Source of the DNA: Spirochaetota bacterium
GTDB lineage: Bacteria; Spirochaetota; Brevinematia; Brevinematales; Brevinemataceae
Direction of reading: 5' to 3'
NCBI GenBank assembly: GCA_030154445.1
Contig: JAGUQW010000004.1
Span: 100,940 to 164,939 of the forward strand
DNA: 64,000 bases
Below, in pieces: positions 1 through 64,000 of this stretch (position 1 is its first letter; every line of letters begins with the position of its first letter). Under the pieces are notes generated by a model. It worked only from the letters and a program-made list of their open reading frames with translations, was not told the origin of the DNA and did not search any database. The position numbers were made by a program, and so were the translations under genes.

Positions 1-470
1 TTGCTGAAGATGGTCTACCTAAAATTAAAATAAATCAAAAAAAAATAACTAGTACTAATTTTACTTTTGCTAAAAATTCTTATCCTACTGGATATAAAAA
101 AATCACTCTCATTGTAAGTGATAGACCATCTAATAGTGATAAAACTGCTCTTACTAGTGATTATACTTCAATTCCAATAATGTTTGATAGTGAAGCCCCT
201 ATCATTAGTAATATTAATCTCAAAAAATCAACTAAATCTGTAGAAGTTAGTTTTTCTGTAAGTGATACCCATAGTATTATTAAAGAAACTAGTTATATTA
301 TTAATGGATCAACAACAATAAAACTAGTACCTATAGATGGGATATTTGATTCAAAAAAAGAATCTTTTCTTTTTAATATTCCATTAGATACAGCTTTATT
401 TTTACAAATTAGTACTCAAGACGATTCTAATAACAATACTACTAAAGGCGTGACACTCCTCCCTAATTAA
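1..470 (+). CDS. 3' end of a secreted/surface-type protein with beta-sandwich-like repeats (partial)
   Basis: The reading frame is open from base 3 to the stop at 470, so the gene begins before the window; the ATG at 180 is only internal. About 155 residues are visible. They are rich in Ser, Thr, Asn, Ile and Lys, with alternating hydrophobic/polar stretches typical of extracellular Ig-like or fibronectin-like domains. Segments such as APIISNINLKKS and VEVSFSVSDTHSII look like strands of one domain, and DGIFDSKKESFLF like a closing strand. There is no C-terminal membrane anchor. The function is not recognised; a surface or periplasmic protein of the spirochaete envelope is an inference. dxr follows after about 25 bp on the same strand and may be co-transcribed. 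Confidence 0.6.
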   Translation, partial: AEDGLPKIKINQKKITSTNFTFAKNSYPTGYKKITLIVSDRPSNSDKTALTSDYTSIPIMFDSEAPIISNINLKKSTKSVEVSFSVSDTHSIIKETSYIINGSTTIKLVPIDGIFDSKKESFLFNIPLDTALFLQISTQDDSNNNTTKGVTLLPN

Positions 471-495
471 TTATAAATATATAAAGAGATAAAAC

Positions 496-1647
496 ATGGA
501 AAACATTATTTTACTTGGCGCGACAGGATCTGTAGGGTTTTCTGTACTTGATATTATACGCACTTATCCTGACAAATTTACTTTATATGGATTTACAGCT
601 TGGTCTAATATTGATAAAACAGTGGCTCTTATTAAAGAGTTTTCTCCAAAATATGTTGTTCTTAAACAAAAACATGATAGCCTACCTCTTTTGTTTCCTC
701 ATATAGAATTCATGTATGGGGAAGAGGGCTTAAAAAACATCTGTCAAATATCTGAAGCTCCAACAATAGTATCAGCATTACTAGGAATGAATGGATTTAT
801 TCCTGCTTTCGAAGCATTAAATCAAGGTAAAAAATTAATTATCGCCAACAAAGAAGCACTCGTTGCTGGTGGTAAATTTTTAACACAAGCTGCTAACAAA
901 TATGGGGGATTGATTATTCCTCTTGATAGCGAACATCTTGCTCTCTTTGATCTTATTCGTGGTAAACAAAAAAAAGAGATAAAAGAACTTGTTTTGACAG
1001 CTTCTGGAGGACCATTTTTACATCGTAATATTGATGCAAGTATTACGAAAAAAGAAGTTCTCAATCATCCTACTTGGATTATGGGTGCTAGTATTACCGT
1101 TGGTAGTGCTCTCATGATTAATAAAGGGCTTGAAGTCATCGAAGCAATGCGTTTATTTGATCTTCCAGAAAATCAAATACGCGTATTAATACATCCTCAA
1201 TCACTTGTCCATGGTGCTATCAATACCAAAGGTGGGCATTGGCATTTGCTTGCTTCTCCAGCTGACATGCGTTATCCAGCATTACATGCTCTTTTCTATC
1301 CCGAAACACCCCATGATACACCTTTCGGTGAATATGATCCTACACTAAAAGCTCTAGAATTCTTTGAGCCTGATTATAATAAATTCCCTTTATTATCTTT
1401 GGCTAGACAAGTTGCTCGAGAAGATGGATTGTTACCAACGGTACTTTGTGCTGTTATGGAAGTGGTCATTGAACAGTTTTTAAATGATAATATTGCATTT
1501 CATAAGATTCCTGATATTTTTCAAGAAATTATTCAAGAATATCCAAATAATAAAAATCCAGAAATAGAAGAAATTTTAATTGCAGATAAAAAAGCAAAAA
1601 TTCTTGCTTTGGAACGCATTACTTATAAAGGAAACGACCTAAGATAA
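496..1647 (+). CDS. dxr: 1-deoxy-D-xylulose 5-phosphate reductoisomerase
   Basis: Second enzyme of the MEP isoprenoid pathway: it converts DXP to MEP in the cytosol using NADPH and a divalent metal. The 383 residues are close to the usual length of about 390-400. Residues 8-14 (GATGSVG) are the NADPH-binding loop. ANKEALVAGG, LDSEHLALF, TASGGPF, MGASITVGSALMINKG and LIHPQSLVHG are the expected metal, substrate and flap motifs, followed by SPADMRYPALHALFYPE. The start follows a modest aaagag Shine-Dalgarno-like stretch. The last codons (NDLR, stop) lie inside a 30-bp palindrome shared with convergent folD. Confidence 0.96.
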   Translation: MENIILLGATGSVGFSVLDIIRTYPDKFTLYGFTAWSNIDKTVALIKEFSPKYVVLKQKHDSLPLLFPHIEFMYGEEGLKNICQISEAPTIVSALLGMNGFIPAFEALNQGKKLIIANKEALVAGGKFLTQAANKYGGLIIPLDSEHLALFDLIRGKQKKEIKELVLTASGGPFLHRNIDASITKKEVLNHPTWIMGASITVGSALMINKGLEVIEAMRLFDLPENQIRVLIHPQSLVHGAINTKGGHWHLLASPADMRYPALHALFYPETPHDTPFGEYDPTLKALEFFEPDYNKFPLLSLARQVAREDGLLPTVLCAVMEVVIEQFLNDNIAFHKIPDIFQEIIQEYPNNKNPEIEEILIADKKAKILALERITYKGNDLR

Positions 1648-1662
1648 TTATCTTAGGTCGTT
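1633..1662. terminator. Perfect 30-bp palindrome spanning both stop codons of dxr and folD
   Basis: The arms aacgacctaagataa and ttatcttaggtcgtt are exact reverse complements with no spacer. dxr stops at 1645-1647 and folD at 1648-1650, so the palindrome centre is the junction of the two stop codons and both proteins end in NDLR. On the + strand ttattattttt follows, giving a T-rich tail. A bidirectional terminator embedded in coding sequence is the likely role. Confidence 0.7.
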
Positions 1663-2526
1663 ATTATTTTTAGAATGATATTTATTATATAAAAAATAGA
1701 GATTATACAACAATGCCGATATCGTCATAGGTCCAACCCCTTTGGGAACTGGAGTAATAGCAAAAGATTTTTTCTTTACATTTTCAAAATCTACATCTCC
1801 AACTAAAATAGAATGTTTACCGTGTTGAATTCTATTCATTCCAACATCCATAACCACAGCCCCTTGTTTAACCATATCTTCAGTGATAAGATTTATTTTA
1901 CCTGCTGCTACAACAATCAAATCTGCTGTCAAACATAATTCTTTAAGATTATTAGTTTTTTTGTGAGCAATAGTAATAGTAGCATTTTTTTGTAATAATA
2001 ACATTGCTGTTGGCTTTCCTACAATATTACTAGCTCCTACGATAACTGCATTTTTCGATTCTAAATTCCATTGTTCTTTGATCGAATCCAAAAGCATTAA
2101 TATTCCAGTTGATGTTGCAGGTGCAAAATCAGAAACGCCAGCATATAAATTACCAATATTAAAAGGATGAAAACAATCTACATCTTTTTGAGGTTTTATA
2201 GCTGCTAAAATATGATAACTATCAAGATGAGATGGCAAAGGTAATTGTACCAAAATACCATGTATCGAAGAATCTTCATTCAATTCTTCTATCTTTTTCA
2301 ACAACTCTTGTTTCGTTATATCTTTTGACAAAAATAAAGGAATAGGAATAATACCTACATTATGACACGCTTTAATTTTGGCATTTATATAGATATGAGA
2401 TGCTTGATCGTCACCAACTAGTATCGTTGCTAGAGAAATTTTGGGATATCGTGTTAAAATTTGTTTGAGTTCTTCATTTTTTTGTTGCGATAATAAGTAG
2501 CCATTTAATACAATAGAATCATTCAA
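1648..2526 (-). CDS. folD: Bifunctional methylenetetrahydrofolate dehydrogenase / methenyltetrahydrofolate cyclohydrolase
   Basis: Interconverts 5,10-methylene-, methenyl- and 10-formyl-tetrahydrofolate with NADP(H) and so supplies one-carbon units. The 292 residues match the family length. SHIYINAKIKAC carries the catalytic Tyr and Lys, GILVQLPLPSHL the folate site, and KDVDCFHPFNIGNL the substrate Asp. GASNIVGKPTAMLL is the Rossmann dinucleotide loop and TPVPKGVGPMTISALL the C-terminal signature. It is convergent with dxr and stops directly against it, with no intergenic base. Confidence 0.96.
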   Translation of the reverse strand: MNDSIVLNGYLLSQQKNEELKQILTRYPKISLATILVGDDQASHIYINAKIKACHNVGIIPIPLFLSKDITKQELLKKIEELNEDSSIHGILVQLPLPSHLDSYHILAAIKPQKDVDCFHPFNIGNLYAGVSDFAPATSTGILMLLDSIKEQWNLESKNAVIVGASNIVGKPTAMLLLQKNATITIAHKKTNNLKELCLTADLIVVAAGKINLITEDMVKQGAVVMDVGMNRIQHGKHSILVGDVDFENVKKKSFAITPVPKGVGPMTISALLYNLYFLYNKYHSKNNNDLR

Positions 2527-2624
2527 TAATAAGCTCCTAAAATAAATTTATTTAATATTATAAGTATAATAATGTTATATTATATATTATCCGATAAATA
2601 AGAAAAACCATTGAGGGGAAGAAT

Positions 2625-3749
2625 ATGAAAACAGATATTTCAAATGATTTTATAGAACCTTTAGATCACAAACCAACAATAAGTCCAGAAATAATAGATG
2701 AGCAGATTGAAGAATTTAATATTAAATCTCCTAATACACTAATTATAAAAGGAAAATTTAAATTCAAAAATGCTAATGTTTATGGTATTTTTGCTATTTT
2801 ATTATTCAAAGGAAATAATATAAAATCTTCTGAAGATGATGAGACATTATCAAACAGTTGTTCTTTTATTAAATCCCATATGATTGCTTCTTATTTTAGT
2901 GATCTATTTCTTACAGATATATCTGAATCTTGGATTACACTAGAAGAAAAATTTAATGCCTTAGAAATCAAAAGTGAATATGCTGTTTCTATTACAGATA
3001 CTTTCAAAAAAGTATTTTATGATGCTTTTGTTGATAATAATGAAAGAATAAATTCTATTATTAAAGATTTTAACACTAATAAAATAAACAATATACATAA
3101 AGAGTTAACAAATATCCTAGCCTTACCTTATAAAGATCGATCAGTTCAAGTGGAACTTTCATTTGAAGAATTGAATAGTGAAGATATTGAATCTATTAAA
3201 AATTTTCGTATTATAGAAGAAAAACCTGAAGCTAACAATAATATTTTAACAACACCATCTGTTGTAATATCTCATCAAGATTATTATATTCCTGCAAATC
3301 CTATACTAGCTCCAACAGGTGAAGGAATCGCTATAAATCAATTATCTCACGGTACTAGAATTCTTATGCGCGTAGATTCCAATACTGATTATGGCAAACA
3401 ATGGATAGAAAATTTCCATCTTTTAAATCCTGAAAAAAACACTATAGATCCTATTGTTGGAACTGTGGATCAAATTGGTCCTATAATCAAAAATAAAGTT
3501 GATATTATTGTAAAATATAAAAAAAATCAGTATACTAAATTTAATATTGAAGCAGGAATTAGACTAAAACTATATAATCCAAAGATTAGTGAATCTACTG
3601 TTGATCCACTAAAAATTTATAATGAACAACAAGATTCCAATAATAGTACAAATTATTCTCAACTCTTTGATGAACCAGGTTTGAAGCCATTAATAATCGT
3701 TGGTATTCTATTAACTGTTCTTTCCTTAGTTGCTTTATATTTTATTTAA
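2625..3749 (+). CDS. Unknown protein with a C-terminal membrane anchor
   Basis: A 374-residue protein preceded by a good gagggga ribosome site. The first 350 residues are soluble-looking, acidic and Asn/Ile/Lys-rich, with no signal peptide. The last 20 residues (from PLIIVGILLTVLSLVALYFI) form one transmembrane helix ending exactly at the stop, so it looks like a tail-anchored protein facing the cytosol. A region around residues 225-315, containing PANPILAPTGEGIAI and TRILMRVDSNTDYG, looks like a compact beta domain. It may belong to a spirochaete-restricted family such as DUF4899, but this is uncertain. Flanked by folD (divergent) and an exchanger gene (convergent), so context gives no clue. 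Confidence 0.75.
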   Translation: MKTDISNDFIEPLDHKPTISPEIIDEQIEEFNIKSPNTLIIKGKFKFKNANVYGIFAILLFKGNNIKSSEDDETLSNSCSFIKSHMIASYFSDLFLTDISESWITLEEKFNALEIKSEYAVSITDTFKKVFYDAFVDNNERINSIIKDFNTNKINNIHKELTNILALPYKDRSVQVELSFEELNSEDIESIKNFRIIEEKPEANNNILTTPSVVISHQDYYIPANPILAPTGEGIAINQLSHGTRILMRVDSNTDYGKQWIENFHLLNPEKNTIDPIVGTVDQIGPIIKNKVDIIVKYKKNQYTKFNIEAGIRLKLYNPKISESTVDPLKIYNEQQDSNNSTNYSQLFDEPGLKPLIIVGILLTVLSLVALYFI

Positions 3750-3755
3750 ATAATA

Positions 3756-4757
3756 TTAAAATACTAACACTAAGGAATACAACCATAGACTAATAATCAC
3801 TGTATAAATAGTATAAGTCAATATTTTTGATTCTTTTTTGATTAAACCTATCACACAAATTAATAAACTAACAATAAAAATTAAAAAGATTGTATACAAA
3901 CTATTAAATGGTATTTGTATCCATAAATTTTGCGTAGAAAATAACGATGCTAAAACTAGTATCAACAAATTAAAAATATTACTTCCAGCGATATTTTCTA
4001 TAGCCATATTAGTAAATCCACGCCTTACTATTTGAAAAGTTGTTGCTAATTCAGGAATAGAAGTAGCTATAGCCAAGATTAAAGATCCTATAAAATGTTC
4101 TCCCAATGCTTGTCCATAAATAGGCACATCCACAAGAGCTATCTGTTGACAAATAGAGACTAAAATCCAAGAAAGTCCTATAATTATTGATGAGAAAAAT
4201 GCAAACGAAATTATTATTTTAGTAGGTGATTCTTCTTTATCTTTAAGAGGTGATTCTTTCTTGTCTTCTGGTTCGTTTAGATTGTAAGCCTGTTTCATAA
4301 TAAAACTATAAATAATCATAAATACAAAAATCACCACATATTGATTTGGAATTATATTAGAAACAGGATATAAAACTATTACAAATCCTATAATTCCTAA
4401 CAAAATCAAACTACTCACAAAACTAAAAATTGAAGATTTCTCTATTTTTAATTTTTTATCTTTAAAAATTAAAAATATCGTGCTTAACAATGCTATATTC
4501 AGCATATTCGAACCCAATACTCCGCCTACAGCTAGATTTATCAAACCTTTTTTTATAGATATAAAAGTACTAACCATTTCAGGAATAGAAGTAATCATGG
4601 CTATCAATACAAATCCTATAAATGCTCCAGAAATATTTGTAACTACAGCCAATTGATTAGCATAAAATATTAAACGATCACCTATATAAAAAATAATTAC
4701 TGTAATTAGTCCTATAATAATTAATAATGATAAAAAATTATTCCAAATAAATTCCAT
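3756..4757 (-). CDS. CaCA-family sodium/calcium (cation) antiporter
   Basis: A 333-residue inner-membrane exchanger with about 10 hydrophobic helices. The two diagnostic alpha-repeats are clear. The first, around residues 54-90, contains MITSIPEMVSTF and GSNMLN. The second, around 225-265, contains AIATSIPELATTF and GSNIFN. The acidic residues of the TSIPE motifs are the ion ligands in this family, and the repeats arise from an ancient internal duplication. A charged loop (PEDKKESPLKDKEESP) joins the halves. Probable role is Ca2+ or other cation extrusion in exchange for Na+ or H+; substrate cannot be read from sequence. It lies 8 bp downstream of the ABC permease gene and is likely co-transcribed with it. 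Confidence 0.85.
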   Translation of the reverse strand: MEFIWNNFLSLLIIIGLITVIIFYIGDRLIFYANQLAVVTNISGAFIGFVLIAMITSIPEMVSTFISIKKGLINLAVGGVLGSNMLNIALLSTIFLIFKDKKLKIEKSSIFSFVSSLILLGIIGFVIVLYPVSNIIPNQYVVIFVFMIIYSFIMKQAYNLNEPEDKKESPLKDKEESPTKIIISFAFFSSIIIGLSWILVSICQQIALVDVPIYGQALGEHFIGSLILAIATSIPELATTFQIVRRGFTNMAIENIAGSNIFNLLILVLASLFSTQNLWIQIPFNSLYTIFLIFIVSLLICVIGLIKKESKILTYTIYTVIISLWLYSLVLVF

Positions 4758-4765
4758 ATATTCCT

Positions 4766-5563
4766 CTATATTTTAATTTTTAATTGTTGATTGAGTTTTC
4801 CTATAAAATACAAAATCACAGCTAAAGATACTATTAATGCTCCCGGTGCAATATCCAAAGAAAACGATAAAATAATACCACCTACCATTACAAATATAGA
4901 AAATATAAAAGAAATTATCAATGTTATTATTGTATTTTTTTGCCACAATAATGCAAAAGCAGAAGGTAATACTGTCATCGCCGCCACCAATAATACCCCT
5001 ACTAACTTTATTCCCAAAATAATACTTATAGAAAGTATTATATAAATTATTGTGTCCCAAAAATCTACATCAACTCCTGAAACTTCTGCTGTATCTCTGT
5101 CAAAAATTATGAATAATATTTTACTTATATTTGGTAAAACAATCAACAAAATTATTGTCGTGATGATTGTAGTAAAGACAAATTCTTTTGCAGTTACTCC
5201 TATCAGATCACCAAATAAAAAACTGAATAAATTAAAAGAATTACCACCTATTGATAATAAAATCATCCCAAAAGCCATAGCTCCAGAAAATAACATACTT
5301 ATACCCATATCAGATGATTTTTGATGAGAGCGTCCTGCCAACACCGTAACAAAAGCACAAAAAAATATTGTTGTAAATAATTGATCTGTATGCAAATAAT
5401 TCGCCAATCCAACCCCACCAAAAGCCGCATGTTCTGTACCTATCGCCAAAAAAGTGAGTTTTCTAGTTACAATAATAAACGATATTAATGCAAATAACAA
5501 AGATAATACTACAGAAATCCCTATAGAATATTGAAAAAAAGAATATTGAAATAATGATTCCAC
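4766..5563 (-). CDS. Metal ABC transporter permease (ZnuB/MntB type, ABC-3 family)
   Basis: A 265-residue polytopic membrane protein with about 7-8 helices. The motifs match ABC-3 metal permeases: TEHAAFGGVGLANYL near residues 41-55, GDLIGVTAKE in the middle, and LLVAAMTVLPSAFALLW with a following helix. It would move Zn2+, Mn2+ or Fe2+ inward together with an ATPase and a binding protein. Neither partner is next to it: upstream is an alpha/beta hydrolase and downstream the CaCA exchanger. The rest of the transporter must be elsewhere, or the gene has been left orphaned. Confidence 0.85.
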   Translation of the reverse strand: MESLFQYSFFQYSIGISVVLSLLFALISFIIVTRKLTFLAIGTEHAAFGGVGLANYLHTDQLFTTIFFCAFVTVLAGRSHQKSSDMGISMLFSGAMAFGMILLSIGGNSFNLFSFLFGDLIGVTAKEFVFTTIITTIILLIVLPNISKILFIIFDRDTAEVSGVDVDFWDTIIYIILSISIILGIKLVGVLLVAAMTVLPSAFALLWQKNTIITLIISFIFSIFVMVGGIILSFSLDIAPGALIVSLAVILYFIGKLNQQLKIKI

Positions 5564-5640
5564 TATATCTCCTACTTATATAAATATATTATTAAGTATA
5601 GTACAATCTAATAATAAATTCAAAATTATTTCAGAATCAT

Positions 5641-6543
5641 TTATAAATTTTCTAAAAATGATACTATTGATACATTAAGATCATTTTTAGTTTTAGAATA
5701 GTTCAATAGTTGATGACGAAATCCATAAGGCTCTTCTTCAAAAGAAATATCATATGTTTTTTCTATAATTTTCTTAGATGAAACACTGTTTTTAATAAGT
5801 TCTAAATTTTTAAAGTTAACCAAAATATCACCTTTACAATATGCCAAAAATAAAGGCATTTTAATTTTATAAAGATTTTGTCTCAATATTTTCAAACCTT
5901 TCTTAAAGGTATGTATAGTATAAGGATACTGTATACCTTCCGCATCACATAATTTTTCTACTTCAGCTCTTTCTTGCTGATAAGGTATAGATTCTAATAC
6001 ACCATTTGGGAATACAAAAGACAACAATCCTGATAAATAAATAGCAATATTTTGCCATAATTTAAGATGATTCCCATATAAATTCACAGGACTAGAAACA
6101 ACAATCAACCCATCAAAAGATCTTTCTGTAGCAATATTCATTGCCAAACTACCACCTTGAGAATGTCCTCCTAGTACTACTTTTTGATAATTATTTGGTA
6201 AGCTGTTGATCTTTTCTCGTATTATGATAAGACTTTCTTTCCATGCCCAAGATCCTATAGATTGAAGATCTTCACGAGAAATAGCAGAAGCTGGTAATGT
6301 AGGAATATAAACATCCCACCCTTTTAACAAAAGTATTTCTGCAAGATCTTCAAAGGTACTAGGTGTTGAAAACATCCCATGTAAAAAAATAATTAATTTA
6401 GTATTACCATCTTTTTTAAACCAAAGATCTTTAGTGTGTGAATATTTTTCAGTAAAAACATTAAGTCTCAATTTTCTATGAAACACGATTGTGTGATTTA
6501 GTAATAAAAATAAAATCACCACTATTCCTAATATATATATCAT
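5641..6543 (-). CDS. Alpha/beta hydrolase, esterase or monoacylglycerol-lipase-like, membrane-anchored
   Basis: 300 residues. An N-terminal hydrophobic helix (residues 1-18) would anchor it or export it. The fold signatures are FLHGMFSTPSTF (oxyanion region) and GGHSQGGSLAMN (nucleophile elbow GHSQG, catalytic Ser). An acid residue in YCKGDILVNF and a His in GFRHQLLNY near the C-terminus would complete the triad. The closest resemblance is to serine-aminopeptidase/carboxylesterase-type hydrolases acting on acyl esters or lysophospholipids; the exact substrate is unknown. Its own transcription unit appears to start in the 195-bp gap before rsmI. Confidence 0.8.
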   Translation of the reverse strand: MIYILGIVVILFLLLNHTIVFHRKLRLNVFTEKYSHTKDLWFKKDGNTKLIIFLHGMFSTPSTFEDLAEILLLKGWDVYIPTLPASAISREDLQSIGSWAWKESLIIIREKINSLPNNYQKVVLGGHSQGGSLAMNIATERSFDGLIVVSSPVNLYGNHLKLWQNIAIYLSGLLSFVFPNGVLESIPYQQERAEVEKLCDAEGIQYPYTIHTFKKGLKILRQNLYKIKMPLFLAYCKGDILVNFKNLELIKNSVSSKKIIEKTYDISFEEEPYGFRHQLLNYSKTKNDLNVSIVSFLENL

Positions 6544-6605
6544 TATTAACTCCTTTGTATTAATTTAATACAACTTTTATATTATTTTTCATTATTGATG
6601 AAAAT

Positions 6606-6634
6606 TTGATTTATCTATTATTATATTGTATGAT
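6606..6634 (+). promoter_or_regulatory. Candidate promoter for rsmI-flgM
   Basis: TTGATT at 6606-6611, a 17-base spacer and TATGAT at 6629-6634 form a near-consensus sigma-70-type promoter. It lies about 105 bases before the rsmI start, so it would give a moderately long leader. In such A+T-rich DNA chance matches are common. Confidence 0.35.
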
Positions 6635-6739
6635 AATTTTTATTTCATAAATATTTTTTATTTTTTCTCCATATTTTGTGAAGAAATAGCACCTTGATTT
6701 CCGAATATAAATAAGAGTATGTGAAATATAGGAGTATCT

Positions 6740-7501
6740 ATGAGTGGGCAGCTTTATATAATTGGAACACCAATTGGGAACTTAGAAGATATAACACTTA
6801 GAGCTATTAGAATACTCAAAGAAGTACCTATTATTGCTTGTGAAAATATTCCTCGCACTAAGATTTTATTAAATCATTTAGGAATACAAAATAAAAAATT
6901 AATTGAATGTTCTCCAGCTAATGAAAAAAATTCTGCCTTAGGTATCATGAAAATGTTATTACAAGATCAAGATGTTGCTCTTGTAAGTGATGCTGGTACC
7001 CCTTGTGTTTCTGATCCTGGTGTCGTTGTTGTTAAAACAATTTCAGAAAATGGTCTAAAAGTTACTCCTATTCCAGGAGTTTCTGCTCTTACTACTATTT
7101 TATCAGTAGCAGGAATAGGTGGTGAAAATGTTGTTTTCACAGGCTTTATCTCTAAAAAAGAAGGTCAATTTATAAAAACAATACAACAATTTGCACATAA
7201 AAATAATGTTATTGTAATATTTGTATCCTGTCACCGGGTAAAAAAGTTTTTACAAATCCTAAAGGGATTACAACTTTCTGCCGATACTATATTGGGAAAG
7301 GAATTGACTAAAACTTATGAGAAGATCTATAGAGGATCTCTTGAAGAAATAGATAATGCTCTTTCCGAAGAAGAATGCAAAGGTGAATTTGTTGCTGTAT
7401 TAAGAATCTATGAGGATTTTGTTACACCAGAAAAAAATGCAGTTGCTTCAAAAAAAGAAAAGCGTAAAATAAAACAACAACTTGCTAACGAAAATAACTA
7501 A
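6740..7501 (+). CDS. rsmI: 16S rRNA (cytidine-1402-2'-O)-methyltransferase
   Basis: Methylates the 2'-OH of C1402 in the ribosomal P site using SAM. The 253 residues contain the tetrapyrrole-methylase fold: GQLYIIGTPIGNLEDITLRA at the N-terminus, SDAGTPCVSDPG near residue 85, and a PGVSALTTILSVAG segment. The usual ACEDTR motif reads ACENIPRTK, a small departure. TILGKELTKTYEKIYRG is the conserved C-terminal signature. A ggagt ribosome site precedes the ATG. flgM follows 74 bases downstream, possibly on the same transcript. Confidence 0.94.
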   Translation: MSGQLYIIGTPIGNLEDITLRAIRILKEVPIIACENIPRTKILLNHLGIQNKKLIECSPANEKNSALGIMKMLLQDQDVALVSDAGTPCVSDPGVVVVKTISENGLKVTPIPGVSALTTILSVAGIGGENVVFTGFISKKEGQFIKTIQQFAHKNNVIVIFVSCHRVKKFLQILKGLQLSADTILGKELTKTYEKIYRGSLEEIDNALSEEECKGEFVAVLRIYEDFVTPEKNAVASKKEKRKIKQQLANENN

Positions 7502-7575
7502 AGAAAGATAGTTAGTAGCAATGGATTATTGTTATGAAAACGAAACAGGGATGAATGTAAATTCAGGAGGTTCAT

Positions 7576-7869
7576 ATGGAGATTCGTGGTATTGGAGGAA
7601 TTGATCCTTTAGATAAAAATCAATCAATCAAAACAAATAAAACTCCTTCTACAATAAAACCTATATTAAATCCAGATTCTCTTAAAGTATCTGATCATGC
7701 AAGATTTTTAGAAGATGAAGCTTTTATCAGAGAAGTATTAGCTAAAATTCCAGATATAGATCAAGAAAAAATTGATCGTATTAAAAATAAGCTTCACAAT
7801 GGAGATTATAATAATAAAGAAAGTCTCGATATACTTACTGAAAAACTTTCTAAAGCCTTAGGTTTATAA
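7576..7869 (+). CDS. flgM: Anti-sigma-28 factor FlgM family
   Basis: A 97-residue protein with a strong aggagg site 7 bases before the ATG. The N-terminal third is polar and probably disordered (GGIDPLDKNQSIKTNKTPS), as in FlgM. The C-terminal half, from KVSDHARFLED through IDQEKIDRIKNKLHNGDY to ILTEKLSKALGL, matches the helical sigma-28-binding region, with the typical I-x-x-G-x-Y turn. FlgM holds FliA inactive until the hook-basal body is complete. Spirochaetes often place flgM before flgK-flgL; here it is apart from them, but next to fliM on the opposite strand. Confidence 0.8.
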   Translation: MEIRGIGGIDPLDKNQSIKTNKTPSTIKPILNPDSLKVSDHARFLEDEAFIREVLAKIPDIDQEKIDRIKNKLHNGDYNNKESLDILTEKLSKALGL

Positions 7870-7874
7870 AATTA

Positions 7875-7907
7875 AACATCTATATTATTAATATAGATGT
7901 TTTTTTT
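7875..7907. terminator. Bidirectional terminator between flgM and fliM
   Basis: The stem acatctatatt / aatatagatgt with a 3-base loop is followed by eight T on the + strand and preceded by A-rich sequence for the - strand. It sits between two convergent genes and can serve both. Confidence 0.8.
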
Positions 7908-7924
7908 GAATATAATACTAATAA

Positions 7925-8968
7925 TTATTTCTCTCTATCTAATAACAACTCATGTAAATCTTCTTCTTTAAAAGTTCCCAATACCTCGTGTAACTGTACA
8001 GCTCTTCTCGAACCAAAAGCACCAGCTTTTGCTTTGAATTTTACATTTCTTCCAATAAATATATGTACATCAGCTTTAACATTAGTATCAAATCTTATTA
8101 CATCACCCACTTTAAGTTGACTAACTTCAGAAAAAGACAATGTAGTTTCTGCTAATTGTGCAATAATTGTTAATTTAATATCATTGATTTGCTGTTTAAT
8201 AAAATGAATATGCTCTGTAGTAATATTTGTATTAACTGCAGAATACCAATATTGAGCTGACAACTTACTAATAATAGGTTCTATCGTAATATAAGGAATA
8301 CAAAAATTTATCATTCCCTCAACATCACCAATTTTAGTATCAAATGTTGTAAGAATAACCATACTATTTGGAGGAACAATACCTACAAATTGTGGATTCG
8401 TTTCTATATTACCCAAACGAGGTCGTAAGTCTGTCATATTTGACCAAGATTCTCTAAGATTTCCTAAAAGACGCACTAAAATCCCTTCAATAACAGACAT
8501 CTCAATATCCGTTAATTCTCTATTGTTCTTTAAGGTTTCCCCTTTACCACCAAATAACCTATCAATAATAGAAAAAGTAATGGCTGGATCTATTTCAACA
8601 ATGGCACTCCCTTTAAGAGGATCCATATTCACAATACCCAATGTCGTTGGAGAAGGAATTGATCTTGTAAATTCTTCGTAAGTAAGCTGATCAACAGACA
8701 CAACATGCACTTGTACTAAGGAGCGAAGCTGAGCTGCTAAAGATGTGGTTGTCAAACGAGCGAATGTTTCATGAATCATCTGTAATGTGCGTACCTGATC
8801 TTTAGAAAACTTATCTGGTCTTCTAAAATCATACACTTTTAAACGCTTTTTATTTCTGTTCATCTTCACAGAAGCAATTGCATTCTCTTCATCTGATGTT
8901 GTCGAATTTGGACTGGAAACAGCTGTTAATAACGCATCAATTTCATCTTGTGACAATATTTCTGTCAT
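7925..8968 (-). CDS. fliM: Flagellar motor switch protein FliM
   Basis: 347 residues. FliM forms the C-ring with FliG and FliN/FliY and receives phosphorylated CheY. The N-terminal LSQDEIDALL is the CheY-P-binding peptide, followed by a Ser/Asn-rich linker. VYDFRRPDKFSKDQVRTLQ starts the CheC-like middle domain and NMDPLKGSAIVEIDP and FGGKGE lie within it. QLKVGDVIRFD and FKAKAGAFGSRRAVQL lie in the C-terminal SpoA-like domain. It is downstream of fliL in a two-gene unit; the usual following fliN/Y-fliP genes are absent here, so the spirochaete flagellar operon is split. Confidence 0.95.
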   Translation of the reverse strand: MTEILSQDEIDALLTAVSSPNSTTSDEENAIASVKMNRNKKRLKVYDFRRPDKFSKDQVRTLQMIHETFARLTTTSLAAQLRSLVQVHVVSVDQLTYEEFTRSIPSPTTLGIVNMDPLKGSAIVEIDPAITFSIIDRLFGGKGETLKNNRELTDIEMSVIEGILVRLLGNLRESWSNMTDLRPRLGNIETNPQFVGIVPPNSMVILTTFDTKIGDVEGMINFCIPYITIEPIISKLSAQYWYSAVNTNITTEHIHFIKQQINDIKLTIIAQLAETTLSFSEVSQLKVGDVIRFDTNVKADVHIFIGRNVKFKAKAGAFGSRRAVQLHEVLGTFKEEDLHELLLDREK

Positions 8969-9010
8969 CTTATTTCCTTGAGGTGTTTAACACCTAATTA
9001 TTATTTTATT

Positions 9011-9535
9011 TTAAGATATCGTAAACTCTGTATAATACACAGCATCAATTTCACCATTAATAAATAAACTATTAATAGTGCGTCTAATTTCTTCTTTAAG
9101 CTGTTCTTTTTCTAAAAACTCATCTATTTGATTTTTTTCTTTAGAATTCAATAAATTTAAAATAACATCTCTAATTTGAATATGTCTTGCAACTAATTCA
9201 GCATGTAATAATTTTTTCTCTTGATTATATCCCAAAGATAATGCAACTCTTACAAAATAGTTAGCATCTAAATCTGCGGTATTTATTTTGAATTCACCAA
9301 TATCATAATAAGATAGTGGGACAGGTTTTGGTTGTAGTTGTACTGCTATTGCATTTTCATTTCTTTCTTTTGATGTTCCACCTTTAAAAACAACAAACAT
9401 TATAATAACAGAAATTACAACAGAAATTAATACAGGAATCAAATATCCTAAAATTGTAGTAAGAATTTTTGCTACAGGACTAGATTTTTTAAGTCCTTCT
9501 TCCAACCCTTCTTCTAATAAATCTTCATCAGCCAT
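9011..9535 (-). CDS. fliL: Flagellar basal-body protein FliL
   Basis: The chosen start (ATG complement at 9533-9535) gives 174 residues beginning MADEDLLEEG and has a strong ggagg site 6 bases upstream. A longer frame reaching 9622 adds 29 implausible residues and no ribosome site. The cytosolic N-terminus is acidic. One transmembrane helix lies near residues 26-50 (ILTTILGYLIPVLISVVISV), and a periplasmic domain follows with YYDIGEFKINTADLDANYFV. It ends in SLFINGEIDAVYYTEFTIS, as expected for FliL. FliL surrounds stators and supports motor torque. It is 42 bases upstream of fliM. Confidence 0.9.
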   Translation of the reverse strand: MADEDLLEEGLEEGLKKSSPVAKILTTILGYLIPVLISVVISVIIMFVVFKGGTSKERNENAIAVQLQPKPVPLSYYDIGEFKINTADLDANYFVRVALSLGYNQEKKLLHAELVARHIQIRDVILNLLNSKEKNQIDEFLEKEQLKEEIRRTINSLFINGEIDAVYYTEFTIS

Positions 9536-9641
9536 ATATTCCTCCAACACTATTTTAAATAAATAGTATATATTTACACTATTTATTTTAAAACATTTTA
9601 AATAAAAAAGCAATTTTTTCATACAATTTATATCTATATTA

Positions 9642-9670
9642 TTGTATTATCACTAAAAAAAGTTTATAAT
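9642..9670 (+). promoter_or_regulatory. Promoter of the metallo-beta-lactamase-fold gene
   Basis: TTGTAT at 9642-9647, a 17-base spacer and a perfect TATAAT at 9665-9670. Transcription would start near 9677, giving a leader of about 22 bases before the ATG at 9699. Confidence 0.6.
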
Positions 9671-9698
9671 ATACTATCAAAACATGAGGATATTTATC

Positions 9699-10322
9699 AT
9701 GATCAAACAATACGAAAATGGAGCTTTTAGCCAAAATACTTGGGTTTATTTTAATACGGATACTGAAGAAGCAATTATTGTTGATCCTGGAGATGACTTA
9801 GATGGATTATACAATATTATTGGCACCTATAATATTACTCATATTTTTATTACCCATGGGCATATAGATCATATTCAAGGATTAACTGAAATAAAGAATA
9901 TTTACCCTTCTGCAATTATTGTAGCACATGAATTAGCTAACGAAACATTACCAAATCCTCATAAAAATCTTTCTCACAAATGGGGGTTAGATGTTATTGC
10001 ACCGAAGCCAGATTGGACTTATAATACAGAAAGTGCAACTATCACAGCGGCAGGACAAGAGTGGACATTGATTCATACGCCAGGTCATGCGGTTGATCAC
10101 ACCGTGTTTTTTGGTCAAGATATGACGATGTTCGGTGGAGATATAATTTTTGAACAAGGTAGTGTTGGTCGTGTAGACCTAGATGGATGTGATCCTATAG
10201 CAATGCGTGTTTCTATTGCCAAAACCCTATCAGCACCTCTTGAAGCAACTGTTTATCCAGGCCATGGTAGTCCTTTTACTATTCAAGAAGCAAGACCTTT
10301 CTTTCAGGAATTAAATTTCTAA
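9699..10322 (+). CDS. Metallo-beta-lactamase-fold hydrolase (glyoxalase II-like)
   Basis: 207 residues from the ATG at 9699, chosen because gagga lies 8 bases before it; a frame five codons longer has no such site. Zinc ligands are clear: THGHIDHIQG (HxHxDH), HTPGHAVDHTVFF, the GGD of MFGGDIIF, and YPGHGS. This is the short, roughly 210-residue class of cytosolic hydroxyacylglutathione-hydrolase-like enzymes. The true substrate (glyoxylate-type thioester, persulfide or other) cannot be decided. It is a monocistronic unit with its own promoter and terminator. Confidence 0.88.
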   Translation: MIKQYENGAFSQNTWVYFNTDTEEAIIVDPGDDLDGLYNIIGTYNITHIFITHGHIDHIQGLTEIKNIYPSAIIVAHELANETLPNPHKNLSHKWGLDVIAPKPDWTYNTESATITAAGQEWTLIHTPGHAVDHTVFFGQDMTMFGGDIIFEQGSVGRVDLDGCDPIAMRVSIAKTLSAPLEATVYPGHGSPFTIQEARPFFQELNF

Positions 10323-10342
10323 AGATATATTTTATATAAACA

Positions 10343-10375
10343 AAAAACACTCTATATTCTAGAGTGTTTTTTTTT
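10343..10375. terminator. Terminator after the metallo-beta-lactamase-fold gene
   Basis: The arms aacactct and agagtgtt are separated by a short A/T loop and followed by nine T. The A-run on the other side allows it to work for the opposite-strand gene at 10398 as well. Confidence 0.8.
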
Positions 10376-10397
10376 ATTTATATTTATCAATAAAAAA

Positions 10398-10817
10398 TTA
10401 TTTTTGATTTGTGTTAAACAATGTTGGTTTGATCAAACAATAATAAAACATTATATTGACACCCACACTCTTCATTAATATTCGCAAAACATCTTGTCCC
10501 ATCCATATTTTTTTGAAAAATAATACATAAGAAATTATCGTAAAAGTAAGAATCGCCACACTATCTATAATAAGCCATGTTCCAGCACTAGTTTCACTCT
10601 GAGAAGATTTCTCATGCTCTATGGGATCATTTGTAGAAAGATCATCTGCATAAATATCATCATCTGAAATTTCTTCTATATATCTGGTATGTGGTTTTTG
10701 AGTGCTTTTATAAATAATTATTGCAAAAACTAGTGTAAAGAGTACTCCTGATGATATGATTGTGTACAAATCTTGAGTTTTAATATAAGCGACAAAATTT
10801 TCTATAATACTTTCCAT
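10398..10817 (-). CDS. Unknown protein with two transmembrane segments
   Basis: 139 residues from the ATG at 10815-10817, which has aaggaag just upstream; the frame could start seven codons earlier but without a good site. Helix one is near residues 20-37 (ISSGVLFTLVFAIIIY). An acidic stretch (YIEEISDDDIYADDLS) follows, then a second hydrophobic stretch from TWLIIDSVAILTFTIISYVL and a third short one near the C-terminus. There is no recognisable domain. It sits between the hydrolase and the methyltransferase-HNH gene with no obvious link to either. Confidence 0.65.
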   Translation of the reverse strand: MESIIENFVAYIKTQDLYTIISSGVLFTLVFAIIIYKSTQKPHTRYIEEISDDDIYADDLSTNDPIEHEKSSQSETSAGTWLIIDSVAILTFTIISYVLFFKKIWMGQDVLRILMKSVGVNIMFYYCLIKPTLFNTNQK

Positions 10818-10879
10818 AACACTTCCTTGATACATCATAACTCATATTGATTGCAAATACAAGTAATATAAAGGTATTA

Positions 10880-10919
10880 GCTTTTAATTGCTTTTAATTG
10901 CTTTTAATTGCTTTTAATT
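10880..10919. repeat. Four tandem copies of a 10-bp unit at the 3' end of the methyltransferase-HNH gene
   Basis: The unit gcttttaatt is repeated exactly four times at 10880, 10890, 10900 and 10910. The stop codon of the methyltransferase-HNH gene (10894-10896 on the - strand) lies within the repeat. Because 10 is not a multiple of 3, each gain or loss of a unit shifts the frame. The C-terminal LKAIKSN is encoded by the repeats themselves. Confidence 0.9.
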
Positions 10920-12246
10920 TTGCTAATAGTTCTTCCATAGGTCTATCGCCTTTGACTCTATTACAATAACTACACAGTAGTTGAAAATTATCCTTACTAT
11001 CCGCTCCACCTTTGGATTTGGGAATGATATGATCTACTTCCATATGCACAAGATTGAAATGTTGTTTACAGCCTGCACAATCGCCATGTTGTTTGCCGTA
11101 GAGCGTTTCTTTGATCTCTTTTTTGGCTTTACCTATAAGTTTTATTGCTTCTATATCTGTTCTTTCGGGAATATCATCTCTAAAAATAAGAGCGTTCTTG
11201 TGTTTAAATAGATCATCAGGGTTTGCGATTTCTTTGTGCAATCTTATATTTACGAGTTCGTAAGCTTTTTTTGAGATATCTATCCCCACCCACTCCCTAC
11301 CAAGCTTTTCTGCTGCAACACAGGTAGTAGCACATCCACAGAAAGGATCTAATACTATCCCACCCTTAGGGCATGATGCCTCTATAATTCGCTCTAATAA
11401 TGCTAATGGTTTTTGGGTAGGATAACCAACTCTTTCATGGCTCATTTGATTGATAGGCTTTATATCATTCCAAATAGACCCAATAGCAATACCTTTAGAT
11501 TCATCAAGAAATCTTATTAATTGTTTTTTTCCATTTTTTGTAAAATATATACGACCTGTATCTTCAAAACGTTGAATAGATTCTAAACTATAATCACCCA
11601 AAGGAGTATCCCTACTATATATCCTACCATTAGGATCAGTATATTTGAATTTATTATGCTTCGCATTTAGATCATGTTTTTTGTATACTTGGTTAAAATA
11701 ATAATTTTGAGAAGATGAAAAAAAGAAAACACTCTCGGTATTTCTTCCAAATTGTTGCGATGTTGATTTAGCTCCTTTAACAGGACTTCTTTCCCATATA
11801 ATTTCATTACGAAAATTTTTATGCCCAAAAATAACATCCATCAGTAGCTTAAGATAATGTCCCATCGTATTATCACAATGAAGATAGATACTACCTGTGT
11901 CCTTGAGAATACGCTTCATCTCTAAGAGACGCATTGCCATATAGACGAGATAGTATTTGTTACTCTTATCTCCAATATATCCACTAAGCTCTATAAAATG
12001 ATACAATTCTGGATTTTTCTCTTTTAATAATAATAACCAAGCATCTTTGATGTCTTCCATTCCCCAATAATCTTTGAACTCAGCTCCTTCAGCATTACTA
12101 CCTATAGGCGCAGAAAAAGATTTGTTTTTGTTAAATGGGGGATCTAAATAAATCAAATCAATAGAATTATCATTAAATCCTTGTAAAATATCTAGATTAT
12201 CTCCACAAAAGATTGTTCTGTTTTTGATTGTTGTTTGATTCGACAC
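10894..12246 (-). CDS. Site-specific DNA methyltransferase (beta class) fused to an HNH domain
   Basis: 450 residues, starting at GTG with gaggt about 5 bases upstream. Motif IV DPPF is at residues 35-38. The SAM-binding motif DPFCGCATTCVAAEKLG follows near residue 300, and the order (catalytic motif first) is that of beta-class N4-cytosine or N6-adenine methyltransferases; the region between carries target recognition. Residues 390-440 form an HNH module with two CxxC zinc pairs (CAGC, CSYC) and MEVDHIIPKSKGG. Fusions of this type are known among bacterial methyltransferases. The HNH part may cut DNA in a self-contained restriction-modification protein, or aid binding. There is no separate restriction gene beside it. 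Target site unknown. Confidence 0.88.
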   Translation of the reverse strand: MSNQTTIKNRTIFCGDNLDILQGFNDNSIDLIYLDPPFNKNKSFSAPIGSNAEGAEFKDYWGMEDIKDAWLLLLKEKNPELYHFIELSGYIGDKSNKYYLVYMAMRLLEMKRILKDTGSIYLHCDNTMGHYLKLLMDVIFGHKNFRNEIIWERSPVKGAKSTSQQFGRNTESVFFFSSSQNYYFNQVYKKHDLNAKHNKFKYTDPNGRIYSRDTPLGDYSLESIQRFEDTGRIYFTKNGKKQLIRFLDESKGIAIGSIWNDIKPINQMSHERVGYPTQKPLALLERIIEASCPKGGIVLDPFCGCATTCVAAEKLGREWVGIDISKKAYELVNIRLHKEIANPDDLFKHKNALIFRDDIPERTDIEAIKLIGKAKKEIKETLYGKQHGDCAGCKQHFNLVHMEVDHIIPKSKGGADSKDNFQLLCSYCNRVKGDRPMEELLAKLKAIKSN

Positions 12247-12273
12247 TGATACCTCTACCTATGTTAATATTCC

Positions 12274-13995
12274 TTAACTTAATTCTTTCAACTCTTCTCT
12301 AATAAATTGCACTAATTCTCTAATATATTCTTTAGTGAACTTCAACTCTATTCCTGCTATTTTATAAATATCAGCCAGAGGTACTTGATGTCCTATATTA
12401 AGAAATTTTTTATAATTTTCTACTGCTATTTTTGGATTTTGTTTGTATTCACGATAAACTGCTAAAGCTCCTAATTGAGCAATACCATATTCTATATAAT
12501 AAAAAGGTACTTCAAATATATGTAATTGAAACAACCATTGAATCGCTTTTTCTTGTTCTAATCCAGACCAGTTTAATCCAGCCTTGTTAGAAAATCGATC
12601 CATAACATCTATAAATGCCTGTTCTCTTAATTCTGTAGTACCGCTATCTGTGTATATTTTTTGTTGGAAGCTATCGATAGTCATACACCAAGGGAAGAAT
12701 TTTAATGCTCCTTCGATCTGATCATATTTTGCTTTACGAAAATCTTCTTTATCTGTATAACATTCTTTCCATCTATCCATAGAAATCATTTCCATACTCA
12801 TAGAAGCTAACTCAGCTGCTTCCATAGGAAGACCTAATAGGCTAGAATACTTATGATCTGCTTGAGCAAATTCATGCATAGCATGTCCAATCTCATGAAT
12901 AAGTGTCGTTAAATCACTATGCAAGCCAACGGCATTCATAAAGATAAAAGATGCTCCATATTTGTACAAAGGATAAGAATAACCACCGGGAGCTTTATTT
13001 TTACGATTGAATAGATCTAATAATTTACTAGCATCCATAGAAGAAAAGTTCTCACCAAAAATAGGATCTATTTGTTGCATCATCGTGATATGTTTGGGAA
13101 TTAGATCTTCTGTTTTTTTAACAGGTTTTAACAACTTACCATCCAAAGAAACACTCATATCCCAAGGTTTGAGATTATCTATTTGTAAGGTATCTTTTCT
13201 TTTTTGATTGAGTTCAGCGATTAAAGGCATTATCTCCGATTCTACAGCATCATGAAAATTATGAATATCTTGTACTGTATAAGAGAATCGCCCTTTTGCT
13301 TGATGCATATAATCTCTATAATTATCAAAACCAGCATTTTTTGCAATTTCTTGTCTTAGTTCATAAAGCTTATTAAACAATACATTAAGCTCATCTTTGT
13401 GAGTTAACATTTTTTCAGAACGCACACGCCAAGCTTTTTCTCTAACATTTCTATCTTTATCTTTAAGAAATATAGCCATTTCAGGGAGTGTTTTTTCTTC
13501 GCCATTAAATTCTACTGTCATACTACCTGTAATAGATCTGTATTCTATGCCCAATTCATTTTCTTTAATTTCCAATGCTACATTTTCTTCTCTAAAAAGA
13601 TCGCTATCATTCTTGAGGATTCTTTCTAATAGAGATCCTGTTTTGCCATGTTCTACAACCCAATCTTTCAAAGCTGGTGAATTCAAAACAATATTTTTAA
13701 AGGCAAAATCTTTGGGAGCATAATAAGCAGAAATATTTTGTTGAAATGCCGTATAATCTTCCACTATTTTTTTATCAATAGTATCGCAAGTCATCTTAAT
13801 ATAAATCTCACCACCTGTATCGCGAATTTTATGATTAAGCTCATCTACTTTATTCAGAAATTCATCAAGCTCTAGTGTTGTTTTTGGAGTTTCTTTTTCT
13901 AATTGTTCTACCCATGTCTTTAGCAAAGTTAAATCATGAGGATTAATCTCCCCTTGGAAATAATAATTTGTACGAATTGGTAATATGTTGGACAT
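12274..13995 (-). CDS. pepF: Oligoendopeptidase F, M3B family
   Basis: 573 residues, a zinc metallopeptidase that trims short peptides in the cytosol. The catalytic HEIGH motif lies in TTLIHEIGHAMHEFAQ, with the downstream Glu ligand in MEAAELASMSMEM. The N-terminal M3-type helical region includes YRSITGSMTVEFNGEE, close to the family pattern. There is no signal peptide. Length agrees with the family (560-600). The start follows an aaggga site. It lies just upstream of the methyltransferase-HNH gene (27-bp gap) on the same strand and may share its transcript. Confidence 0.92.
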   Translation of the reverse strand: MSNILPIRTNYYFQGEINPHDLTLLKTWVEQLEKETPKTTLELDEFLNKVDELNHKIRDTGGEIYIKMTCDTIDKKIVEDYTAFQQNISAYYAPKDFAFKNIVLNSPALKDWVVEHGKTGSLLERILKNDSDLFREENVALEIKENELGIEYRSITGSMTVEFNGEEKTLPEMAIFLKDKDRNVREKAWRVRSEKMLTHKDELNVLFNKLYELRQEIAKNAGFDNYRDYMHQAKGRFSYTVQDIHNFHDAVESEIMPLIAELNQKRKDTLQIDNLKPWDMSVSLDGKLLKPVKKTEDLIPKHITMMQQIDPIFGENFSSMDASKLLDLFNRKNKAPGGYSYPLYKYGASFIFMNAVGLHSDLTTLIHEIGHAMHEFAQADHKYSSLLGLPMEAAELASMSMEMISMDRWKECYTDKEDFRKAKYDQIEGALKFFPWCMTIDSFQQKIYTDSGTTELREQAFIDVMDRFSNKAGLNWSGLEQEKAIQWLFQLHIFEVPFYYIEYGIAQLGALAVYREYKQNPKIAVENYKKFLNIGHQVPLADIYKIAGIELKFTKEYIRELVQFIREELKELS

Positions 13996-14084
13996 TGTAA
14001 ACTCCCTTGTTTAATAGTATATCAATTATAATTCTCATCTTGTTTTTTGTCAATTGACAAACTATTCCTTTCTATATATCTATC

Positions 14085-14113
14085 AAAAAAGCCAGCTTTT
14101 CACTGGCTTTTTA
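14085..14113. terminator. Terminator downstream of the gene remnant at 14114
   Basis: The stem gccag/ctggc is flanked by A6 on the left and T5 on the right, so both directions are possible. On the - strand it begins right after the stop codon of the small frame 14114-14251, as expected for the original end of a longer gene. Confidence 0.65.
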
Positions 14114-14251
14114 TTATTTATCTGCAATGTTTTTTTGATAATATTCTAAGATACTTGGAAAGTATTTATCATAAAATTTTTGAGTAATATATTTTCTATC
14201 TTTATTCCAAAAATTCTCGCCTTCTGATTTGTAGGGATTATATATATTCAT
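14114..14251 (-). pseudogene. Probable C-terminal remnant of a lost gene (45 codons)
   Basis: A 45-residue frame not long enough for routine gene calls. It reads MNIYNPYKSEGENFWNKDRK, then continues YITQKFYDKYFPSILEYYQK and NIADK. Its composition (many aromatics with Lys, Glu, Asn) looks like true protein rather than random A+T-rich translation. The stop is followed at once by a hairpin/T-tract terminator. Upstream the frame stays open only to a stop about 15 codons before this ATG, and no good ribosome site is visible. It is best read as the tail of a gene whose 5' part was deleted, alternatively a true small protein. Family not recognised. Confidence 0.4.
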
Positions 14252-14324
14252 ATATTTGGTGATAATATTTTCATTGACAATATAACAATAATATTATATA
14301 ATTCCTACACGAAGGAGTTTATTT

Positions 14325-15050
14325 ATGAGTCAATTTGACGCTACAAAATTAGAAGATCTAGTAGCATACTATAAACAATTAGAACAATTAAAATCTAACG
14401 GCGTACCATGCCATCGTTTTTATTCTTGGAATTTATGTTACGAAGCATTTGGAGAATTTTACAAAAAAAATACTACACCAACTACTAAAAAAGAAAAAGA
14501 TTTATTAGCACTACATTTGGGTAGCTATTTGGTAACATTAGGCATGTATAGAGGGGCTACCTTCAACCTTCATTACAATTATTCTATCCACAGATCTGTA
14601 ATCACTTTATTATTTAGTCCAGAAGCACAAGAATTACGCAAAAACAATCATGATCTTGAATATCTCAAAACACATACCAAAGATATCAAAAAATTATACG
14701 ATGAAGTATACAATAAATATGCAGAACTTTTTCACCACACTTGGAAAGATATCATGGATTTAACCGTTGATGCCAAAGATAGAAAAGCATCTTCTATTTT
14801 AATTACCGAAGTTCTTTTGGGGACTATAGGATGCCTTCCCGCTTATGACACTTACCTCAAAAAGGGATTAGAAATATCAGAAATTGCTCATAATATTTCA
14901 AGTACTACTATTGAAAAATGTACCACGGATTTATTAGCATTTTTTGAAAAAAATATCACCGATGAAGTTTATCAAGCTACCTACAAAGCAGATTATCCTA
15001 TTATGAAATTATTAGACATTGCTTTTTGGAAACTTGGATCTGAGAAATAA
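14325..15050 (+). CDS. Unknown soluble helical protein
   Basis: 241 residues, preceded by gaagga. It has no signal peptide and no membrane helix, and is predicted mostly helical. A conserved-looking core, HLGSYLVTLGMYRGATFNL, is followed by a long polar helical region (residues 100-140) and a second cluster with LGTIGCLPAYDTYLKKGL. The core pattern recalls a widespread family of uncharacterised bacterial proteins, but I cannot name it. Codon use resembles its neighbours. It appears to be transcribed alone. Confidence 0.75.
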   Translation: MSQFDATKLEDLVAYYKQLEQLKSNGVPCHRFYSWNLCYEAFGEFYKKNTTPTTKKEKDLLALHLGSYLVTLGMYRGATFNLHYNYSIHRSVITLLFSPEAQELRKNNHDLEYLKTHTKDIKKLYDEVYNKYAELFHHTWKDIMDLTVDAKDRKASSILITEVLLGTIGCLPAYDTYLKKGLEISEIAHNISSTTIEKCTTDLLAFFEKNITDEVYQATYKADYPIMKLLDIAFWKLGSEK

Positions 15051-15137
15051 TCATTCTTATCTTCTTCATTGTTTCTATCTAAAATCCACAAAAAATTTAT
15101 AAATAGCATACTATAGTATTCGAATCAAAGAGAACAT

Positions 15138-15920
15138 ATGAAGAAATACTCAAAACTTCTTAAATATATATATTATATTTTTTTACTTTTATTACCTGTT
15201 TTTACAATGATCTTAGCTATCATAATAAATCCAAGTTTTGATAGTAAAAACAATCTATTATTAATCACCTCTTTACTATTATTATGGGCTTTATTATCAT
15301 TTTCTATTATAAAATATTTATATCTAAAATTTATTATCAAAATCACTCAATATATTATAACACATTATCTATCAAAAGTAACTTTTATCAGTCAGGATTG
15401 TTCTGGAAGTGGACTATATAAATGTCTGAATTTAAAATATTTATCACCTTTCATTGGTATACTATTTGAAGGCACTGTGTATAATAACTTTTTAAAAGAT
15501 CTACGATTTCATCTCTCCCAACCTATAATTTTTATTCCTAGAGCAAAAACTTTAACATTAAAAAAAGAAAATGAACATATATTAGCCGATTATCCTGTTT
15601 TTCAACTAGGAAACCCCGATATGGAAATACATTGGATTCACTCAGATAACGAAGAAGATATTAAAAATAAATGGAATAGTCGTAAAGAAAGAATTAATTA
15701 TGAGAGAATCATCACTATTAATGCTCCAGAAAAATATAAAAATAAATTTTTTAGAAATATCCAGATAAGTGATGAAGAAATCAAAATTATCAAAGACAAT
15801 AAAGAATTTACTTTTTCTACTAGAAAGTTCTCTCCCGATAATGAAAAAAGATGGGAATATCACTTTGAGCAAATAAAAATCATCTCAAAATCTCTTAAGA
15901 TCTTACTACTATTAATATAA
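15138..15920 (+). CDS. Unknown protein with two N-terminal transmembrane helices
   Basis: 260 residues, starting after agagaac. Two hydrophobic helices fill about residues 10-33 and 40-63 (LLITSLLLLWALLSFSII), and a third, weaker one closes the C-terminus (LKILLLLI). The remainder is a soluble domain on one side of the membrane, with Lys/Asn/Glu-rich, beta-type sequence such as FRNIQISDEEIKIIKDN. It resembles uncharacterised DUF3137-like membrane proteins only in general layout; no family is claimed. A terminator follows directly. Confidence 0.7.
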   Translation: MKKYSKLLKYIYYIFLLLLPVFTMILAIIINPSFDSKNNLLLITSLLLLWALLSFSIIKYLYLKFIIKITQYIITHYLSKVTFISQDCSGSGLYKCLNLKYLSPFIGILFEGTVYNNFLKDLRFHLSQPIIFIPRAKTLTLKKENEHILADYPVFQLGNPDMEIHWIHSDNEEDIKNKWNSRKERINYERIITINAPEKYKNKFFRNIQISDEEIKIIKDNKEFTFSTRKFSPDNEKRWEYHFEQIKIISKSLKILLLLI

Positions 15921-15930
15921 TCTATAAAAT

Positions 15931-15963
15931 AAAAAAGCACCCCATATACTAGGGTGTTTTTTA
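15931..15963. terminator. Terminator after the two-helix membrane protein
   Basis: The stem caccc/gggtg, extended by A-run and T-run with one bulged G, sits 10 bases after the stop and ends in six T. The strands are symmetric enough for bidirectional use. Confidence 0.75.
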
Positions 15964-16060
15964 TTATAATATTATCAATAATTAAAAAAATCTATTTTTT
16001 AATTTTTATTTTAATATTATTATTAAATAAACACCGTGATTGCCTACCAAAAAGGTATTC

Positions 16061-18703
16061 CTACTCCTTATTCCACATAGCTAAAGCACTATGAACTTTT
16101 AGTAATTCATTTTGAATTTCTTCTAATTTGGCTTTTTCTTTGGAGATAACTTCGGCAGGAGCTTTTACCACGAATTGCTCGTTGTTTAGCTTTCCATTGA
16201 TAGACTTTTCAGCTTTTTGGAGACGCTCTTGTTCTTTTGTTAGCCTTTCTATCTCTTTGGCTTTGTCTATGCTCCCTTCCAAATTGATAAATACTTGGAA
16301 GTCGTACTCTGAGGCAGTTGCCTCTCCATTTTGCACATCTCTACCAGCGTCCACTACTTCTAAGCTAGAAAGCTTCGCTAATTTTTGAGTAACAGTAATA
16401 TTCCTCACGAAAAATTCTTTAAGATCACCAGAAACAGCAATTACTCCTGAAGGACTAGTACTTGGTGGAACATTACTTTCTGCTCGAATTTCGCGTATCA
16501 TATACAAAGCTTGATCTAAGCGCTTCATTTGATCATCTGATTGCTCGAATATTTCTTTTTGATTTACTACAGGATAGTCTGCGAATAGCAATTCCTTAGC
16601 ATCAAAAACTTCTCTGTATAATTTTTCTGTAACAAAAGGCATGATAGGATGTAATAATTTCAATAGCCGTCTGAACAAACTCAAAATCACATAGAGTTTT
16701 TGAGTACGAATATTAACATCTTCATGATTTAGAGCTATTTTGGAGTTTTCAACATATTTATCACAAAACTCTCCCCAAATAAAATCATAAACTTCTTTGG
16801 CAACATCATTAATTCTAAATTTATCAAAATGATCTCTAATTTTTTCTACCGTGCTATGGTATCTTGTCAAAATACTCTTATCAAAATCATCTAGTTTATA
16901 AGAAATAATATCATCATTCAAGCTTTTAAGATCAAAATTATTTTGTTCCGCATACATCATAACAAATCGAGCTGCATTCCATAATTTGTTTGCAAAACGC
17001 TTTCCCAAATCAATTTTGTCAGAAGAATAAAGAATATCATTCCCTAAAGGTGCTAAACGAATAATAGAAAATCTCAAAGCATCAGCACCATATTCTTCCA
17101 TAATATCAATAGGATCTGGGGAATTACCTAATGTTTTGCTCATTTTTCTACCTAGATCATCACGAATAATCCCTGTAAAGTAAACATTTTTGAAAGGGAT
17201 TTCTTTTCTAAAATATTTTGTTGCCATAATCATTCTAGCAACCCAGAAAAAGATAATATCTGGACCTGTGACAAGCGTATCCGTTGGGTGGTAGTAGTTT
17301 TTATCTTCTTCATTTTTATGTACTGCATAAGACCACAACCAAGAACTTGCCCAAGTATCTAGAACATCTTCAGCTTGAGTAACAGGAGAGTGACATTTTG
17401 GACAAGTATCTATAGTAGAAAGACTAGCTTCTTGATGTTCACAAGATTCACAAGTGTAAATAGGAATTCTATGTCCCCACCATAATTGACGAGAAATACA
17501 CCAATCTTTGATATTATCCAACCAGTAATCATAAGTTTTGACCCAGTGATTAGGATAAAATTTGATTTCACCAGTAGTCACTGCTTTTTTGGCTTCTATC
17601 GCTAGTTCTTTCATAGCAATAAACCACTGATCAGATAACATGGATTCAATAGGTACTTGCCCTCTTTGTGAATATCCTACTTTATGAGTATGTTCTTTAA
17701 TAGAAACTAATAAACCTAATTTTTTGATTTCTTCAACAACAAGTTTTCGTGCTTCAAATCTATCTAATCCTCGGAACATTTCGGGAACAAAACTATTCAT
17801 TCCCCCATTCTCTGTCATTACTACAGGCATCTCTAACTGGTGTCTTAACGCTACTTCATAGTCATTAGGATCGTGAGCTGGGGTGACTTTCACCGCACCT
17901 GTACCAAATTCAGGATCTACATAATCATCAGCAATAATAGGAATTTCTCTATTCATAAAAGGTAAAATAACTACTTTTCCTATCAACTCTGTGTAGCGTT
18001 TATCAGTAGGATTTACCATAACAGCAGTATCCCCAAACATTGTTTCAGGTCTTGTCGTAGCAATCGTTATAAATTGATCACTATCTTTGATAGGATAAGC
18101 AAAATGCCATAAATACCCTTGCTCTTCTATATGCTCAACCTCATCATCAGAAATAGCAGACCTTGATTTGGGACACCAATTAACCATTCTATTGCCTTTA
18201 TAAATCAAACCAGCATTAAATAAATCAATAAAAGATTGAAGTACTTCTTGAGAGTATTCCTCATCCATAGTAAATCGCTCTCTATCCCAATCACAAGATA
18301 CACCTAATCGTTTGAGTTGCTCATTGATAATTCCACCATATTGTACTTTCCATTGCATGGCATACTCAAGAAATTTCTCTCGTCCTATATCTTGTTTGTT
18401 GATATTTTTAGTTTCTAACCATTGAATCACTTTGGATTCTGTTGCGATAGAAGCATGATCTAATCCTGGAATCCAACACGCTTCAAAGCCATCCATTCTT
18501 TTATAACGGATCAATACATCTTGAATTGTATTATTTAGAATATGCCCCATATGCAAGATTCCTGTTACATTAGGAGGGGGCATCACGATAGTGTAAGGAG
18601 TTTTGTTGGGGTTGGGTATAGAGTGAAATCGTTTGTGTTGTAAGTCATCTAGCCCTAAAGCTTTTTCGAAATCATTAGGGTTATAATCTGGTAATGTAGG
18701 CAC
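16061..18703 (-). CDS. valS: Valyl-tRNA synthetase
   Basis: 880 residues, the normal bacterial length. This class I synthetase charges tRNA-Val and edits Thr in its CP1 domain. The HIGH-type motif is HMGHILNN near residue 56, and the KMSKS-type loop reads GRKMSKTLGN (KMSKT). TTRPETMFGDTAVMVNP marks the editing domain. CESC/CPKC is a zinc-type pair in the insertion. The last 70 residues (EIERLTKEQERLQKAEKSIN) form the coiled-coil tRNA arm. It appears to be transcribed alone. Confidence 0.97.
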   Translation of the reverse strand: MPTLPDYNPNDFEKALGLDDLQHKRFHSIPNPNKTPYTIVMPPPNVTGILHMGHILNNTIQDVLIRYKRMDGFEACWIPGLDHASIATESKVIQWLETKNINKQDIGREKFLEYAMQWKVQYGGIINEQLKRLGVSCDWDRERFTMDEEYSQEVLQSFIDLFNAGLIYKGNRMVNWCPKSRSAISDDEVEHIEEQGYLWHFAYPIKDSDQFITIATTRPETMFGDTAVMVNPTDKRYTELIGKVVILPFMNREIPIIADDYVDPEFGTGAVKVTPAHDPNDYEVALRHQLEMPVVMTENGGMNSFVPEMFRGLDRFEARKLVVEEIKKLGLLVSIKEHTHKVGYSQRGQVPIESMLSDQWFIAMKELAIEAKKAVTTGEIKFYPNHWVKTYDYWLDNIKDWCISRQLWWGHRIPIYTCESCEHQEASLSTIDTCPKCHSPVTQAEDVLDTWASSWLWSYAVHKNEEDKNYYHPTDTLVTGPDIIFFWVARMIMATKYFRKEIPFKNVYFTGIIRDDLGRKMSKTLGNSPDPIDIMEEYGADALRFSIIRLAPLGNDILYSSDKIDLGKRFANKLWNAARFVMMYAEQNNFDLKSLNDDIISYKLDDFDKSILTRYHSTVEKIRDHFDKFRINDVAKEVYDFIWGEFCDKYVENSKIALNHEDVNIRTQKLYVILSLFRRLLKLLHPIMPFVTEKLYREVFDAKELLFADYPVVNQKEIFEQSDDQMKRLDQALYMIREIRAESNVPPSTSPSGVIAVSGDLKEFFVRNITVTQKLAKLSSLEVVDAGRDVQNGEATASEYDFQVFINLEGSIDKAKEIERLTKEQERLQKAEKSINGKLNNEQFVVKAPAEVISKEKAKLEEIQNELLKVHSALAMWNKE

Positions 18704-18803
18704 TTTAATAAGCTCCTTGTAATAATTAATATATTATAAGATCTCCCCTGTATATTGTCAAGATGTACACAATGATTCATTGATTATAAAATAGTTTTTC
18801 ATT

Positions 18804-19796
18804 TTATATGTTTAAATCTCGTTTTATCTGCATTGCTATATGGTATCCTAAATTTACAGGAACTGCATTCCCTATCATTTTGTAACCTGTTGCTACATCT
18901 ATATATTTAAATATAAAGTCATCTGGAAACGATTGAATCCTTGCACATTCTCTTACAGATAATCGTCTGTATAAATCTTCATATCCCTGTTTAAAGATTT
19001 GTTTATCTTTTTCTATCTTAATCATTTTAGGAGCCTGAGGGTGTATAGGAGCATGTCTTCCCCCTGCTTGTATGGTAAAAGATGGCTCATCCCAACCACG
19101 CACTCTATTCCTAGACATAAAGATTGTTGAAAAAAAACCTGTCATATACTCATGATTGAAAATTTTTAAGTTTTTATTAGCTTTATTCTTATCAAGAGCT
19201 GGAACTGCTTTATCGTTTAGATCCCAAATAACATCTTTTAATATATTGTTTTTTTTGTTAACAACAGGATCTATTTTAAAAACTTTTGTTGTAATATCTT
19301 TTCTATAACCAACAAAAACAACTCTTTTTCTATCCTGAGCAACATCATAATCGTGTGCATTTAATAGTTGAAATGAGATGTTATATCCTATTTTTTCAAA
19401 AGAGTCTACTATAAAATCAACAAAATTTTTGTGTTTTGAATGTAACATTCCTGATACATTTTCAGCTACAAAAAACATAGGCTTTTTATCACGAACAATT
19501 CTTATATAATCTAAAAACAATTGTCCTCTTTGATCTTCCTGTCCTAATCGTTTTCCAGCCTCGCTAAAACTTTGACAAGGTGGTCCACCAATAATACCAT
19601 GTATATTATCGGGAATTTCATTAGACAAAATATTTCTAATATCTCTTGTTTCTAAAGGTGTGTTCGGAAAATTAAAACGAAAAGTATCCCAAATAGTTTT
19701 ATCAAATTCATTTGCCCAAGCAATTTGAAAACCTGCTTTTTTAAATCCTAAATCTAGACCACCACACCCAGAAAATAATGAAACAATATTCATCAT
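18804..19796 (-). CDS. Type II DNA cytosine-5 methyltransferase
   Basis: 330 residues. All main C5-methyltransferase motifs are visible in order: FSGCGGLDLGFKKAGF (I, SAM), GGPPCQSFSEAG (IV, catalytic Cys74), FVAENVSGM (VI), AQDRKRVVFVGY (VIII), and RRLSVRECARIQSFPDDF plus GNAVP (IX/X). The target-recognition region lies between VIII and IX. It follows the nuclease gene by two bases and pairs with it as a restriction-modification system. The partner suggests GGCC as target (inner C methylated in known NgoPII/HaeIII-type enzymes), an inference only. Confidence 0.93.
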   Translation of the reverse strand: MMNIVSLFSGCGGLDLGFKKAGFQIAWANEFDKTIWDTFRFNFPNTPLETRDIRNILSNEIPDNIHGIIGGPPCQSFSEAGKRLGQEDQRGQLFLDYIRIVRDKKPMFFVAENVSGMLHSKHKNFVDFIVDSFEKIGYNISFQLLNAHDYDVAQDRKRVVFVGYRKDITTKVFKIDPVVNKKNNILKDVIWDLNDKAVPALDKNKANKNLKIFNHEYMTGFFSTIFMSRNRVRGWDEPSFTIQAGGRHAPIHPQAPKMIKIEKDKQIFKQGYEDLYRRLSVRECARIQSFPDDFIFKYIDVATGYKMIGNAVPVNLGYHIAMQIKRDLNI

Positions 19797-19798
19797 TA

Positions 19799-20635
19799 TT
19801 ATAATTTCCCAATAAAAATATGTTTTGCCTTTAACAATTGAGCTGGATTGTTGGGATTTTTAATTTCAATATTTTTTATACTAATAATAGAAGAATTTTC
19901 TATCTCTTGCCTATTTTTTTCTGGGAAAGACATATATTTATTTTCTAAAATAATACTATTTAAAATATTGTTATTTAAGCCTTCAAGATAAGAAAAAACT
20001 TTATTTGGATGTTCTATTCCCCACATACCTCTAATACGAAAATATGTGATTTCTAAAGGATCTACTTTATTAATCCTCCCAAGTTCTTGTGTCTCAGAAA
20101 ATTCAACACCCTGTATGTCGTTTATACCGTTAGCAATAAAATCTTTAATTTTTTGATATGTAGCATAATCGGCTGCATAACAATCTCCATACAAAAACCA
20201 CAAAGAGTGAATCTCATTTGTTTTGTTAATATTTCCAATCGTATAAATTAGATCTTTTTCTATCCATTTATCTTCACATTCTCTACACGCTTTATTGATA
20301 AGAGGGTCATTATTATATAATTTATTTTTAGGGAAAGAACTATTCAAAGCTATAGAACTAGAAGTGCTTTCTAATTTTTTAACCTCAATAGCATCACTAT
20401 CTTTTAAAATAAAATCAGGGGAATTGTTAGTGTTTCCTAAATAAGAAAAAAAATGTGTATATATTCTATCTTTATCTTCTTTTGATAGATGAATAGAATC
20501 ACAAAACAAATCTTTAATATAGTATTCCAGAATATCACCTGTTACTTGTATTTTATTTTTACTTCTATAATGATCTACAATGGATATATCTTTATTTTTA
20601 GCAAAATTAAGTATAGCTTTTAAGATATTTGCCAT
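19799..20635 (-). CDS. NgoPII-like type II restriction endonuclease
   Basis: 278 residues. A PD-(D/E)xK core is visible: PDF at residues 73-75 and EVKK at 84-87, in SPDFILKDSDAIEVKKLES. Overall sequence character, length, and position directly before a C5 methyltransferase fit the NgoPII restriction-endonuclease family, whose known members cut GGCC. A CREC motif around residue 119 and GIEHPNKVFSYL in the C-terminal part may help in fold or recognition. It is the first gene of the pair; methyltransferase translation probably couples to it. GGCC sites do occur in the window, for example in the V-ATPase operon, so protection by the methyltransferase is needed if the specificity is right. Confidence 0.8.
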   Translation of the reverse strand: MANILKAILNFAKNKDISIVDHYRSKNKIQVTGDILEYYIKDLFCDSIHLSKEDKDRIYTHFFSYLGNTNNSPDFILKDSDAIEVKKLESTSSSIALNSSFPKNKLYNNDPLINKACRECEDKWIEKDLIYTIGNINKTNEIHSLWFLYGDCYAADYATYQKIKDFIANGINDIQGVEFSETQELGRINKVDPLEITYFRIRGMWGIEHPNKVFSYLEGLNNNILNSIILENKYMSFPEKNRQEIENSSIISIKNIEIKNPNNPAQLLKAKHIFIGKL

Positions 20636-20741
20636 ATTGACTCCAATTTATATTTTATAAATTATATCATATTTAGGATAATATATCAATCGAAACTAAT
20701 CTAACTACAAACTAGAAAAATTCTTTTAAAACTAAAAAAGA

Positions 20742-20770
20742 TTGATAATCTTACAATTATATCGTATACT
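20742..20770 (+). promoter_or_regulatory. Strong promoter of small RNA unit, copy 1
   Basis: TTGATA (20742-20747), a 17-base spacer and TATACT (20765-20770). The same arrangement occurs at copy 2 with a perfect TATAAT, and both elements lie within the duplicated block. Confidence 0.75.
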
Positions 20771-20775
20771 TAATG

Positions 20776-20856
20776 ATGGTTAATTCATTTGAGGTAGTAG
20801 CTCTTTAAGAGTCACTCGATAGGACAAACGCTAGTATTATGCTAGCGTTTCTTTTT
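20776..20856 (+). ncRNA. Novel small RNA candidate, copy 1 (about 81 nt), possibly encoding a 10-residue leaderless peptide
   Basis: The predicted start, 6 bases after the -10 box, falls on an ATG (20776) that opens a short frame MVNSFEVVAL ending at TAA 20806-20808. A hairpin covers about 20796-20816 with the stop codon in its loop; here one A-C mismatch interrupts the stem. The RNA ends in the hairpin aaacgctag/ctagcgttt (20826-20850) plus a T-tract. The whole block recurs at 23127. No known RNA family is recognised. It lies about 140 bases before, and divergent from, the restriction gene. Confidence 0.6.
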
Positions 20857-20990
20857 ACCTTATATAAAGTTTTAATCGAAGAACTGGTATCTTGTCCTGT
20901 AACAAAAGTAAATAATTCAAGATTATTACTTGTTAGCCATATAAAACCATGGGCAGAATCCAATAAAAATATCTTGACAATATAATAATA
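20809..20990 (-). other. Open frame without a start codon between the small RNA and the next promoter
   Basis: On the - strand a frame is open for about 60 codons and reads in part DSAHGFIWLTSNNLELFTFV and then TGQDTSSSIKTLYKV. It has no ATG or ribosome site and runs into the small-RNA terminator. It may be decayed coding DNA or a chance frame in A+T-rich DNA. This is the only content I see between 20857 and 20973. Confidence 0.2.
20826..20856 (+). terminator. Terminator of small RNA unit, copy 1
   Basis: Nine-base perfect stem (aaacgctag / ctagcgttt), seven-base loop and the tail ctttttt-like run. It is identical at copy 2. Confidence 0.85.
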
Positions 20991-21011
20991 ATATGCTATT
21001 ATTATATTGTC
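20974..21011 (+). promoter_or_regulatory. Promoter embedded in a perfect 15-bp-arm palindrome (operator candidate)
   Basis: TTGACA (20974-20979), 17-base spacer, TATTAT (20997-21002). The inverted repeat at 20976-21011 has arms gacaatataataata and tattattatattgtc around a 6-base centre, so it covers the -35, spacer, -10 and the start region. A dimeric repressor binding here would block the promoter of the following gene pair. Confidence 0.65.
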
Positions 21012-21013
21012 AT

Positions 21014-21111
21014 ACTATATCTGCGTATAAGATATAGTAAGGTAAAGCAATTGAAGAATTTCATGTTCTTTAATAACGATGATTCCTATTTTTTATAGGG
21101 ATCTTTTTTTT
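21014..21111 (+). ncRNA. Structured leader with intrinsic terminator before the RarA-C/PTS pair
   Basis: From the start near 21009 the leader contains a 9-bp hairpin (actatatct / agatatagt, 21014-21038), a less structured middle and a 9-bp terminator hairpin (21081-21103) followed by eight T (21104-21111). The first gene begins only 33 bases later. The arrangement fits transcription attenuation, a riboswitch, or a stand-alone small RNA. I do not recognise a BglG-type antiterminator site, T-box or known riboswitch core in it. Confidence 0.5.
21081..21111 (+). terminator. Leader terminator upstream of 21145
   Basis: Stem gattcctat / atagggatc with one G-T pair, five-base T loop and eight terminal T; lies between the promoter at 20974 and the gene it should serve. 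Confidence 0.75.
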
Positions 21112-21144
21112 AAATACAATTAAACAATTATTAAAGGAGAACAT

Positions 21145-21759
21145 ATGAACACACCATTTATTAATGATCCATGGGCTAAAATAACTACTAGAAATGGATT
21201 TCAAGGAGATGAAATAATTTCATCTTTACAAAAATCAATACGCAGAAGTTTAACAGAAGAGGCTTGTCAATTCGCATATGAAATGTACATAACTTCTCCT
21301 CAAATGGAAGAGAAATTATGGAGAAGATTGATTGCTATTTCCGTAGAAGATATTGGAATGGGCGATATTAATGCTAGTCAAATTATTAATAATCTTAGCC
21401 AAATGAGAAAAAATTTCGCTTATAGTGATGGGGATAGATCAATATTTTTTATTCATGCTATCAGATATCTTTGTGAATGTGAAAAAGACAGATCTACTGA
21501 TCTTTTAAAAAATATTATCATCAAAAGCTTTGCAATGGGCAAAATTCCTACGATTCCAGATTATGCACTTGATAAACACACAGTTCGAGGAGCAACAATG
21601 GGAAGAGACTCTTTTCACTTTCTAAATGAAGCTAGTATGGTCGTACCGCAAAAGAAAGTTTCTAATAACTACAAAGAGCGATATAATAAAATTTTAGAAG
21701 AGTATAACCCAAATAAGGTTGTTCCTTCCGCCTTTAAGTTTAATACATGGCAAGAATAG
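21145..21759 (+). CDS. Stand-alone RarA/MgsA C-terminal-domain-like protein
   Basis: 204 residues with an aaaggag site. It resembles only the C-terminal, tetramerising part of the replication-associated recombination ATPase RarA/MgsA: KLWRRLIAISVEDIGMGDIN matches the ARRL-x-x-x-SEDIG signature, and FFIHAIRYLCECEKDRSTD the following helix. There is no Walker A or B motif, so it cannot be an ATPase itself. The C-terminal LDKHTVRGATMGRDSFHFLN is a second conserved-looking segment. Function unknown; it may modulate RarA or another partner. It lies 13 bases before the PTS permease and is likely co-transcribed with it. Confidence 0.65.
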   Translation: MNTPFINDPWAKITTRNGFQGDEIISSLQKSIRRSLTEEACQFAYEMYITSPQMEEKLWRRLIAISVEDIGMGDINASQIINNLSQMRKNFAYSDGDRSIFFIHAIRYLCECEKDRSTDLLKNIIIKSFAMGKIPTIPDYALDKHTVRGATMGRDSFHFLNEASMVVPQKKVSNNYKERYNKILEEYNPNKVVPSAFKFNTWQE

Positions 21760-21772
21760 ATAGGAGTATGTT

Positions 21773-23041
21773 ATGAAAAGTTTTATGGATAGATTACTAA
21801 TTTTTGGAGAAATAATAGGTAATCAACGACATTTGCGTTCTATTTCTACCGGTATGATGATGACTTTACCATTTATGGTTGTTGGCGCATTTTTCTTAAT
21901 TATTGCAAATCCCCCAATCCAATTAGATTTAATAGATATCAATACTTCTAATATTTTATTACAAATATTGATAAATTGGAAAAAATTTACTATAACCCAT
22001 TATGATGTGTTGGTTACACCTTTTCATTTAACAATGGGAATGATAGGATTACTCAATGCTTTTACTATAGCATATACCCTTGCACAAGAGTATAAACTTA
22101 ATACTACAATTTCAGGGCTTATTTCTACTATTACATTTTTAATGGTCGTTGCACCTATAGAAAATGGAAATATTTCTATAGAATATTTAGGTACTAATGG
22201 ATTATTTACAGCGATTATTGTTTCACTTTTATCTGTTGAAATCACTAAATTTATAAAAAATAAAAAAATAGAATTTACTCTTGACAAGTCTATTCCACCT
22301 GCAATAGCTGTATTTATTAATTCTCTATTACCATTATTATTGAATATATTAATAATATATGGAATAAGTTTAGTTGTATTTTCTATCACGGGCGTCATTT
22401 TCCCCGTATTTATTATGGAGTCTTTATCTCCTGTGTTATTTATAGGAAATAATTTATTTGGCTATATAGCAATTTTAGTATTTGGAAATATTTTATGGAT
22501 TTTTGGTATTAATGGAACTTCCATTATTTTTCCTATTCTATTTTCCTTAGGAATTAATAATACAGGAATTAATACAGAATTATTTAATAGTGGACAAGAA
22601 CCAACTATGGTAATGAATCTACAAATGTTTAGATATTATGCATTAGGAGGAGCTGGTAATACTTTGGGACTCACCTTACTTATGTTAAACAGTAAAGTTG
22701 CTCAAATGAGAACAGTCGGCAAAATTGCAATTATCCCTGGAATCTGTGGTATTAATGAACCTATTATTTTTGGATTGCCTATTGTTCTGAATCCAATACT
22801 AGGGATTCCCTTTATTTTAATGCCTATTATAACTTCATTAATAGGATTCTATGCACAAGAATTAGGATTTGTTTCTTTAGGATATATGGTTGATCCATCT
22901 TTTACACCATTTTTTATTCAGATGTTTTTATCTGCTTTAGATTGGAGAAATGTTCTATTATCCTTCTTCATAGTTTTTGTTAGTGTTCTTGTTTATTTAC
23001 CATTCTTCAAACTCTATGAAAAACAAATCTCTCCTAAATAA
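21773..23041 (+). CDS. PTS EIIC permease, cellobiose/lichenan (CelB) type
   Basis: 422 residues, about ten membrane helices, preceded by taggag. N-terminal FGEIIGNQRHLRSISTGMMM and TLPFMVVGAFFLIIANPP match the EIIC family start; IPGICGINEPIIFGLPIVLN contains the conserved NEP(I/V)xFG sugar-binding motif. It should carry and, with EIIA and EIIB, phosphorylate a beta-glucoside or chitobiose-type disaccharide. No EIIA, EIIB, HPr or phospho-glycosidase is beside it; these would have to be supplied from elsewhere. Its link with a RarA-C-like protein and the repeats on both sides suggest acquired DNA. Confidence 0.88.
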   Translation: MKSFMDRLLIFGEIIGNQRHLRSISTGMMMTLPFMVVGAFFLIIANPPIQLDLIDINTSNILLQILINWKKFTITHYDVLVTPFHLTMGMIGLLNAFTIAYTLAQEYKLNTTISGLISTITFLMVVAPIENGNISIEYLGTNGLFTAIIVSLLSVEITKFIKNKKIEFTLDKSIPPAIAVFINSLLPLLLNILIIYGISLVVFSITGVIFPVFIMESLSPVLFIGNNLFGYIAILVFGNILWIFGINGTSIIFPILFSLGINNTGINTELFNSGQEPTMVMNLQMFRYYALGGAGNTLGLTLLMLNSKVAQMRTVGKIAIIPGICGINEPIIFGLPIVLNPILGIPFILMPIITSLIGFYAQELGFVSLGYMVDPSFTPFFIQMFLSALDWRNVLLSFFIVFVSVLVYLPFFKLYEKQISPK

Positions 23042-23092
23042 ATAGCTATTTAACAAAATAGTAAATCAATTAGTTATAAAAAATAAAAAAGA

Positions 23093-23121
23093 TTGATAAT
23101 CTTACTATTATATCGTATAAT
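23093..23121 (+). promoter_or_regulatory. Strong promoter of small RNA unit, copy 2
   Basis: TTGATA (23093-23098), a 17-base spacer and a perfect TATAAT (23116-23121). It differs from copy 1 only by spacer and -10 substitutions, with spacing kept. Confidence 0.8.
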
Positions 23122-23126
23122 TAATT

Positions 23127-23207
23127 ATGGTTAATTCATTTGAGGTAGTGGCTCTTTAAGAGTCACTCGATAGGACAAACGCTAGTATTATGCTAGCGTT
23201 TCTTTTT
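23127..23207 (+). ncRNA. Novel small RNA candidate, copy 2 (about 81 nt), possibly encoding a 10-residue leaderless peptide
   Basis: The ATG at 23127, 6 bases after the -10, again opens MVNSFEVVAL and stops at 23157-23159. Within the transcript the only difference from copy 1 is GTA to GTG in the peptide frame: silent for the peptide, while it turns the A-C mismatch of the internal hairpin into a G-C pair (9-bp stem 23147-23155 / 23159-23167, stop codon in the loop region). The terminator (23177-23201 plus T-tract) ends 67 bases before hemW, so read-through could feed hemW. Confidence 0.62.
23177..23207 (+). terminator. Terminator of small RNA unit, copy 2
   Basis: Identical hairpin to copy 1: aaacgctag / ctagcgttt with a seven-base loop and ctttttt-like tail. 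Confidence 0.85.
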
Positions 23208-23273
23208 ATCTTTTATATTGATTCTATTTTTACTTTCTTTTATAATAGACAAAACCACTTCCAAGGATCTTAT

Positions 23274-24413
23274 ATGAATCTGTCTCGAGTTTATCTTCAC
23301 TACCCTTTTTGTACCAAATTATGTCACTATTGTAATTTTGCAGCTGGTGTATCGACTACAGATAATTTTACTAATCAATATTACACAGCACTTCTCAAAG
23401 AGATTGCACATTACAAAACAAAATTTGATTTCTCCCAAATCACCTCTCGTTCTCTTTATTTTGGAGGAGGGACACCCTCGTTGATACCTTTGGATCAGCT
23501 TGAGAATATTTTTTCTCATTTCACATTAACACCTGAAACAGAAGTTACTTTAGAAATCAATCCTGAAACGGTTACTTACGAAAAAGCAAAAATTTGGCAT
23601 CAATTAGGGATTAACAGAGTATCTCTTGGTTGGCAAACAATGAATGCGGATACTTTGAAGTTTTTAGGGCGTACTAGTACTCCGCAAGATAACATCAAAG
23701 CTTTCGAAATACTTAGAAATGTTGGTTTTGATAATATTTCTGTTGATAGAATCTTATCTATTCATAATGATACCGACAAAGAGTTTTTTGATGCTATTGA
23801 ACTCTACAAACCTGATCATATATCAACTTATCAATTATCAATAGAAGATAAAACCGTACTATCTCTATGGACAAAACAAAAGAAATATCTCCCCCTACTC
23901 GACGAAGAGGCTATCCAAATTGAATCAATTACAGACGATCTTTTGGAAAGTTTGGGGTTTAGCAGATATGAAACATCTAATTATGCTCAATTAGGTAAAG
24001 AAGGTCAACATAATATGGGATATTGGAATTATGATTATTGGCTAGGATTAGGATCGGGTGCAGCGGGGTTTTTACCTGATAATGGTCATGGATTTCATTA
24101 TAGAAATCATTTCAAATTTAGAGATTATTGTAATGATCCTATAGCCTATGAAGAATCCGAACATATTAATCTTTATACAGCAATTAAAGATGCACTCATG
24201 TTAGGAATTAGAAAGAAATCAGGAATAGATAAGACAAAATTAAGCCAAAGATTAGGAGTAGCTTGGGAAAATATATTCACTGATACGCCTAGTCCTGAAT
24301 ATTTTATCAACACAGAATCATTTCTTATTTTAAAAAAAGAAATGATTCCTCTCAGCAATCCTGCAATTTTATCATTATGGAATATTATTCATCCTGATAT
24401 TTTAAATAAATAA
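23274..24413 (+). CDS. hemW: Radical SAM heme chaperone / coproporphyrinogen III oxidase-like protein HemW
   Basis: 379 residues from the ATG at 23274, which has aagga 7 bases upstream; a 28-codon longer frame starts inside the small-RNA terminator and is rejected. YLHYPFCTKLCHYCNF holds the CxxxCxxC iron-sulfur motif. YFGGGTPSLIP, EINPETV, GINRVSLGWQTMN and GLGSGAAGFLP follow in HemW order, and a C-terminal winged domain with LGIRKKSGIDKTKL. In HemW proteins this motif layout goes with heme delivery rather than true coproporphyrinogen oxidation. Confidence 0.92.
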   Translation: MNLSRVYLHYPFCTKLCHYCNFAAGVSTTDNFTNQYYTALLKEIAHYKTKFDFSQITSRSLYFGGGTPSLIPLDQLENIFSHFTLTPETEVTLEINPETVTYEKAKIWHQLGINRVSLGWQTMNADTLKFLGRTSTPQDNIKAFEILRNVGFDNISVDRILSIHNDTDKEFFDAIELYKPDHISTYQLSIEDKTVLSLWTKQKKYLPLLDEEAIQIESITDDLLESLGFSRYETSNYAQLGKEGQHNMGYWNYDYWLGLGSGAAGFLPDNGHGFHYRNHFKFRDYCNDPIAYEESEHINLYTAIKDALMLGIRKKSGIDKTKLSQRLGVAWENIFTDTPSPEYFINTESFLILKKEMIPLSNPAILSLWNIIHPDILNK

Positions 24414-24433
24414 TACTATCAAAGGAGTTTATT

Positions 24434-25150
24434 ATGATTAAAAAATTATTAGATATAAAAATACTACTTAGCATTAGTATTATTTTTGCAAGTAGTATTT
24501 CTGCCTTAATTTTAGGTAATGCAATTATCAAATTTAAAACACTAGATAGAAGTGTTACTGTTAAAGGTTTATCAGAAAGAGAATATCCAGCAGATATTGT
24601 TATTTGGCCTATTGGATTTAGTGAAACAGCTAACAATTTAACAATTCTATATAATACCTTAGATAATAATAAAAATATTATCACTAATTTTCTTATTAAA
24701 AAAGGATTGTCTATTGATGAAATTTCTATTTCATCACCACAAATTACAGATAGACAAACTCTTACTTACAATGATAGTACTAGTGCATTTCGTTATATTG
24801 CAAAACAATATATTACTATTCGATCAACTAATATTAGTTTTATCCAACAATTAATGTCAGACTTACCAGAATTAGGCAAAAAAGAAATAGTATTTTTAGA
24901 TAAAAATTATGATAATCCTATCCAATACACTTTTTCTAAACTTAATTCTATAAAACCAGAAATGATTGAAGAATCTACAAAAGAAGCAAGAACTGTTGCT
25001 ATGAAATTTGCAACGGACTCACAAAGTAAATTAGGAAAAATTAAAAATGCTTCTCAAGGACAATTTACTATAAGAGATAGAGATTTTAACAATCCTCATA
25101 TCAAGCTAATTCGTGTAGTATCTACAATAGAATATTATTTATCTGACTAA
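24434..25150 (+). CDS. SIMPL-domain (DUF541) periplasmic protein
   Basis: 238 residues with a strong aaggag site. An N-terminal helix (residues 10-30, ILLSISIIFASSISALILG) acts as signal anchor. The rest matches the SIMPL/DUF541 family: SVTVKGLSEREYPADIVIW, then IDEISISSPQITDRQT, and a C-terminal ATKEAR-like segment (ESTKEARTVAMKFATDSQSK). Some family members form oligomeric periplasmic assemblies, and others are linked to oxidative stress; the role here is unknown. It follows hemW by 20 bases, likely the same operon. Confidence 0.85.
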   Translation: MIKKLLDIKILLSISIIFASSISALILGNAIIKFKTLDRSVTVKGLSEREYPADIVIWPIGFSETANNLTILYNTLDNNKNIITNFLIKKGLSIDEISISSPQITDRQTLTYNDSTSAFRYIAKQYITIRSTNISFIQQLMSDLPELGKKEIVFLDKNYDNPIQYTFSKLNSIKPEMIEESTKEARTVAMKFATDSQSKLGKIKNASQGQFTIRDRDFNNPHIKLIRVVSTIEYYLSD

Positions 25151-25208
25151 AATTGTTGAATATAATAATAAATTAATTTATAATATATATAAAAAATAAG
25201 GATGAATA

Positions 25209-25526
25209 ATGATTTCTTTTAAAAATAGTAATTTAGAAATTATTCGGGATTTTTCAGAACAACAATTTCTTTCACATAAACAATTAATAGAAGATATAGA
25301 ATCTGAAAATAATTTTGGTGATACTGGTATCCAAACATTATTGGATAATTATCTCACTTTATTAAATAAGATTCAAACAGAACATAAAAAAAATATTGAA
25401 GAATTTTCACTTTCAAAAAACGAAGTTTTTCTCTACGATATGGTAACAGAAGTAGCTCGTCTTTGTTACAAGCATTCTTATGAAACATCCTTAGATAATA
25501 ATGATTGGGAAGATGAGTATAATTAA
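25209..25526 (+). CDS. Unknown small acidic helical protein
   Basis: 105 residues after aagga. No signal peptide or membrane helix; predicted alpha-helical, acidic and Asn-rich (LLDNYLTLLNKIQTEHKKNI). It is 58 bases after the SIMPL gene, with a bidirectional terminator just downstream, so it probably closes the hemW transcription unit. I do not recognise the family. Confidence 0.6.
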   Translation: MISFKNSNLEIIRDFSEQQFLSHKQLIEDIESENNFGDTGIQTLLDNYLTLLNKIQTEHKKNIEEFSLSKNEVFLYDMVTEVARLCYKHSYETSLDNNDWEDEYN

Positions 25527-25540
25527 TTATTAACTTAAAA

Positions 25541-25567
25541 AAAACCTTACAAAATGTAAGGTTTTTT
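25541..25567. terminator. Bidirectional terminator
   Basis: Ten-base arms aaaaccttac / gtaaggtttt with a five-base loop, A-rich before and T-rich after, between two convergent genes. Confidence 0.85.
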
Positions 25568-25573
25568 TATATT

Positions 25574-26713
25574 TTATATATTTGTATTTTCTTCTTCTAT
25601 TTGATCACTCAATTTTTCTATAAGTACAGGTATTCTTTGTTGTGATAATAATATTACATCATAGCCATTTAATAATAATATTTCTGGTTTATATTCAAAG
25701 TGCATAGTATCATAAAAATTCCATTTTCCACCCCATATAAAACCATACTTTTCAAAAATTTGAACAACAGAATTAGGAGGATTCCAACGAACGCTAATAG
25801 GCTCTCTAACCCAATCAATTTTCAGATTCTGTCTCCAAAGCCAATATATTGCTTTAATAGAATTTTCTTCTAAGACATCAATAGCCACACCATAAGAATG
25901 TAAACTTCTTGATTTTGATCCAGCAATTGTTCTCCAAAAAAAGGAATATACTATCGTGCCTTCTTTAAGAAATTTTTTCACTTCTTTTTTATATAAATCA
26001 TCATTTGTCAAAGCATAAATTTCTATTTCTACTTGTTTCAAAGCTTCATAAGCAAATTGATGAATTAGTATTTGTTTTCCTAAAAAGTATCCTTTCATAA
26101 TTTGCGTATTTGTATCTGATAAACGACTCATACCGTATAGAGCTTGATTGAAACCATAGTAAGTAGGTTTTCTTATCCGCCTATAATGTTTTGAGCTCTG
26201 TTTTTTGATAAGGGCAATTTCAGCTTTCGTTCTAGTCTTAGGATTAGGTATTTCTTTAGGATAAAAATAAACAGTATTTGAACTAAAATATTTCCAATTC
26301 TTTCTTTCTTCCTCAGGAAGAAAACGTCCATTCACATTATAAAAATTAGTTCCTCTAACATTAATCGCAAGATCTGGATAATAGGGATTCTCTAAATCAG
26401 ACACTTTTTGTACGATATTAGGATAAACAGAAAGTAAGGATCTAAACACATTAGAAACGGAAAAATTCCCATCTTCTATAAATGATTCTTCTTTTTTTTC
26501 TTCCGTATCAAACACATTTGTATTGATATTAGTATTTGTGTCAGTGTTTATATTAACAGCTACAATATTTGTATTAGTGACATCTATTATTTGTATAGAA
26601 TTATTTTCTATTAATTCAAGACTACTTTTTGAATCAATAATATTTTTTTCTTGAGCCTGTACAAATGAAATTTGATTGGTTAGTAATATTAAGTATATTA
26701 TATATTTAATCAC
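25574..26713 (-). CDS. Secreted M15-type peptidase (D-alanyl-D-alanine carboxypeptidase-like)
   Basis: 379 residues. A signal peptide (residues 1-20, ending VQAQ) is followed by a low-complexity Asn/Thr/Ile linker with repeated NTNIN-type units (residues 45-70). The catalytic region is near residues 265-350. SRSLHSYGVAIDV has the zinc His and Asp, and FYDTMHFEYKPE the second metal His, matching the VanY/M15 family that trims peptidoglycan peptides. WGGKWNFYDTMHFEYKPE is the most conserved stretch. It sits convergent to the preceding gene and shares its transcript direction with cmk. Confidence 0.85.
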   Translation of the reverse strand: MIKYIIYLILLTNQISFVQAQEKNIIDSKSSLELIENNSIQIIDVTNTNIVAVNINTDTNTNINTNVFDTEEKKEESFIEDGNFSVSNVFRSLLSVYPNIVQKVSDLENPYYPDLAINVRGTNFYNVNGRFLPEEERKNWKYFSSNTVYFYPKEIPNPKTRTKAEIALIKKQSSKHYRRIRKPTYYGFNQALYGMSRLSDTNTQIMKGYFLGKQILIHQFAYEALKQVEIEIYALTNDDLYKKEVKKFLKEGTIVYSFFWRTIAGSKSRSLHSYGVAIDVLEENSIKAIYWLWRQNLKIDWVREPISVRWNPPNSVVQIFEKYGFIWGGKWNFYDTMHFEYKPEILLLNGYDVILLSQQRIPVLIEKLSDQIEEENTNI

Positions 26714-26743
26714 TATGTTAACTCCTTTATAAAAAACATTTTA

Positions 26744-27391
26744 TCACACAATGCGTTGAAATATTTCTAACATTTTTGTTAATACTTTGTCTAATGATAA
26801 CTCACTAGTATCAATAATATAAGCACCTTCTGGAATACAGAGAGGGCTGTATGTTCTAGTAAAATCTTCGAAATCTCTTTGTATAATTTCTTGCTCAAGT
26901 TCTTTAAGATCTTTATGAATATTTTTTTCTAATAATTGATTGTGCCGTCTATGAGCTCTAATAGCAGTGTCAGCATTCAAATAAAACTTTAAGGGAGAAT
27001 TTGGAAAAACATTAGATCCCATATCTCTTCCCTCTACTACCATATTTTTATCTTTAGCAATTTTTCTTTGTAAATTACACATTTGCGATCTCACAAAAAT
27101 ATGCGGACTAACATCTATAGATGTTAAGATATCAATTTCAGATGTTCTAATTTCTTTAGTGACATTTTTATCATTCAACCATACTTCATTATTTCGAAAA
27201 ACTAATTTCATATTGAGAATATCTTGTTGAAATTGAACATCATTCAAAGATAAACCTGTTTCTTTTTTCAAATATGCGACACAACGATACATTGCCCCTG
27301 TATCTAACACATCATAATTTATTAATTTTGCAAATTCTTGAGATATCGTGCTTTTCCCAGCTCCTGCAGGGCCATCTATGGTTATAATCAT
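26744..27391 (-). CDS. cmk: Cytidylate kinase
   Basis: 215 residues; phosphorylates CMP and dCMP with ATP. GPAGAGKST is the P-loop at residues 6-14, DTGAMYRCVAY the CMP site, and VEGRDMGSNVFP is the usual GRDIGT region with Met-Gly-Ser. RRHNQL forms the lid. Length agrees with the family. It is followed 30 bases on by the M15 peptidase gene. Confidence 0.94.
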   Translation of the reverse strand: MIITIDGPAGAGKSTISQEFAKLINYDVLDTGAMYRCVAYLKKETGLSLNDVQFQQDILNMKLVFRNNEVWLNDKNVTKEIRTSEIDILTSIDVSPHIFVRSQMCNLQRKIAKDKNMVVEGRDMGSNVFPNSPLKFYLNADTAIRAHRRHNQLLEKNIHKDLKELEQEIIQRDFEDFTRTYSPLCIPEGAYIIDTSELSLDKVLTKMLEIFQRIV

Positions 27392-27470
27392 TTTGACCTT
27401 CTTATTTGACGATGATTTAATAAAATAACTATATTTAGTCTGTTAGTGTATAAAACACAAGGGGTATATC

Positions 27471-27959
27471 ATGAAAAAAATATTGCTTTTACTACTATTA
27501 CAACCATTTTCTTTAGTATTAGGAATCGATGATATCAGTGTAAAATTATTAGAAGGAGAATGGTGTAGAACTTATAGTGTTTATAGACCTTGGACAGATG
27601 ATAATCAAGGTACTTTTTCATATTATGAAGAAGTATTGATGTTTGATACTAATAATATTGTGTTTATTTATGATAGTAGTTCTGAAGAATCTCAAGGTAA
27701 AAGTGTCTATACTATTCTTAAAAGAAATAATAAAGATTTTATAGTTTTTCACAAACCTGATCAAAATCCCAAAAATAATACCATTCAAATAGAACAAGGA
27801 TTTTTTGTCACAATAACATACGATAATAATGAAGTTGAGATTCTGACTTTAACAACAATCAAAGAAGAAAAAAAGAAAAAACCATCTAGTATTAGTTATA
27901 AAAAAATAGAACAAAAGACAAAAAATATTCAATTTATTACACCTCAAAATAAATCGTAA
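27471..27959 (+). CDS. Small secreted protein, lineage family member A
   Basis: 162 residues after an aaggggt site. The signal peptide is residues 1-18 (LLLLLLLQPFSLVLG). A mature domain begins with LLEGEWCRTYSVYRPW and includes EEVLMFD, HKPDQNP and QGFFVTITYD. These same steps (GxW, E-x-L-x-F-D, H-x-x-DQ-x-P, QGFF-x-x-I) recur in the proteins at 32461 and 32935, so the three look like paralogues with a small lipocalin- or beta-barrel-like domain. The C-terminus is Lys-rich. Function unknown; periplasmic or surface location inferred. Confidence 0.7.
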   Translation: MKKILLLLLLQPFSLVLGIDDISVKLLEGEWCRTYSVYRPWTDDNQGTFSYYEEVLMFDTNNIVFIYDSSSEESQGKSVYTILKRNNKDFIVFHKPDQNPKNNTIQIEQGFFVTITYDNNEVEILTLTTIKEEKKKKPSSISYKKIEQKTKNIQFITPQNKS

Positions 27960-27977
27960 ATAGATTGTAAGATATGT

Positions 27978-28460
27978 TTAATTTTCATCTTCTGTTTCTA
28001 ATATTTTAATAAATTCTTGAGCTTCATCTTCGGTAAGTTGATCAAGAATTCCTTCTAAATCTTGCTCAGAAAGCTCTTCCTCATCAAGATCTTCAGCAGG
28101 TCTTGATGGCAAAGAACGAGCATGAACGATAGCATTCATCAAACCATCTAGATCATAAAAGTTTCTTTTTTCTTCTGTTAAAATATGTACTACTAAATCA
28201 CTACAATCTAATACTAACCAGCCTTCAGAATAGTCTTCTGTACGGTTTTGCACGGTATATCCAGCTTGTTTCGCCATCAAAGATAAACTCCTACGAGCAG
28301 CATCTAATTGAAGATTGTGTGTTGCTGTGCCAATTAATATAGCATCAGTTAAAGAACTTAAGCCTTTCATATCATATATTTGAATATCTTCCATTGTCAA
28401 TCTTAGACACTCTTCTTTCATTTGATTTATTAATTGTTGTAATTCTGGGATAATTGCCAT
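27978..28460 (-). CDS. rsfS: Ribosomal silencing factor RsfS
   Basis: 160 residues. RsfS binds L14 (uL14) on the 50S subunit and blocks subunit joining during starvation. The core spans about residues 17-115: IQIYDMKGLSSLTDAILIG, QLDAARRSLSLMAKQAGY, EGWLVLDCSDLVVHIL and REFYDLD-like KRNFYDLDGLM. After residue 120 it has a 35-residue acidic tail (EELSEQDLEGILDQLTEDEA) longer than in many family members. It starts one base after the upstream lipoprotein gene's stop on the same strand, so translation is likely coupled. Confidence 0.93.
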   Translation of the reverse strand: MAIIPELQQLINQMKEECLRLTMEDIQIYDMKGLSSLTDAILIGTATHNLQLDAARRSLSLMAKQAGYTVQNRTEDYSEGWLVLDCSDLVVHILTEEKRNFYDLDGLMNAIVHARSLPSRPAEDLDEEELSEQDLEGILDQLTEDEAQEFIKILETEDEN

Positions 28461-29279
28461 TTACTCTTCCTTAAATCTATTTTTAATATTATCTATTGTT
28501 TGAATTCTAACTGTCGTGTCCATTTCTGGTAGTACTATTGAAAGCACTTGAGCAAATTCTTTATTAGATAATGATGTTAAAAAAGTTCTTTTTTTGAAAT
28601 CATTCCATAATTCTAAATCTTGTTTGGCTTGTTTTCTTACTGAAACACTTTTTGAAGTTTCCAATTTTTTGATACTATTAAAAATATCTACCGTACCTGT
28701 AAGATCTCCTTGTAAAAAAAGATCCATACTACGATATTTTGCTAAAAATACTAAAATATCATATACCACTACATAATAATTAGCAGGAAATGATATTGAT
28801 CTATAGTATGTTAGTATCTCTTCATCTGTAAAGCTATTAAATCCAAAATCTTTGCGAGCATTATTAAAAACTGATTTTTTGGCTACAAAAATAGTATCAG
28901 GTAGATTTTTTTGAATAAATTGAATTTGTTCTTCTTCAGATAAGGATCTCATAAACTCTTCATAAGAAAATTTTGCAAGATCTTTTAATAATACATTGTA
29001 AAAGAAATGAACTGTTTGTGCTCCATCAAAACTCATAATAGCTTCGTTGATACGAACTTCACGAATTTTTTGTTTGAAATACAGATCATCGGCTTCTTTT
29101 TGATCCAAAATCAACCCTAATTCATTAATTTTATTTTGAGCAAACATTTGTTCTTCCGTATTATTTAATAATTGATGCCAGTACTTTATTCTTGTTTGTA
29201 GTCTATAAACTTCTCCCTCTATAGCACAAGAGGAAGTCGCTATTAATAAAGTAATAATTAATAAATTATATTTTTTCAT
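28461..29279 (-). CDS. Probable lipoprotein, unknown function
   Basis: 272 residues. N-terminal signal with lipobox-like LIATSSC (Cys 18), acceptable for the loose spirochaete lipobox. The mature part is helical and charged, with segments such as YRSISFPANYYVVVYDILV and LSEEEQIQFIQKNLPDTIF. No domain recognised. It lies between lolA and rsfS in one unit, and LolA is the carrier that would deliver such a lipoprotein to the outer membrane. Confidence 0.7.
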   Translation of the reverse strand: MKKYNLLIITLLIATSSCAIEGEVYRLQTRIKYWHQLLNNTEEQMFAQNKINELGLILDQKEADDLYFKQKIREVRINEAIMSFDGAQTVHFFYNVLLKDLAKFSYEEFMRSLSEEEQIQFIQKNLPDTIFVAKKSVFNNARKDFGFNSFTDEEILTYYRSISFPANYYVVVYDILVFLAKYRSMDLFLQGDLTGTVDIFNSIKKLETSKSVSVRKQAKQDLELWNDFKKRTFLTSLSNKEFAQVLSIVLPEMDTTVRIQTIDNIKNRFKEE

Positions 29280-29296
29280 TGTTTATCCCCATTATT

Positions 29297-29938
29297 TTAT
29301 TCAAAAATATTATCATAAATTTGGGATTCTTCTGTAGTATTAACAATAAATTCTTCTGCTCCATATTCTTTATTAAATTCTGAATAAGAAAGAGTTAATT
29401 CTGTAACATTACCCACTCTAGATGTCGCCTTTACACGCCTTATAAGACCTTCTTTATCTACTATCATGTCAATACTACGAAAACTAGTCGTATTGATTTT
29501 GGGTTCAAAAATGATTTGATAAGCAGGAATAGATCCATATTTAATCTCTAAACCAGATCTTGGTGCTGTTGCAATATATTGTCTTTTTAATTTTTGAATA
29601 TTCCAACCTGTTAGAGGATTAGTGCTTTCACCCATTTTTTGACGAGCAATAAGATCACCTTCTTGAATCCAAATAAATTTACCATCTGATACAATTTTTT
29701 TATCTATAGGATCTGATTCTGTACCAAATTGCATTAACAATTTGTTAGGCACTACATAAATTATATAGCCGGAATAAGAATTTTTATCTTTTTTATAAAC
29801 AAATTTTCCTTTGAAACTTTTAATTTTTGATGATGCTTTTTCTATAATATCAACAACAGAAGTGGCATTAAATACTACTATAGATTGAGGAAACAAACTC
29901 ATTGGTAATGCAATCATAATCAGTAATAAATATTTCAT
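29297..29938 (-). CDS. lolA: Outer-membrane lipoprotein carrier protein LolA
   Basis: 213 residues. Signal peptide 1-17 (LLLIMIALPMSLFPQS). The mature chain has the LolA layout: a helix near KIKSFKGKFVYKKDKNSYSG, the strand VVPNKLLMQFGTESDPIDKK, SDGKFIWIQEG, and late strands with VDKEGLIRRVKATSRVGNVT. LolA ferries lipoproteins through the periplasm. Length matches the family (200-220). First gene of a lolA-lipoprotein-rsfS unit. Confidence 0.85.
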   Translation of the reverse strand: MKYLLLIMIALPMSLFPQSIVVFNATSVVDIIEKASSKIKSFKGKFVYKKDKNSYSGYIIYVVPNKLLMQFGTESDPIDKKIVSDGKFIWIQEGDLIARQKMGESTNPLTGWNIQKLKRQYIATAPRSGLEIKYGSIPAYQIIFEPKINTTSFRSIDMIVDKEGLIRRVKATSRVGNVTELTLSYSEFNKEYGAEEFIVNTTEESQIYDNIFE

Positions 29939-30043
29939 TAATCCTCCAAAATATTAAAATATGATGTGTAGAACATATTATAACTAATAAATCAATTTCA
30001 TGCAAGAATAAATGTCACTAATTAAATGCTGCTATAATATTTA

Positions 30044-30072
30044 TTGTTATTTACAAACAATTATGTTATAAT
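30044..30072 (+). promoter_or_regulatory. recA promoter candidate
   Basis: TTGTTA (30044-30049), 17-base spacer, perfect TATAAT (30067-30072), 33 bases before the GTG start. I saw no obvious SOS box dyad overlapping it. Confidence 0.6.
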
Positions 30073-30105
30073 ATGATTCATATTTTACATTTAGGAGTTT
30101 CATAA

Positions 30106-31173
30106 GTGAGTGAAGAAAAAAATACCCCACCAGTTGAAAAAAAAACTAGCGCATCAGCTAAGTTAGAGGCTGCTAAATCAGAAATTTCAGATGACAAAAA
30201 AAAAGCACTAGAAGCAACTATAAATCAACTTGAAAAACAATATGGCAAAGGCTCTATTATGCGTCTTGGATCTAGAGAGATCGAAGCTATTCCTGTTATT
30301 CCTACGGGGGCACTCACTTTAGATTTGGCTCTTGGTGTTGGTGGTATACCTTACGGTCGTATTACTGAAATTTATGGACCAGAAGCATCTGGTAAAACAA
30401 CTCTTACTCTTAGTTTGATTGCAGAAGCACAAAAACAAGGTTCTACTTGTGCGTTCATTGATGCAGAACATGCTTTGGATTCTGAATATGCTAAAAATAT
30501 CGGTGTTGATATTGATAACTTACTCATTTCACAACCTGATAATGGAGAGCAAGCTTTAGAAATAACAGAAGCTCTTGTTCGTAGTGGTGCTGTAGAACTT
30601 ATCGTTATTGACTCTGTCGCTGCACTCGTTCCTAAAAATGAAATTGAAGGTAATATGGGAGATTCTGTTATGGGAATGCAGGCTCGTTTAATGAGTCAAG
30701 CCCTACGAAAACTCACTCATATTGTTAGTAAAGCTAAATGCTCTATTATTTTTATTAACCAAATTCGTATGAAAATTGGCGTAATTTACGGAAGTCCTGA
30801 AACAACAACAGGTGGGATGGCATTAAAATTTTATTCTTCTATCCGTATTGAAATTCGCAGAAAAGAACAATTAAAGCGTGGAGATGAAGTTGTTGGTAAT
30901 CTAGTGATTGCCAAAGTTATCAAAAATAAAATGGCGCCACCTCATAAAAATGCAACTTTTGAAATTCGTTTTGGAAAAGGTATTTCTAAAGTTGCCTGTA
31001 TTGTTGATGCTGCTACAGAATTAGGTATTATTGAACGAAAAGGATCTTGGTATTTCCAAGGGGAAGATCGTATCGGACAAGGGCGAGACAATGTTATTCA
31101 ATTACTTGAAGACGACTCAGTAAAATTAAAAGAAATCGATATTCTTGTTAGAGAACAATTAGCAAATCGTTAA
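30106..31173 (+). CDS. recA: Recombinase RecA
   Basis: 355 residues, starting at GTG with taggag 8 bases upstream. Walker A GPEASGKT is at residues 91-98. [42 protein letters not shown] (LexA/coprotease-related region) and [22 protein letters not shown] (DNA loops) are all present. It drives strand exchange and co-protease activity. The N-terminus has about 30 extra Lys/Ala/Ser-rich residues before the core. argJ follows by 24 bases. Confidence 0.98.
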
Positions 31174-31197
31174 TAAATTATTATAAAAGGATTAGTA

Positions 31198-32427
31198 ATG
31201 GTTCAAATAAAACAGATCGAAGACGGTGTCACAGCTCCTAAAGGATTTCGAGCTACAGGGGTTTCTTGTGGTTTAAAAACAGGTGGATCTAAAGATATGT
31301 CTTTACTTTTAAGCGATAAACTTTGTAATGTTGCTATGGCTTTCACTAAAAATCGTATTCAAGGTGCTCATATTTTTATTGATAAAAAGCGTATCAACAA
31401 GGCATGTCATGCTATTTTAATTAATAGTGGAAATGCTAATTGCTTAACAGGTCAAGAAGGTATTGATAATGCTCAACAAATGATAAACTTAACAGAAGAA
31501 CTACTAAACATTGAAAAAGGATCTTGTTTGTTGGCATCTACAGGTACTATTGGTGTACCTTTAAATATGACTCGTGTTAAATATGGTATTGAGCGTTTAA
31601 TTAATGTTATTCCAAATGAAACAAATGTTAGACATTTTGGTTCTGGTATTTCAACTAGTGACACACGACAAAAAAATCTAGCTTATCAATTTAAAATAGA
31701 TCAAGATGATATTGTTATTGGAGTATCAGCAAAAGGTGAAAGTATGATAAAACCTTGGTTAGAGACTATGCATGGAACATTACTTGCTTTTATTACTACA
31801 GATGCAAATATTTCCCAAGCCTTACTTCAAAAAGCTTTATCACTTTCTATTGCAAAATCATTTAATCGAATTTCTATTGATAATGATATAAGTCCTAATG
31901 ATTCAGTATTTTTATTAGCAAATGGACAAGCACAAAATACATTAATATCAGAGGAATCTGATCCTAGATTTACTATTTTTGTAGATGTATTAAATAAAAT
32001 ATTAATAGATATTGCCAAACTATTGCTCAAACAAGGATTAGGGACAACTAAATTAATTCATTTACAAGTCAAAAATGCCGCTACTATGGAACAAGCTGAA
32101 TCATTAATTAGATCTATTGCAGAATCTTATCAAGTAAAAACTGGATTTTTTGGACAAAAATCAGCATGGCAAAAAATTATTAATGTTATAGCTTCTAGTA
32201 ATATAGATTTTGAAATAGAAAAAATGACTCTTCTATTAAATAATTTTATACTTTTTGAAAAGGGACAGCCTTACAGTTCTCATATTGCAATTGTTTCACA
32301 GATCATGAGTGCTATTGAATGTGCTATCACTATTGATTTGGGGATAGGATCACATAATACAGAATTATGGACTTGTGATTTGACACATGATTATATCAAA
32401 TTTAATGCACTAACATCAGAAAGTTAA
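31198..32427 (+). CDS. argJ: Bifunctional glutamate N-acetyltransferase / amino-acid N-acetyltransferase ArgJ
   Basis: 409 residues. ArgJ recycles the acetyl group in arginine synthesis. LINSGNANCLTG, LASTGTIGVPLNM and KGESMIKP are family motifs, and LLAFITTDANIS follows the self-cleavage point. The usual cleavage context (M-A-T-M-L) reads MHG-TLL here, keeping the nucleophilic Thr. The downstream half carries SIDNDISPNDSVFLLANGQ. No other arginine gene is nearby, so it may serve glutamate/ornithine acetylation rather than a full pathway, or the other genes are elsewhere. It is placed right after recA, likely co-transcribed. Confidence 0.88.
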   Translation: MVQIKQIEDGVTAPKGFRATGVSCGLKTGGSKDMSLLLSDKLCNVAMAFTKNRIQGAHIFIDKKRINKACHAILINSGNANCLTGQEGIDNAQQMINLTEELLNIEKGSCLLASTGTIGVPLNMTRVKYGIERLINVIPNETNVRHFGSGISTSDTRQKNLAYQFKIDQDDIVIGVSAKGESMIKPWLETMHGTLLAFITTDANISQALLQKALSLSIAKSFNRISIDNDISPNDSVFLLANGQAQNTLISEESDPRFTIFVDVLNKILIDIAKLLLKQGLGTTKLIHLQVKNAATMEQAESLIRSIAESYQVKTGFFGQKSAWQKIINVIASSNIDFEIEKMTLLLNNFILFEKGQPYSSHIAIVSQIMSAIECAITIDLGIGSHNTELWTCDLTHDYIKFNALTSES

Positions 32428-32460
32428 TACTAATATAAAATTACCATATATTAATTTGTA

Positions 32461-32898
32461 TTAAAAAGATGACGACTCTGTTATGATATTTTTATATCGT
32501 TGATAGAGTTGTTTTTTTGTTTTAAAATTTGGATCACCAGCCATTTCTAAAGATCCTACATATGGAATCCTTAAATAAGCTCCTAAAACTTGCTTACTTT
32601 CTGAAGAAAATAGAGTCAAATAAGGAACATTATCTCTAAGAGACAGCGTATAGCGTAATTTATAAGATGTATTTTGTAAATATTCATTTTCTTTGGTCAT
32701 AATAGTCAAAGTAATATTTTGTCCATCTTGAAAAGTCAAGCGTTGCTCAGCACCTACCATTTTATTATCTGTAAAAAAATCTTCAGTAATATGAAAATAA
32801 GTCCACAAACCTTTTAATGCAGCATGATTAACTTGTTGTTCAGAGTAAGAAATATTTGTAATTATAAACATTAAAAATATCAATAGCATCTTATTCAT
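32461..32898 (-). CDS. Small secreted protein, lineage family member B
   Basis: 145 residues, signal peptide 1-19 (MLLIFLMFIITNISYS). The mature domain runs from LKGLWTYFHITEDFF through QRLTFQDGQNITLTI and YLTLFSS to YLRIPYVGSLEMAGDPNF, and ends KTKKQLYQRYKN. The last block (DPNFKTKKQLYQRYKN) aligns with SPNFEPAKSMYWRRFPN of the neighbour upstream, so this is a tandem paralogue. Unknown function, probably periplasmic. Confidence 0.7.
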   Translation of the reverse strand: MNKMLLIFLMFIITNISYSEQQVNHAALKGLWTYFHITEDFFTDNKMVGAEQRLTFQDGQNITLTIMTKENEYLQNTSYKLRYTLSLRDNVPYLTLFSSESKQVLGAYLRIPYVGSLEMAGDPNFKTKKQLYQRYKNIITESSSF

Positions 32899-32934
32899 AA
32901 AAGTCCTCTTTGTAGTTATTAAATTAATTGTTAG

Positions 32935-33588
32935 TTAGTCAAGAGTAACACTATCTGTCAACCCTTCTGGTATATTATAATTTGGAAAGCGTCTCCAATA
33001 CATACTTTTTGCTGGTTCAAAATTAGGACTAGTAGACATTTGCATATAAGATTGATCAGATATAATCCGAATAAAAAAACCTTGTTTATCTCGTACTTTT
33101 TGAGACATAGGATCTTGATCTTTATAATGAAAAACAAAAAACATCGTGTTAAAAAAATCAAAATAAGTAACTTGTAATTTTCTCTGTGATCTAGAATGAA
33201 CCGTACTTGTTGTCTTAACATCTTGTAACCACAAGCCAATACCTTTGTTATCAAAAGATAATATTTCTTCACTAATTGCAGGAATATTAAACAAACTCGT
33301 AGTTTGCGTATACACACGCCACCAAACACCTTGAATATGTGGAGGAACAAATAATGCTGTATCTCCAGTATAAGGATTCTTATCATCTACAAATTGTTTT
33401 TCAATATCTTCTAAAGTATTAGATGGGGTAAGAATTGAAGATATAATTTCTAAAGAAGGTAATGTTGTAAGAGCTGGCGGCGTAGGGACACTTATAGAAT
33501 TTGTCAATGTTGAAAACACAGTTTCATTTGTTAATCCAAAGGAATAGCTATAAATGAGTAAAGATACAGCTAATATCATTGTTTTCAT
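32935..33588 (-). CDS. Small secreted protein, lineage family member C
   Basis: 217 residues. A signal peptide is followed by a Thr/Ser/Pro-rich stretch (residues 20-60) that looks like a flexible linker. The domain has IQGVWWRVYTQTTSLF, EEILSFDNKGIGLWL, VFHYKDQDP, KQGFFIRIISD and SPNFEPAKSMYWRRFPN. It shares these with family members A (27471) and B (32461). The domain order is the same in all three. Function unknown. B follows 36 bases downstream on the same strand. Confidence 0.7.
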   Translation of the reverse strand: MKTMILAVSLLIYSYSFGLTNETVFSTLTNSISVPTPPALTTLPSLEIISSILTPSNTLEDIEKQFVDDKNPYTGDTALFVPPHIQGVWWRVYTQTTSLFNIPAISEEILSFDNKGIGLWLQDVKTTSTVHSRSQRKLQVTYFDFFNTMFFVFHYKDQDPMSQKVRDKQGFFIRIISDQSYMQMSTSPNFEPAKSMYWRRFPNYNIPEGLTDSVTLD

Positions 33589-33677
33589 AAAAACCTCTAT
33601 AAAATTTCTGTAAGTAATAAGTTATAATAACTTTATTGTAATAATAACTTATTAAATTTGTCAATTATATGATACCA

Positions 33678-34955
33678 TTATAATTTTTCGATACGATCCA
33701 TTTTAAAATAATCTTGTAATTTTTTTGGAATAATAATAGAACCATCTGCTTGTTGATGATTTTCTAGTATTGCAACTAAAGTTCTTCCAACAGCTAATGC
33801 TGAGCCATTTAGTGTGTGTACAAATTCTGTTTTTTTAGCATTTTCTGGTTTATAACGAATATTAGCACGGCGTGCTTGGAAATCCAAACAATTGGATATA
33901 GAGGCAATTTCTCTATAAGCCCTAAAAGATGGTAACCAAACTTCTATATCATAAGTTTTTGCTGCCGAAAAACCCATATCTCCTTGAGATAATACCACAA
34001 CACGATATGGTAGTTCTAATTTTTGAAGAATTGCTTCTGAAGTTTCAAGCATTCTTTGATGTTCTTTTTCAGATTCTTCAGCTTTACAAATAGTTACTAA
34101 TTCGACTTTATTAAATTGATGCACACGAATTAAACCTTTGGTATCTTTACCATAATTCCCCGCTTCTTTACGAAAAGATGGAGAATATGCGGTAAAACGA
34201 CTTGGTAATGTAGAAATATCCATTATTTCTTCTCTATAAATATTCGTCAAAGCCACTTCAGCTGTTGGATTTAAATATAAATTAGAATCTTCTAATTTGA
34301 ATAAATCTTCACCAAATTTTGGTAATTGACCTGTACCATATAAAGAATGATCCGCAACAACAAAAGGTACCCAGATCTGTTCTGCACCAAAAGAAATATT
34401 ATGATCTAACATAAAATTAATTAATGCTGTTTCTAAACGAGCCCCTAAATTACGAAGTACAGGAAAACCTCTCCCTGTAATTTTAGTAGCTCGCTCTGGT
34501 TCCCACATATTAAGATTAGTCAATAAATCAACATGTGACAATGGCTCAAAAGAAAATTCTTTAGGAGTGCCATGTTTTTTGATTTCTATATTATCACTTT
34601 CCTCTTTGCCAACAGGTACATCTTCCATAGGAATATTAGGTATTTTTTCTAATATTTTTTTTAAGTGATCTTCATTTATTGTTTGGCATTCTTCTAAGGC
34701 AGACATATCTTTTTTAATCAATTCAGCTTCTTTTAATAATTGCTCTGCACCTTCATGATCACCCGCTCCTTTTTTTGTACCAATTTCCTTAGAAAGATCA
34801 TTTCTTCTGTTTCTAAGTTCATCAGCTTTCAATTGAGCTTTTTTGCGTTCTTCATCAATAATAAGAGCTTCATCAATTTGATTTATTTCTGTACGAAATT
34901 TTAATAAGTTTTTAACTTGATCTGTATTTTTGGCTAATTTATTAATATCTAGCAT
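33678..34955 (-). CDS. serS: Seryl-tRNA synthetase
   Basis: 425 residues, class II synthetase. The N-terminal coiled-coil arm (EERKKAQLKADELRNRRNDL) recognises tRNA-Ser. FGAEQIWVPFVVAD and YLNPTAEVALTNIYREE (motif 2 region), SPSFRKEAG, and NGSALAVGRTLVAILEN (motif 3) form the active site. The start has an aggag site and lies 10 bases after the stop of the SpiroCoCo gene upstream on the same strand. Confidence 0.97.
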   Translation of the reverse strand: MLDINKLAKNTDQVKNLLKFRTEINQIDEALIIDEERKKAQLKADELRNRRNDLSKEIGTKKGAGDHEGAEQLLKEAELIKKDMSALEECQTINEDHLKKILEKIPNIPMEDVPVGKEESDNIEIKKHGTPKEFSFEPLSHVDLLTNLNMWEPERATKITGRGFPVLRNLGARLETALINFMLDHNISFGAEQIWVPFVVADHSLYGTGQLPKFGEDLFKLEDSNLYLNPTAEVALTNIYREEIMDISTLPSRFTAYSPSFRKEAGNYGKDTKGLIRVHQFNKVELVTICKAEESEKEHQRMLETSEAILQKLELPYRVVVLSQGDMGFSAAKTYDIEVWLPSFRAYREIASISNCLDFQARRANIRYKPENAKKTEFVHTLNGSALAVGRTLVAILENHQQADGSIIIPKKLQDYFKMDRIEKL

Positions 34956-34965
34956 TTTTATGCTC

Positions 34966-37953
34966 CTAAGATCTATATCGTTCTATTATCAATTCAACAT
35001 AAGCTGAGGATACTTTTAAATTTTTAGCGATATCCCCTATGCTCCAATCTTTTTCGTATAAACGAAGAACATTTTTCACATTTACATCATCTAATCCACT
35101 CTCTTCTGTCGAAGAAAAAGGTGATAAACCTTGCTTTACTCCCATACGATCAACATTAGTCATAGAAATTGCTATCCATTCACGCATTTTTTCTAAACGC
35201 TTCATTTCTTCTTCAATATGAATCATCATGTGATCCAAATCTTGTAATTTTGAAACAGCTGTTTTAACTTTAGTTTGATCACCAGCTAATAGATTCATCT
35301 CTTTTTGAAGACTACCTAATTTAATTTGTATTTCCTGTGTAAATTCATTGATTTCATGCATACGAGAATGCATATCTTCAGAAGATGTCATAATATTCGA
35401 AACACTGTCTTCAGAAGATTCAATAGCACTTATCATATTATCAACAAATTGTTTTTTATTTTCTAATTGATTTAATGAATCTTGTAATTCATTAAACACC
35501 TCAAGATTTTTTAATAATAATTCTTCTAAAGATTGTGCATGTTTCCTTTCTTCAGTAAGAGAGGCAAATAATTGAGTCACTCCATTAGCTTCTTGAATAG
35601 CAGATAATAAAAATTCTTGTATTCTATCAGCTTCAGAAGAACTTTCTGCTAATTTATGAGCTTTGTTTTCTAAATCTTTCTTAAAGCTTTGTATTTGATC
35701 AATAGTATTATGACCTAAATCATATGATTCTTTTAAAGTTGTTGTCATCTGCCCTAATTCTTTTTTCATATTATTAATTTCATTGTACTGTTGATCAAGT
35801 TTACGCAATAATTCTTCTACATTCGATAAACGATCTGATTTTTTCACAAAATTTTGAAATAATTTCTCAACATCTTTGATCTTAACATTCAAACGATCTA
35901 AATCTTTTTGTGCTATTTGTGTGATCTCTTTTTCTTGATTCCATAAATCCTGTTTTAAATCTTTAATCTCTTGTTTTGCTTGATCTGTTTGTATAAGAAA
36001 ATCTTCTTTACCACTTCTTAACAAATCACTAACATATTTTTTCAGATCATCAATTCTGTATTCCGCTTCTTGTGCAATTCTTTCAGCTTCTCTTTTTAGT
36101 CCAGCCAAAGAAGTATCTTCAATATTTGAAATAAAACGATGTATACTATCTATATCATTTTTCATGCGTTGAAATTCATCTCGACTTTCTGTTACGACTT
36201 CATCAAATCGTTCTTTCCATAATTCTTGTTCAATTCCGAAGTTTTTAACACCATCATCTAAAAAGTCTTTTACCGAAACAGTTAATTCATTTTGTAATTC
36301 ATTCATATATGCGGTAACTTGTTGCAAGATAATTTCTGTACTATTTTCTCTATCTTTCTCTAGTTCTCTACTCATAAGTATAATTTTTTCTTTTTCATTA
36401 TTAAACATTTCATTGATTTCAAGAAATTTAGAATCTAAATTTTTTACATATAAAAACTTAGATTGCACTACTTCTTCTAATTCTTCTGCTTTTGTAGACA
36501 ATTTTTCAATATTTTCTTTATATCTTTTTTTGAATTCTTCTTCCAAAGATTTGGTAATCTCATTAATACTATGTTCCATACGCTCATGATTAGATTCTTT
36601 AAAATTATCTTCAATTCTCAACATATTTGTATTAGCTTTTTCTTGGAATTTTTCTTCTATTACTTTGATATTATCTTCAATTTTCAAGGTAACTATTTGA
36701 AGGGTATCTTCTGCATATTTTTTTGTATCTATAATAGTATTGTTTAATTCACTCAAATTTTCATTATAATTTTTTTCAGCCAATCCTAAATTTTCACTTA
36801 CACGACTACCTAAAACTCGGATTTTTTCTTCTATAGCTTGTTCTTGTTCAACAAAAGCAGAATACAATCTTTCTAATTCTTCTCGTACCGATATAGTTTG
36901 TGAAGTTAAAGCTTCTTCTAACTGTGTTTTGACTTCCATACCACGATGTTCAATATCTGTATAAATATCAGTAATTTTCATATCTAACTCACGTGCTTTT
37001 TCTTGAGCATTAAATTCTAAATTAGTTTGAATTTCTATAGATATTGTAGATAAATTGGTGTTAAAATGTTCTATTTCATTACGAAGATTACTTTCTGCAT
37101 TTTCAAAAAAATCTTTTTGAAAACTAAGAGTATTCTGGATACCATCTGATTGTTGTTGTGTATCTTCTTTAACTCTTTCCCACATATCATAAATATCTGT
37201 TATATTAGATTCCGTAATATTTTTTACCATTTCCAAATCTTTCTCACTATCTTGTTTTAATTGTTCTATACTATTTTGTGCATAATCTTTAAATTCACGA
37301 ATTCTATCAGCCATCGAGCCCGACGCTGCACCTAATTTTTGAATTTGATCTTTCATTTCAATATCTTTGTCTGATAATTGTTGGCGTGCTTTGATTAAAT
37401 AATCAGATAAATCATTTTGCATAGTATGAAAAAATCCATCTAACTCCTGTCGGCTTTGTGTTTTTATATCATCTGTCATATTTTGATAATCTTTAGTAAA
37501 ACCAATCATCTTATCTTTGAGTATTTTCAATTCTGCTGTACCGTCTTCAGCTTGTTGCTTTATATTGAGAATCGCTTCCACTCTATCTTCAATATCTTTG
37601 AATTCAGCACGAATTGTTTTGTACTCAAATAGATCTTCTCCAACCAAAACTAACTCTTGTTTTAGTGCATTGTATAACTCTTGACCTTGTATAATCTCTT
37701 GATCAAAACTATCTAATTTTTCTTGCAAAACAGAAGTTAAACGATGCATTCTTTCAATAATAATTTCAGACACAATCATTTTATCAGCAAATTCTTTTTC
37801 TTTTTTTCTTAACATTGTTTCTATGTGTTTTTCAGATTGTTTCAAATAATCTTTTAAATTTTGCATATTAACATTTCTAATATCTGTATATCTATAATAA
37901 ACAAGTAAGCCAACGCAAGTAAAAACACCAATAATACTAAAAATTTCCACCAT
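34966..37953 (-). CDS. SpiroCoCo-type giant coiled-coil protein with N-terminal membrane helix and C-terminal HTH-like end
   Basis: 995 residues. One N-terminal helix (VEIFSIIGVFTCVGLLVYY) anchors it in the membrane. Residues from about 30 to 940 are nearly continuous heptad-like coiled coil, rich in Glu, Lys, Asp, Leu and Ile, with no Cys. The last 30 residues (RLYEKDWSIGDIAKNLKVSS) look like a small helix-turn-helix as in resolvase-type DNA-binding ends. This matches the spirochaete-specific SpiroCoCo family. Known roles are unclear; a cytoskeletal or chromosome-to-membrane link is an inference. It is upstream of serS in the same unit. Confidence 0.85.
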   Translation of the reverse strand: MVEIFSIIGVFTCVGLLVYYRYTDIRNVNMQNLKDYLKQSEKHIETMLRKKEKEFADKMIVSEIIIERMHRLTSVLQEKLDSFDQEIIQGQELYNALKQELVLVGEDLFEYKTIRAEFKDIEDRVEAILNIKQQAEDGTAELKILKDKMIGFTKDYQNMTDDIKTQSRQELDGFFHTMQNDLSDYLIKARQQLSDKDIEMKDQIQKLGAASGSMADRIREFKDYAQNSIEQLKQDSEKDLEMVKNITESNITDIYDMWERVKEDTQQQSDGIQNTLSFQKDFFENAESNLRNEIEHFNTNLSTISIEIQTNLEFNAQEKARELDMKITDIYTDIEHRGMEVKTQLEEALTSQTISVREELERLYSAFVEQEQAIEEKIRVLGSRVSENLGLAEKNYNENLSELNNTIIDTKKYAEDTLQIVTLKIEDNIKVIEEKFQEKANTNMLRIEDNFKESNHERMEHSINEITKSLEEEFKKRYKENIEKLSTKAEELEEVVQSKFLYVKNLDSKFLEINEMFNNEKEKIILMSRELEKDRENSTEIILQQVTAYMNELQNELTVSVKDFLDDGVKNFGIEQELWKERFDEVVTESRDEFQRMKNDIDSIHRFISNIEDTSLAGLKREAERIAQEAEYRIDDLKKYVSDLLRSGKEDFLIQTDQAKQEIKDLKQDLWNQEKEITQIAQKDLDRLNVKIKDVEKLFQNFVKKSDRLSNVEELLRKLDQQYNEINNMKKELGQMTTTLKESYDLGHNTIDQIQSFKKDLENKAHKLAESSSEADRIQEFLLSAIQEANGVTQLFASLTEERKHAQSLEELLLKNLEVFNELQDSLNQLENKKQFVDNMISAIESSEDSVSNIMTSSEDMHSRMHEINEFTQEIQIKLGSLQKEMNLLAGDQTKVKTAVSKLQDLDHMMIHIEEEMKRLEKMREWIAISMTNVDRMGVKQGLSPFSSTEESGLDDVNVKNVLRLYEKDWSIGDIAKNLKVSSAYVELIIERYRS

Positions 37954-38119
37954 TATCTACAAAACCTACTTATATATATACTTTATTTAATATTATATTA
38001 TAAAAGATAAGTGAAAATATATCAAATACCATTCTTATTCTTATTGATTTTATATTATAAATTAAGTATAATTAAAATAGATAACTAAAATTAAATATTT
38101 ATATAAAAAGGAAAGTCTC

Positions 38120-38788
38120 TTGTTTAAAACAGAAAAACAAAAAATATATGCCTTAAAACTTGCTCCTTGGTGGAAACGATTACTAGCCTATCTAATTGAT
38201 AGCTTACTTCTTCTCGTAGTTTTAGTGATTTTTATTTCAGGAATTTATGGTGAAGAGTTGTCCCTACTCTTGGATAGTATTACTAATTATGGTGGATTAA
38301 AATTAGGTACAGAAGAACAAATTTTTTCTCCAGATGTACTTAATCGTTTATCCACACTAAGCCCACGAGAACAAAATATTGCTTATTGGATGTATATCAT
38401 TCAAAATAAATATTCCAATTCTATCTTTTTATTAAATCAAATTATATCTATTATTTATTTTGGTATTTTTTGGTGGAGTACTGGTCAAACAATAGGAGCT
38501 AAAATCCTAAAAATAAAAGTAACTACGCTCCTAAATGAAGCTCCTTCTATTTTTTCTATTTTTTCTCGTGTTGTTGCTTTAAAATTAATTGAATTTGCTT
38601 GGGGAATACCTGCATTAGTTGTCACCAATCATACTCTCAAACAACGATTCCATGATACCCTGTCTCAAACAGTCGTCGTAGAAGAATATTCTAAAGATAT
38701 AGAAGCTGAAATTCTTGATGATTTAACAGATGATAACAAATCTACCACACTCTCTGATAAAGATTCTTCAAATGAAGATGATTTATAA
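38120..38788 (+). CDS. RDD-family membrane protein
   Basis: 222 residues, starting at TTG with aaggaaag just upstream; no better ATG lies nearby. LAPWWKRLLAYLIDSLLLLVVL opens the RDD domain (the R-x-x-x-x-x-x-D pattern). Helices follow around residues 20-38, 105-125 and 150-170, with GQTIGAKILKIKVTT typical of RDD proteins. The tail is acidic (DDLTDDNKSTTLSDKDSSNEDD). Function unknown, often linked to ion homeostasis. A terminator follows. Confidence 0.82.
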   Translation: MFKTEKQKIYALKLAPWWKRLLAYLIDSLLLLVVLVIFISGIYGEELSLLLDSITNYGGLKLGTEEQIFSPDVLNRLSTLSPREQNIAYWMYIIQNKYSNSIFLLNQIISIIYFGIFWWSTGQTIGAKILKIKVTTLLNEAPSIFSIFSRVVALKLIEFAWGIPALVVTNHTLKQRFHDTLSQTVVVEEYSKDIEAEILDDLTDDNKSTTLSDKDSSNEDDL

Positions 38789-38806
38789 ATATTATATTTA
38801 AATCTA

Positions 38807-38841
38807 ATAAGCCCACTTCATAGAAGTGGGCTTATTTTTAT
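38807..38841. terminator. Bidirectional terminator between RDD gene and M20-type peptidase
   Basis: Fourteen-base arms aataagcccacttc / gaagtgggcttatt with a three-base loop; T-rich on the + side and A-rich before, so it can serve both genes. Confidence 0.88.
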
Positions 38842-38844
38842 TAT

Positions 38845-39966
38845 TTATGCTATTTCAACCAAATTAACAATCAATCTAGTAGTATCAATAAGATCTTTGA
38901 TTCTAATATATTCATTTACACTATGGATATCTTCCATACCTACACTAATAACCGTAGATAAAATACCTGTTGTAGAATATACATTCGCATTAGTTCCACC
39001 GCATGATTCTTCATATTTGGGAGTAATACCAATATTAGATAATCCTTGTGCAATAAATTGTATAAATTCTGCAGATTGATCAAAATTATAACCAACACAA
39101 CTTTTTTGTATATCACAAATAATATCAACAGCTTTGTCTTTGTGATTTGCCACAGCTTGAAGTACTTGTTGGTGAATTGGTACACATTTAGCATCTACAA
39201 TAGAACGAAATTCTCCTGTAATAACTACCCGTTCAGGTACAACATTACGGCCTGAACCACCTTCAATAAGCCCTATATTACATACGGTATCTTCAGAAAT
39301 ACGACCTGATGGAAGATCTTTGATAAGATCAGCTGCTATTTGTATAGCGTTAATTCCCATTTCTGGTGCAATAGCTGCATGTGCTGCTTTACCTAAAATC
39401 GTAATTGTATAAGTATAATGAAAAGGAGCTTTAAGATTGATTGATCCAACAGGACCACCAGAATCCAAAATCACTCCGTAATCTATACCTTGAAAAATTT
39501 CTTGAGGGATATATTTTGCGCCAACTAAGCCTACCTCTTCTGCAGAAGAAATAATAAATAATAATTCTCCATGAGAAATATTATTTATTAAAATAGTTTC
39601 AATAGCAACAAGCATACTAGCAATACCACATTTATCATCAGCACCTAGCACACTATTCTGAGAGGAGCGTATAATATCTCCATCAATTACAGGTTTAATA
39701 TCTTGACAAGGATTAACTGTATCAGCATGCGCATCAAAAAATATTCCTTTTTTAGAAGAGTTTGTTGCTGGCATACGAATAATCATATTTTCAGAACTTA
39801 GTCCATTACTATGTGTATAAGGAATACGCTTGATATCTACTTTTTTATTTTGTAAATAAGTTTCTATAAAATTCATTAGTGGTTTTTCATAAAAACTAGG
39901 GGTAGATATACAAGCCATATCCATAAATAGTTTCACTATTTGTTCTTGATCAATTATATAATTCAT
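38845..39966 (-). CDS. M20-family peptidase, PepT-like aminopeptidase
   Basis: 373 residues. Metal-binding steps are visible: FFDAHADTVNPCQD (HxD), SVLGADDKCGIASML (second metal Asp), SSAEEVGLVGAKYI (Glu-Glu) and GVILDSGGPVGS. The catalytic domain is interrupted by a lid domain with HAAIAPEMGINAIQIAADLI, which is family-typical. Closest in pattern to peptidase T-like enzymes that trim tripeptides; cytosolic. It is transcribed alone and ends at the bidirectional terminator. Confidence 0.88.
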   Translation of the reverse strand: MNYIIDQEQIVKLFMDMACISTPSFYEKPLMNFIETYLQNKKVDIKRIPYTHSNGLSSENMIIRMPATNSSKKGIFFDAHADTVNPCQDIKPVIDGDIIRSSQNSVLGADDKCGIASMLVAIETILINNISHGELLFIISSAEEVGLVGAKYIPQEIFQGIDYGVILDSGGPVGSINLKAPFHYTYTITILGKAAHAAIAPEMGINAIQIAADLIKDLPSGRISEDTVCNIGLIEGGSGRNVVPERVVITGEFRSIVDAKCVPIHQQVLQAVANHKDKAVDIICDIQKSCVGYNFDQSAEFIQFIAQGLSNIGITPKYEESCGGTNANVYSTTGILSTVISVGMEDIHSVNEYIRIKDLIDTTRLIVNLVEIA

Positions 39967-40036
39967 AAAAACTCCTATATTAATATATTATAATATTTAT
40001 CAGTATAAAGTCAAGATTATGAGCTTTCTTATCAGC

Positions 40037-40065
40037 TTGCAATATTGAATAAGTTGTTGTATAAT
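40037..40065 (+). promoter_or_regulatory. Promoter of the SNF2 helicase gene
   Basis: TTGCAA (40037-40042), 17-base spacer, perfect TATAAT (40060-40065), 26 bases before the ATG, with aaggag between. Confidence 0.6.
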
Positions 40066-40090
40066 ATTATAATATCATAAGGAGAAATGT

Positions 40091-42913
40091 ATGCTGTCTT
40101 TATTTACGCTAAACATTCAGGCTCAAAGTAACAATAAAAGAATTTCTTTTCTTCGTCTTTCCTTAGATAGTCATGATAATTTGTCAGAATTATTATCTTC
40201 TCAAAAACCATTGAGTTATATATATTCTGCATATCCAAATAGCACTAATATCGAAATAGCATTTCTTAGTTATTGGAGCACTCTAAAAAAAGATGCAAAA
40301 AAAAATAATTCTATCCTTTTCACGGCACCCTTTCCTCAAGAACTTGTTTATTTTATAGGTCAAATTTCTTGTTCCATAACAATTAATGACACACCTAGCC
40401 AATCATTATTATTTACTTCCAAAGCGTTTTCTCCAAAAATATCTCTTGATATTGCTAATTCAATTATTTCTTTATCACACAAAGAAGAAAGCTTTTTAAT
40501 TCCTAGTATTATTCCTTATATCATTTATAAAAATCATATCAGCCCTTTGCATATGTTATTTCGTGCGATAACAACTGACACTTTGTTTACTAATGGATCC
40601 TGTACTATCAATATTTCTGAAAGTAATTTTTTAATAGAAGAGTTGCAATATCAAAAATCTTCTCTAAACAAATATATTACAATTCCTAAAATCATTGATT
40701 CAGAACATATTACTCCGATTTTTGAATTTTACTATAACAAAAATCAAAATAAATATGAATTATCTTTGTTTTTGGAAGTTCTCGTAGAGAGTCATAAAAA
40801 ACGCTTTCCTTTGAATTTAGAAAGTGCAAAAAAATTCTTAAATTCTCATGTTGATTTTGCTATTAATGGAGATCATAATTCAACCTTATTAATAAAAAAA
40901 GAACATCCTATTTGTAAAAATATAGAAAAAATTGTAGAAACTTGTTTTCAAAATTTCTACAGTGTACTTGGAGAAATTGAAGACAACAAAATTATTACTA
41001 ATGATAAAGCTAATTTTTTTGAAGGTTTTTTACCAAAAATATCTCAAAACACTGAAATATATCAAGTTGGCAAAAAGAATAAATTGCAATTTATTCTTGC
41101 TCAAGAAAAGCCTAATATTAATATTTCTAACATCACAAAAAATCCTCTATTCGCCAATATAGATTGGCTTGCTGTAACTTTTGAATATAATCATAATAAT
41201 ATAAAATTATCTCTTGCTGATCTCGAAAAAATAATTATTGATGGATTTATTGAAATTGATAATAAGCTCATTTCTCTTCCTGAAGATGATACAGACCCTA
41301 TTAAAAAATTACTAGAATTGCGTAAAAACAAAACTGATACTGATCTAAATATTCAAGCATCCTTTTTACCTTGGATTTTGTTTCTTTACCCTGAAGCTAC
41401 TATTCCTATAGAATGGCAAGAATTAAAAGATTTTATCACTCTTGGGACTCTTCCTCATATTGTTTTACCCAATCACTCTGTTCTCAGAGATTATCAGCGA
41501 TTAGGAGTAGAACGACTTTCTTTGTTACACAAATTTGGTTTTGGGATGATTTTGGCAGATGAAATGGGGCTAGGTAAAACACTACAAATTTTGGCTTTAC
41601 TTGATATTAACAAAGGTGAAAGTAAGACCATTATCATCACTCCTACAGCTCTTCTCTTGAATTGGCTAGCAGAAATTCAAAAATTTTACCCTAATTGCTT
41701 CAAAGTATTACTTGTTAATGGTAGTAAACAAAACAGAGATGAAAAATTAAAAGATATTGATAATTATGATATTATTATTACCTCTTATCACATGCTAGGA
41801 TTTGATATGGAGTATTATCAAAATATAGAATTTGATTTTTGTATCATTGACGAAGCTCAACATATTAAAAATAGTAAATCCAAGCGTTCTAAAAGTGTCA
41901 AACAAATAAATGCTCGTACAAAAATAGCAGTTAGTGGAACACCTTTAGAAAATAATATAGCTGAATTATGGTCTATTTTTGATTTTATTATGCCTGGATT
42001 CTTAGGAACAAGTAAAGAATTTCAACATAATTTTGAAGATCCTCTTCTTAGATTTGATCCTCAACAAAGAAAAAGTACTTTAAACAAACTCTATCAAATA
42101 TGTGCTCCTTTTATTATTAGAAGAACAAAAGACAAAGTTTATAAAGAATTACCACCAAAGATAGAACAAACTATCATCACAGAATTAACAACCAAACAAA
42201 AATCATTATATCTTAATACACTTTCTAAAGTTCGTGATCAATTTCAAACGGTTATACAAAATAATAATCTTAGTAGCAGTCATATTGATTTTTTATCAGC
42301 ACTTACCAAATTGCGTCAAATATCATTGCATCCAGCACTTATATACCCTGAATTAGAAAACGAAGATCCTGAATTATATTCTTCAAAAATGACAGCTTTG
42401 TTAGAATTACTAGATGATGCATTAGAATCTAATCATCGCATATTAATTTTTAGTCAATTTGTATCGATGTTAAAACTTATTAAAAAAGAATTACTAAAGC
42501 GTCAAATAGAACATCTTTATATCGATGGTAAAACAACAAATCGTATTCAACTTACCGATGATTTTAATAATGGTACTACCCCTGTATTTTTAATTTCATT
42601 AAGAGCTGGAGGCGTTGGTTTGAACTTAACTGGTGCTGATACGGTAATCTTATTCGATCCTTGGTGGAATCCAGCTGTAGAAAATCAAGCTATTGATAGA
42701 GCTCATAGAATCGGACAACATAAAGTAGTAAATATTTATCGTTTAATGACAAAAGGTACTATAGAAGAAAAAATATTTAATTTACAACGCAAAAAAGACT
42801 TTCTCTTTGATAATATCATGCAAGAAAATAGTGATTTTGGAGCATTTTCTTCAGAAGAATTATTATCTCTTCTTAATACTGATGATAGTCTTTTTGAAGA
42901 AGAGAATGAATGA
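40091..42913 (+). CDS. SNF2-family DEAD/DEAH-box helicase (RapA-like)
   Basis: 940 residues. The N-terminal half (to residue about 465) is a lineage-specific region of unknown fold. The SNF2 ATPase then carries ADEMGLGKTLQ (Walker A), IIDEAQHIKNS (DEAQ instead of DEAH), AVSGTPLENN, and a helicase C half with ISLRAGGVGLNLTGADTVIL, followed by WWNPAVENQAIDRAHRIGQH. These proteins remodel protein-DNA complexes, and in bacteria often recycle RNA polymerase, but direct assignment is not possible. A bidirectional terminator follows. Confidence 0.92.
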   Translation: MLSLFTLNIQAQSNNKRISFLRLSLDSHDNLSELLSSQKPLSYIYSAYPNSTNIEIAFLSYWSTLKKDAKKNNSILFTAPFPQELVYFIGQISCSITINDTPSQSLLFTSKAFSPKISLDIANSIISLSHKEESFLIPSIIPYIIYKNHISPLHMLFRAITTDTLFTNGSCTINISESNFLIEELQYQKSSLNKYITIPKIIDSEHITPIFEFYYNKNQNKYELSLFLEVLVESHKKRFPLNLESAKKFLNSHVDFAINGDHNSTLLIKKEHPICKNIEKIVETCFQNFYSVLGEIEDNKIITNDKANFFEGFLPKISQNTEIYQVGKKNKLQFILAQEKPNINISNITKNPLFANIDWLAVTFEYNHNNIKLSLADLEKIIIDGFIEIDNKLISLPEDDTDPIKKLLELRKNKTDTDLNIQASFLPWILFLYPEATIPIEWQELKDFITLGTLPHIVLPNHSVLRDYQRLGVERLSLLHKFGFGMILADEMGLGKTLQILALLDINKGESKTIIITPTALLLNWLAEIQKFYPNCFKVLLVNGSKQNRDEKLKDIDNYDIIITSYHMLGFDMEYYQNIEFDFCIIDEAQHIKNSKSKRSKSVKQINARTKIAVSGTPLENNIAELWSIFDFIMPGFLGTSKEFQHNFEDPLLRFDPQQRKSTLNKLYQICAPFIIRRTKDKVYKELPPKIEQTIITELTTKQKSLYLNTLSKVRDQFQTVIQNNNLSSSHIDFLSALTKLRQISLHPALIYPELENEDPELYSSKMTALLELLDDALESNHRILIFSQFVSMLKLIKKELLKRQIEHLYIDGKTTNRIQLTDDFNNGTTPVFLISLRAGGVGLNLTGADTVILFDPWWNPAVENQAIDRAHRIGQHKVVNIYRLMTKGTIEEKIFNLQRKKDFLFDNIMQENSDFGAFSSEELLSLLNTDDSLFEEENE

Positions 42914-42933
42914 AATTAACAATGAAATCAAAA

Positions 42934-42963
42934 AAAAAACACCTCTATATAGAGGTGTTTTTT
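42934..42963. terminator. Bidirectional terminator between SNF2 gene and metal ATPase
   Basis: Arms aaacacctct / agaggtgttt with a four-base loop, flanked by A-run and T-run; serves two convergent genes. Confidence 0.88.
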
Positions 42964-42977
42964 AATTACTATTATTA

Positions 42978-44957
42978 TCAATCAAATTTTTTATATAACA
43001 AACGAGAGGAATTCAATATGGCTAATAATGAAACACCCACATCAGCAAAAATAGCTTCCCACATAGCTGCTAAGCCATAAATCCCTAAAATCAATACTAA
43101 TATTTTGACACTCATAGACAAGACAATATTTTGTATGACAATAGATCTAGTAGCTTTGGCAATGCGTACTGCAAGTGGTATTTTAGAAGGTTCATCATTT
43201 TGAATAATGATATCTGCAGTTTCTATAGCCAAATCACTTCCCAAACCACCCATTGCGATACCGACATCACTCATTGCTAGTACAGGTGCATCATTAATAC
43301 CATCACCTACAAAAGCAATAATATCTTTTGCTTTTTTTTTCAATTTAAGTTTTTCAAAGAAATGAACTTTACCATCAGGAAGTAATTCACCATAGGCTTC
43401 ATCAATAGATAATTCTTTAGCGACTTCTGCGACAATATCTTTATTATCTCCAGAAAGCATAATTGTATTAATATTTAATTGGTGTAATTGTTGTATAGCA
43501 AGCCACGCATCTTCTTTAATTTCGTCAGCTACAACAACAGCTCCTAAGAATTTGGTATCCAAAGCAACAAAAACGACTGTGCTAGCATAAGTTAATAATT
43601 CTGGAGTAACAGTAATATTATGATCTAGCATTATTTTATTATTACCTGCTATAAGAATTTGCCCATTAAACTCAGCTTTGACGCCTTTACCTGCTATATC
43701 AACCACTTCATGCAAAACAATAGTCTCTAAATTTTTCGGAGTAATATATTCAACAATTGCTTTCGCAATAGGATGCGTACTATGTTTCTCTATAGCTCCT
43801 AGATATTGAAGTAATTGATTCTCATTTTCAGAAATAATTTTTTGTACTGTAAAGACACCTTTAGTAATTGTTCCTGTTTTGTCTGTAACTAATGTTTTTA
43901 GATGAGTCATAGCTTCAATATAATTACCACCTTTAAATAAAATACCATTTTTAGAACCTAATCCTATCCCACCAAAATACCCTAGTGGGACACTAATAAC
44001 CAAAGCACATGGACAAGAAACTACTAAGAAAACTAATGCTTTATAAAACCAATCCAAAAATACATAGTCATTACCCAAAACAAAAATAGGAATAATAACT
44101 ACTGATACAGCCAATCCAAAAACAATAGGTGTATAGACACGAGCAAATTTTCTAATAAATTGTTCTGTAGGCGATTTTTTCTCTACCCCTTCTTCTACCA
44201 TCTTCAAAATACGAGCAAGAGTGGAGTTTGAATAAATTTTAGTTACTTGAATACGAACTGTTTTTTCTACAGATATCATGCCTGCCAACACTTCTTCAGA
44301 ACTTTTAAGATTTCTTGGAACAGACTCTCCTGTTAATGCTGCTGTATTAAAAGAAGCTGTTTCTGTGATAAGTACACCATCAAGAGGTATTTTTTCGCCA
44401 GTACGGACTTCTATAATATCATTGATAGCAACATCTTTAGGATCTACATCATGAATACCATCATCTTTGACAAGATATGCTAAATCTGGTCTCACATCTA
44501 ATAAAGCTTTGATATTTTTTTTGGATTTCGATACGGCAAAACCTTGTACAACTTCACCAATAGAATAAAAAACCATAACCCCTAAACCTTCAGCATATTC
44601 CCCAATAACAAAAGCTCCTAATGTTGCAAAAGACATTAAAGACAGTTCGTTAAAAAAATCTTTATCCTTTATCATTAATGTAACAGCTTCTTTGACTACA
44701 GGTAAAGCTATAATAATAAAAGGAATTCCATACCAAATAATTTGTATAATTTGTGTTTGAAAGAATCCCACTTTCATATACTCCATTATAATACCTGTAA
44801 AAAGTAATGTAAATGATACTAAAGCTGGAGTAATTTCTTTAATTATTTCTTGAAAAGTTAAGTCAATATCATGTGAGTGTTCATGGTTATGCTCATGTCC
44901 GTGATTATCATCTGAGTTATGCAGATCATGACAAGATTCTTTTTTACAATTAGACAT
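42978..44957 (-). CDS. P1B-type heavy-metal-transporting ATPase (zinc/cadmium/cobalt type)
   Basis: 659 residues from the ATG at 44955-44957, which follows an aaggtg site; a GTG three codons earlier overlaps that site and is rejected. The N-terminus has no HMA domain but a His-rich tail (NHGHEHNHEHSHD) plus two Cys near the start, which may bind metal. VVSCPCALVISVPLG is the transmembrane CPC site, DKTGTITKG holds the phosphorylated Asp, and FVGDGINDAPVLAMSDVGIA the hinge. It exports Zn2+, Cd2+ or Pb2+ more likely than Cu+. Transcribed from its own promoter after queA. Confidence 0.92.
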   Translation of the reverse strand: MSNCKKESCHDLHNSDDNHGHEHNHEHSHDIDLTFQEIIKEITPALVSFTLLFTGIIMEYMKVGFFQTQIIQIIWYGIPFIIIALPVVKEAVTLMIKDKDFFNELSLMSFATLGAFVIGEYAEGLGVMVFYSIGEVVQGFAVSKSKKNIKALLDVRPDLAYLVKDDGIHDVDPKDVAINDIIEVRTGEKIPLDGVLITETASFNTAALTGESVPRNLKSSEEVLAGMISVEKTVRIQVTKIYSNSTLARILKMVEEGVEKKSPTEQFIRKFARVYTPIVFGLAVSVVIIPIFVLGNDYVFLDWFYKALVFLVVSCPCALVISVPLGYFGGIGLGSKNGILFKGGNYIEAMTHLKTLVTDKTGTITKGVFTVQKIISENENQLLQYLGAIEKHSTHPIAKAIVEYITPKNLETIVLHEVVDIAGKGVKAEFNGQILIAGNNKIMLDHNITVTPELLTYASTVVFVALDTKFLGAVVVADEIKEDAWLAIQQLHQLNINTIMLSGDNKDIVAEVAKELSIDEAYGELLPDGKVHFFEKLKLKKKAKDIIAFVGDGINDAPVLAMSDVGIAMGGLGSDLAIETADIIIQNDEPSKIPLAVRIAKATRSIVIQNIVLSMSVKILVLILGIYGLAAMWEAIFADVGVSLLAILNSSRLLYKKFD

Positions 44958-45015
44958 ATATTTCACCTTAGTATTTTTTATATATTCAAAAAATATAACA
45001 GCTAGCCTATGTGAT

Positions 45016-45044
45016 TATTTATATCAAGCAACCTCAAAGGTCAA
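45016..45044 (-). promoter_or_regulatory. Candidate promoter of the metal ATPase gene
   Basis: On the - strand TTGACC (45039-45044), 17-base spacer, TAAATA (45016-45021). The spacer contains the small dyad acct-ttg-aggt beside the -35 box, which could be part of a metal-regulator site. Evidence is visual only. Confidence 0.35.
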
Positions 45045-45091
45045 CAGCCTATGAACGATAGATAAAACAAGACATTTGGCTCTCTTCGATA

Positions 45092-46117
45092 TTATTTTAA
45101 TAGTAACATGCCATCACCATAACTAAAAAATCGATAATTATACAATAAAGCCTCTTTGTAAATTTGTTTTGTGTTTTCAATACCTATAAAAGCTTGAACT
45201 AATAATAATAATGTTGATTGCGGCAAATGAAAATTAGTAATCAATCCATCTATCATTTTGAATTCATACTCCGGCTTAATAAAAATATCTGTCCAAGCAT
45301 CAAAGCCATTCTCATTAGCAGATTCTAAAGCACGGCATACTGTAGTTCCTGCAGCAATAATACGCCGTCCTTGTTTTTTGGCTTGTATCAAATATGCCAT
45401 AAGATCAGGAGTAACAGTAACAAATTCTTTATGGATTTGATACTCATCTGGATCGCAAGTCATTGGTTTGAAAGTGCCAGGACCAACATGTAATGTGATT
45501 TCTTTGAGTGTTATTCCTTCTGTAATAAGTTGCCTTATAATATCAGTAGAAAATCTCAAAGATGCCGTCGGAGCAGCTACAGAACCGTAATATTTGGCAA
45601 ATAAAGTTTGATATCTTTCTTCATCAGAAGAGGAGTATAACACCTCTCCTCGTTTTTTTCTTTCTTCTATTATATAAGGGGGTAAAGGAATTTGACCAAT
45701 ATTTTCTGCATCAATAGGAGAAAAAGATTCATCAAATTCTATTCTTCTCAAACCATCTTCTAAGATTTCTATTACTTTAGCTCTTACTCCATTTGATAAA
45801 CTAAAATATTCACCCAATTTGAAGCGTTTTGCTTTTTTAATCATGGCTGTCCAAATAGTACTACTTTCTTGATTAATAAGTAATAATTCAGATTTTATCT
45901 CTTTTTGTAAAGCAGAAATAGTCAAACGAGCTTTGAAAACTTTACTATTATTAAATACAATAATATCATCATTTCTTAAGTAGCTGTTTATATTAATAAA
46001 TTGTTCATGAATCAGTTGATTTTTTTGAAAAATCATCATTTTATCACCGTCTCTTGTTGGAGAAGGAATAGTAGCAATCAATCTTTCTGGTAAATTAAAG
46101 TCTAAAAAATATTTCAA
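45092..46117 (-). CDS. queA: S-adenosylmethionine:tRNA ribosyltransferase-isomerase
   Basis: 341 residues; makes epoxyqueuosine in tRNA wobble positions by transferring ribosyl from SAM. The family order is present: FNLPERLIATIPSPTRDGDK, IVFNNSKVFKAR, GQIPLPPYIIEERKK, DEERYQTLFAKYYGSVAAPT, HVGPGTFKPM and TNFHLPQSTLLLLVQAF. Length matches (about 340-350). It follows a lipoprotein-like hydrolase gene by 17 bases and may belong to its unit. Confidence 0.95.
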   Translation of the reverse strand: MKYFLDFNLPERLIATIPSPTRDGDKMMIFQKNQLIHEQFININSYLRNDDIIVFNNSKVFKARLTISALQKEIKSELLLINQESSTIWTAMIKKAKRFKLGEYFSLSNGVRAKVIEILEDGLRRIEFDESFSPIDAENIGQIPLPPYIIEERKKRGEVLYSSSDEERYQTLFAKYYGSVAAPTASLRFSTDIIRQLITEGITLKEITLHVGPGTFKPMTCDPDEYQIHKEFVTVTPDLMAYLIQAKKQGRRIIAAGTTVCRALESANENGFDAWTDIFIKPEYEFKMIDGLITNFHLPQSTLLLLVQAFIGIENTKQIYKEALLYNYRFFSYGDGMLLLK

Positions 46118-46134
46118 AAATACTCCTTGATATA

Positions 46135-47184
46135 TTAATTATTATGTATGAAATCAATTATTTTGTCAAACAAATCATATTTTACAGATTGTAAGAAAGG
46201 AGCATGTGATGCATCTTTATAAGAAAGATGTACAGATTTATGATTAGGAATTCCTCCATTCATGCGATTGTAGCCATCTATCGATGTGCTAGGCGGAACT
46301 AAATAATCTAATTCTGAAGTTACTAATAATACAGGTTTTGTAATCTTAGAAATACCAAAGATTGAATCTGTACTTAAATTTCTATTATTTTCACCATTTT
46401 TTTCTAATTTTATTAAAACTTTTTCCATTTGCATTAATACAGAAATATTTTCTAATACACTATCTGAAATAAAATTGAAAACCTCTCCCCTAATATAATC
46501 ACACATTCGATTAAGTCCCAGAACTTTATCCCAGTCAGAAGTATATTTGCTATGTTGGAGATAATTTTTACTTGATAAATATTTATTTTGTATATAAAAA
46601 CTTTTTGCCATATTCCAATATTTTTCTTCTTTTGGACTGAGTTTTTGATCCAAATATTTTGTAATATTATTTAACATTAGCTCTGACGCTATTTCATTTA
46701 TCTGTTTCACATTAAAAGCAGGCTCAATAAATATAGAGGCTTCTACTTTATCATTATGTTTTGTTACATAAGATCCACCGACCATACCACCATAACTATG
46801 TCCCATAACATAAATTTTTGTATTGGGTATCATTGATTTGATTGAATTATAAACGACATCCATATCGTGTACAAACTGATTGATAGTCATTTCATCATCG
46901 CTAGTAAAGCCTCTAGTACCACCAGCTCCTCTCTGATCCCAAAAAAATATTTTGTATTTTTTTGCTAATTTTTGAAAAAAGGGAATATAATAATAAAATA
47001 CAGAAGATAGGCCTGGTCCACCATGTACAAATAAAATCACTTTTTCTGTATTCGAACCTAGTGTATACACAGGTAAATAAGCATTATTTACCTTTACATA
47101 ATAGGTTTCACGCTTATTTAAATCTGGAGAAATAGAGCAAAAGCTCAATAATAAAAACAGTGTTAACATCATAAAGATTTTCAT
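46135..47184 (-). CDS. Alpha/beta hydrolase, proline-iminopeptidase-like, probable lipoprotein
   Basis: 349 residues. N-terminal signal with lipobox-like LLLSFC (Cys 16), suggesting lipid anchoring to the envelope. VHGGPGLSSVFYYYIPFFQK and FFWDQRGAGGT are the oxyanion and DQRG-type signatures of proline iminopeptidases; GHSYGGMVGG holds the catalytic Ser. An Asp in TSELDYLVPPS and a His in DASHAPFLQS complete the triad. Overlaps the upstream barrel-like gene by 4 bases (ATGA), so translation is coupled. Confidence 0.85.
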   Translation of the reverse strand: MKIFMMLTLFLLLSFCSISPDLNKRETYYVKVNNAYLPVYTLGSNTEKVILFVHGGPGLSSVFYYYIPFFQKLAKKYKIFFWDQRGAGGTRGFTSDDEMTINQFVHDMDVVYNSIKSMIPNTKIYVMGHSYGGMVGGSYVTKHNDKVEASIFIEPAFNVKQINEIASELMLNNITKYLDQKLSPKEEKYWNMAKSFYIQNKYLSSKNYLQHSKYTSDWDKVLGLNRMCDYIRGEVFNFISDSVLENISVLMQMEKVLIKLEKNGENNRNLSTDSIFGISKITKPVLLVTSELDYLVPPSTSIDGYNRMNGGIPNHKSVHLSYKDASHAPFLQSVKYDLFDKIIDFIHNN

Positions 47185-47771
47185 TTTTTACCTCTTTTCA
47201 CAATATCAAAACGGTATGACAAATTAATACCACCTAACAATAAATTATTAATATCTAAATTAAAAGGAAATTGCATTCTATAAGTAAAGACAAAAGTTAA
47301 TTGCATAGGAACATTATATTTTTTAGAAAAATCATAACCAATTCTAGATCCTAAAGAAAAGATACCATAAGGAATACTCGGGCTAGTATGAAAACCATTT
47401 TCTTCACAGTAAATTTCTTGTGTGAAAAATTCTCCAACAACTCCCATCCCTGTTTCAAGAGTAAAAATCAATCCATTTTTGGCAATCAATCTGTATTGTA
47501 ATTCAAAAATTGACCCAAACATAACAAAATTGGGACTATAAACCATATTACCTCGTATATAAGTGAAAAAAGAAGTTTTGAATGCTAAAGAACTGATTCC
47601 TTTCTCATAAAAAGGTACAACAAAATCTACATCAAATGCTGGATATAAAAAATTTGCTACATAAAATGTTATACCTATTTCAAGATTTTCAACTATCGTA
47701 GTATCAGAATTTTCTTGTGCGTAATTATTTTCTACACAAAGAAGCCAAATCAATAACCATATATATCGCAT
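47181..47771 (-). CDS. Putative outer-membrane beta-barrel or periplasmic protein
   Basis: 196 residues with a signal peptide (residues 1-18, LIWLLCVENNYAQ). The remainder alternates aromatic and polar residues, with segments such as FYVANFLYPAFDVDFVV, YRLIAKNGLIFTLETGMG and LTFVFTYRMQFPFNLD, and ends in the strand LLLGGINLSYRFDI, a pattern common to small outer-membrane barrels. Not assigned to a family. It overlaps the downstream hydrolase by 4 bases. Confidence 0.6.
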   Translation of the reverse strand: MRYIWLLIWLLCVENNYAQENSDTTIVENLEIGITFYVANFLYPAFDVDFVVPFYEKGISSLAFKTSFFTYIRGNMVYSPNFVMFGSIFELQYRLIAKNGLIFTLETGMGVVGEFFTQEIYCEENGFHTSPSIPYGIFSLGSRIGYDFSKKYNVPMQLTFVFTYRMQFPFNLDINNLLLGGINLSYRFDIVKRGKK

Positions 47772-47857
47772 TATACCCTCATATGAATTAAAGTGATTCT
47801 AAGTATAATTAAATATATACACAATAAATAAATTTAACAAAATATATTTATTATTGA

Positions 47858-47886
47858 TTGATAAATATCCTACCTATGATTATATT
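47858..47886 (+). promoter_or_regulatory. Promoter candidate of the sigma-factor gene
   Basis: TTGATA (47858-47863), 17-base spacer, TATATT (47881-47886). Transcription would begin about 47893, 10 bases before the ATG at 47903, which supports that start. Confidence 0.45.
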
Positions 47887-47902
47887 CATAACAGAGGACA
47901 AT

Positions 47903-48493
47903 ATGATCACAATGGAAAAAAAAGAGCTAAATGAAAGAGAAATTCAAGATATTATAAATAATGTTTGCCAAGGTAATGTTAATGATTTCGAACAAATATA
48001 CGATGTGTATTACAAAATGGTAACATCTATTATTAGGCGTATTGTTAAACCAAATACCACAGAATTAGATAGTATTGTCAACGAAGCATTTTTAATAATA
48101 TTTAAAGGATTAAAAGGATTTAAAGGAAATTCTAAATTTTCTACCTATATATATAGAATAGTATTAAACTATGCTTTCAAAGTATCTAAAAAGAAGAATC
48201 GTGAAAGAAAATATTTTGTAGTATGGGGCGATAATAATGATTCAAATAGTATCGAAAATATAGCGTCACCTACGAAAATAGAAGATGTAATTGTCGATAA
48301 AAATTTTTTAGAAAACACTATTGGGTCTCTCACTAAAGAACTTCAAGAAGCTATTGACCTATATTATTATGAACGATATTCTATTAGAGAAATAGCAAAT
48401 ATCGTAGGAACTACAGAAACAGCTATTAAAAATCGATTGTATCAAGCAAGAAATAAAATAAAAAATGAATTGAAAAAGAGAGAAGTGCTATGA
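47903..48493 (+). CDS. Sigma-70-family RNA polymerase sigma factor, ECF type
   Basis: 196 residues from the ATG at 47903, chosen because agagga lies 5 bases upstream; the longer frame to 47858 overlaps the promoter. Region 2 spans about residues 30-105, with AFLIIFKGLKGFKG and KFSTYIYRIVLNYAFK; the linker is short; and region 4 runs to the end with YYYERYSIREIANIVGTTET and KNRLYQARNKIKNEL. There is no region 1.1 or 3. The next gene, a one-helix membrane protein, overlaps by 4 bases and is a probable regulator. Target promoters unknown. Confidence 0.88.
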   Translation: MITMEKKELNEREIQDIINNVCQGNVNDFEQIYDVYYKMVTSIIRRIVKPNTTELDSIVNEAFLIIFKGLKGFKGNSKFSTYIYRIVLNYAFKVSKKKNRERKYFVVWGDNNDSNSIENIASPTKIEDVIVDKNFLENTIGSLTKELQEAIDLYYYERYSIREIANIVGTTETAIKNRLYQARNKIKNELKKREVL

Positions 48494-48783
48494 AACGAAA
48501 AAAACCAGAAACCTCTATAAATAAAACTACTAGAGAAGATTTTATACTTGATAAGGAATTATTTGAATATTACCATAAAAATTATAATCAATCATCAAAA
48601 TTATCTTCTCTACCAAAAATAAAATTAATGAAAAATATTTATGAATATCAACAACATAAAAAATTCATGCATATATTAGTAACCTCTCTATCTGTCGCTG
48701 TGATTATTTTTCTTGTGAATTATACATCAGGTGTCTTTATTATAGAATCTGAAATTGAAAAAAATATTCCTTTCGTTGATTGA
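48490..48783 (+). CDS. Probable membrane-bound anti-sigma partner (unknown family)
   Basis: 97 residues. It overlaps the sigma-factor stop by 4 bases (ATGA), which indicates coupled translation. The N-terminal 55 residues are cytosolic and basic-polar (MKRKKPETSINKTTREDF, then LPKIKLMKNIYEYQQHKK). One transmembrane helix lies at about residues 60-82 (HILVTSLSVAVIIFLVNY), followed by a short outside tail. It has the layout of a small anti-sigma factor but no recognisable zinc-binding or ASD motif, so the assignment rests on context. Confidence 0.6.
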   Translation: MKRKKPETSINKTTREDFILDKELFEYYHKNYNQSSKLSSLPKIKLMKNIYEYQQHKKFMHILVTSLSVAVIIFLVNYTSGVFIIESEIEKNIPFVD

Positions 48784-48810
48784 TTATCTTTTTAAGATTT
48801 ATTAACATAA

Positions 48811-48842
48811 AAAAAACAAGCTCTATATAGAGCTTGTTTTTT
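48811..48842 (+). terminator. Terminator of the sigma-factor/partner unit
   Basis: Twelve-base arms aaaacaagctct / agagcttgtttt with a four-base loop and trailing T. Confidence 0.88.
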
Positions 48843-48908
48843 ATAATTCATGATTGGATATCTGTTTACAATAATTTTATTCTTAATAATTATTAAATTA
48901 CTATTTAA

Positions 48909-48947
48909 ATAAAAAACAAGCCTCTATAATTTCTTAAAGAGGCTTGA
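48909..48947 (-). terminator. Terminator of the V-ATPase operon
   Basis: On the - strand, caagcctct / agaggcttg stem with a 12-base loop, followed by a T-run, a few bases after the last stop of the operon at 48952. Confidence 0.8.
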
Positions 48948-48951
48948 ATTG

Positions 48952-49572
48952 TTAATTTTCTTTTCGAACAATATCTTTAACTTTCATCAAACGTGCAAGA
49001 TTTGATCTATCCATTTCATCGAGTTTCATTACGATAAAACGGATAGTTTCTTGTGTGCGTGGAATCAAACGATATTCAAGAGCATTTACTCTTCTTCTTG
49101 TTTTTTCAATCTCAATAGCTAATAGTTCAACAAGTTTTTCCATTTCAGCTAATTCAATTAATTGTTGTACAACATTAGAAAAAATATCTAAAGCAGAATC
49201 CACTTCTGCTGAAGTACCAACTAATCCATATTCATGTAAAGAACCCTTTTGTTCAAAATCAAACTCAGGAGAACAAACACCAAGAGTATTTATTATATTT
49301 GCTTTTAATAAAATTTCTGCACTAGAAGCTTCAAAAACCATATTAGCAGTTGCTCTATCCATCACTCCTCGAGCAATCATAAAATAAGAATAAGCTTTTT
49401 TTAATTCAATTTCTGTATGTTCACGAAGTGCTTTTACAGTATGAACTTTTTCAAGGAATAATTTGGTTAAAGCATCTTGCTTATCTTTTAATAATTTATG
49501 ACCTCTAGTAGCGGTACGCAACTTAGCTTTTTGGGTTTGAAGCTCCATTCTATTAGGACTGGCTTGAACCAT
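48952..49572 (-). CDS. ntpD: V-type ATPase subunit D (central stalk)
   Basis: 206 residues. Subunit D is a long antiparallel coiled coil in the central stalk. PNRMELQTQKAKLRTATRGH opens it; a central helical hairpin and a C-terminal helix with ETRRRVNALEYRLIPRTQET follow. It interacts with subunit F and the catalytic head. Last gene of the operon, after ntpB. Start has a ggagcc-type site in the ntpB-ntpD junction. Confidence 0.93.
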   Translation of the reverse strand: MVQASPNRMELQTQKAKLRTATRGHKLLKDKQDALTKLFLEKVHTVKALREHTEIELKKAYSYFMIARGVMDRATANMVFEASSAEILLKANIINTLGVCSPEFDFEQKGSLHEYGLVGTSAEVDSALDIFSNVVQQLIELAEMEKLVELLAIEIEKTRRRVNALEYRLIPRTQETIRFIVMKLDEMDRSNLARLMKVKDIVRKEN

Positions 49573-49581
49573 GGGAGCCTC

Positions 49582-50976
49582 CTATTTACTAGCTTTGTCA
49601 AGGTATTCTTGCAAATACTTTTCTTTGTATTCTTGACGAACACGCTTGAGCTCATGAAGTGGTAATTCAGCCATTAATTCATATCCGATATTCATCGTAT
49701 CTTCTATGATTTTACGATTTTCAGTTTCCCCTTGAGCCACAAACTTCCGCTCATAACCTTCAACAAAAGCAGCAAATTTTTGATCATCTGGAGTCAATGC
49801 CCCTTCACCTAATATTGCTTCAAGTTCTTTTGCTTCTTTACCACGAGCATAAGCGGCAAAAAGTTGATTTGAAAAGTCAGCATGATCTTCTCTAGTTTTA
49901 TTTTTACCGATTCCTTTATCTCTAAGACGAGAAAGTGATGGTAGTACATCAACAGGTGGATAAATACCTTTAGCATGCAATGCACGAGAAAGAATAATTT
50001 GACCTTCTGTAATATACCCTGTTAAATCAGGAATCGGATGAGTTTTATCATCTTCAGGCATAGAAAGAATTGGTAACATTGTTACAGATCCAGATCTTCC
50101 ATTAACTTTCCCAGCTCTTTCATAAAGTGTTGCTAAGTCAGTATATAGATATCCAGGATAACCACGACGACCTGGAACTTCTTTACGAGCAGCAGATATT
50201 TCACGAAGAGCTTCTGCATAATTTGTCATATCTGTTAAGATAACAAGAATATGCATATCATGTTCAAATGCTAAATATTCAGCAGCAGTCAAGGCCATAC
50301 GAGGTGTTGAAATTCGTTCAATCGAAGGATCATCTGCAAGATTGATAAACATAACTGTTCTCTCGATAGCACCTGTTTTACGAAGATCTTCCATAAAAAA
50401 ATCTGCTTCTTCATAAGTTACACCCATCGCAGCAAATACAACGGCAAAATTATCACCATCTTTGAGTGTTTTAGCTTGACGAGCAATTTGAGCAGCAAGT
50501 TGTGAATGTGGTAAACCTGAACCTGAAAAAATAGGTAATTTTTGACCACGAACAAGAGGACTCATTCCATCAATAGCAGAAATTCCTGTTTGAATAAATT
50601 CATCGGGATAATCTCTACTAAATGGATTGATAGAAGCTCCATTAATATCTAAATGTTTATCAGGAATTAATTCTGGAGCTCCGTCTTTTGGTTTTCCAGA
50701 ACCATCAAAAATACGACCTAACATATCTGCAGAAACAGGAATAGATAGTGTTTTTCCTAAAAAAGTGACTTTTGTGTTAGCAACATCAATACCTGAAGTA
50801 CCTTCAAAAACTTGCACAAGAGCACGATCTGTTTGAGTCTCTAAAACTTTTCCATTTCTTCTAGTTCCATCAGCAAGTTCAATTTCTACTAATTCTTCAT
50901 ATTTAACGTTTGCAACTTTTTCAACGATAACGAGAGGTCCTTCAACCCCACGAATAGTACGGTATTCTTTAAGCAT
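49582..50976 (-). CDS. ntpB: V-type ATPase subunit B (non-catalytic head subunit)
   Basis: 464 residues. The head signature [20 protein letters not shown] is clear, with [37 protein letters not shown] and [18 protein letters not shown]-type residues following. A true Walker A lysine is missing at the GSGLPHSQ site, as usual in B subunits, which are regulatory. It overlaps the stop of ntpA by 8 bases in the operon. Confidence 0.95.
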
Positions 50977-52750
50977 TCTTACCTCCCACGTTTAAGGTTG
51001 AAAATTCATCTTTAATTTGTTTTTCAAATGATTTAAAGAATTCTGCAGATTCAGCTGTTGGTGTGTATTTCATATCTGCAAATTTTAAATTACAAGCTAA
51101 TGATTCAATTTTTGAAAATTCAACACCAGCATTAATTACTTCCATGCCTTGTTTATACATAGTAAGAATAACATTAAGCATAGCTTTTTGTTTTTCTATT
51201 GGGGTATAAGTATCTACTTCATGGAAAGAATTTTGATGCAAGAAATCTTCACGGATTTGTTTAGAAGTATGAAGAACTAAGCGTTGTTCACGCGTTAATG
51301 AATCAATACCAACAAGCCTCACAATTTCTCTAAGATCAGCTTCTTCTTTAAGAAGACGCATTCCTAAAGCTCTCATCTCACCCCATTCTTCACCAACATT
51401 AAGACGCCAGAATTCTGCTAATTGGGGCACATATTGAGAATAACTTTGTAACCAGTCAATAGCTGGAAAATGTCTTTGATAAGCAAGAGAAGAACTTAAA
51501 GCCCAAAATACTTTAACAACACGAAGCGTATTTTGTGTTACAGGTTCAGAAAAATCTCCTCCAGGAGGGGAAACCGCACCAATCACAGAAACAGACGCTT
51601 CTCTTTCTTGTGATCCAAGAAGATGTACCATTCCAGCTCTTTCATAGAAAGTTGCTAGCTTAGAACCTAGGTAAGCAGGATAGCCTTCTTCACCAGGCAT
51701 TTCTTCAAGGCGTCCACTCATTTCACGAAGTGCTTCAGCCCAACGAGATGTTGAATCTGCCATAATAGCTACATGATAACCTTGATCTCTAAAATATTCA
51801 GCAAGAGTAATTCCTGTATAGATAGACGCTTCTCGAGCAGCAACAGGCATATTAGAAGTATTTGCAATAAGAACTGTTCTATCCATCAATGGTTTACCAG
51901 ATTTTGGATCGATCAATTCAGGAAATTCTTTTAGTACATCTGTCATTTCATTACCACGTTCACCACAACCAACATAGACCACAACTTCAGCTTCAGACCA
52001 TTTTGCTAATTGATGCTGTGTTACTGTTTTTCCCGCTCCAAAAGGACCTGGAATAGCAGCCGTTCCACCTTTAACTAAAGGAAAGAAAGTATCAATAACA
52101 CGCTGTCCCGTCAACATTTGAGTACGAGGTGCTAATTTTTTCTTAACTGGGCGAGGAATACGAACTGGCCAATAATGAGCTAATTTAACTTCTATATCTT
52201 TACCAGAAATAGAGTCTGTTACGATAGCAACAACTTCAGTAACATTAAATGATCCAGATTGAATAGATTTAACAATACCTTTTACTCCATAAGGAATAAG
52301 AGTTCTTGATTGGATTAGTGCTGTTTCTTGAACAGTACCAATAATATCTCCAGCTTCAACAGTATCTCCAGATTTTACAGTTGCTATAAAATCCCATTTT
52401 TTTATATAATCTAATGCTGGTACATCAATACCACGTGCAATAAAAATAGATCCTGAAGCTTTTTCAATAGCTTCTAAAGGACGCTGAATTCCATCAAAGA
52501 AGTTTCCAATAAGCCCTGGTCCTAATTCTACTGACAATGGTTTTTCTGTAGATATCACTGGTTCTCCAGGTCCTACACCAGAAGTTTCTTCATAAACTTG
52601 AACATAAGCATTATCACCATCAAGACGAATAATCTCTCCGATAAGTTGCATATCTCCAACTTTGACCATATCAAACATTTTCGTTCCAGTCATTCCACTT
52701 GCGATAACGAGAGGCCCTGTAACTTTAATTATTTGTCCTTGTTTTTTCAT
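50969..52750 (-). CDS. ntpA: V-type ATPase catalytic subunit A
   Basis: 593 residues, the catalytic head subunit. Walker A GPFGAGKT is at residues 235-242 and [13 protein letters not shown] follows. [20 protein letters not shown] is the head signature and the inserted non-homologous region characteristic of A subunits lies at about residues 115-190. ATP hydrolysis here drives rotation. It begins at the stop of the F subunit gene. Confidence 0.96.
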
Positions 52751-53095
52751 TTAATTTCCTCCCTTTTGGGCAAAAATATCTATGCCTATAGCTCTTGTTA
52801 CTTGAGCGCCTAGTCTTTGAAGAGCAATACTCTTATCTCCAGTTGTTGTTCCTGGGATAGGCGTAATTGCTACTCCTCTATATTGATCATTTAAAGAAGA
52901 AACAAAATCTAAAACTGGTTCAGCTAAAGTTTCTTCAACAAAGATAATCCCAAAAGTACCTTGTTCTACAATCTTTTGAAGTATTTCCGCTAACTCAGCA
53001 GCAGTTTCTACTTCAAAAGATTCTGCACCAATAGAGCGAAAGGGAAGTACTGTATCAGGGTTACCAATGACGGCAATTTTTTTATACTCTGACAT
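52751..53095 (-). CDS. ntpG: V-type ATPase subunit F (central stalk; NtpG-type)
   Basis: 114 residues. The Rossmann-like F subunit signature appears as IAVIGNPDTVLPFRSIGAE at the N-terminus, then GTFGIIFVEETLAEPVLDF and ITPIPGTTTG. It contacts subunit D at the head of the central stalk. It overlaps the upstream ntpC by 14 bases and touches the ntpA start, hence coupled translation. Confidence 0.88.
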   Translation of the reverse strand: MSEYKKIAVIGNPDTVLPFRSIGAESFEVETAAELAEILQKIVEQGTFGIIFVEETLAEPVLDFVSSLNDQYRGVAITPIPGTTTGDKSIALQRLGAQVTRAIGIDIFAQKGGN

Positions 53096-54089
53096 TTCTT
53101 ACCCTCTCTTTAATCTCTTCTGTGCTCATATTGTTTATTTTTCCAATAATGATTAATTTTAAGTTTTTAATTTCTATTTGCATAGATCGTAAAGATTCTT
53201 CAATAATAGCTGGTCCTGAACATAAATAAGAAAAATGAGATGTAAGATCCAAAAGATATTCATCTATTTGTTTTTCCAAAATTGTACAAGATTTGCTAGT
53301 TATCCAATCATTAATACCTACACTTAAAACTTCACCATAAGCAGAATCCTTGATAAGATCTGCCATTTCTTCACTAGAAATATTAGCATAATCAATAAAA
53401 AATTCTGCAGATATGTATCCACCAACAATTATGATTTCTGCAATTTGATCTTTTTCAAGATTCATTTTTTTAGCACGAAAAATATTTTTGATATTTTCAC
53501 AATCTATTTCTTTTTTATAAAAATCTACAAGTCCTTTATAAAAGTCTGTTTCAAAATAACAAGCATTTTGTAGTATTTGCAAACGATAAGTATAGTAAGC
53601 TCTGTCTAACAAGAAATCTACTCTTCTTACAGTATCTTTTGCTCCATCTGCTAATTCTATAACAGCTTTAGAGATTGGAGTTGGTAATTCATTCCAGAGT
53701 TCGTGTTCTACTATAGTGTACATTCTTTCAGGAGCAATAGTCCCTTCTTCTGATAATTGTTCCCAAGAAATTTTTTTCTGAGATAATTTAGCTTTATAAC
53801 ATATTTTTAAATTATTTAAATCAACTTTTAAAGAATGTACTTGCATAATAATAGGACAAGGAATAATTTCTTTTATATTCTGAAATTTTTGTTGATAATA
53901 TTCTTCAAAAATAACAGTAAATTCTTTTAGAACACGACCTTGAAATAAAGAACCATAAACTGTATCTTCTAAAGATTTTAATAAAGAATCAGCATTTGCA
54001 CTATCTGCAAAAGAAATGAAATCATTATTAGTTAGGGCATGAACTTTTTCTGATCGAAGGAGTCCACTTAAGTATCCCCAGCTCTCCAT
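53082..54089 (-). CDS. ntpC: V-type ATPase subunit C (socket joining stalk to membrane ring)
   Basis: 335 residues, all-helical, with no transmembrane segment. It matches the ATP-synthase (C/AC39) subunit family in size and pattern: YLSGLLRSEKVHALTNNDF at the N-terminus, then LNNLKICYKAKLS and FYKKEIDCENIKNIFRAKKM in internal repeats of the fold. It couples the central stalk to the K ring. It lies two bases after ntpE and overlaps ntpG. Confidence 0.88.
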   Translation of the reverse strand: MESWGYLSGLLRSEKVHALTNNDFISFADSANADSLLKSLEDTVYGSLFQGRVLKEFTVIFEEYYQQKFQNIKEIIPCPIIMQVHSLKVDLNNLKICYKAKLSQKKISWEQLSEEGTIAPERMYTIVEHELWNELPTPISKAVIELADGAKDTVRRVDFLLDRAYYTYRLQILQNACYFETDFYKGLVDFYKKEIDCENIKNIFRAKKMNLEKDQIAEIIIVGGYISAEFFIDYANISSEEMADLIKDSAYGEVLSVGINDWITSKSCTILEKQIDEYLLDLTSHFSYLCSGPAIIEESLRSMQIEIKNLKLIIIGKINNMSTEEIKERVRNVRV

Positions 54090-54091
54090 AG

Positions 54092-54667
54092 TTACCCCCT
54101 AAAAAGTATATCTGCTATAGGTTTCTCAGCACTTTCACACAAAAGTGAAAATAAAGTATCAATAGTAATATTGATAGAAGTATCTTCTTCTTTTAACATA
54201 ACTCCACCTACGAAATCACCTTTTTCTTTAGAAAAAACTAAAGATCCACCAGATACTTGATTGATAGAATCAAGCCATTTTTGATCTAAAACATTTTCAT
54301 TTTGACCCAAAATCACTTCTTCTTTTTTAGAAGTAATAGATTTTAAAATCAATGATTTCATAACTTCTGCATAGCTAGAGGAAGATATAAATTCCGCTTT
54401 CGCTTTTGTGAAAGTTTGTTCAATTCTTACTCTTTTTCTTGCTAAAATTTCATTAGCAAGTTTACGGCGTGCATCAATTACCAAACCTCTTTCCAGATTT
54501 ACAGCCTTACTTAGTGAGCTTTTTTCATGTTCTTGAGTATAATTTTTTGCAAGATGTTTAGCTTGTGTTAAAATTATAGAACTTTGTTGCTTAGCTGCTT
54601 CAAGAAGTTCTGACTTTTTTTGTTCAGCATCGAAAAGAATCTTTTTCTTGATATCTTCCAAACTCAT
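54092..54667 (-). CDS. ntpE: V-type ATPase subunit E (peripheral stalk)
   Basis: 191 residues. A coiled-coil N-terminus (LEDIKKKILFDAEQKKSELL) leads to a globular C-terminal domain with ESLVIDARRKLANEILARKR-type helices, VILGQNENVLDQKWL and GGVMLKEEDTSINITIDTLF. The family pairs with the H/G-type subunit at 57420 to form the stator stalk. It lies after ntpK by 51 bases. Confidence 0.88.
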   Translation of the reverse strand: MSLEDIKKKILFDAEQKKSELLEAAKQQSSIILTQAKHLAKNYTQEHEKSSLSKAVNLERGLVIDARRKLANEILARKRVRIEQTFTKAKAEFISSSSYAEVMKSLILKSITSKKEEVILGQNENVLDQKWLDSINQVSGGSLVFSKEKGDFVGGVMLKEEDTSINITIDTLFSLLCESAEKPIADILFRG

Positions 54668-54718
54668 GGTAAGCCCCTTACTTTTTTTGTTTTATTCAAT
54701 TAATAATCAAATTAAGTC

Positions 54719-55276
54719 TTATTGACCTAAGTTCATTAAAAGAATAGAAGCAAGAAGTCCAAAAACAGCAAATGTTTCTACCATGGCTGGAAGAATAATT
54801 GCTTGTCCCATTTGCTTAGGACGACGAGCTATTAACTGCATACCAGCTGCAGATACTTTACCTTGCCAAATTCCTGAAATAAGTCCACAAAAACCTACAG
54901 GTAAAGAAGCAAAAAATAATTGTAAACCACGTGTTAAATCAATATCAGCAACACCTAAAACCATAAATGCATATAATAATCCATAAATACCTTGAGTCAT
55001 TGGAAGAGCTTGAAGAACAAGAACACTACCAAATTTTTTAGAATCTTCTGTTAAAACAGCGTTGCCAACTTCTCCTGCAATACCAACACCGATACTAGAT
55101 CCATATCCACCAGCAAATGTTGCAAAAGCTGCACCAAATACTGCAAATACTAATCCCCAATTAACTGAACCCCATACTCCTGGTGTTCTTATAGCAACTA
55201 ATGCTGCCGTTGCATCTTGAGCAAATGATACTGTAAATAATGCAAAAATACTAGAAAGAATTAACATTCTTTTCAT
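54719..55276 (-). CDS. ntpK: V-type ATPase c-ring subunit K, Na+-type ligand set
   Basis: 185 residues. A signal-like or extra N-terminal helix (residues 1-20) precedes four transmembrane helices in two hairpins. LPMTQGIYGLLY (residues 91-102) and AMVETFAVFGLL (164-175) are the ion sites. Against Enterococcus NtpK the Na+ ligands Leu61, Thr64, Gln65, Tyr68, Gln110 and Glu139 correspond to Leu91, Thr94, Gln95, Tyr98, Gln138 and Glu167 here; all are kept. The ring would therefore be predicted to carry Na+. It lies between ntpI and ntpE. Confidence 0.93.
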   Translation of the reverse strand: MKRMLILSSIFALFTVSFAQDATAALVAIRTPGVWGSVNWGLVFAVFGAAFATFAGGYGSSIGVGIAGEVGNAVLTEDSKKFGSVLVLQALPMTQGIYGLLYAFMVLGVADIDLTRGLQLFFASLPVGFCGLISGIWQGKVSAAGMQLIARRPKQMGQAIILPAMVETFAVFGLLASILLMNLGQ

Positions 55277-55384
55277 CGTGAAACCTCCATTCCACCAAAC
55301 AATACTATAATATATGTATTATTCGTCCAAACACATTTGTTTGAGTTTTTATTTTTTTTATAATTTTCATTATATTAATTTTAT

Positions 55385-57430
55385 TTACTTGATTGTGTAA
55401 TGTGTTCCTTTACAAATTAATGGAGAAAAATCTTTTCCACCACCCTCAATAAATTGACCAAAAAATTCTACAAATTGCAAACGCAAAGCGTGTACAAATG
55501 CTCCAAATCCACCCAATACAAGATTAAATAAATGCAAGAAGATTAACATAATGACTCCAAAAATCCCTAAAAAGGGAGTTATAGAACTCAATCCTTCTAT
55601 CACTCCATAACCAAGTTGGTTAAACACATTAGCAATAATACCTGATGATAATCCTAAAGCTAATAATCGTGCATAAGATAATAGATTACTAAGATATCCA
55701 GAAATACTATATAATTCCCAAGCTCCGGCCAGAGGCCCAATAATACCACCAACTACACTTTTTTGAAATCCCATACGAATATTATTTAGAATAATTAATC
55801 CTGCTCCAATTTTCATTGCGAGGAAGAAAAGATTCACTGTTTCTGCACTAACTAAAGTTAATCCAGCCATTCCACCAATCCAAGAGAAAACAGCCCATCC
55901 AAAGAATCCTCCAAGAAGAATTATCCAGGGCATCTCTTGAAAGAAAGCTTCTACACCCTTATTTTTTAGAGAAACAAAAAATTTGATCCAATATCCATAC
56001 CATAATTGGATTGCTCCCAAAAATAAAGAAACAAATAATACAAATAAAGGTTTGTCAAAGAAACTGCTACCATCATTAAAAGTAAATCGTAGATCTGTTA
56101 ATAATGGTATTGGAATATACTTAGAAAATAAATCTCCTGCATAAGATCCAAAAATAATCCCAGCAATCATTGCTGACAAACCACTCCATGCTAATAAAGC
56201 AAAGAAATTAGACATACTTTGATTTGCTCGATTTTTGAACATCATGAATACAGAATACCCTGCTAATAAAACACCATAAAGAGCATCCCCTAAACAAATA
56301 CCATAAAAGATGAAATAAAATATAGACAAATGTGGTGTTGGATCGACGGTATGTCCGTACATAGGCGTTCCATACATACTAGTAAGTGCAGCGAAAGGTC
56401 TTGTAAGAGCGTTGTTTTTGAGAAGCACAGGAACTTCAGAATACTCTTCTTCCGAAGGATCTTCTATAGTAACATCAATATATTTTTCATGAATAGATAA
56501 TATCGCCTCTACTTTTGGCATATAGTCTTCTGGAACCCAAGCTCTAAAAAAATTCACCTTTTCTGTCGCCAAAGCAAAAGAACTTGCTTTTAATTGTTGT
56601 ATATCCATTTCTAATGAATCATGTAATAAAGTAAGATGATTTAATTTTGTTGAAAAATATTCCCATTCTTTAATAGCTATATCATGTTTTTGTTGAGCCG
56701 ATAAAATTTCTGATTTTAATGCACTTATAATATCTTCTAACAAACCAGTACGACGCGTAATTTGAAGCGTATTGAAAGGAAATCCTTTTAATATATTATT
56801 AACTTCTTCCCACACACTAGGGTTAGACACCACATAACAATAAACTTCTTTATCCTGTACCCAACAAGAAACAACATCTGCCAAATCTAAAGAGTCTGTA
56901 ATAGTAGTATAAAAAGCATCAAAACTAGATTCAGGAATTTGACCAACGACACCTTTCAAAACAGAACTAGTTCCATGAATAGGACTCATTTCATCTACAC
57001 CACTACTCCATGCTTGCACTTGTTGTAATTCCAAATTTAAAGTTGCAACAATAGTATCATTTTCTCTAGTTCGTCTATCCAATACCTTTAATTGTTCAGC
57101 TAATTGTAAAATATCATATTTTGCAATCGTTTTTTGAATCACATCAGAAGATGTTACTTCAAATTCTGGAGCATTTATACTAAACAATTCTTTAATTCTA
57201 TTGATAGCACTAGCCAATTCTTTTCTTTGATCTTCTAAAGCAGAAATATCAGAAGAAATAGTACCCAAACCTTCTGTCCACGCTTCAACTCTTATATTTT
57301 CTTCATTGGAAGTTTCTACTTTGAGAGAATCTATATGTACAGCTCCTAAAGCCTGTAATTCTTTTAACAATTGATCTCTGACACTATCAACAATCGCTAG
57401 AGTCAATTTTTTCATTTTACTAATTGCCAT
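55385..57430 (-). CDS. ntpI: V-type ATPase subunit I/a (membrane stator)
   Basis: 681 residues. The N-terminal half (residues 1-320) is cytosolic and largely coiled coil. The C-terminal half has about seven helices with PTPHLSIFYFIFYGICLGDA near the entry of the membrane part and GAWELYSISGYLSNLLSYAR, which holds the conserved Arg and nearby residues of the ion channel. It interacts with the K ring and with peripheral stalks. It overlaps the upstream H/G-type subunit gene by 11 bases. Confidence 0.93.
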   Translation of the reverse strand: MAISKMKKLTLAIVDSVRDQLLKELQALGAVHIDSLKVETSNEENIRVEAWTEGLGTISSDISALEDQRKELASAINRIKELFSINAPEFEVTSSDVIQKTIAKYDILQLAEQLKVLDRRTRENDTIVATLNLELQQVQAWSSGVDEMSPIHGTSSVLKGVVGQIPESSFDAFYTTITDSLDLADVVSCWVQDKEVYCYVVSNPSVWEEVNNILKGFPFNTLQITRRTGLLEDIISALKSEILSAQQKHDIAIKEWEYFSTKLNHLTLLHDSLEMDIQQLKASSFALATEKVNFFRAWVPEDYMPKVEAILSIHEKYIDVTIEDPSEEEYSEVPVLLKNNALTRPFAALTSMYGTPMYGHTVDPTPHLSIFYFIFYGICLGDALYGVLLAGYSVFMMFKNRANQSMSNFFALLAWSGLSAMIAGIIFGSYAGDLFSKYIPIPLLTDLRFTFNDGSSFFDKPLFVLFVSLFLGAIQLWYGYWIKFFVSLKNKGVEAFFQEMPWIILLGGFFGWAVFSWIGGMAGLTLVSAETVNLFFLAMKIGAGLIILNNIRMGFQKSVVGGIIGPLAGAWELYSISGYLSNLLSYARLLALGLSSGIIANVFNQLGYGVIEGLSSITPFLGIFGVIMLIFLHLFNLVLGGFGAFVHALRLQFVEFFGQFIEGGGKDFSPLICKGTHYTIK

Positions 57431-57743
57431 AAGCTACCTTCATTTGTTCTTTTAAAAAAGCAATAGCACTGGCCTCAGAACTATCTGCAGAATGATCTAT
57501 TTTAGAAATTTCTCTAGATAATTCTGATAAAATAACTTTAGCTTGAGCCTCACCTTTTAATTTATATTCAGATAAAATTTTTACTTCATATTCACGAGCT
57601 GATTTTTTAGCATTATCTTCTATTAAAGAAATCTCTTGTCCTGCATCTCTAATTGTTGAATTAACTAATTCTTCAGTTGCTGAAATAAGGTCTATTGCAA
57701 CTTGTTCTGCTTGACGAATTACTTGAATTTTTTGTATATTCAT
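57420..57743 (-). CDS. ntpF: V-type ATPase peripheral-stalk subunit (NtpF/subunit G-H type)
   Basis: 107 residues, nearly all helical. Charged, with many Ala, Glu and Lys (QAEQVAIDLISATEELVNS), then KLKGEAQAKVILSELSREIS. It matches the small coiled-coil partner of subunit E in eubacterial V-ATPases, placed first in the operon as in Enterococcus. Family similarity for such helices is weak, so context carries much of the call. Confidence 0.78.
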   Translation of the reverse strand: MNIQKIQVIRQAEQVAIDLISATEELVNSTIRDAGQEISLIEDNAKKSAREYEVKILSEYKLKGEAQAKVILSELSREISKIDHSADSSEASAIAFLKEQMKVAYGN

Positions 57744-57781
57744 TAAATCTCTCCGATTTCTTAAATTTTATCTACACATAA

Positions 57782-57810
57782 ATTATACTATATAATATCT
57801 GTTTTTGCAA
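57782..57810 (-). promoter_or_regulatory. Promoter of the V-ATPase operon
   Basis: On the - strand TTGCAA (57805-57810), 17-base spacer and perfect TATAAT (57782-57787), about 40 bases before the first start codon at 57743. Confidence 0.7.
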
Positions 57811-57939
57811 ACTAAAGAATAAAAATTATATCATATATCTTGATTTTATAATTATAATCTTGTATTCTTATATTATATATTATATATTATTAACACCCTT
57901 ATTTATTTTTTTTGGGGTAAATCTTATGAAGGAAAAGTC

Positions 57940-58488
57940 ATGAAACATATATTTATACTAATTTTTATGTTTCTTTCTATCACCAAAACTCATTCTTTTA
58001 CAGGAGTATATTTGGGATGGGAGAATTTTATTAGTCCAGCATTACCTTTGGAAACCAAAGCTGATTCACTTACTTTTGGTATTGTTGGAAACACGCCAAC
58101 ACGAGTATATTTTTATTATAATATACTTGGTCACTTTATTCTCACTAGAGGAGCGGTACAAGGTAATCTCGGGTGGGGATTAGATCTAGCAGGAGGTGTC
58201 GGGTATCGATTTCTCAATGCAGCTCACAAAAAATCTGGTTGGGATTTAGGTTTAGATATTTTTGGATATTTCACACCTTTCTTTCTAAATAGTGAAACTA
58301 CTTACACAGAAATTGCTCTTTATTACGGATTGGGATTGGGATTAAGCACTGTATACAAAATCAATCCTTATATTGGTGTTGGATTTAGAGCTAGTATAAA
58401 GTACAATCTTGGTTCTGATTATTTAGCTTCTGGACAACCAAGTACACAAGGTCTTATATTTACACTTGGAACGCTCATCACATTTTAA
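57940..58488 (+). CDS. Putative secreted beta-barrel protein, unknown
   Basis: 182 residues after an aaggaaaag site. Signal peptide 1-19 (LIFMFLSITKTHSF). The mature part is Gly- and aromatic-rich with alternating hydrophobics (GWGLDLAGGVGYRFLN, YYGLGLGLSTVYKINPYIGV) and ends with a C-terminal strand, GLIFTLGTLITF, like small outer-membrane barrels. It is not assigned to a family. It is divergent from the V-ATPase operon and has its own terminator. Confidence 0.65.
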   Translation: MKHIFILIFMFLSITKTHSFTGVYLGWENFISPALPLETKADSLTFGIVGNTPTRVYFYYNILGHFILTRGAVQGNLGWGLDLAGGVGYRFLNAAHKKSGWDLGLDIFGYFTPFFLNSETTYTEIALYYGLGLGLSTVYKINPYIGVGFRASIKYNLGSDYLASGQPSTQGLIFTLGTLITF

Positions 58489-58490
58489 TT

Positions 58491-58540
58491 AATACAACTA
58501 TTCTTTATGACAAAGTAGTAAGGAATAGTTGTATTTTTTA
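58491..58540 (+). terminator. Terminator after the barrel-like gene
   Basis: Stem aatacaactattc / gaatagttgtatt, loop of about 20 bases, then a T-run. Confidence 0.7.
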
Positions 58541-58561
58541 TCATTTTTAAGAAGTAGCAAT

Positions 58562-58593
58562 AAAAAACACCCCATTAATGGGGTGTTTTTTAT
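58562..58593. terminator. Terminator of the LysM lipoprotein gene
   Basis: Near-perfect dyad aaaaaacaccccat / taatggggtgtttttt directly before the stop of the minus-strand gene at 58609; A- and T-runs on both sides suit either direction. Confidence 0.85.
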
Positions 58594-58608
58594 TTTATCT
58601 ATTGTTAA

Positions 58609-59958
58609 TTAATTAGGGTTAGTTAACGCTGGTGGAATTCTAAATTTTTGACCAGGATAAATAAGATCTGGATCTTTAATATCTAACTTGTTAGCTCTCC
58701 AAATATTAGGCCATAACCATGGTGTTTTATAAGCTCTTTTTGAGATATCCCATAAAGTATCACGAGGTACAACTGTGTGTGTAAATAAAGTTTGACTAGC
58801 TAAATAAAGATCAGCCAATCTTAGACCTTCTCTTGCTTGATCAATGGCATTCAGATAATTACCTTCGTCATAATACTCTTGAGAGAAAGTATGAAAATTT
58901 TCTATCATTTGTATGGTAATCATATCATCAGCTGTATTTACAGTTTCTGTTTGTAATTGTGCTTTAAATTGTGTAGGCATATAAGAAAGCATTTCTTCGT
59001 CTATCTCATCTTCATATAAGAACATTTCTACATCTGTATCTTCAGTGTCTGTACTATTTGTAATTGCATTTTCTTGTGATTTTATATTCTTCGCTGGAAC
59101 TAAAAGTTGTGCTTTTCTAGAAGAATCTGTGTATACATCTTCTGTATAGTTATTATCTTTAATAAATTTAATAGTAGCCCCTAAACGACGAATAAGATCA
59201 TATGCTTGAAGTTGAAGATTTTCATCATCATTTATTCTAAGAGAAATAGATCCATCCCCAGGGTATTTAGCAATTAAATTCTCTAATATATCTATCGCTT
59301 TCTGAGAAGATCGTAGACTATTATTGTATTCTTTGTTTTGATACTGAAGAGCTGCTTGTGCTATAATATCTGCAGCTTGTTCTAATTGAATTTTTGTTTG
59401 ACTGAGATCAGTAGATTTATAAGCTCTATCTAATAATTCTCTAGCTCTATTAAGATTTGCTAATGCTAATGCTTCAGCTCCACCAACTAATGGTTCTAAA
59501 AGATCAAGTCCACTTTGTGCAGCGTTAATAGCTTTATCGTAATCAGGTTGTGAATAAAAACCTTCTGCATCAATAAGAAATTGTGTTGCTTGAGCATAAA
59601 TATTAGGATTTTCTTGATCAACTCCTATTTGCTGAGCCGTTTCTAACATTCTTTTTAGTTGTGCTATTAATGCTGTAGCTTTATTTTGTCGAGCAATTTT
59701 AATAGCATTATTAGCTGCATCAACAACTAATAATGCTTTATTGTTAGCTTCAACCAAATCGTTAGTATCCATAGCTTCTTGCATTTGTTGAAAGAGTTCA
59801 TCAGCTACAGCATATTCTTGAGGAGCATAAATATCTGCCTCAGCAGCTCTTGCTCTTTCCATTGCTTGAGCTGCCAAATCTGTTGCTTTAACATCCTTTT
59901 TTCCACATGATACTAGTGAAATCAAAACCAACATAGATAGAATTTTCAAACTTTTCAT
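58609..59958 (-). CDS. LysM-domain lipoprotein with repeat-rich helical N-terminus
   Basis: 449 residues from the ATG at 59956-59958, which has gaggag 7-10 bases upstream; a frame five codons longer is rejected because that site would fall inside it. Signal peptide with lipobox LISLVSC (Cys 18). Mature residues form long helices rich in Ala, Glu and Gln (AMERARAAEADIYAPQEY, ANNKALLVVDAANNAIKIAR, later LNRARELLDRAYKSTD and ALQYQNKEYNNSLRSSQKAI). The C-terminal 50 residues are a LysM peptidoglycan-binding domain: VPRDTLWDISKRAYKTPWLW and NPDLIYPGQKF-type end. It likely links the outer membrane to peptidoglycan. Its N-terminus is repeated in the gene upstream. Confidence 0.9.
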   Translation of the reverse strand: MKSLKILSMLVLISLVSCGKKDVKATDLAAQAMERARAAEADIYAPQEYAVADELFQQMQEAMDTNDLVEANNKALLVVDAANNAIKIARQNKATALIAQLKRMLETAQQIGVDQENPNIYAQATQFLIDAEGFYSQPDYDKAINAAQSGLDLLEPLVGGAEALALANLNRARELLDRAYKSTDLSQTKIQLEQAADIIAQAALQYQNKEYNNSLRSSQKAIDILENLIAKYPGDGSISLRINDDENLQLQAYDLIRRLGATIKFIKDNNYTEDVYTDSSRKAQLLVPAKNIKSQENAITNSTDTEDTDVEMFLYEDEIDEEMLSYMPTQFKAQLQTETVNTADDMITIQMIENFHTFSQEYYDEGNYLNAIDQAREGLRLADLYLASQTLFTHTVVPRDTLWDISKRAYKTPWLWPNIWRANKLDIKDPDLIYPGQKFRIPPALTNPN

Positions 59959-59985
59959 CACAGGTCTCCTCATTATATTTTATAA

Positions 59986-60285
59986 TTATTTTTCAGTACT
60001 TTTTAATAATCGAGCGTTACGAATTGCAAGATTAGCAGCGTCTATGACTAATAGAGCTGTATTATTTGCATCTTTATATAATTTTTGTTCTAATTCTTTG
60101 TTCATTGTATTAAACAAATCTTCTGCTATCTTATATTCTCTAGGTGCATATAAAGGAGCATTTGCTGCCTTAGCTCTTTCCATTGCTTCTGCTGCTAACA
60201 CCGTGTTTCTGAGATCTGGACCACCACCACAATTAGAAAATAATGTGATCAGTAATACAGAATTTAATAATAATATTTTTCTCAT
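59986..60285 (-). CDS. Short lipoprotein, N-terminal paralogue of the LysM protein
   Basis: 99 residues. Signal peptide with lipobox-like LFSNC. The mature sequence AAEAMERAKAANAPLYAPRE, then KDANNTALLVIDAANLAIRN, is plainly homologous to residues 25-85 of the LysM lipoprotein downstream (AAQAMERARAAEADIYAPQE and DLVEANNKALLVVDAANNAI). It stops after that one module and has no LysM domain. It lies 27 bases before the longer gene on the same strand. The pair looks like a tandem duplication, or the short one like a processed copy of the N-terminal module. Confidence 0.8.
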   Translation of the reverse strand: MRKILLLNSVLLITLFSNCGGGPDLRNTVLAAEAMERAKAANAPLYAPREYKIAEDLFNTMNKELEQKLYKDANNTALLVIDAANLAIRNARLLKSTEK

Positions 60286-60329
60286 TTATTCTACCCTCTT
60301 TAATTAAATATAGTAAGAAATTAATATAT

Positions 60330-60566
60330 TTAACATTTTTTATTGAATTTTTTCATTAATCCTTTCAATTCATTTAATGACGATTTATTCTGCGCTTGCT
60401 GATTTTCCTTTGTGATTTCTTGAAATATTTCTTGCCTAAAAATACGCACTTCTTTTGGAGCTATAATTCCAATTTTTACTTGATCAGGTTTAATATGAAC
60501 TATTTTAATTTCTATTTCATTATTAATGATAATAGATTCGTTTTCCTTCCGTGATAAAACAAGCAC
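60330..60566 (-). CDS. csrA: Carbon storage regulator CsrA, translational repressor
   Basis: 78 residues from a GTG at 60564-60566, preceded by aaggagg 6 bases upstream. A 13-codon longer frame to 60605 would add MLYRDFVISRRKA, which is unlike CsrA. LVLSRKENESIIINNEIEIK and VKIGIIAPKEVRIFRQEIF are the canonical RNA-binding strands. CsrA binds GGA-type sites in leader RNAs; in spirochaetes and Bacillus it limits flagellin translation and is held by FliW. It lies 45 bases after fliW in the same unit. Confidence 0.95.
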   Translation of the reverse strand: MLVLSRKENESIIINNEIEIKIVHIKPDQVKIGIIAPKEVRIFRQEIFQEITKENQQAQNKSSLNELKGLMKKFNKKC

Positions 60567-60611
60567 AGCTTTCCTCCTTGAAATCACAAAGTCCCTATAC
60601 AACAATATATA

Positions 60612-61073
60612 CTATATAGTTTCTAGCTCTACTATAGTAGCTATATCTTTTTGAAATAGTCTACATTTGGTATTATAATGAGGTGTGTTAGAAATACTTT
60701 GTACTGCAAAATTATTTTTATTATTTATTACAATAGGACCAAGAATATTCATTGTAATATCTTCTATTTTTTCAGGAATCGTTACAATAGCGTAATCAAT
60801 AATATCATTATGATCTTCTATTGCTAACAATCCTGCGTCTATATCATCTATATCCAAAATATAATCTGATACAAACAACCGAGGTTGTGTCAACATAAAG
60901 GATATGTTTTCATCATCTTTACTTTGCAATAAAGAAAACTGCTCCGGTTCATTTAATACAATTAAATAATATTCTATTAAATGTTCAAATCCAAAAATAG
61001 GTTTTTTGAAAACAATTTTATTTTCATCTGAAACTTGAATATCACCGTATTCTTTTGTTTTAACTATTGGCAT
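60612..61073 (-). CDS. fliW: Flagellar assembly factor FliW
   Basis: 153 residues. Conserved steps: FKKPIFGFEHLIEYYLIVL, LLQSKDDENISFMLTQPRLF, VSDYILDIDD, TIPEKIEDITMNILGPIV and NNKNNFAVQ. FliW binds flagellin and CsrA, setting flagellin translation in step with assembly. It lies between flgL and csrA, the standard order. The start has a gggg-type site upstream. Confidence 0.93.
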   Translation of the reverse strand: MPIVKTKEYGDIQVSDENKIVFKKPIFGFEHLIEYYLIVLNEPEQFSLLQSKDDENISFMLTQPRLFVSDYILDIDDIDAGLLAIEDHNDIIDYAIVTIPEKIEDITMNILGPIVINNKNNFAVQSISNTPHYNTKCRLFQKDIATIVELETI

Positions 61074-61172
61074 AGTTAAATCCCCCAGTTATTTTTTTAG
61101 TATAATATACTTTTTATTTTATTACAATAAATATGACTTTATATTATTTATTGTATCATACACTAATACAAA

Positions 61173-62426
61173 TTAACGTAAAAAATCCATTAATGTTGTA
61201 GGCATTAATTTTGCCCCTATATTAAGTGCTGTTTGATGTGCAAACTCTGCCATTTTTAATTCTGTAACACTTTTTGTAAAATCTATATTTACAGCATTTG
61301 TAGAGGAATTTTTCAAATACATTGCTTCTGTTTCATTTCTAGCATATGTTTGCTCTAATCTTTCTGTTACAGCTCCTGTATAAGTACGATAACGAATAAT
61401 ATTATTCAAACTTTGATCTAAGAAACCCAAGTCTTCTCCACCTAATTTTAGTATATCATCTTGTAATAAATTATCTTTAATAGTTAGTAGCGTATCGAAG
61501 ATACTTTTTTTCTGGACTACTGCTTCTGTAGAATAATTTTTAGGACCTTCTGTACCATTATTAATAATACCCAAATCTTGTAAAACTGTACTTCCAGCTA
61601 CATCTTGCAACCAAGGTTGGCGTGCTGATACACTAGTAAGTCTAAAATGCGATTCTCCATCAGCATTTGTTTCTATTGATGCATTAACAGATAGATTTTG
61701 TTGATTGATTTTTTGTGCAATGACTTCTATATTATCACCTGTCATGACAGGGATCTCAACACCCTCTATCATAATAGCAGAATCTTGTGCTACTATATAA
61801 CCAGTTGAATCATTACTACTTTCAAGTACTGTAGCAGTCGTTTCAAATATAGAAGTACCTGGTAATACAGAAACTATTCTATCATTCTTACCGATATCCA
61901 TTACTTGTTCTTGTGCATTACCAAAATATTCTACACCAGAAACAAGATTCATATTGGTATCTTCTGTAAAACTTTCTGTCAAACGATAAGGTTGTGTACG
62001 AGCTGAAGTACCACTAAAAATAGCATTACCTTGGTACTCACTATTAGCATCAGATACTAATTGTCTCACAATTTGATCTATTTCTACCGCAATAGCTACT
62101 CTTTCATCTTTTGTATAAACACCATTGGCTGCTTGTACAACTAGTTCTCTAGCTCTATGCAATCCACTACTCATAGATTCTAAATGCCCATCTACCATAT
62201 TCATTTTATCTTTGTAAGAACCTATAATTTGATTGAATTTTTTCAAATCTTGAGTTTTACTTTCCCATTTCATATAATTAATAACATTAGCTGGGTCATC
62301 ACTTGGTAAATTGACCTTCATCCCTGTCGTTAATTGTGTTTGTATTTTTTGAAAATTTTCATTTTTAGTTTGTATATTTTTTAAGAAATCATTTTGCATA
62401 AATCCCGGAGTAACTCGACCTAACAT
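61173..62426 (-). CDS. flgL: Flagellar hook-associated protein 3 (hook-filament junction)
   Basis: 417 residues, normal length. VTPGFMQNDFLKNIQTKNEN and KIQTQLTTGMKVNLPSDDP are the N-terminal filament-core sequence; SELEQTYARNETEAMYLKN-type (VTERLEQTYARNETEAMYLK) and the C-terminal TKSVTELKMAEFAHQTALNI and MDFLR close the core. It joins the hook to the flagellin filament. It lies downstream of flgK and upstream of fliW by 99 bases. Confidence 0.95.
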   Translation of the reverse strand: MLGRVTPGFMQNDFLKNIQTKNENFQKIQTQLTTGMKVNLPSDDPANVINYMKWESKTQDLKKFNQIIGSYKDKMNMVDGHLESMSSGLHRARELVVQAANGVYTKDERVAIAVEIDQIVRQLVSDANSEYQGNAIFSGTSARTQPYRLTESFTEDTNMNLVSGVEYFGNAQEQVMDIGKNDRIVSVLPGTSIFETTATVLESSNDSTGYIVAQDSAIMIEGVEIPVMTGDNIEVIAQKINQQNLSVNASIETNADGESHFRLTSVSARQPWLQDVAGSTVLQDLGIINNGTEGPKNYSTEAVVQKKSIFDTLLTIKDNLLQDDILKLGGEDLGFLDQSLNNIIRYRTYTGAVTERLEQTYARNETEAMYLKNSSTNAVNIDFTKSVTELKMAEFAHQTALNIGAKLMPTTLMDFLR

Positions 62427-62453
62427 ATAGCACCTCGCTAATTAAATTTAGAA

Positions 62454-64000
62454 TTATACACCCATTCTATTAATAAGAACATCCAACAATCTATCTGTTG
62501 TCGACACTAGTCGTGCCGCAGCATTATAAGCATGTTGTAAAGTAATCATTTTTGTCATTTCTTCATCAACACTCACTCCAGAAATCTTACTTCTAAGACC
62601 TTTTAATGAAGTTGCTACAGCATCTGTTTTGTCAAAAGAACGAATCGCTTGTTCTGACAAAGTTCCAGCTTTGGAAATTGTTTGTTGAAGATAATCATCA
62701 AAAGTAGAGGCTCGTCCTGTCATCATAGTACCAAAGCGTAAATTTGCCATATCTAGTGCATTTCTATTATCATTAAAACCTGTTGGTATATTAGGGTTAC
62801 CTTCCCCTGTACTATCATAACCTTGTGATACCGCTATTCCTTCAGGTCTGTTAACTACCGCATTATCAAGATTAATCCAACTAGCGACATTATCCTCTGG
62901 CGTAAGAGAAATCAAATTTCTTGGCGTATTCAATGCTTCTAAGGCTGTTACATCACGCCAATTATAAGCTCCTTCTTGTCCAGATTCTGCCAATATTCCT
63001 GCAATACCTGTGAGAAATTCACCAGAATCTTCTAAGTGACGAAGCATAAATTGAGGTACATCTTTGTTTTCTGTTGCTTGAGCTTTGAAAGTTAGTCGAC
63101 CCATATTATCTAAAAATGCTGTTACTTCCGCTCCAGATCTATTAATCTTATCAATCACTTTCTCTACTGTTTCACTAGCATTGTAATCAACAGTGATATC
63201 TGGACCATTAGTTCTTTTAGCTCCGAAATTTATCGAGCCATTAGAACCAATAATAGTGTCTTTATTGATTTTTTCAAAACCTGTAATTCTATACAAAGCT
63301 GTACTATCCAAAATACCATTTTCATTAAAATCAATCATACCTTCAGCATTTTTGGCTAATGATAACTCTTTGAAAAAAAGATTGTCTGTTTCACCGTTAA
63401 GTCCAAATCCTTCTTTGTGCACAGAGTTCACAGAATCAATAATACTCACAGAAAATTCATCCAAGCGTGTTAACATTTCTGATAGATCTCTATCACGCAC
63501 TTCCATCAATCCTAATATCTCTCCTTTACCTAAAGAAACTTCTTGACCAGTTTGTTGCCATCTTGGCATAAGCATACCTTTTTTGGTGGGATCTTCATAT
63601 GCTTCAATAAGAGTAGCATGATCTCCCTGCACTAATTTTTCCGCACCAATATATACAATAAATTCTTTTACATTATTTCTTTCCAAGCGAATGTCAGCAG
63701 TTTTTGATAATTCATCTATAAGTAAATCTCTTTTGTCATATAAATCATTAGGATTGTCACCTAATAATTCTTGTTTTTGAATTTGTTTGTTAAGAGTTGC
63801 AAGAGTATCTGCAATATTATTGACTCTATTAATTTTTTGTTCTACAAGAGCATTTGTTTGTATTTGCATATCTCTTAGCGTATAATGTTGTGCTCGGAAA
63901 CTTTCGTTAAGCGTTTTTGTACGCTCTAACAAATGAATACGAGCCGCATCATCAGTTGGATTCTCTGACACTGTTTGCCATGATTCCCAAAAGGATTCTA
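62454..64000 (-). CDS. flgK: Flagellar hook-associated protein 1 (5' end outside window)
   Basis: The frame runs beyond the window edge: at 64000 the protein reads in from ESFWESWQTVSENPTDDAAR, a typical FlgK region, so the first 100 or so residues (the D0/D1 N-terminus) are missing. The GTG at about 63971 is internal and not a start. The rest contains NPNDLYDKRDLLIDELSKTA, the long variable middle and the C-terminal core with ISGVSVDEEMTKMITLQHAY and NAAARLVSTTDRLLDVLINR. It lies 28 bases before flgL. Confidence 0.95.
   Translation of the reverse strand, partial: ESFWESWQTVSENPTDDAARIHLLERTKTLNESFRAQHYTLRDMQIQTNALVEQKINRVNNIADTLATLNKQIQKQELLGDNPNDLYDKRDLLIDELSKTADIRLERNNVKEFIVYIGAEKLVQGDHATLIEAYEDPTKKGMLMPRWQQTGQEVSLGKGEILGLMEVRDRDLSEMLTRLDEFSVSIIDSVNSVHKEGFGLNGETDNLFFKELSLAKNAEGMIDFNENGILDSTALYRITGFEKINKDTIIGSNGSINFGAKRTNGPDITVDYNASETVEKVIDKINRSGAEVTAFLDNMGRLTFKAQATENKDVPQFMLRHLEDSGEFLTGIAGILAESGQEGAYNWRDVTALEALNTPRNLISLTPEDNVASWINLDNAVVNRPEGIAVSQGYDSTGEGNPNIPTGFNDNRNALDMANLRFGTMMTGRASTFDDYLQQTISKAGTLSEQAIRSFDKTDAVATSLKGLRSKISGVSVDEEMTKMITLQHAYNAAARLVSTTDRLLDVLINRMGV

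What the first reader, a model, noticed from the sequence alone, without database searches (positions are those of the whole stretch)
20733..23208. Two near-identical promoter-RNA-terminator units: a new twin small RNA with a possible 10-residue leaderless peptide
Seen: two blocks of about 125 bp, 2351 bp apart, each with TTGATA-17-TAT(A/T) type promoter, a transcript of about 81 nt and the same terminator. The predicted start of each RNA falls on an ATG opening MVNSFEVVAL, followed by a stop in the loop of an internal hairpin. The only difference inside the transcripts is GTA versus GTG: silent for the peptide and turning an A-C mismatch into a G-C pair. Inference: selection on the RNA or on the peptide. 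No known RNA family is recognised. Copy 2 ends 67 bases before hemW, copy 1 lies divergent from a restriction gene.
Basis: partly seen in the sequence, partly recalled or inferred. Interest (0 to 1): 0.78.

Follow-up and report, generated by a model that had tools for sequence, protein, structure and literature searches.

The report
Duplicated small RNA gene in Brevinema
A short gene for an 81-nucleotide RNA occurs twice in this spirochaete because foreign sugar-transport DNA inserted between two copies of it; the RNA's hairpin is kept intact across the three Brevinema genomes held, but there is no good sign that it makes the suggested 10-residue peptide.

Summary
Two blocks (139 bp, 95% identical, 2351 bp apart) each carry a sigma-70-type promoter, a predicted 81-nt RNA with two hairpins, and an intrinsic terminator. 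Within the RNA the copies differ at one base (A24G). The unit occurs in all three held genomes of the genus (Brevinema) and was not detected in other Spirochaetota searched, Rfam, phages, plasmids or viral contigs. A sister species has one copy between the same neighbours (NgoPII restriction gene and hemW), so in this genome the unit was duplicated around a horizontally acquired cassette (MgsA_C-like protein + PTS EIIC; the former 75% identical to a Cetobacterium plasmid protein). A third species has lost the unit at hemW, leaving its terminator, and keeps an intact copy beside uvrB. RNA identity with that species (89-94%) exceeds that of the adjoining promoter region (64-71%) and of genes (75-76%). 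The internal hairpin shows two compensatory changes, one caught half-way: A-U (relatives), A.C (copy 1), G-C (copy 2). The 10-codon frame changes amino acid at two of its four varying sites, and two of the four are explained by the hairpin, so peptide selection is not supported. Best reading: a genus-restricted stand-alone small RNA, probably trans-acting, with sibling copies; target unknown.

The parts
20728..20866 (+). copy 1 of the duplicated block (whole repeat)
   Evidence: direct repeat D1, 95% identical to 23079-23217
20742..20770 (+). promoter of copy 1: TTGATA-17-TATACT
   Evidence: hexamers and 17-nt spacing conserved in G001 and G002
20776..20856 (+). predicted 81-nt small RNA, copy 1
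   Evidence: RNA model hit 111 bits
20776..20808 (+). possible 10-codon frame MVNSFEVVAL (selection on the peptide not supported)
20796..20816 (+). internal hairpin of copy 1, with one A.C mismatch
20826..20856 (+). intrinsic terminator of copy 1
20893..20961 (+). possible remnant of an HNH endonuclease gene inside the insert
   Evidence: weak Pfam HNH_2 match, E 0.011, below cut-off
20867..23078 (+). inserted segment between the two copies, absent from the sister species G001
21145..21759 (+). MgsA_C-like protein gene of the inserted cassette
   Evidence: Pfam PF12002; 75.5% identity to a Cetobacterium somerae plasmid protein
21773..23041 (+). PTS EIIC gene of the inserted cassette
   Evidence: Pfam PF02378; same gene pair in Cetobacterium
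23079..23217 (+). copy 2 of the duplicated block (whole repeat)
23093..23121 (+). promoter of copy 2: TTGATA-17-TATAAT
23127..23207 (+). predicted 81-nt small RNA, copy 2
   Evidence: RNA model hit 114 bits
23127..23159 (+). possible 10-codon frame MVNSFEVVAL of copy 2 (selection on the peptide not supported)
23147..23167 (+). internal hairpin of copy 2, fully paired
23177..23207 (+). intrinsic terminator of copy 2

Best explanation
Each block is a complete gene for an 81-nt non-coding small RNA: sigma-70 promoter, exposed 5' arm (AUGGUnAAUUnAUUUGAGGUA), 9-bp hairpin, short linker (UCGAnAGGAC), and terminator hairpin with U tract. The RNA most likely acts in trans, pairing with mRNAs through its exposed, nearly invariant 5' arm; this step is inferred and no target is known. 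The two copies are siblings: the single copy next to hemW was duplicated when a PTS/MgsA_C cassette was inserted, probably by homologous recombination through the unit itself (inferred). Shown: duplication, empty site in the sister species, conservation of promoter, hairpins and terminator, compensatory changes, different location in a third species. Inferred: transcription, trans action, seed, route of insertion.
For: Unit found in all three genus genomes. G001 has one copy between the same flanking genes, and the outer flanks of the window's two copies align to the flanks of that one copy (125/140 and 53/66 nt). In G002 the intact unit lies beside uvrB, while the hemW site keeps only a -35-like stretch and the terminator. 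G001-G002: RNA 76/81 identical against 27/42 for the adjacent promoter region (Fisher p = 6e-5), while flanks beyond the unit match no better than shuffled sequence and genes compared with G002 are 75-76% identical. None of the five G001-G002 changes breaks a pair: two are the 22-40 GC/AU exchange, one is 51-75 GU/AU, the other two are unpaired. Position 24-38: A-U in relatives, A.C in copy 1, G-C in copy 2. Predicted unpaired fraction of positions 1-20 is 0.5-0.96.
Against: No transcript data. Only four sequences, so the covariation count is not significant on its own (51 of 500 shuffles reach it). No Hfq was found in this genome by the Pfam model. A search for the complement of the 5' arm gave about as many near-matches as the reversed control, so no target is indicated. 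Part of the G000-G001 similarity reflects a recently exchanged restriction island (RE and methylase 18-21% different at fourfold sites against about 50-60% for hemW and cmk).
Confidence: 0.55

Rival explanations
1. Dual-function RNA: the leaderless frame MVN(S/L)FEV(V/I)AL is translated and the peptide, or its translation, matters.
For: ATG at the predicted +1 and the stop in the hairpin loop are kept in all four copies. Leaderless mRNAs are common in at least one spirochaete, Leptospira interrogans (PMC5243855).
Against: Two of four varying sites are replacements; two of the four are explained by hairpin compensation; the stop lies in an invariant loop that RNA structure alone could keep; +1 is uncertain by a base or two.
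Confidence: 0.12
2. Cis-acting leader or attenuator of the downstream gene (hemW): ribosome movement over the short frame would decide between hairpins.
For: Short frame, then hairpin, then terminator resembles an attenuator; copy 2 and the G001 copy lie just upstream of hemW.
Against: In G002 the unit faces uvrB convergently and the hemW site lacks the RNA body. hemW has its own promoter-like site after the terminator (TTGATT-17-TATAAT, 23218-23246). Copy 1 is about 290 nt from the next gene, which has its own promoter-like site. No alternative antiterminator fold was predicted.
Confidence: 0.08
3. CsrA-sequestering RNA: the ANGGA in the linker (AUAGGAC/ACAGGAC) binds CsrA.
For: CsrA is encoded in this genome (window 60411-60563, minus strand). 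AGGA in the linker is invariant.
Against: Only one GGA per RNA, and not in a hairpin loop; known CsrA sponges carry several (own knowledge).
Confidence: 0.1
4. Recombination border or bidirectional terminator element without a functional RNA; copies are kept only as homology anchors for exchange of restriction and cargo genes between valS and hemW.
For: The unit sits where G000-G001 identity drops from the restriction island (about 90% or more) to hemW (about 80%), its remnant borders a different restriction system in G002, and its copies flank the insert.
Against: Would not explain conserved promoter hexamers and spacing, compensatory changes in the internal hairpin, or the intact copy far away beside uvrB in G002.
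Confidence: 0.15

Closest known systems
Sibling small RNAs (e.g. AbcR1/AbcR2 of Brucella, NgncR_162/163 of Neisseria, duplicated csrB in Vibrio; PMC4211561, PMC5461406, PMC9973317, PMC6262261; abstracts only)
   Same: More than one highly related small RNA gene in one genome; gene duplication is a described origin (csrB).
   Different: No Rfam match; the duplication here flanks an inserted foreign cassette; no target, chaperone or phenotype known.
Dual-function small RNAs (SgrS/SgrT, VcdRP; PMC4021124, PMC8672173; abstracts only, and own knowledge)
   Same: Small RNA that also contains a short open frame.
   Different: 10 codons only (VcdP has 29), no Shine-Dalgarno site ahead of the start, amino acids not preserved, stop inside a hairpin loop.
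Small RNAs of other spirochaetes (Borrelia burgdorferi PMC10319736, Leptospira interrogans PMC5243855)
   Same: Independently transcribed small RNAs, some of similar size, in the same phylum.
   Different: No homologue of this RNA was detected in the 390 other Spirochaetota genomes searched. The vast majority of the L. interrogans sRNAs are reported without an intrinsic terminator, unlike this unit.

Membership tests
Stand-alone intergenic bacterial small RNA | own promoter | tested here: met
   TTGATA/TTGAAA-17-TATACT/TATAAT in all four copies; expression itself not tested
Stand-alone intergenic bacterial small RNA | own intrinsic terminator | tested here: met
   10-11 bp stem plus T tract in all four copies
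Stand-alone intergenic bacterial small RNA | conserved structure, independent of neighbouring genes | tested here: met
   hairpins kept and compensated; neighbour is hemW or uvrB depending on species
Stand-alone intergenic bacterial small RNA | a transcript of the predicted size | not testable with these tools
   no RNA-seq available here
Trans-acting base-pairing small RNA | target mRNAs complementary to the seed | tested here: inconclusive
   near-matches to the complement of the 5' arm about as frequent as the control; shorter seeds not testable this way
Trans-acting base-pairing small RNA of the Hfq-dependent type | Hfq present | tested here: not met
   no Hfq found by Pfam PF17209 in this genome (95% complete); not a requirement for all such RNAs
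Dual-function small RNA | open frame under protein-level selection | tested here: not met
   2 replacements among 4 changed sites; very few changes, so weak
Any described RNA family (Rfam 15) | covariance-model match | tested here: not met
   none at gathering score in the window, none overlapping the units at E up to 5
tracrRNA | anti-repeat complementary to a CRISPR repeat array | tested here: not met
   no cluster of matches to the complement of the 5' arm in any of the three genomes; other parts of the RNA not tested

The most novel reading that the evidence does not exclude
A genus-specific small RNA gene doubles as the recombination anchor for a valS-hemW variable island: its conserved sequence lets restriction systems and metabolic cassettes be swapped by homologous recombination while a working RNA is regenerated on either side.
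Probability: 0.15. Interest if true: 0.55.

Novelty: new member of a known kind. Interest (0 to 1): 0.36.

Why it matters
Regulatory RNAs of Brevinema appear undescribed: one open-access paper in the library holds both 'Brevinema' and 'sRNA', and it is a fish-diet study. This gives a concrete small RNA gene with a checked set of homologues and a natural example of a compensatory change caught half-way between two copies in one genome. It also shows how acquired cargo can go along with duplication of a small RNA gene.

Tried and rejected
Rfam search at gathering and at E up to 5: nothing relevant. DNA search of plasmids (no match) and phages (two weak matches, E 0.4), and exact-pattern search of viral contigs (no match). 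RNA-model search of 393 Spirochaetota genomes: full matches only in the three genus genomes. Extra weak matches in G001 and G002 with laxer filters were fetched and read: nearly all are unrelated terminator hairpins, and one is the start of a thioesterase-like gene. Complement of the 5' arm as a target or CRISPR repeat: no clear excess over control. Minus-strand promoter-like site inside the unit: its -10 box is lost in G002. An extended hemW start inside the terminator loop (23190) is not in frame in G001.

Full report
WHAT IS THERE. Two blocks, 20728-20866 and 23079-23217, are 95% identical over 139 nt and lie 2351 nt apart. Each has a promoter (TTGATA-17-TATACT in copy 1, TTGATA-17-TATAAT in copy 2) and an intrinsic terminator. 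The predicted RNAs, 20776-20856 and 23127-23207, differ at one of 81 positions. The blocks differ at several positions, including promoter bases, and lie inside one 210-kb contig, so an assembly duplicate is unlikely. They are the only copies found in the 1.5-Mb genome. The one soft point is the transcription start: with a 5-nt discriminator (6 nt in G002) the A of the ATG is a plausible +1, but the start could be a base or two off.

WHO HAS IT. The relatives search found strong matches only in the two other genomes of the genus, G001 (92%) and G002 (85%). G001 corresponds to a contig titled uncultured Brevinema sp.. A covariance model built from the four copies scored 110-114 bits on these four and at most 31 bits elsewhere among 393 Spirochaetota genomes. 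A laxer search of 18 genomes of the class gave further weak hits in G001 and G002; on reading they are nearly all unrelated terminator hairpins. The other genus of the family (G003) shows no match and has hemW and valS divergent with almost nothing between them. The simplest reading is that the RNA and the restriction genes beside it came into the valS-hemW gap within Brevinema.

HOW IT BECAME TWIN. In G001 one unit lies between the NgoPII-type restriction gene and hemW. The left flank of the window's copy 1 aligns to the left flank of that unit (125/140) and the right flank of copy 2 to its right flank (53/66). G001 is therefore the empty site, and the segment between the copies is an insertion. 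It carries an MgsA_C-domain protein and a PTS EIIC. The same gene pair is on a Cetobacterium somerae plasmid, with 75.5% identity for the first protein. The nearest EIIC relatives in G001 and G002 are only about 30% identical, while G003 holds a broken fragment at 71%. Just after copy 1 is a possible fragment of an HNH endonuclease (Pfam HNH_2, E 0.011, below cut-off). The likely route is recombination through the unit itself; that step is inferred.

A DIFFERENT PLACE IN G002. G002 has an intact unit between a gene of unknown family (no Pfam match) and uvrB. The uvrB locus of the window's genome has no unit. The hemW-side site in G002 keeps AAAAAAAGATTAACAATCTC (like the unit's -35 region) and the terminator but lacks the RNA body, and carries a different restriction system (HindVP type). 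Each genome thus retains at least one intact unit, though three genomes are few. This also argues against a cis-acting role on hemW.

SELECTION ON THE RNA. G001 against G002: RNA 76/81 identical, adjoining promoter region 27/42 (Fisher p = 6e-5); flanks beyond the unit match no better than shuffled sequence. Genes differ more: uvrB 75% and valS 76% nucleotide identity between the window's genome and G002, with 68% and 55% difference at fourfold sites. The contrast inside one unit shows that recent transfer of the whole unit does not by itself explain the conservation. For G000 against G001 the argument is weaker, because the restriction island itself is unusually similar (18-21% fourfold difference against 50-61% for hemW and cmk), probably from exchange between species.

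STRUCTURE. The internal hairpin (RNA 21-29 with 33-41) has two pairs changed on both sides: 22-40 (GC, AU in G002) and 24-38 (AU in G001 and G002, GC in copy 2, A.C in copy 1); 98.7% of pair cells are canonical. By parsimony U38C came first and A24G restored the pair in copy 2, so the two copies show both stages. The isolated hairpin is -5.1 in copy 1 and -10.6 kcal/mol in copy 2, against -8.9 in G001 and -6.6 in G002. With four sequences the covariation is not significant by shuffling alone (51/500). Folding z-scores of the 81-nt RNAs are -2.2 to -3.6.

THE PEPTIDE. The frame reads MVNSFEVVAL, MVNLFEVVAL, MVNLFEVIAL. Its four variable sites are two silent (one being A24G) and two replacements (S/L, V/I); A24G and the V/I change lie in the hairpin. 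This is what RNA-level selection alone would give. Translation is not excluded: Leptospira interrogans has many leaderless mRNAs (PMC5243855).

MECHANISM. I favour a trans-acting small RNA with an exposed 5' arm (positions 1-20 mostly unpaired in the ensemble) as the pairing surface. No Hfq was found; CsrA is present, and the invariant AGGA in the linker leaves CsrA binding open. No target was indicated by the complement search. These functional steps are inference.

STANDING. It is a new, genus-restricted member of a familiar kind (stand-alone small RNA with sibling copies). The interesting side is the tie to a variable island between valS and hemW.

Noticed in passing
window 20974-21112: The inserted PTS cassette starts with a promoter lying in a 16-bp perfect inverted repeat (TGACAATATAATAATA / TATTATTATATTGTCA, within 20975-21012), followed by a leader of about 100 nt ending in a terminator-like hairpin (21081-21103) before the MgsA_C-like gene: a candidate operator plus attenuator.
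   Followed up: no
window 18804-20635; L023 91-1922: The NgoPII-type restriction and methylase genes are far more similar between two Brevinema species (18-21% fourfold-site difference) than neighbouring hemW and cmk (50-61%), suggesting exchange of the island between species.
   Followed up: partly
L025 1-2190: In a third Brevinema genome (G002) the valS-hemW gap holds a different restriction system (HindVP-type endonuclease plus C5 methylase): a variable site for restriction genes.
   Followed up: partly
window 20893-20961: Possible HNH endonuclease gene remnant (LLLVSHIKPWAESN) right after copy 1; weak Pfam HNH_2 match below cut-off.
   Followed up: partly
window 21145-23041: MgsA_C-domain protein without its ATPase part paired with a PTS EIIC; the same pair is on a Cetobacterium plasmid beside a MurR/RpiR regulator, and the MgsA_C-like protein alone was matched on Enterococcus plasmids (about 70% identity).
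   Followed up: partly
L024 5090-5210: In G002 a 61-bp segment containing the RNA terminator is tandemly duplicated after the unit.
   Followed up: no
L084 472-546: The start of a thioesterase-like gene in G002 (ATGATTCATTCATTTGAAGTGATAGTG) resembles the RNA's 5' end and frame (MIHSFEVIV against MVNSFEVVA); probably chance.
   Followed up: no
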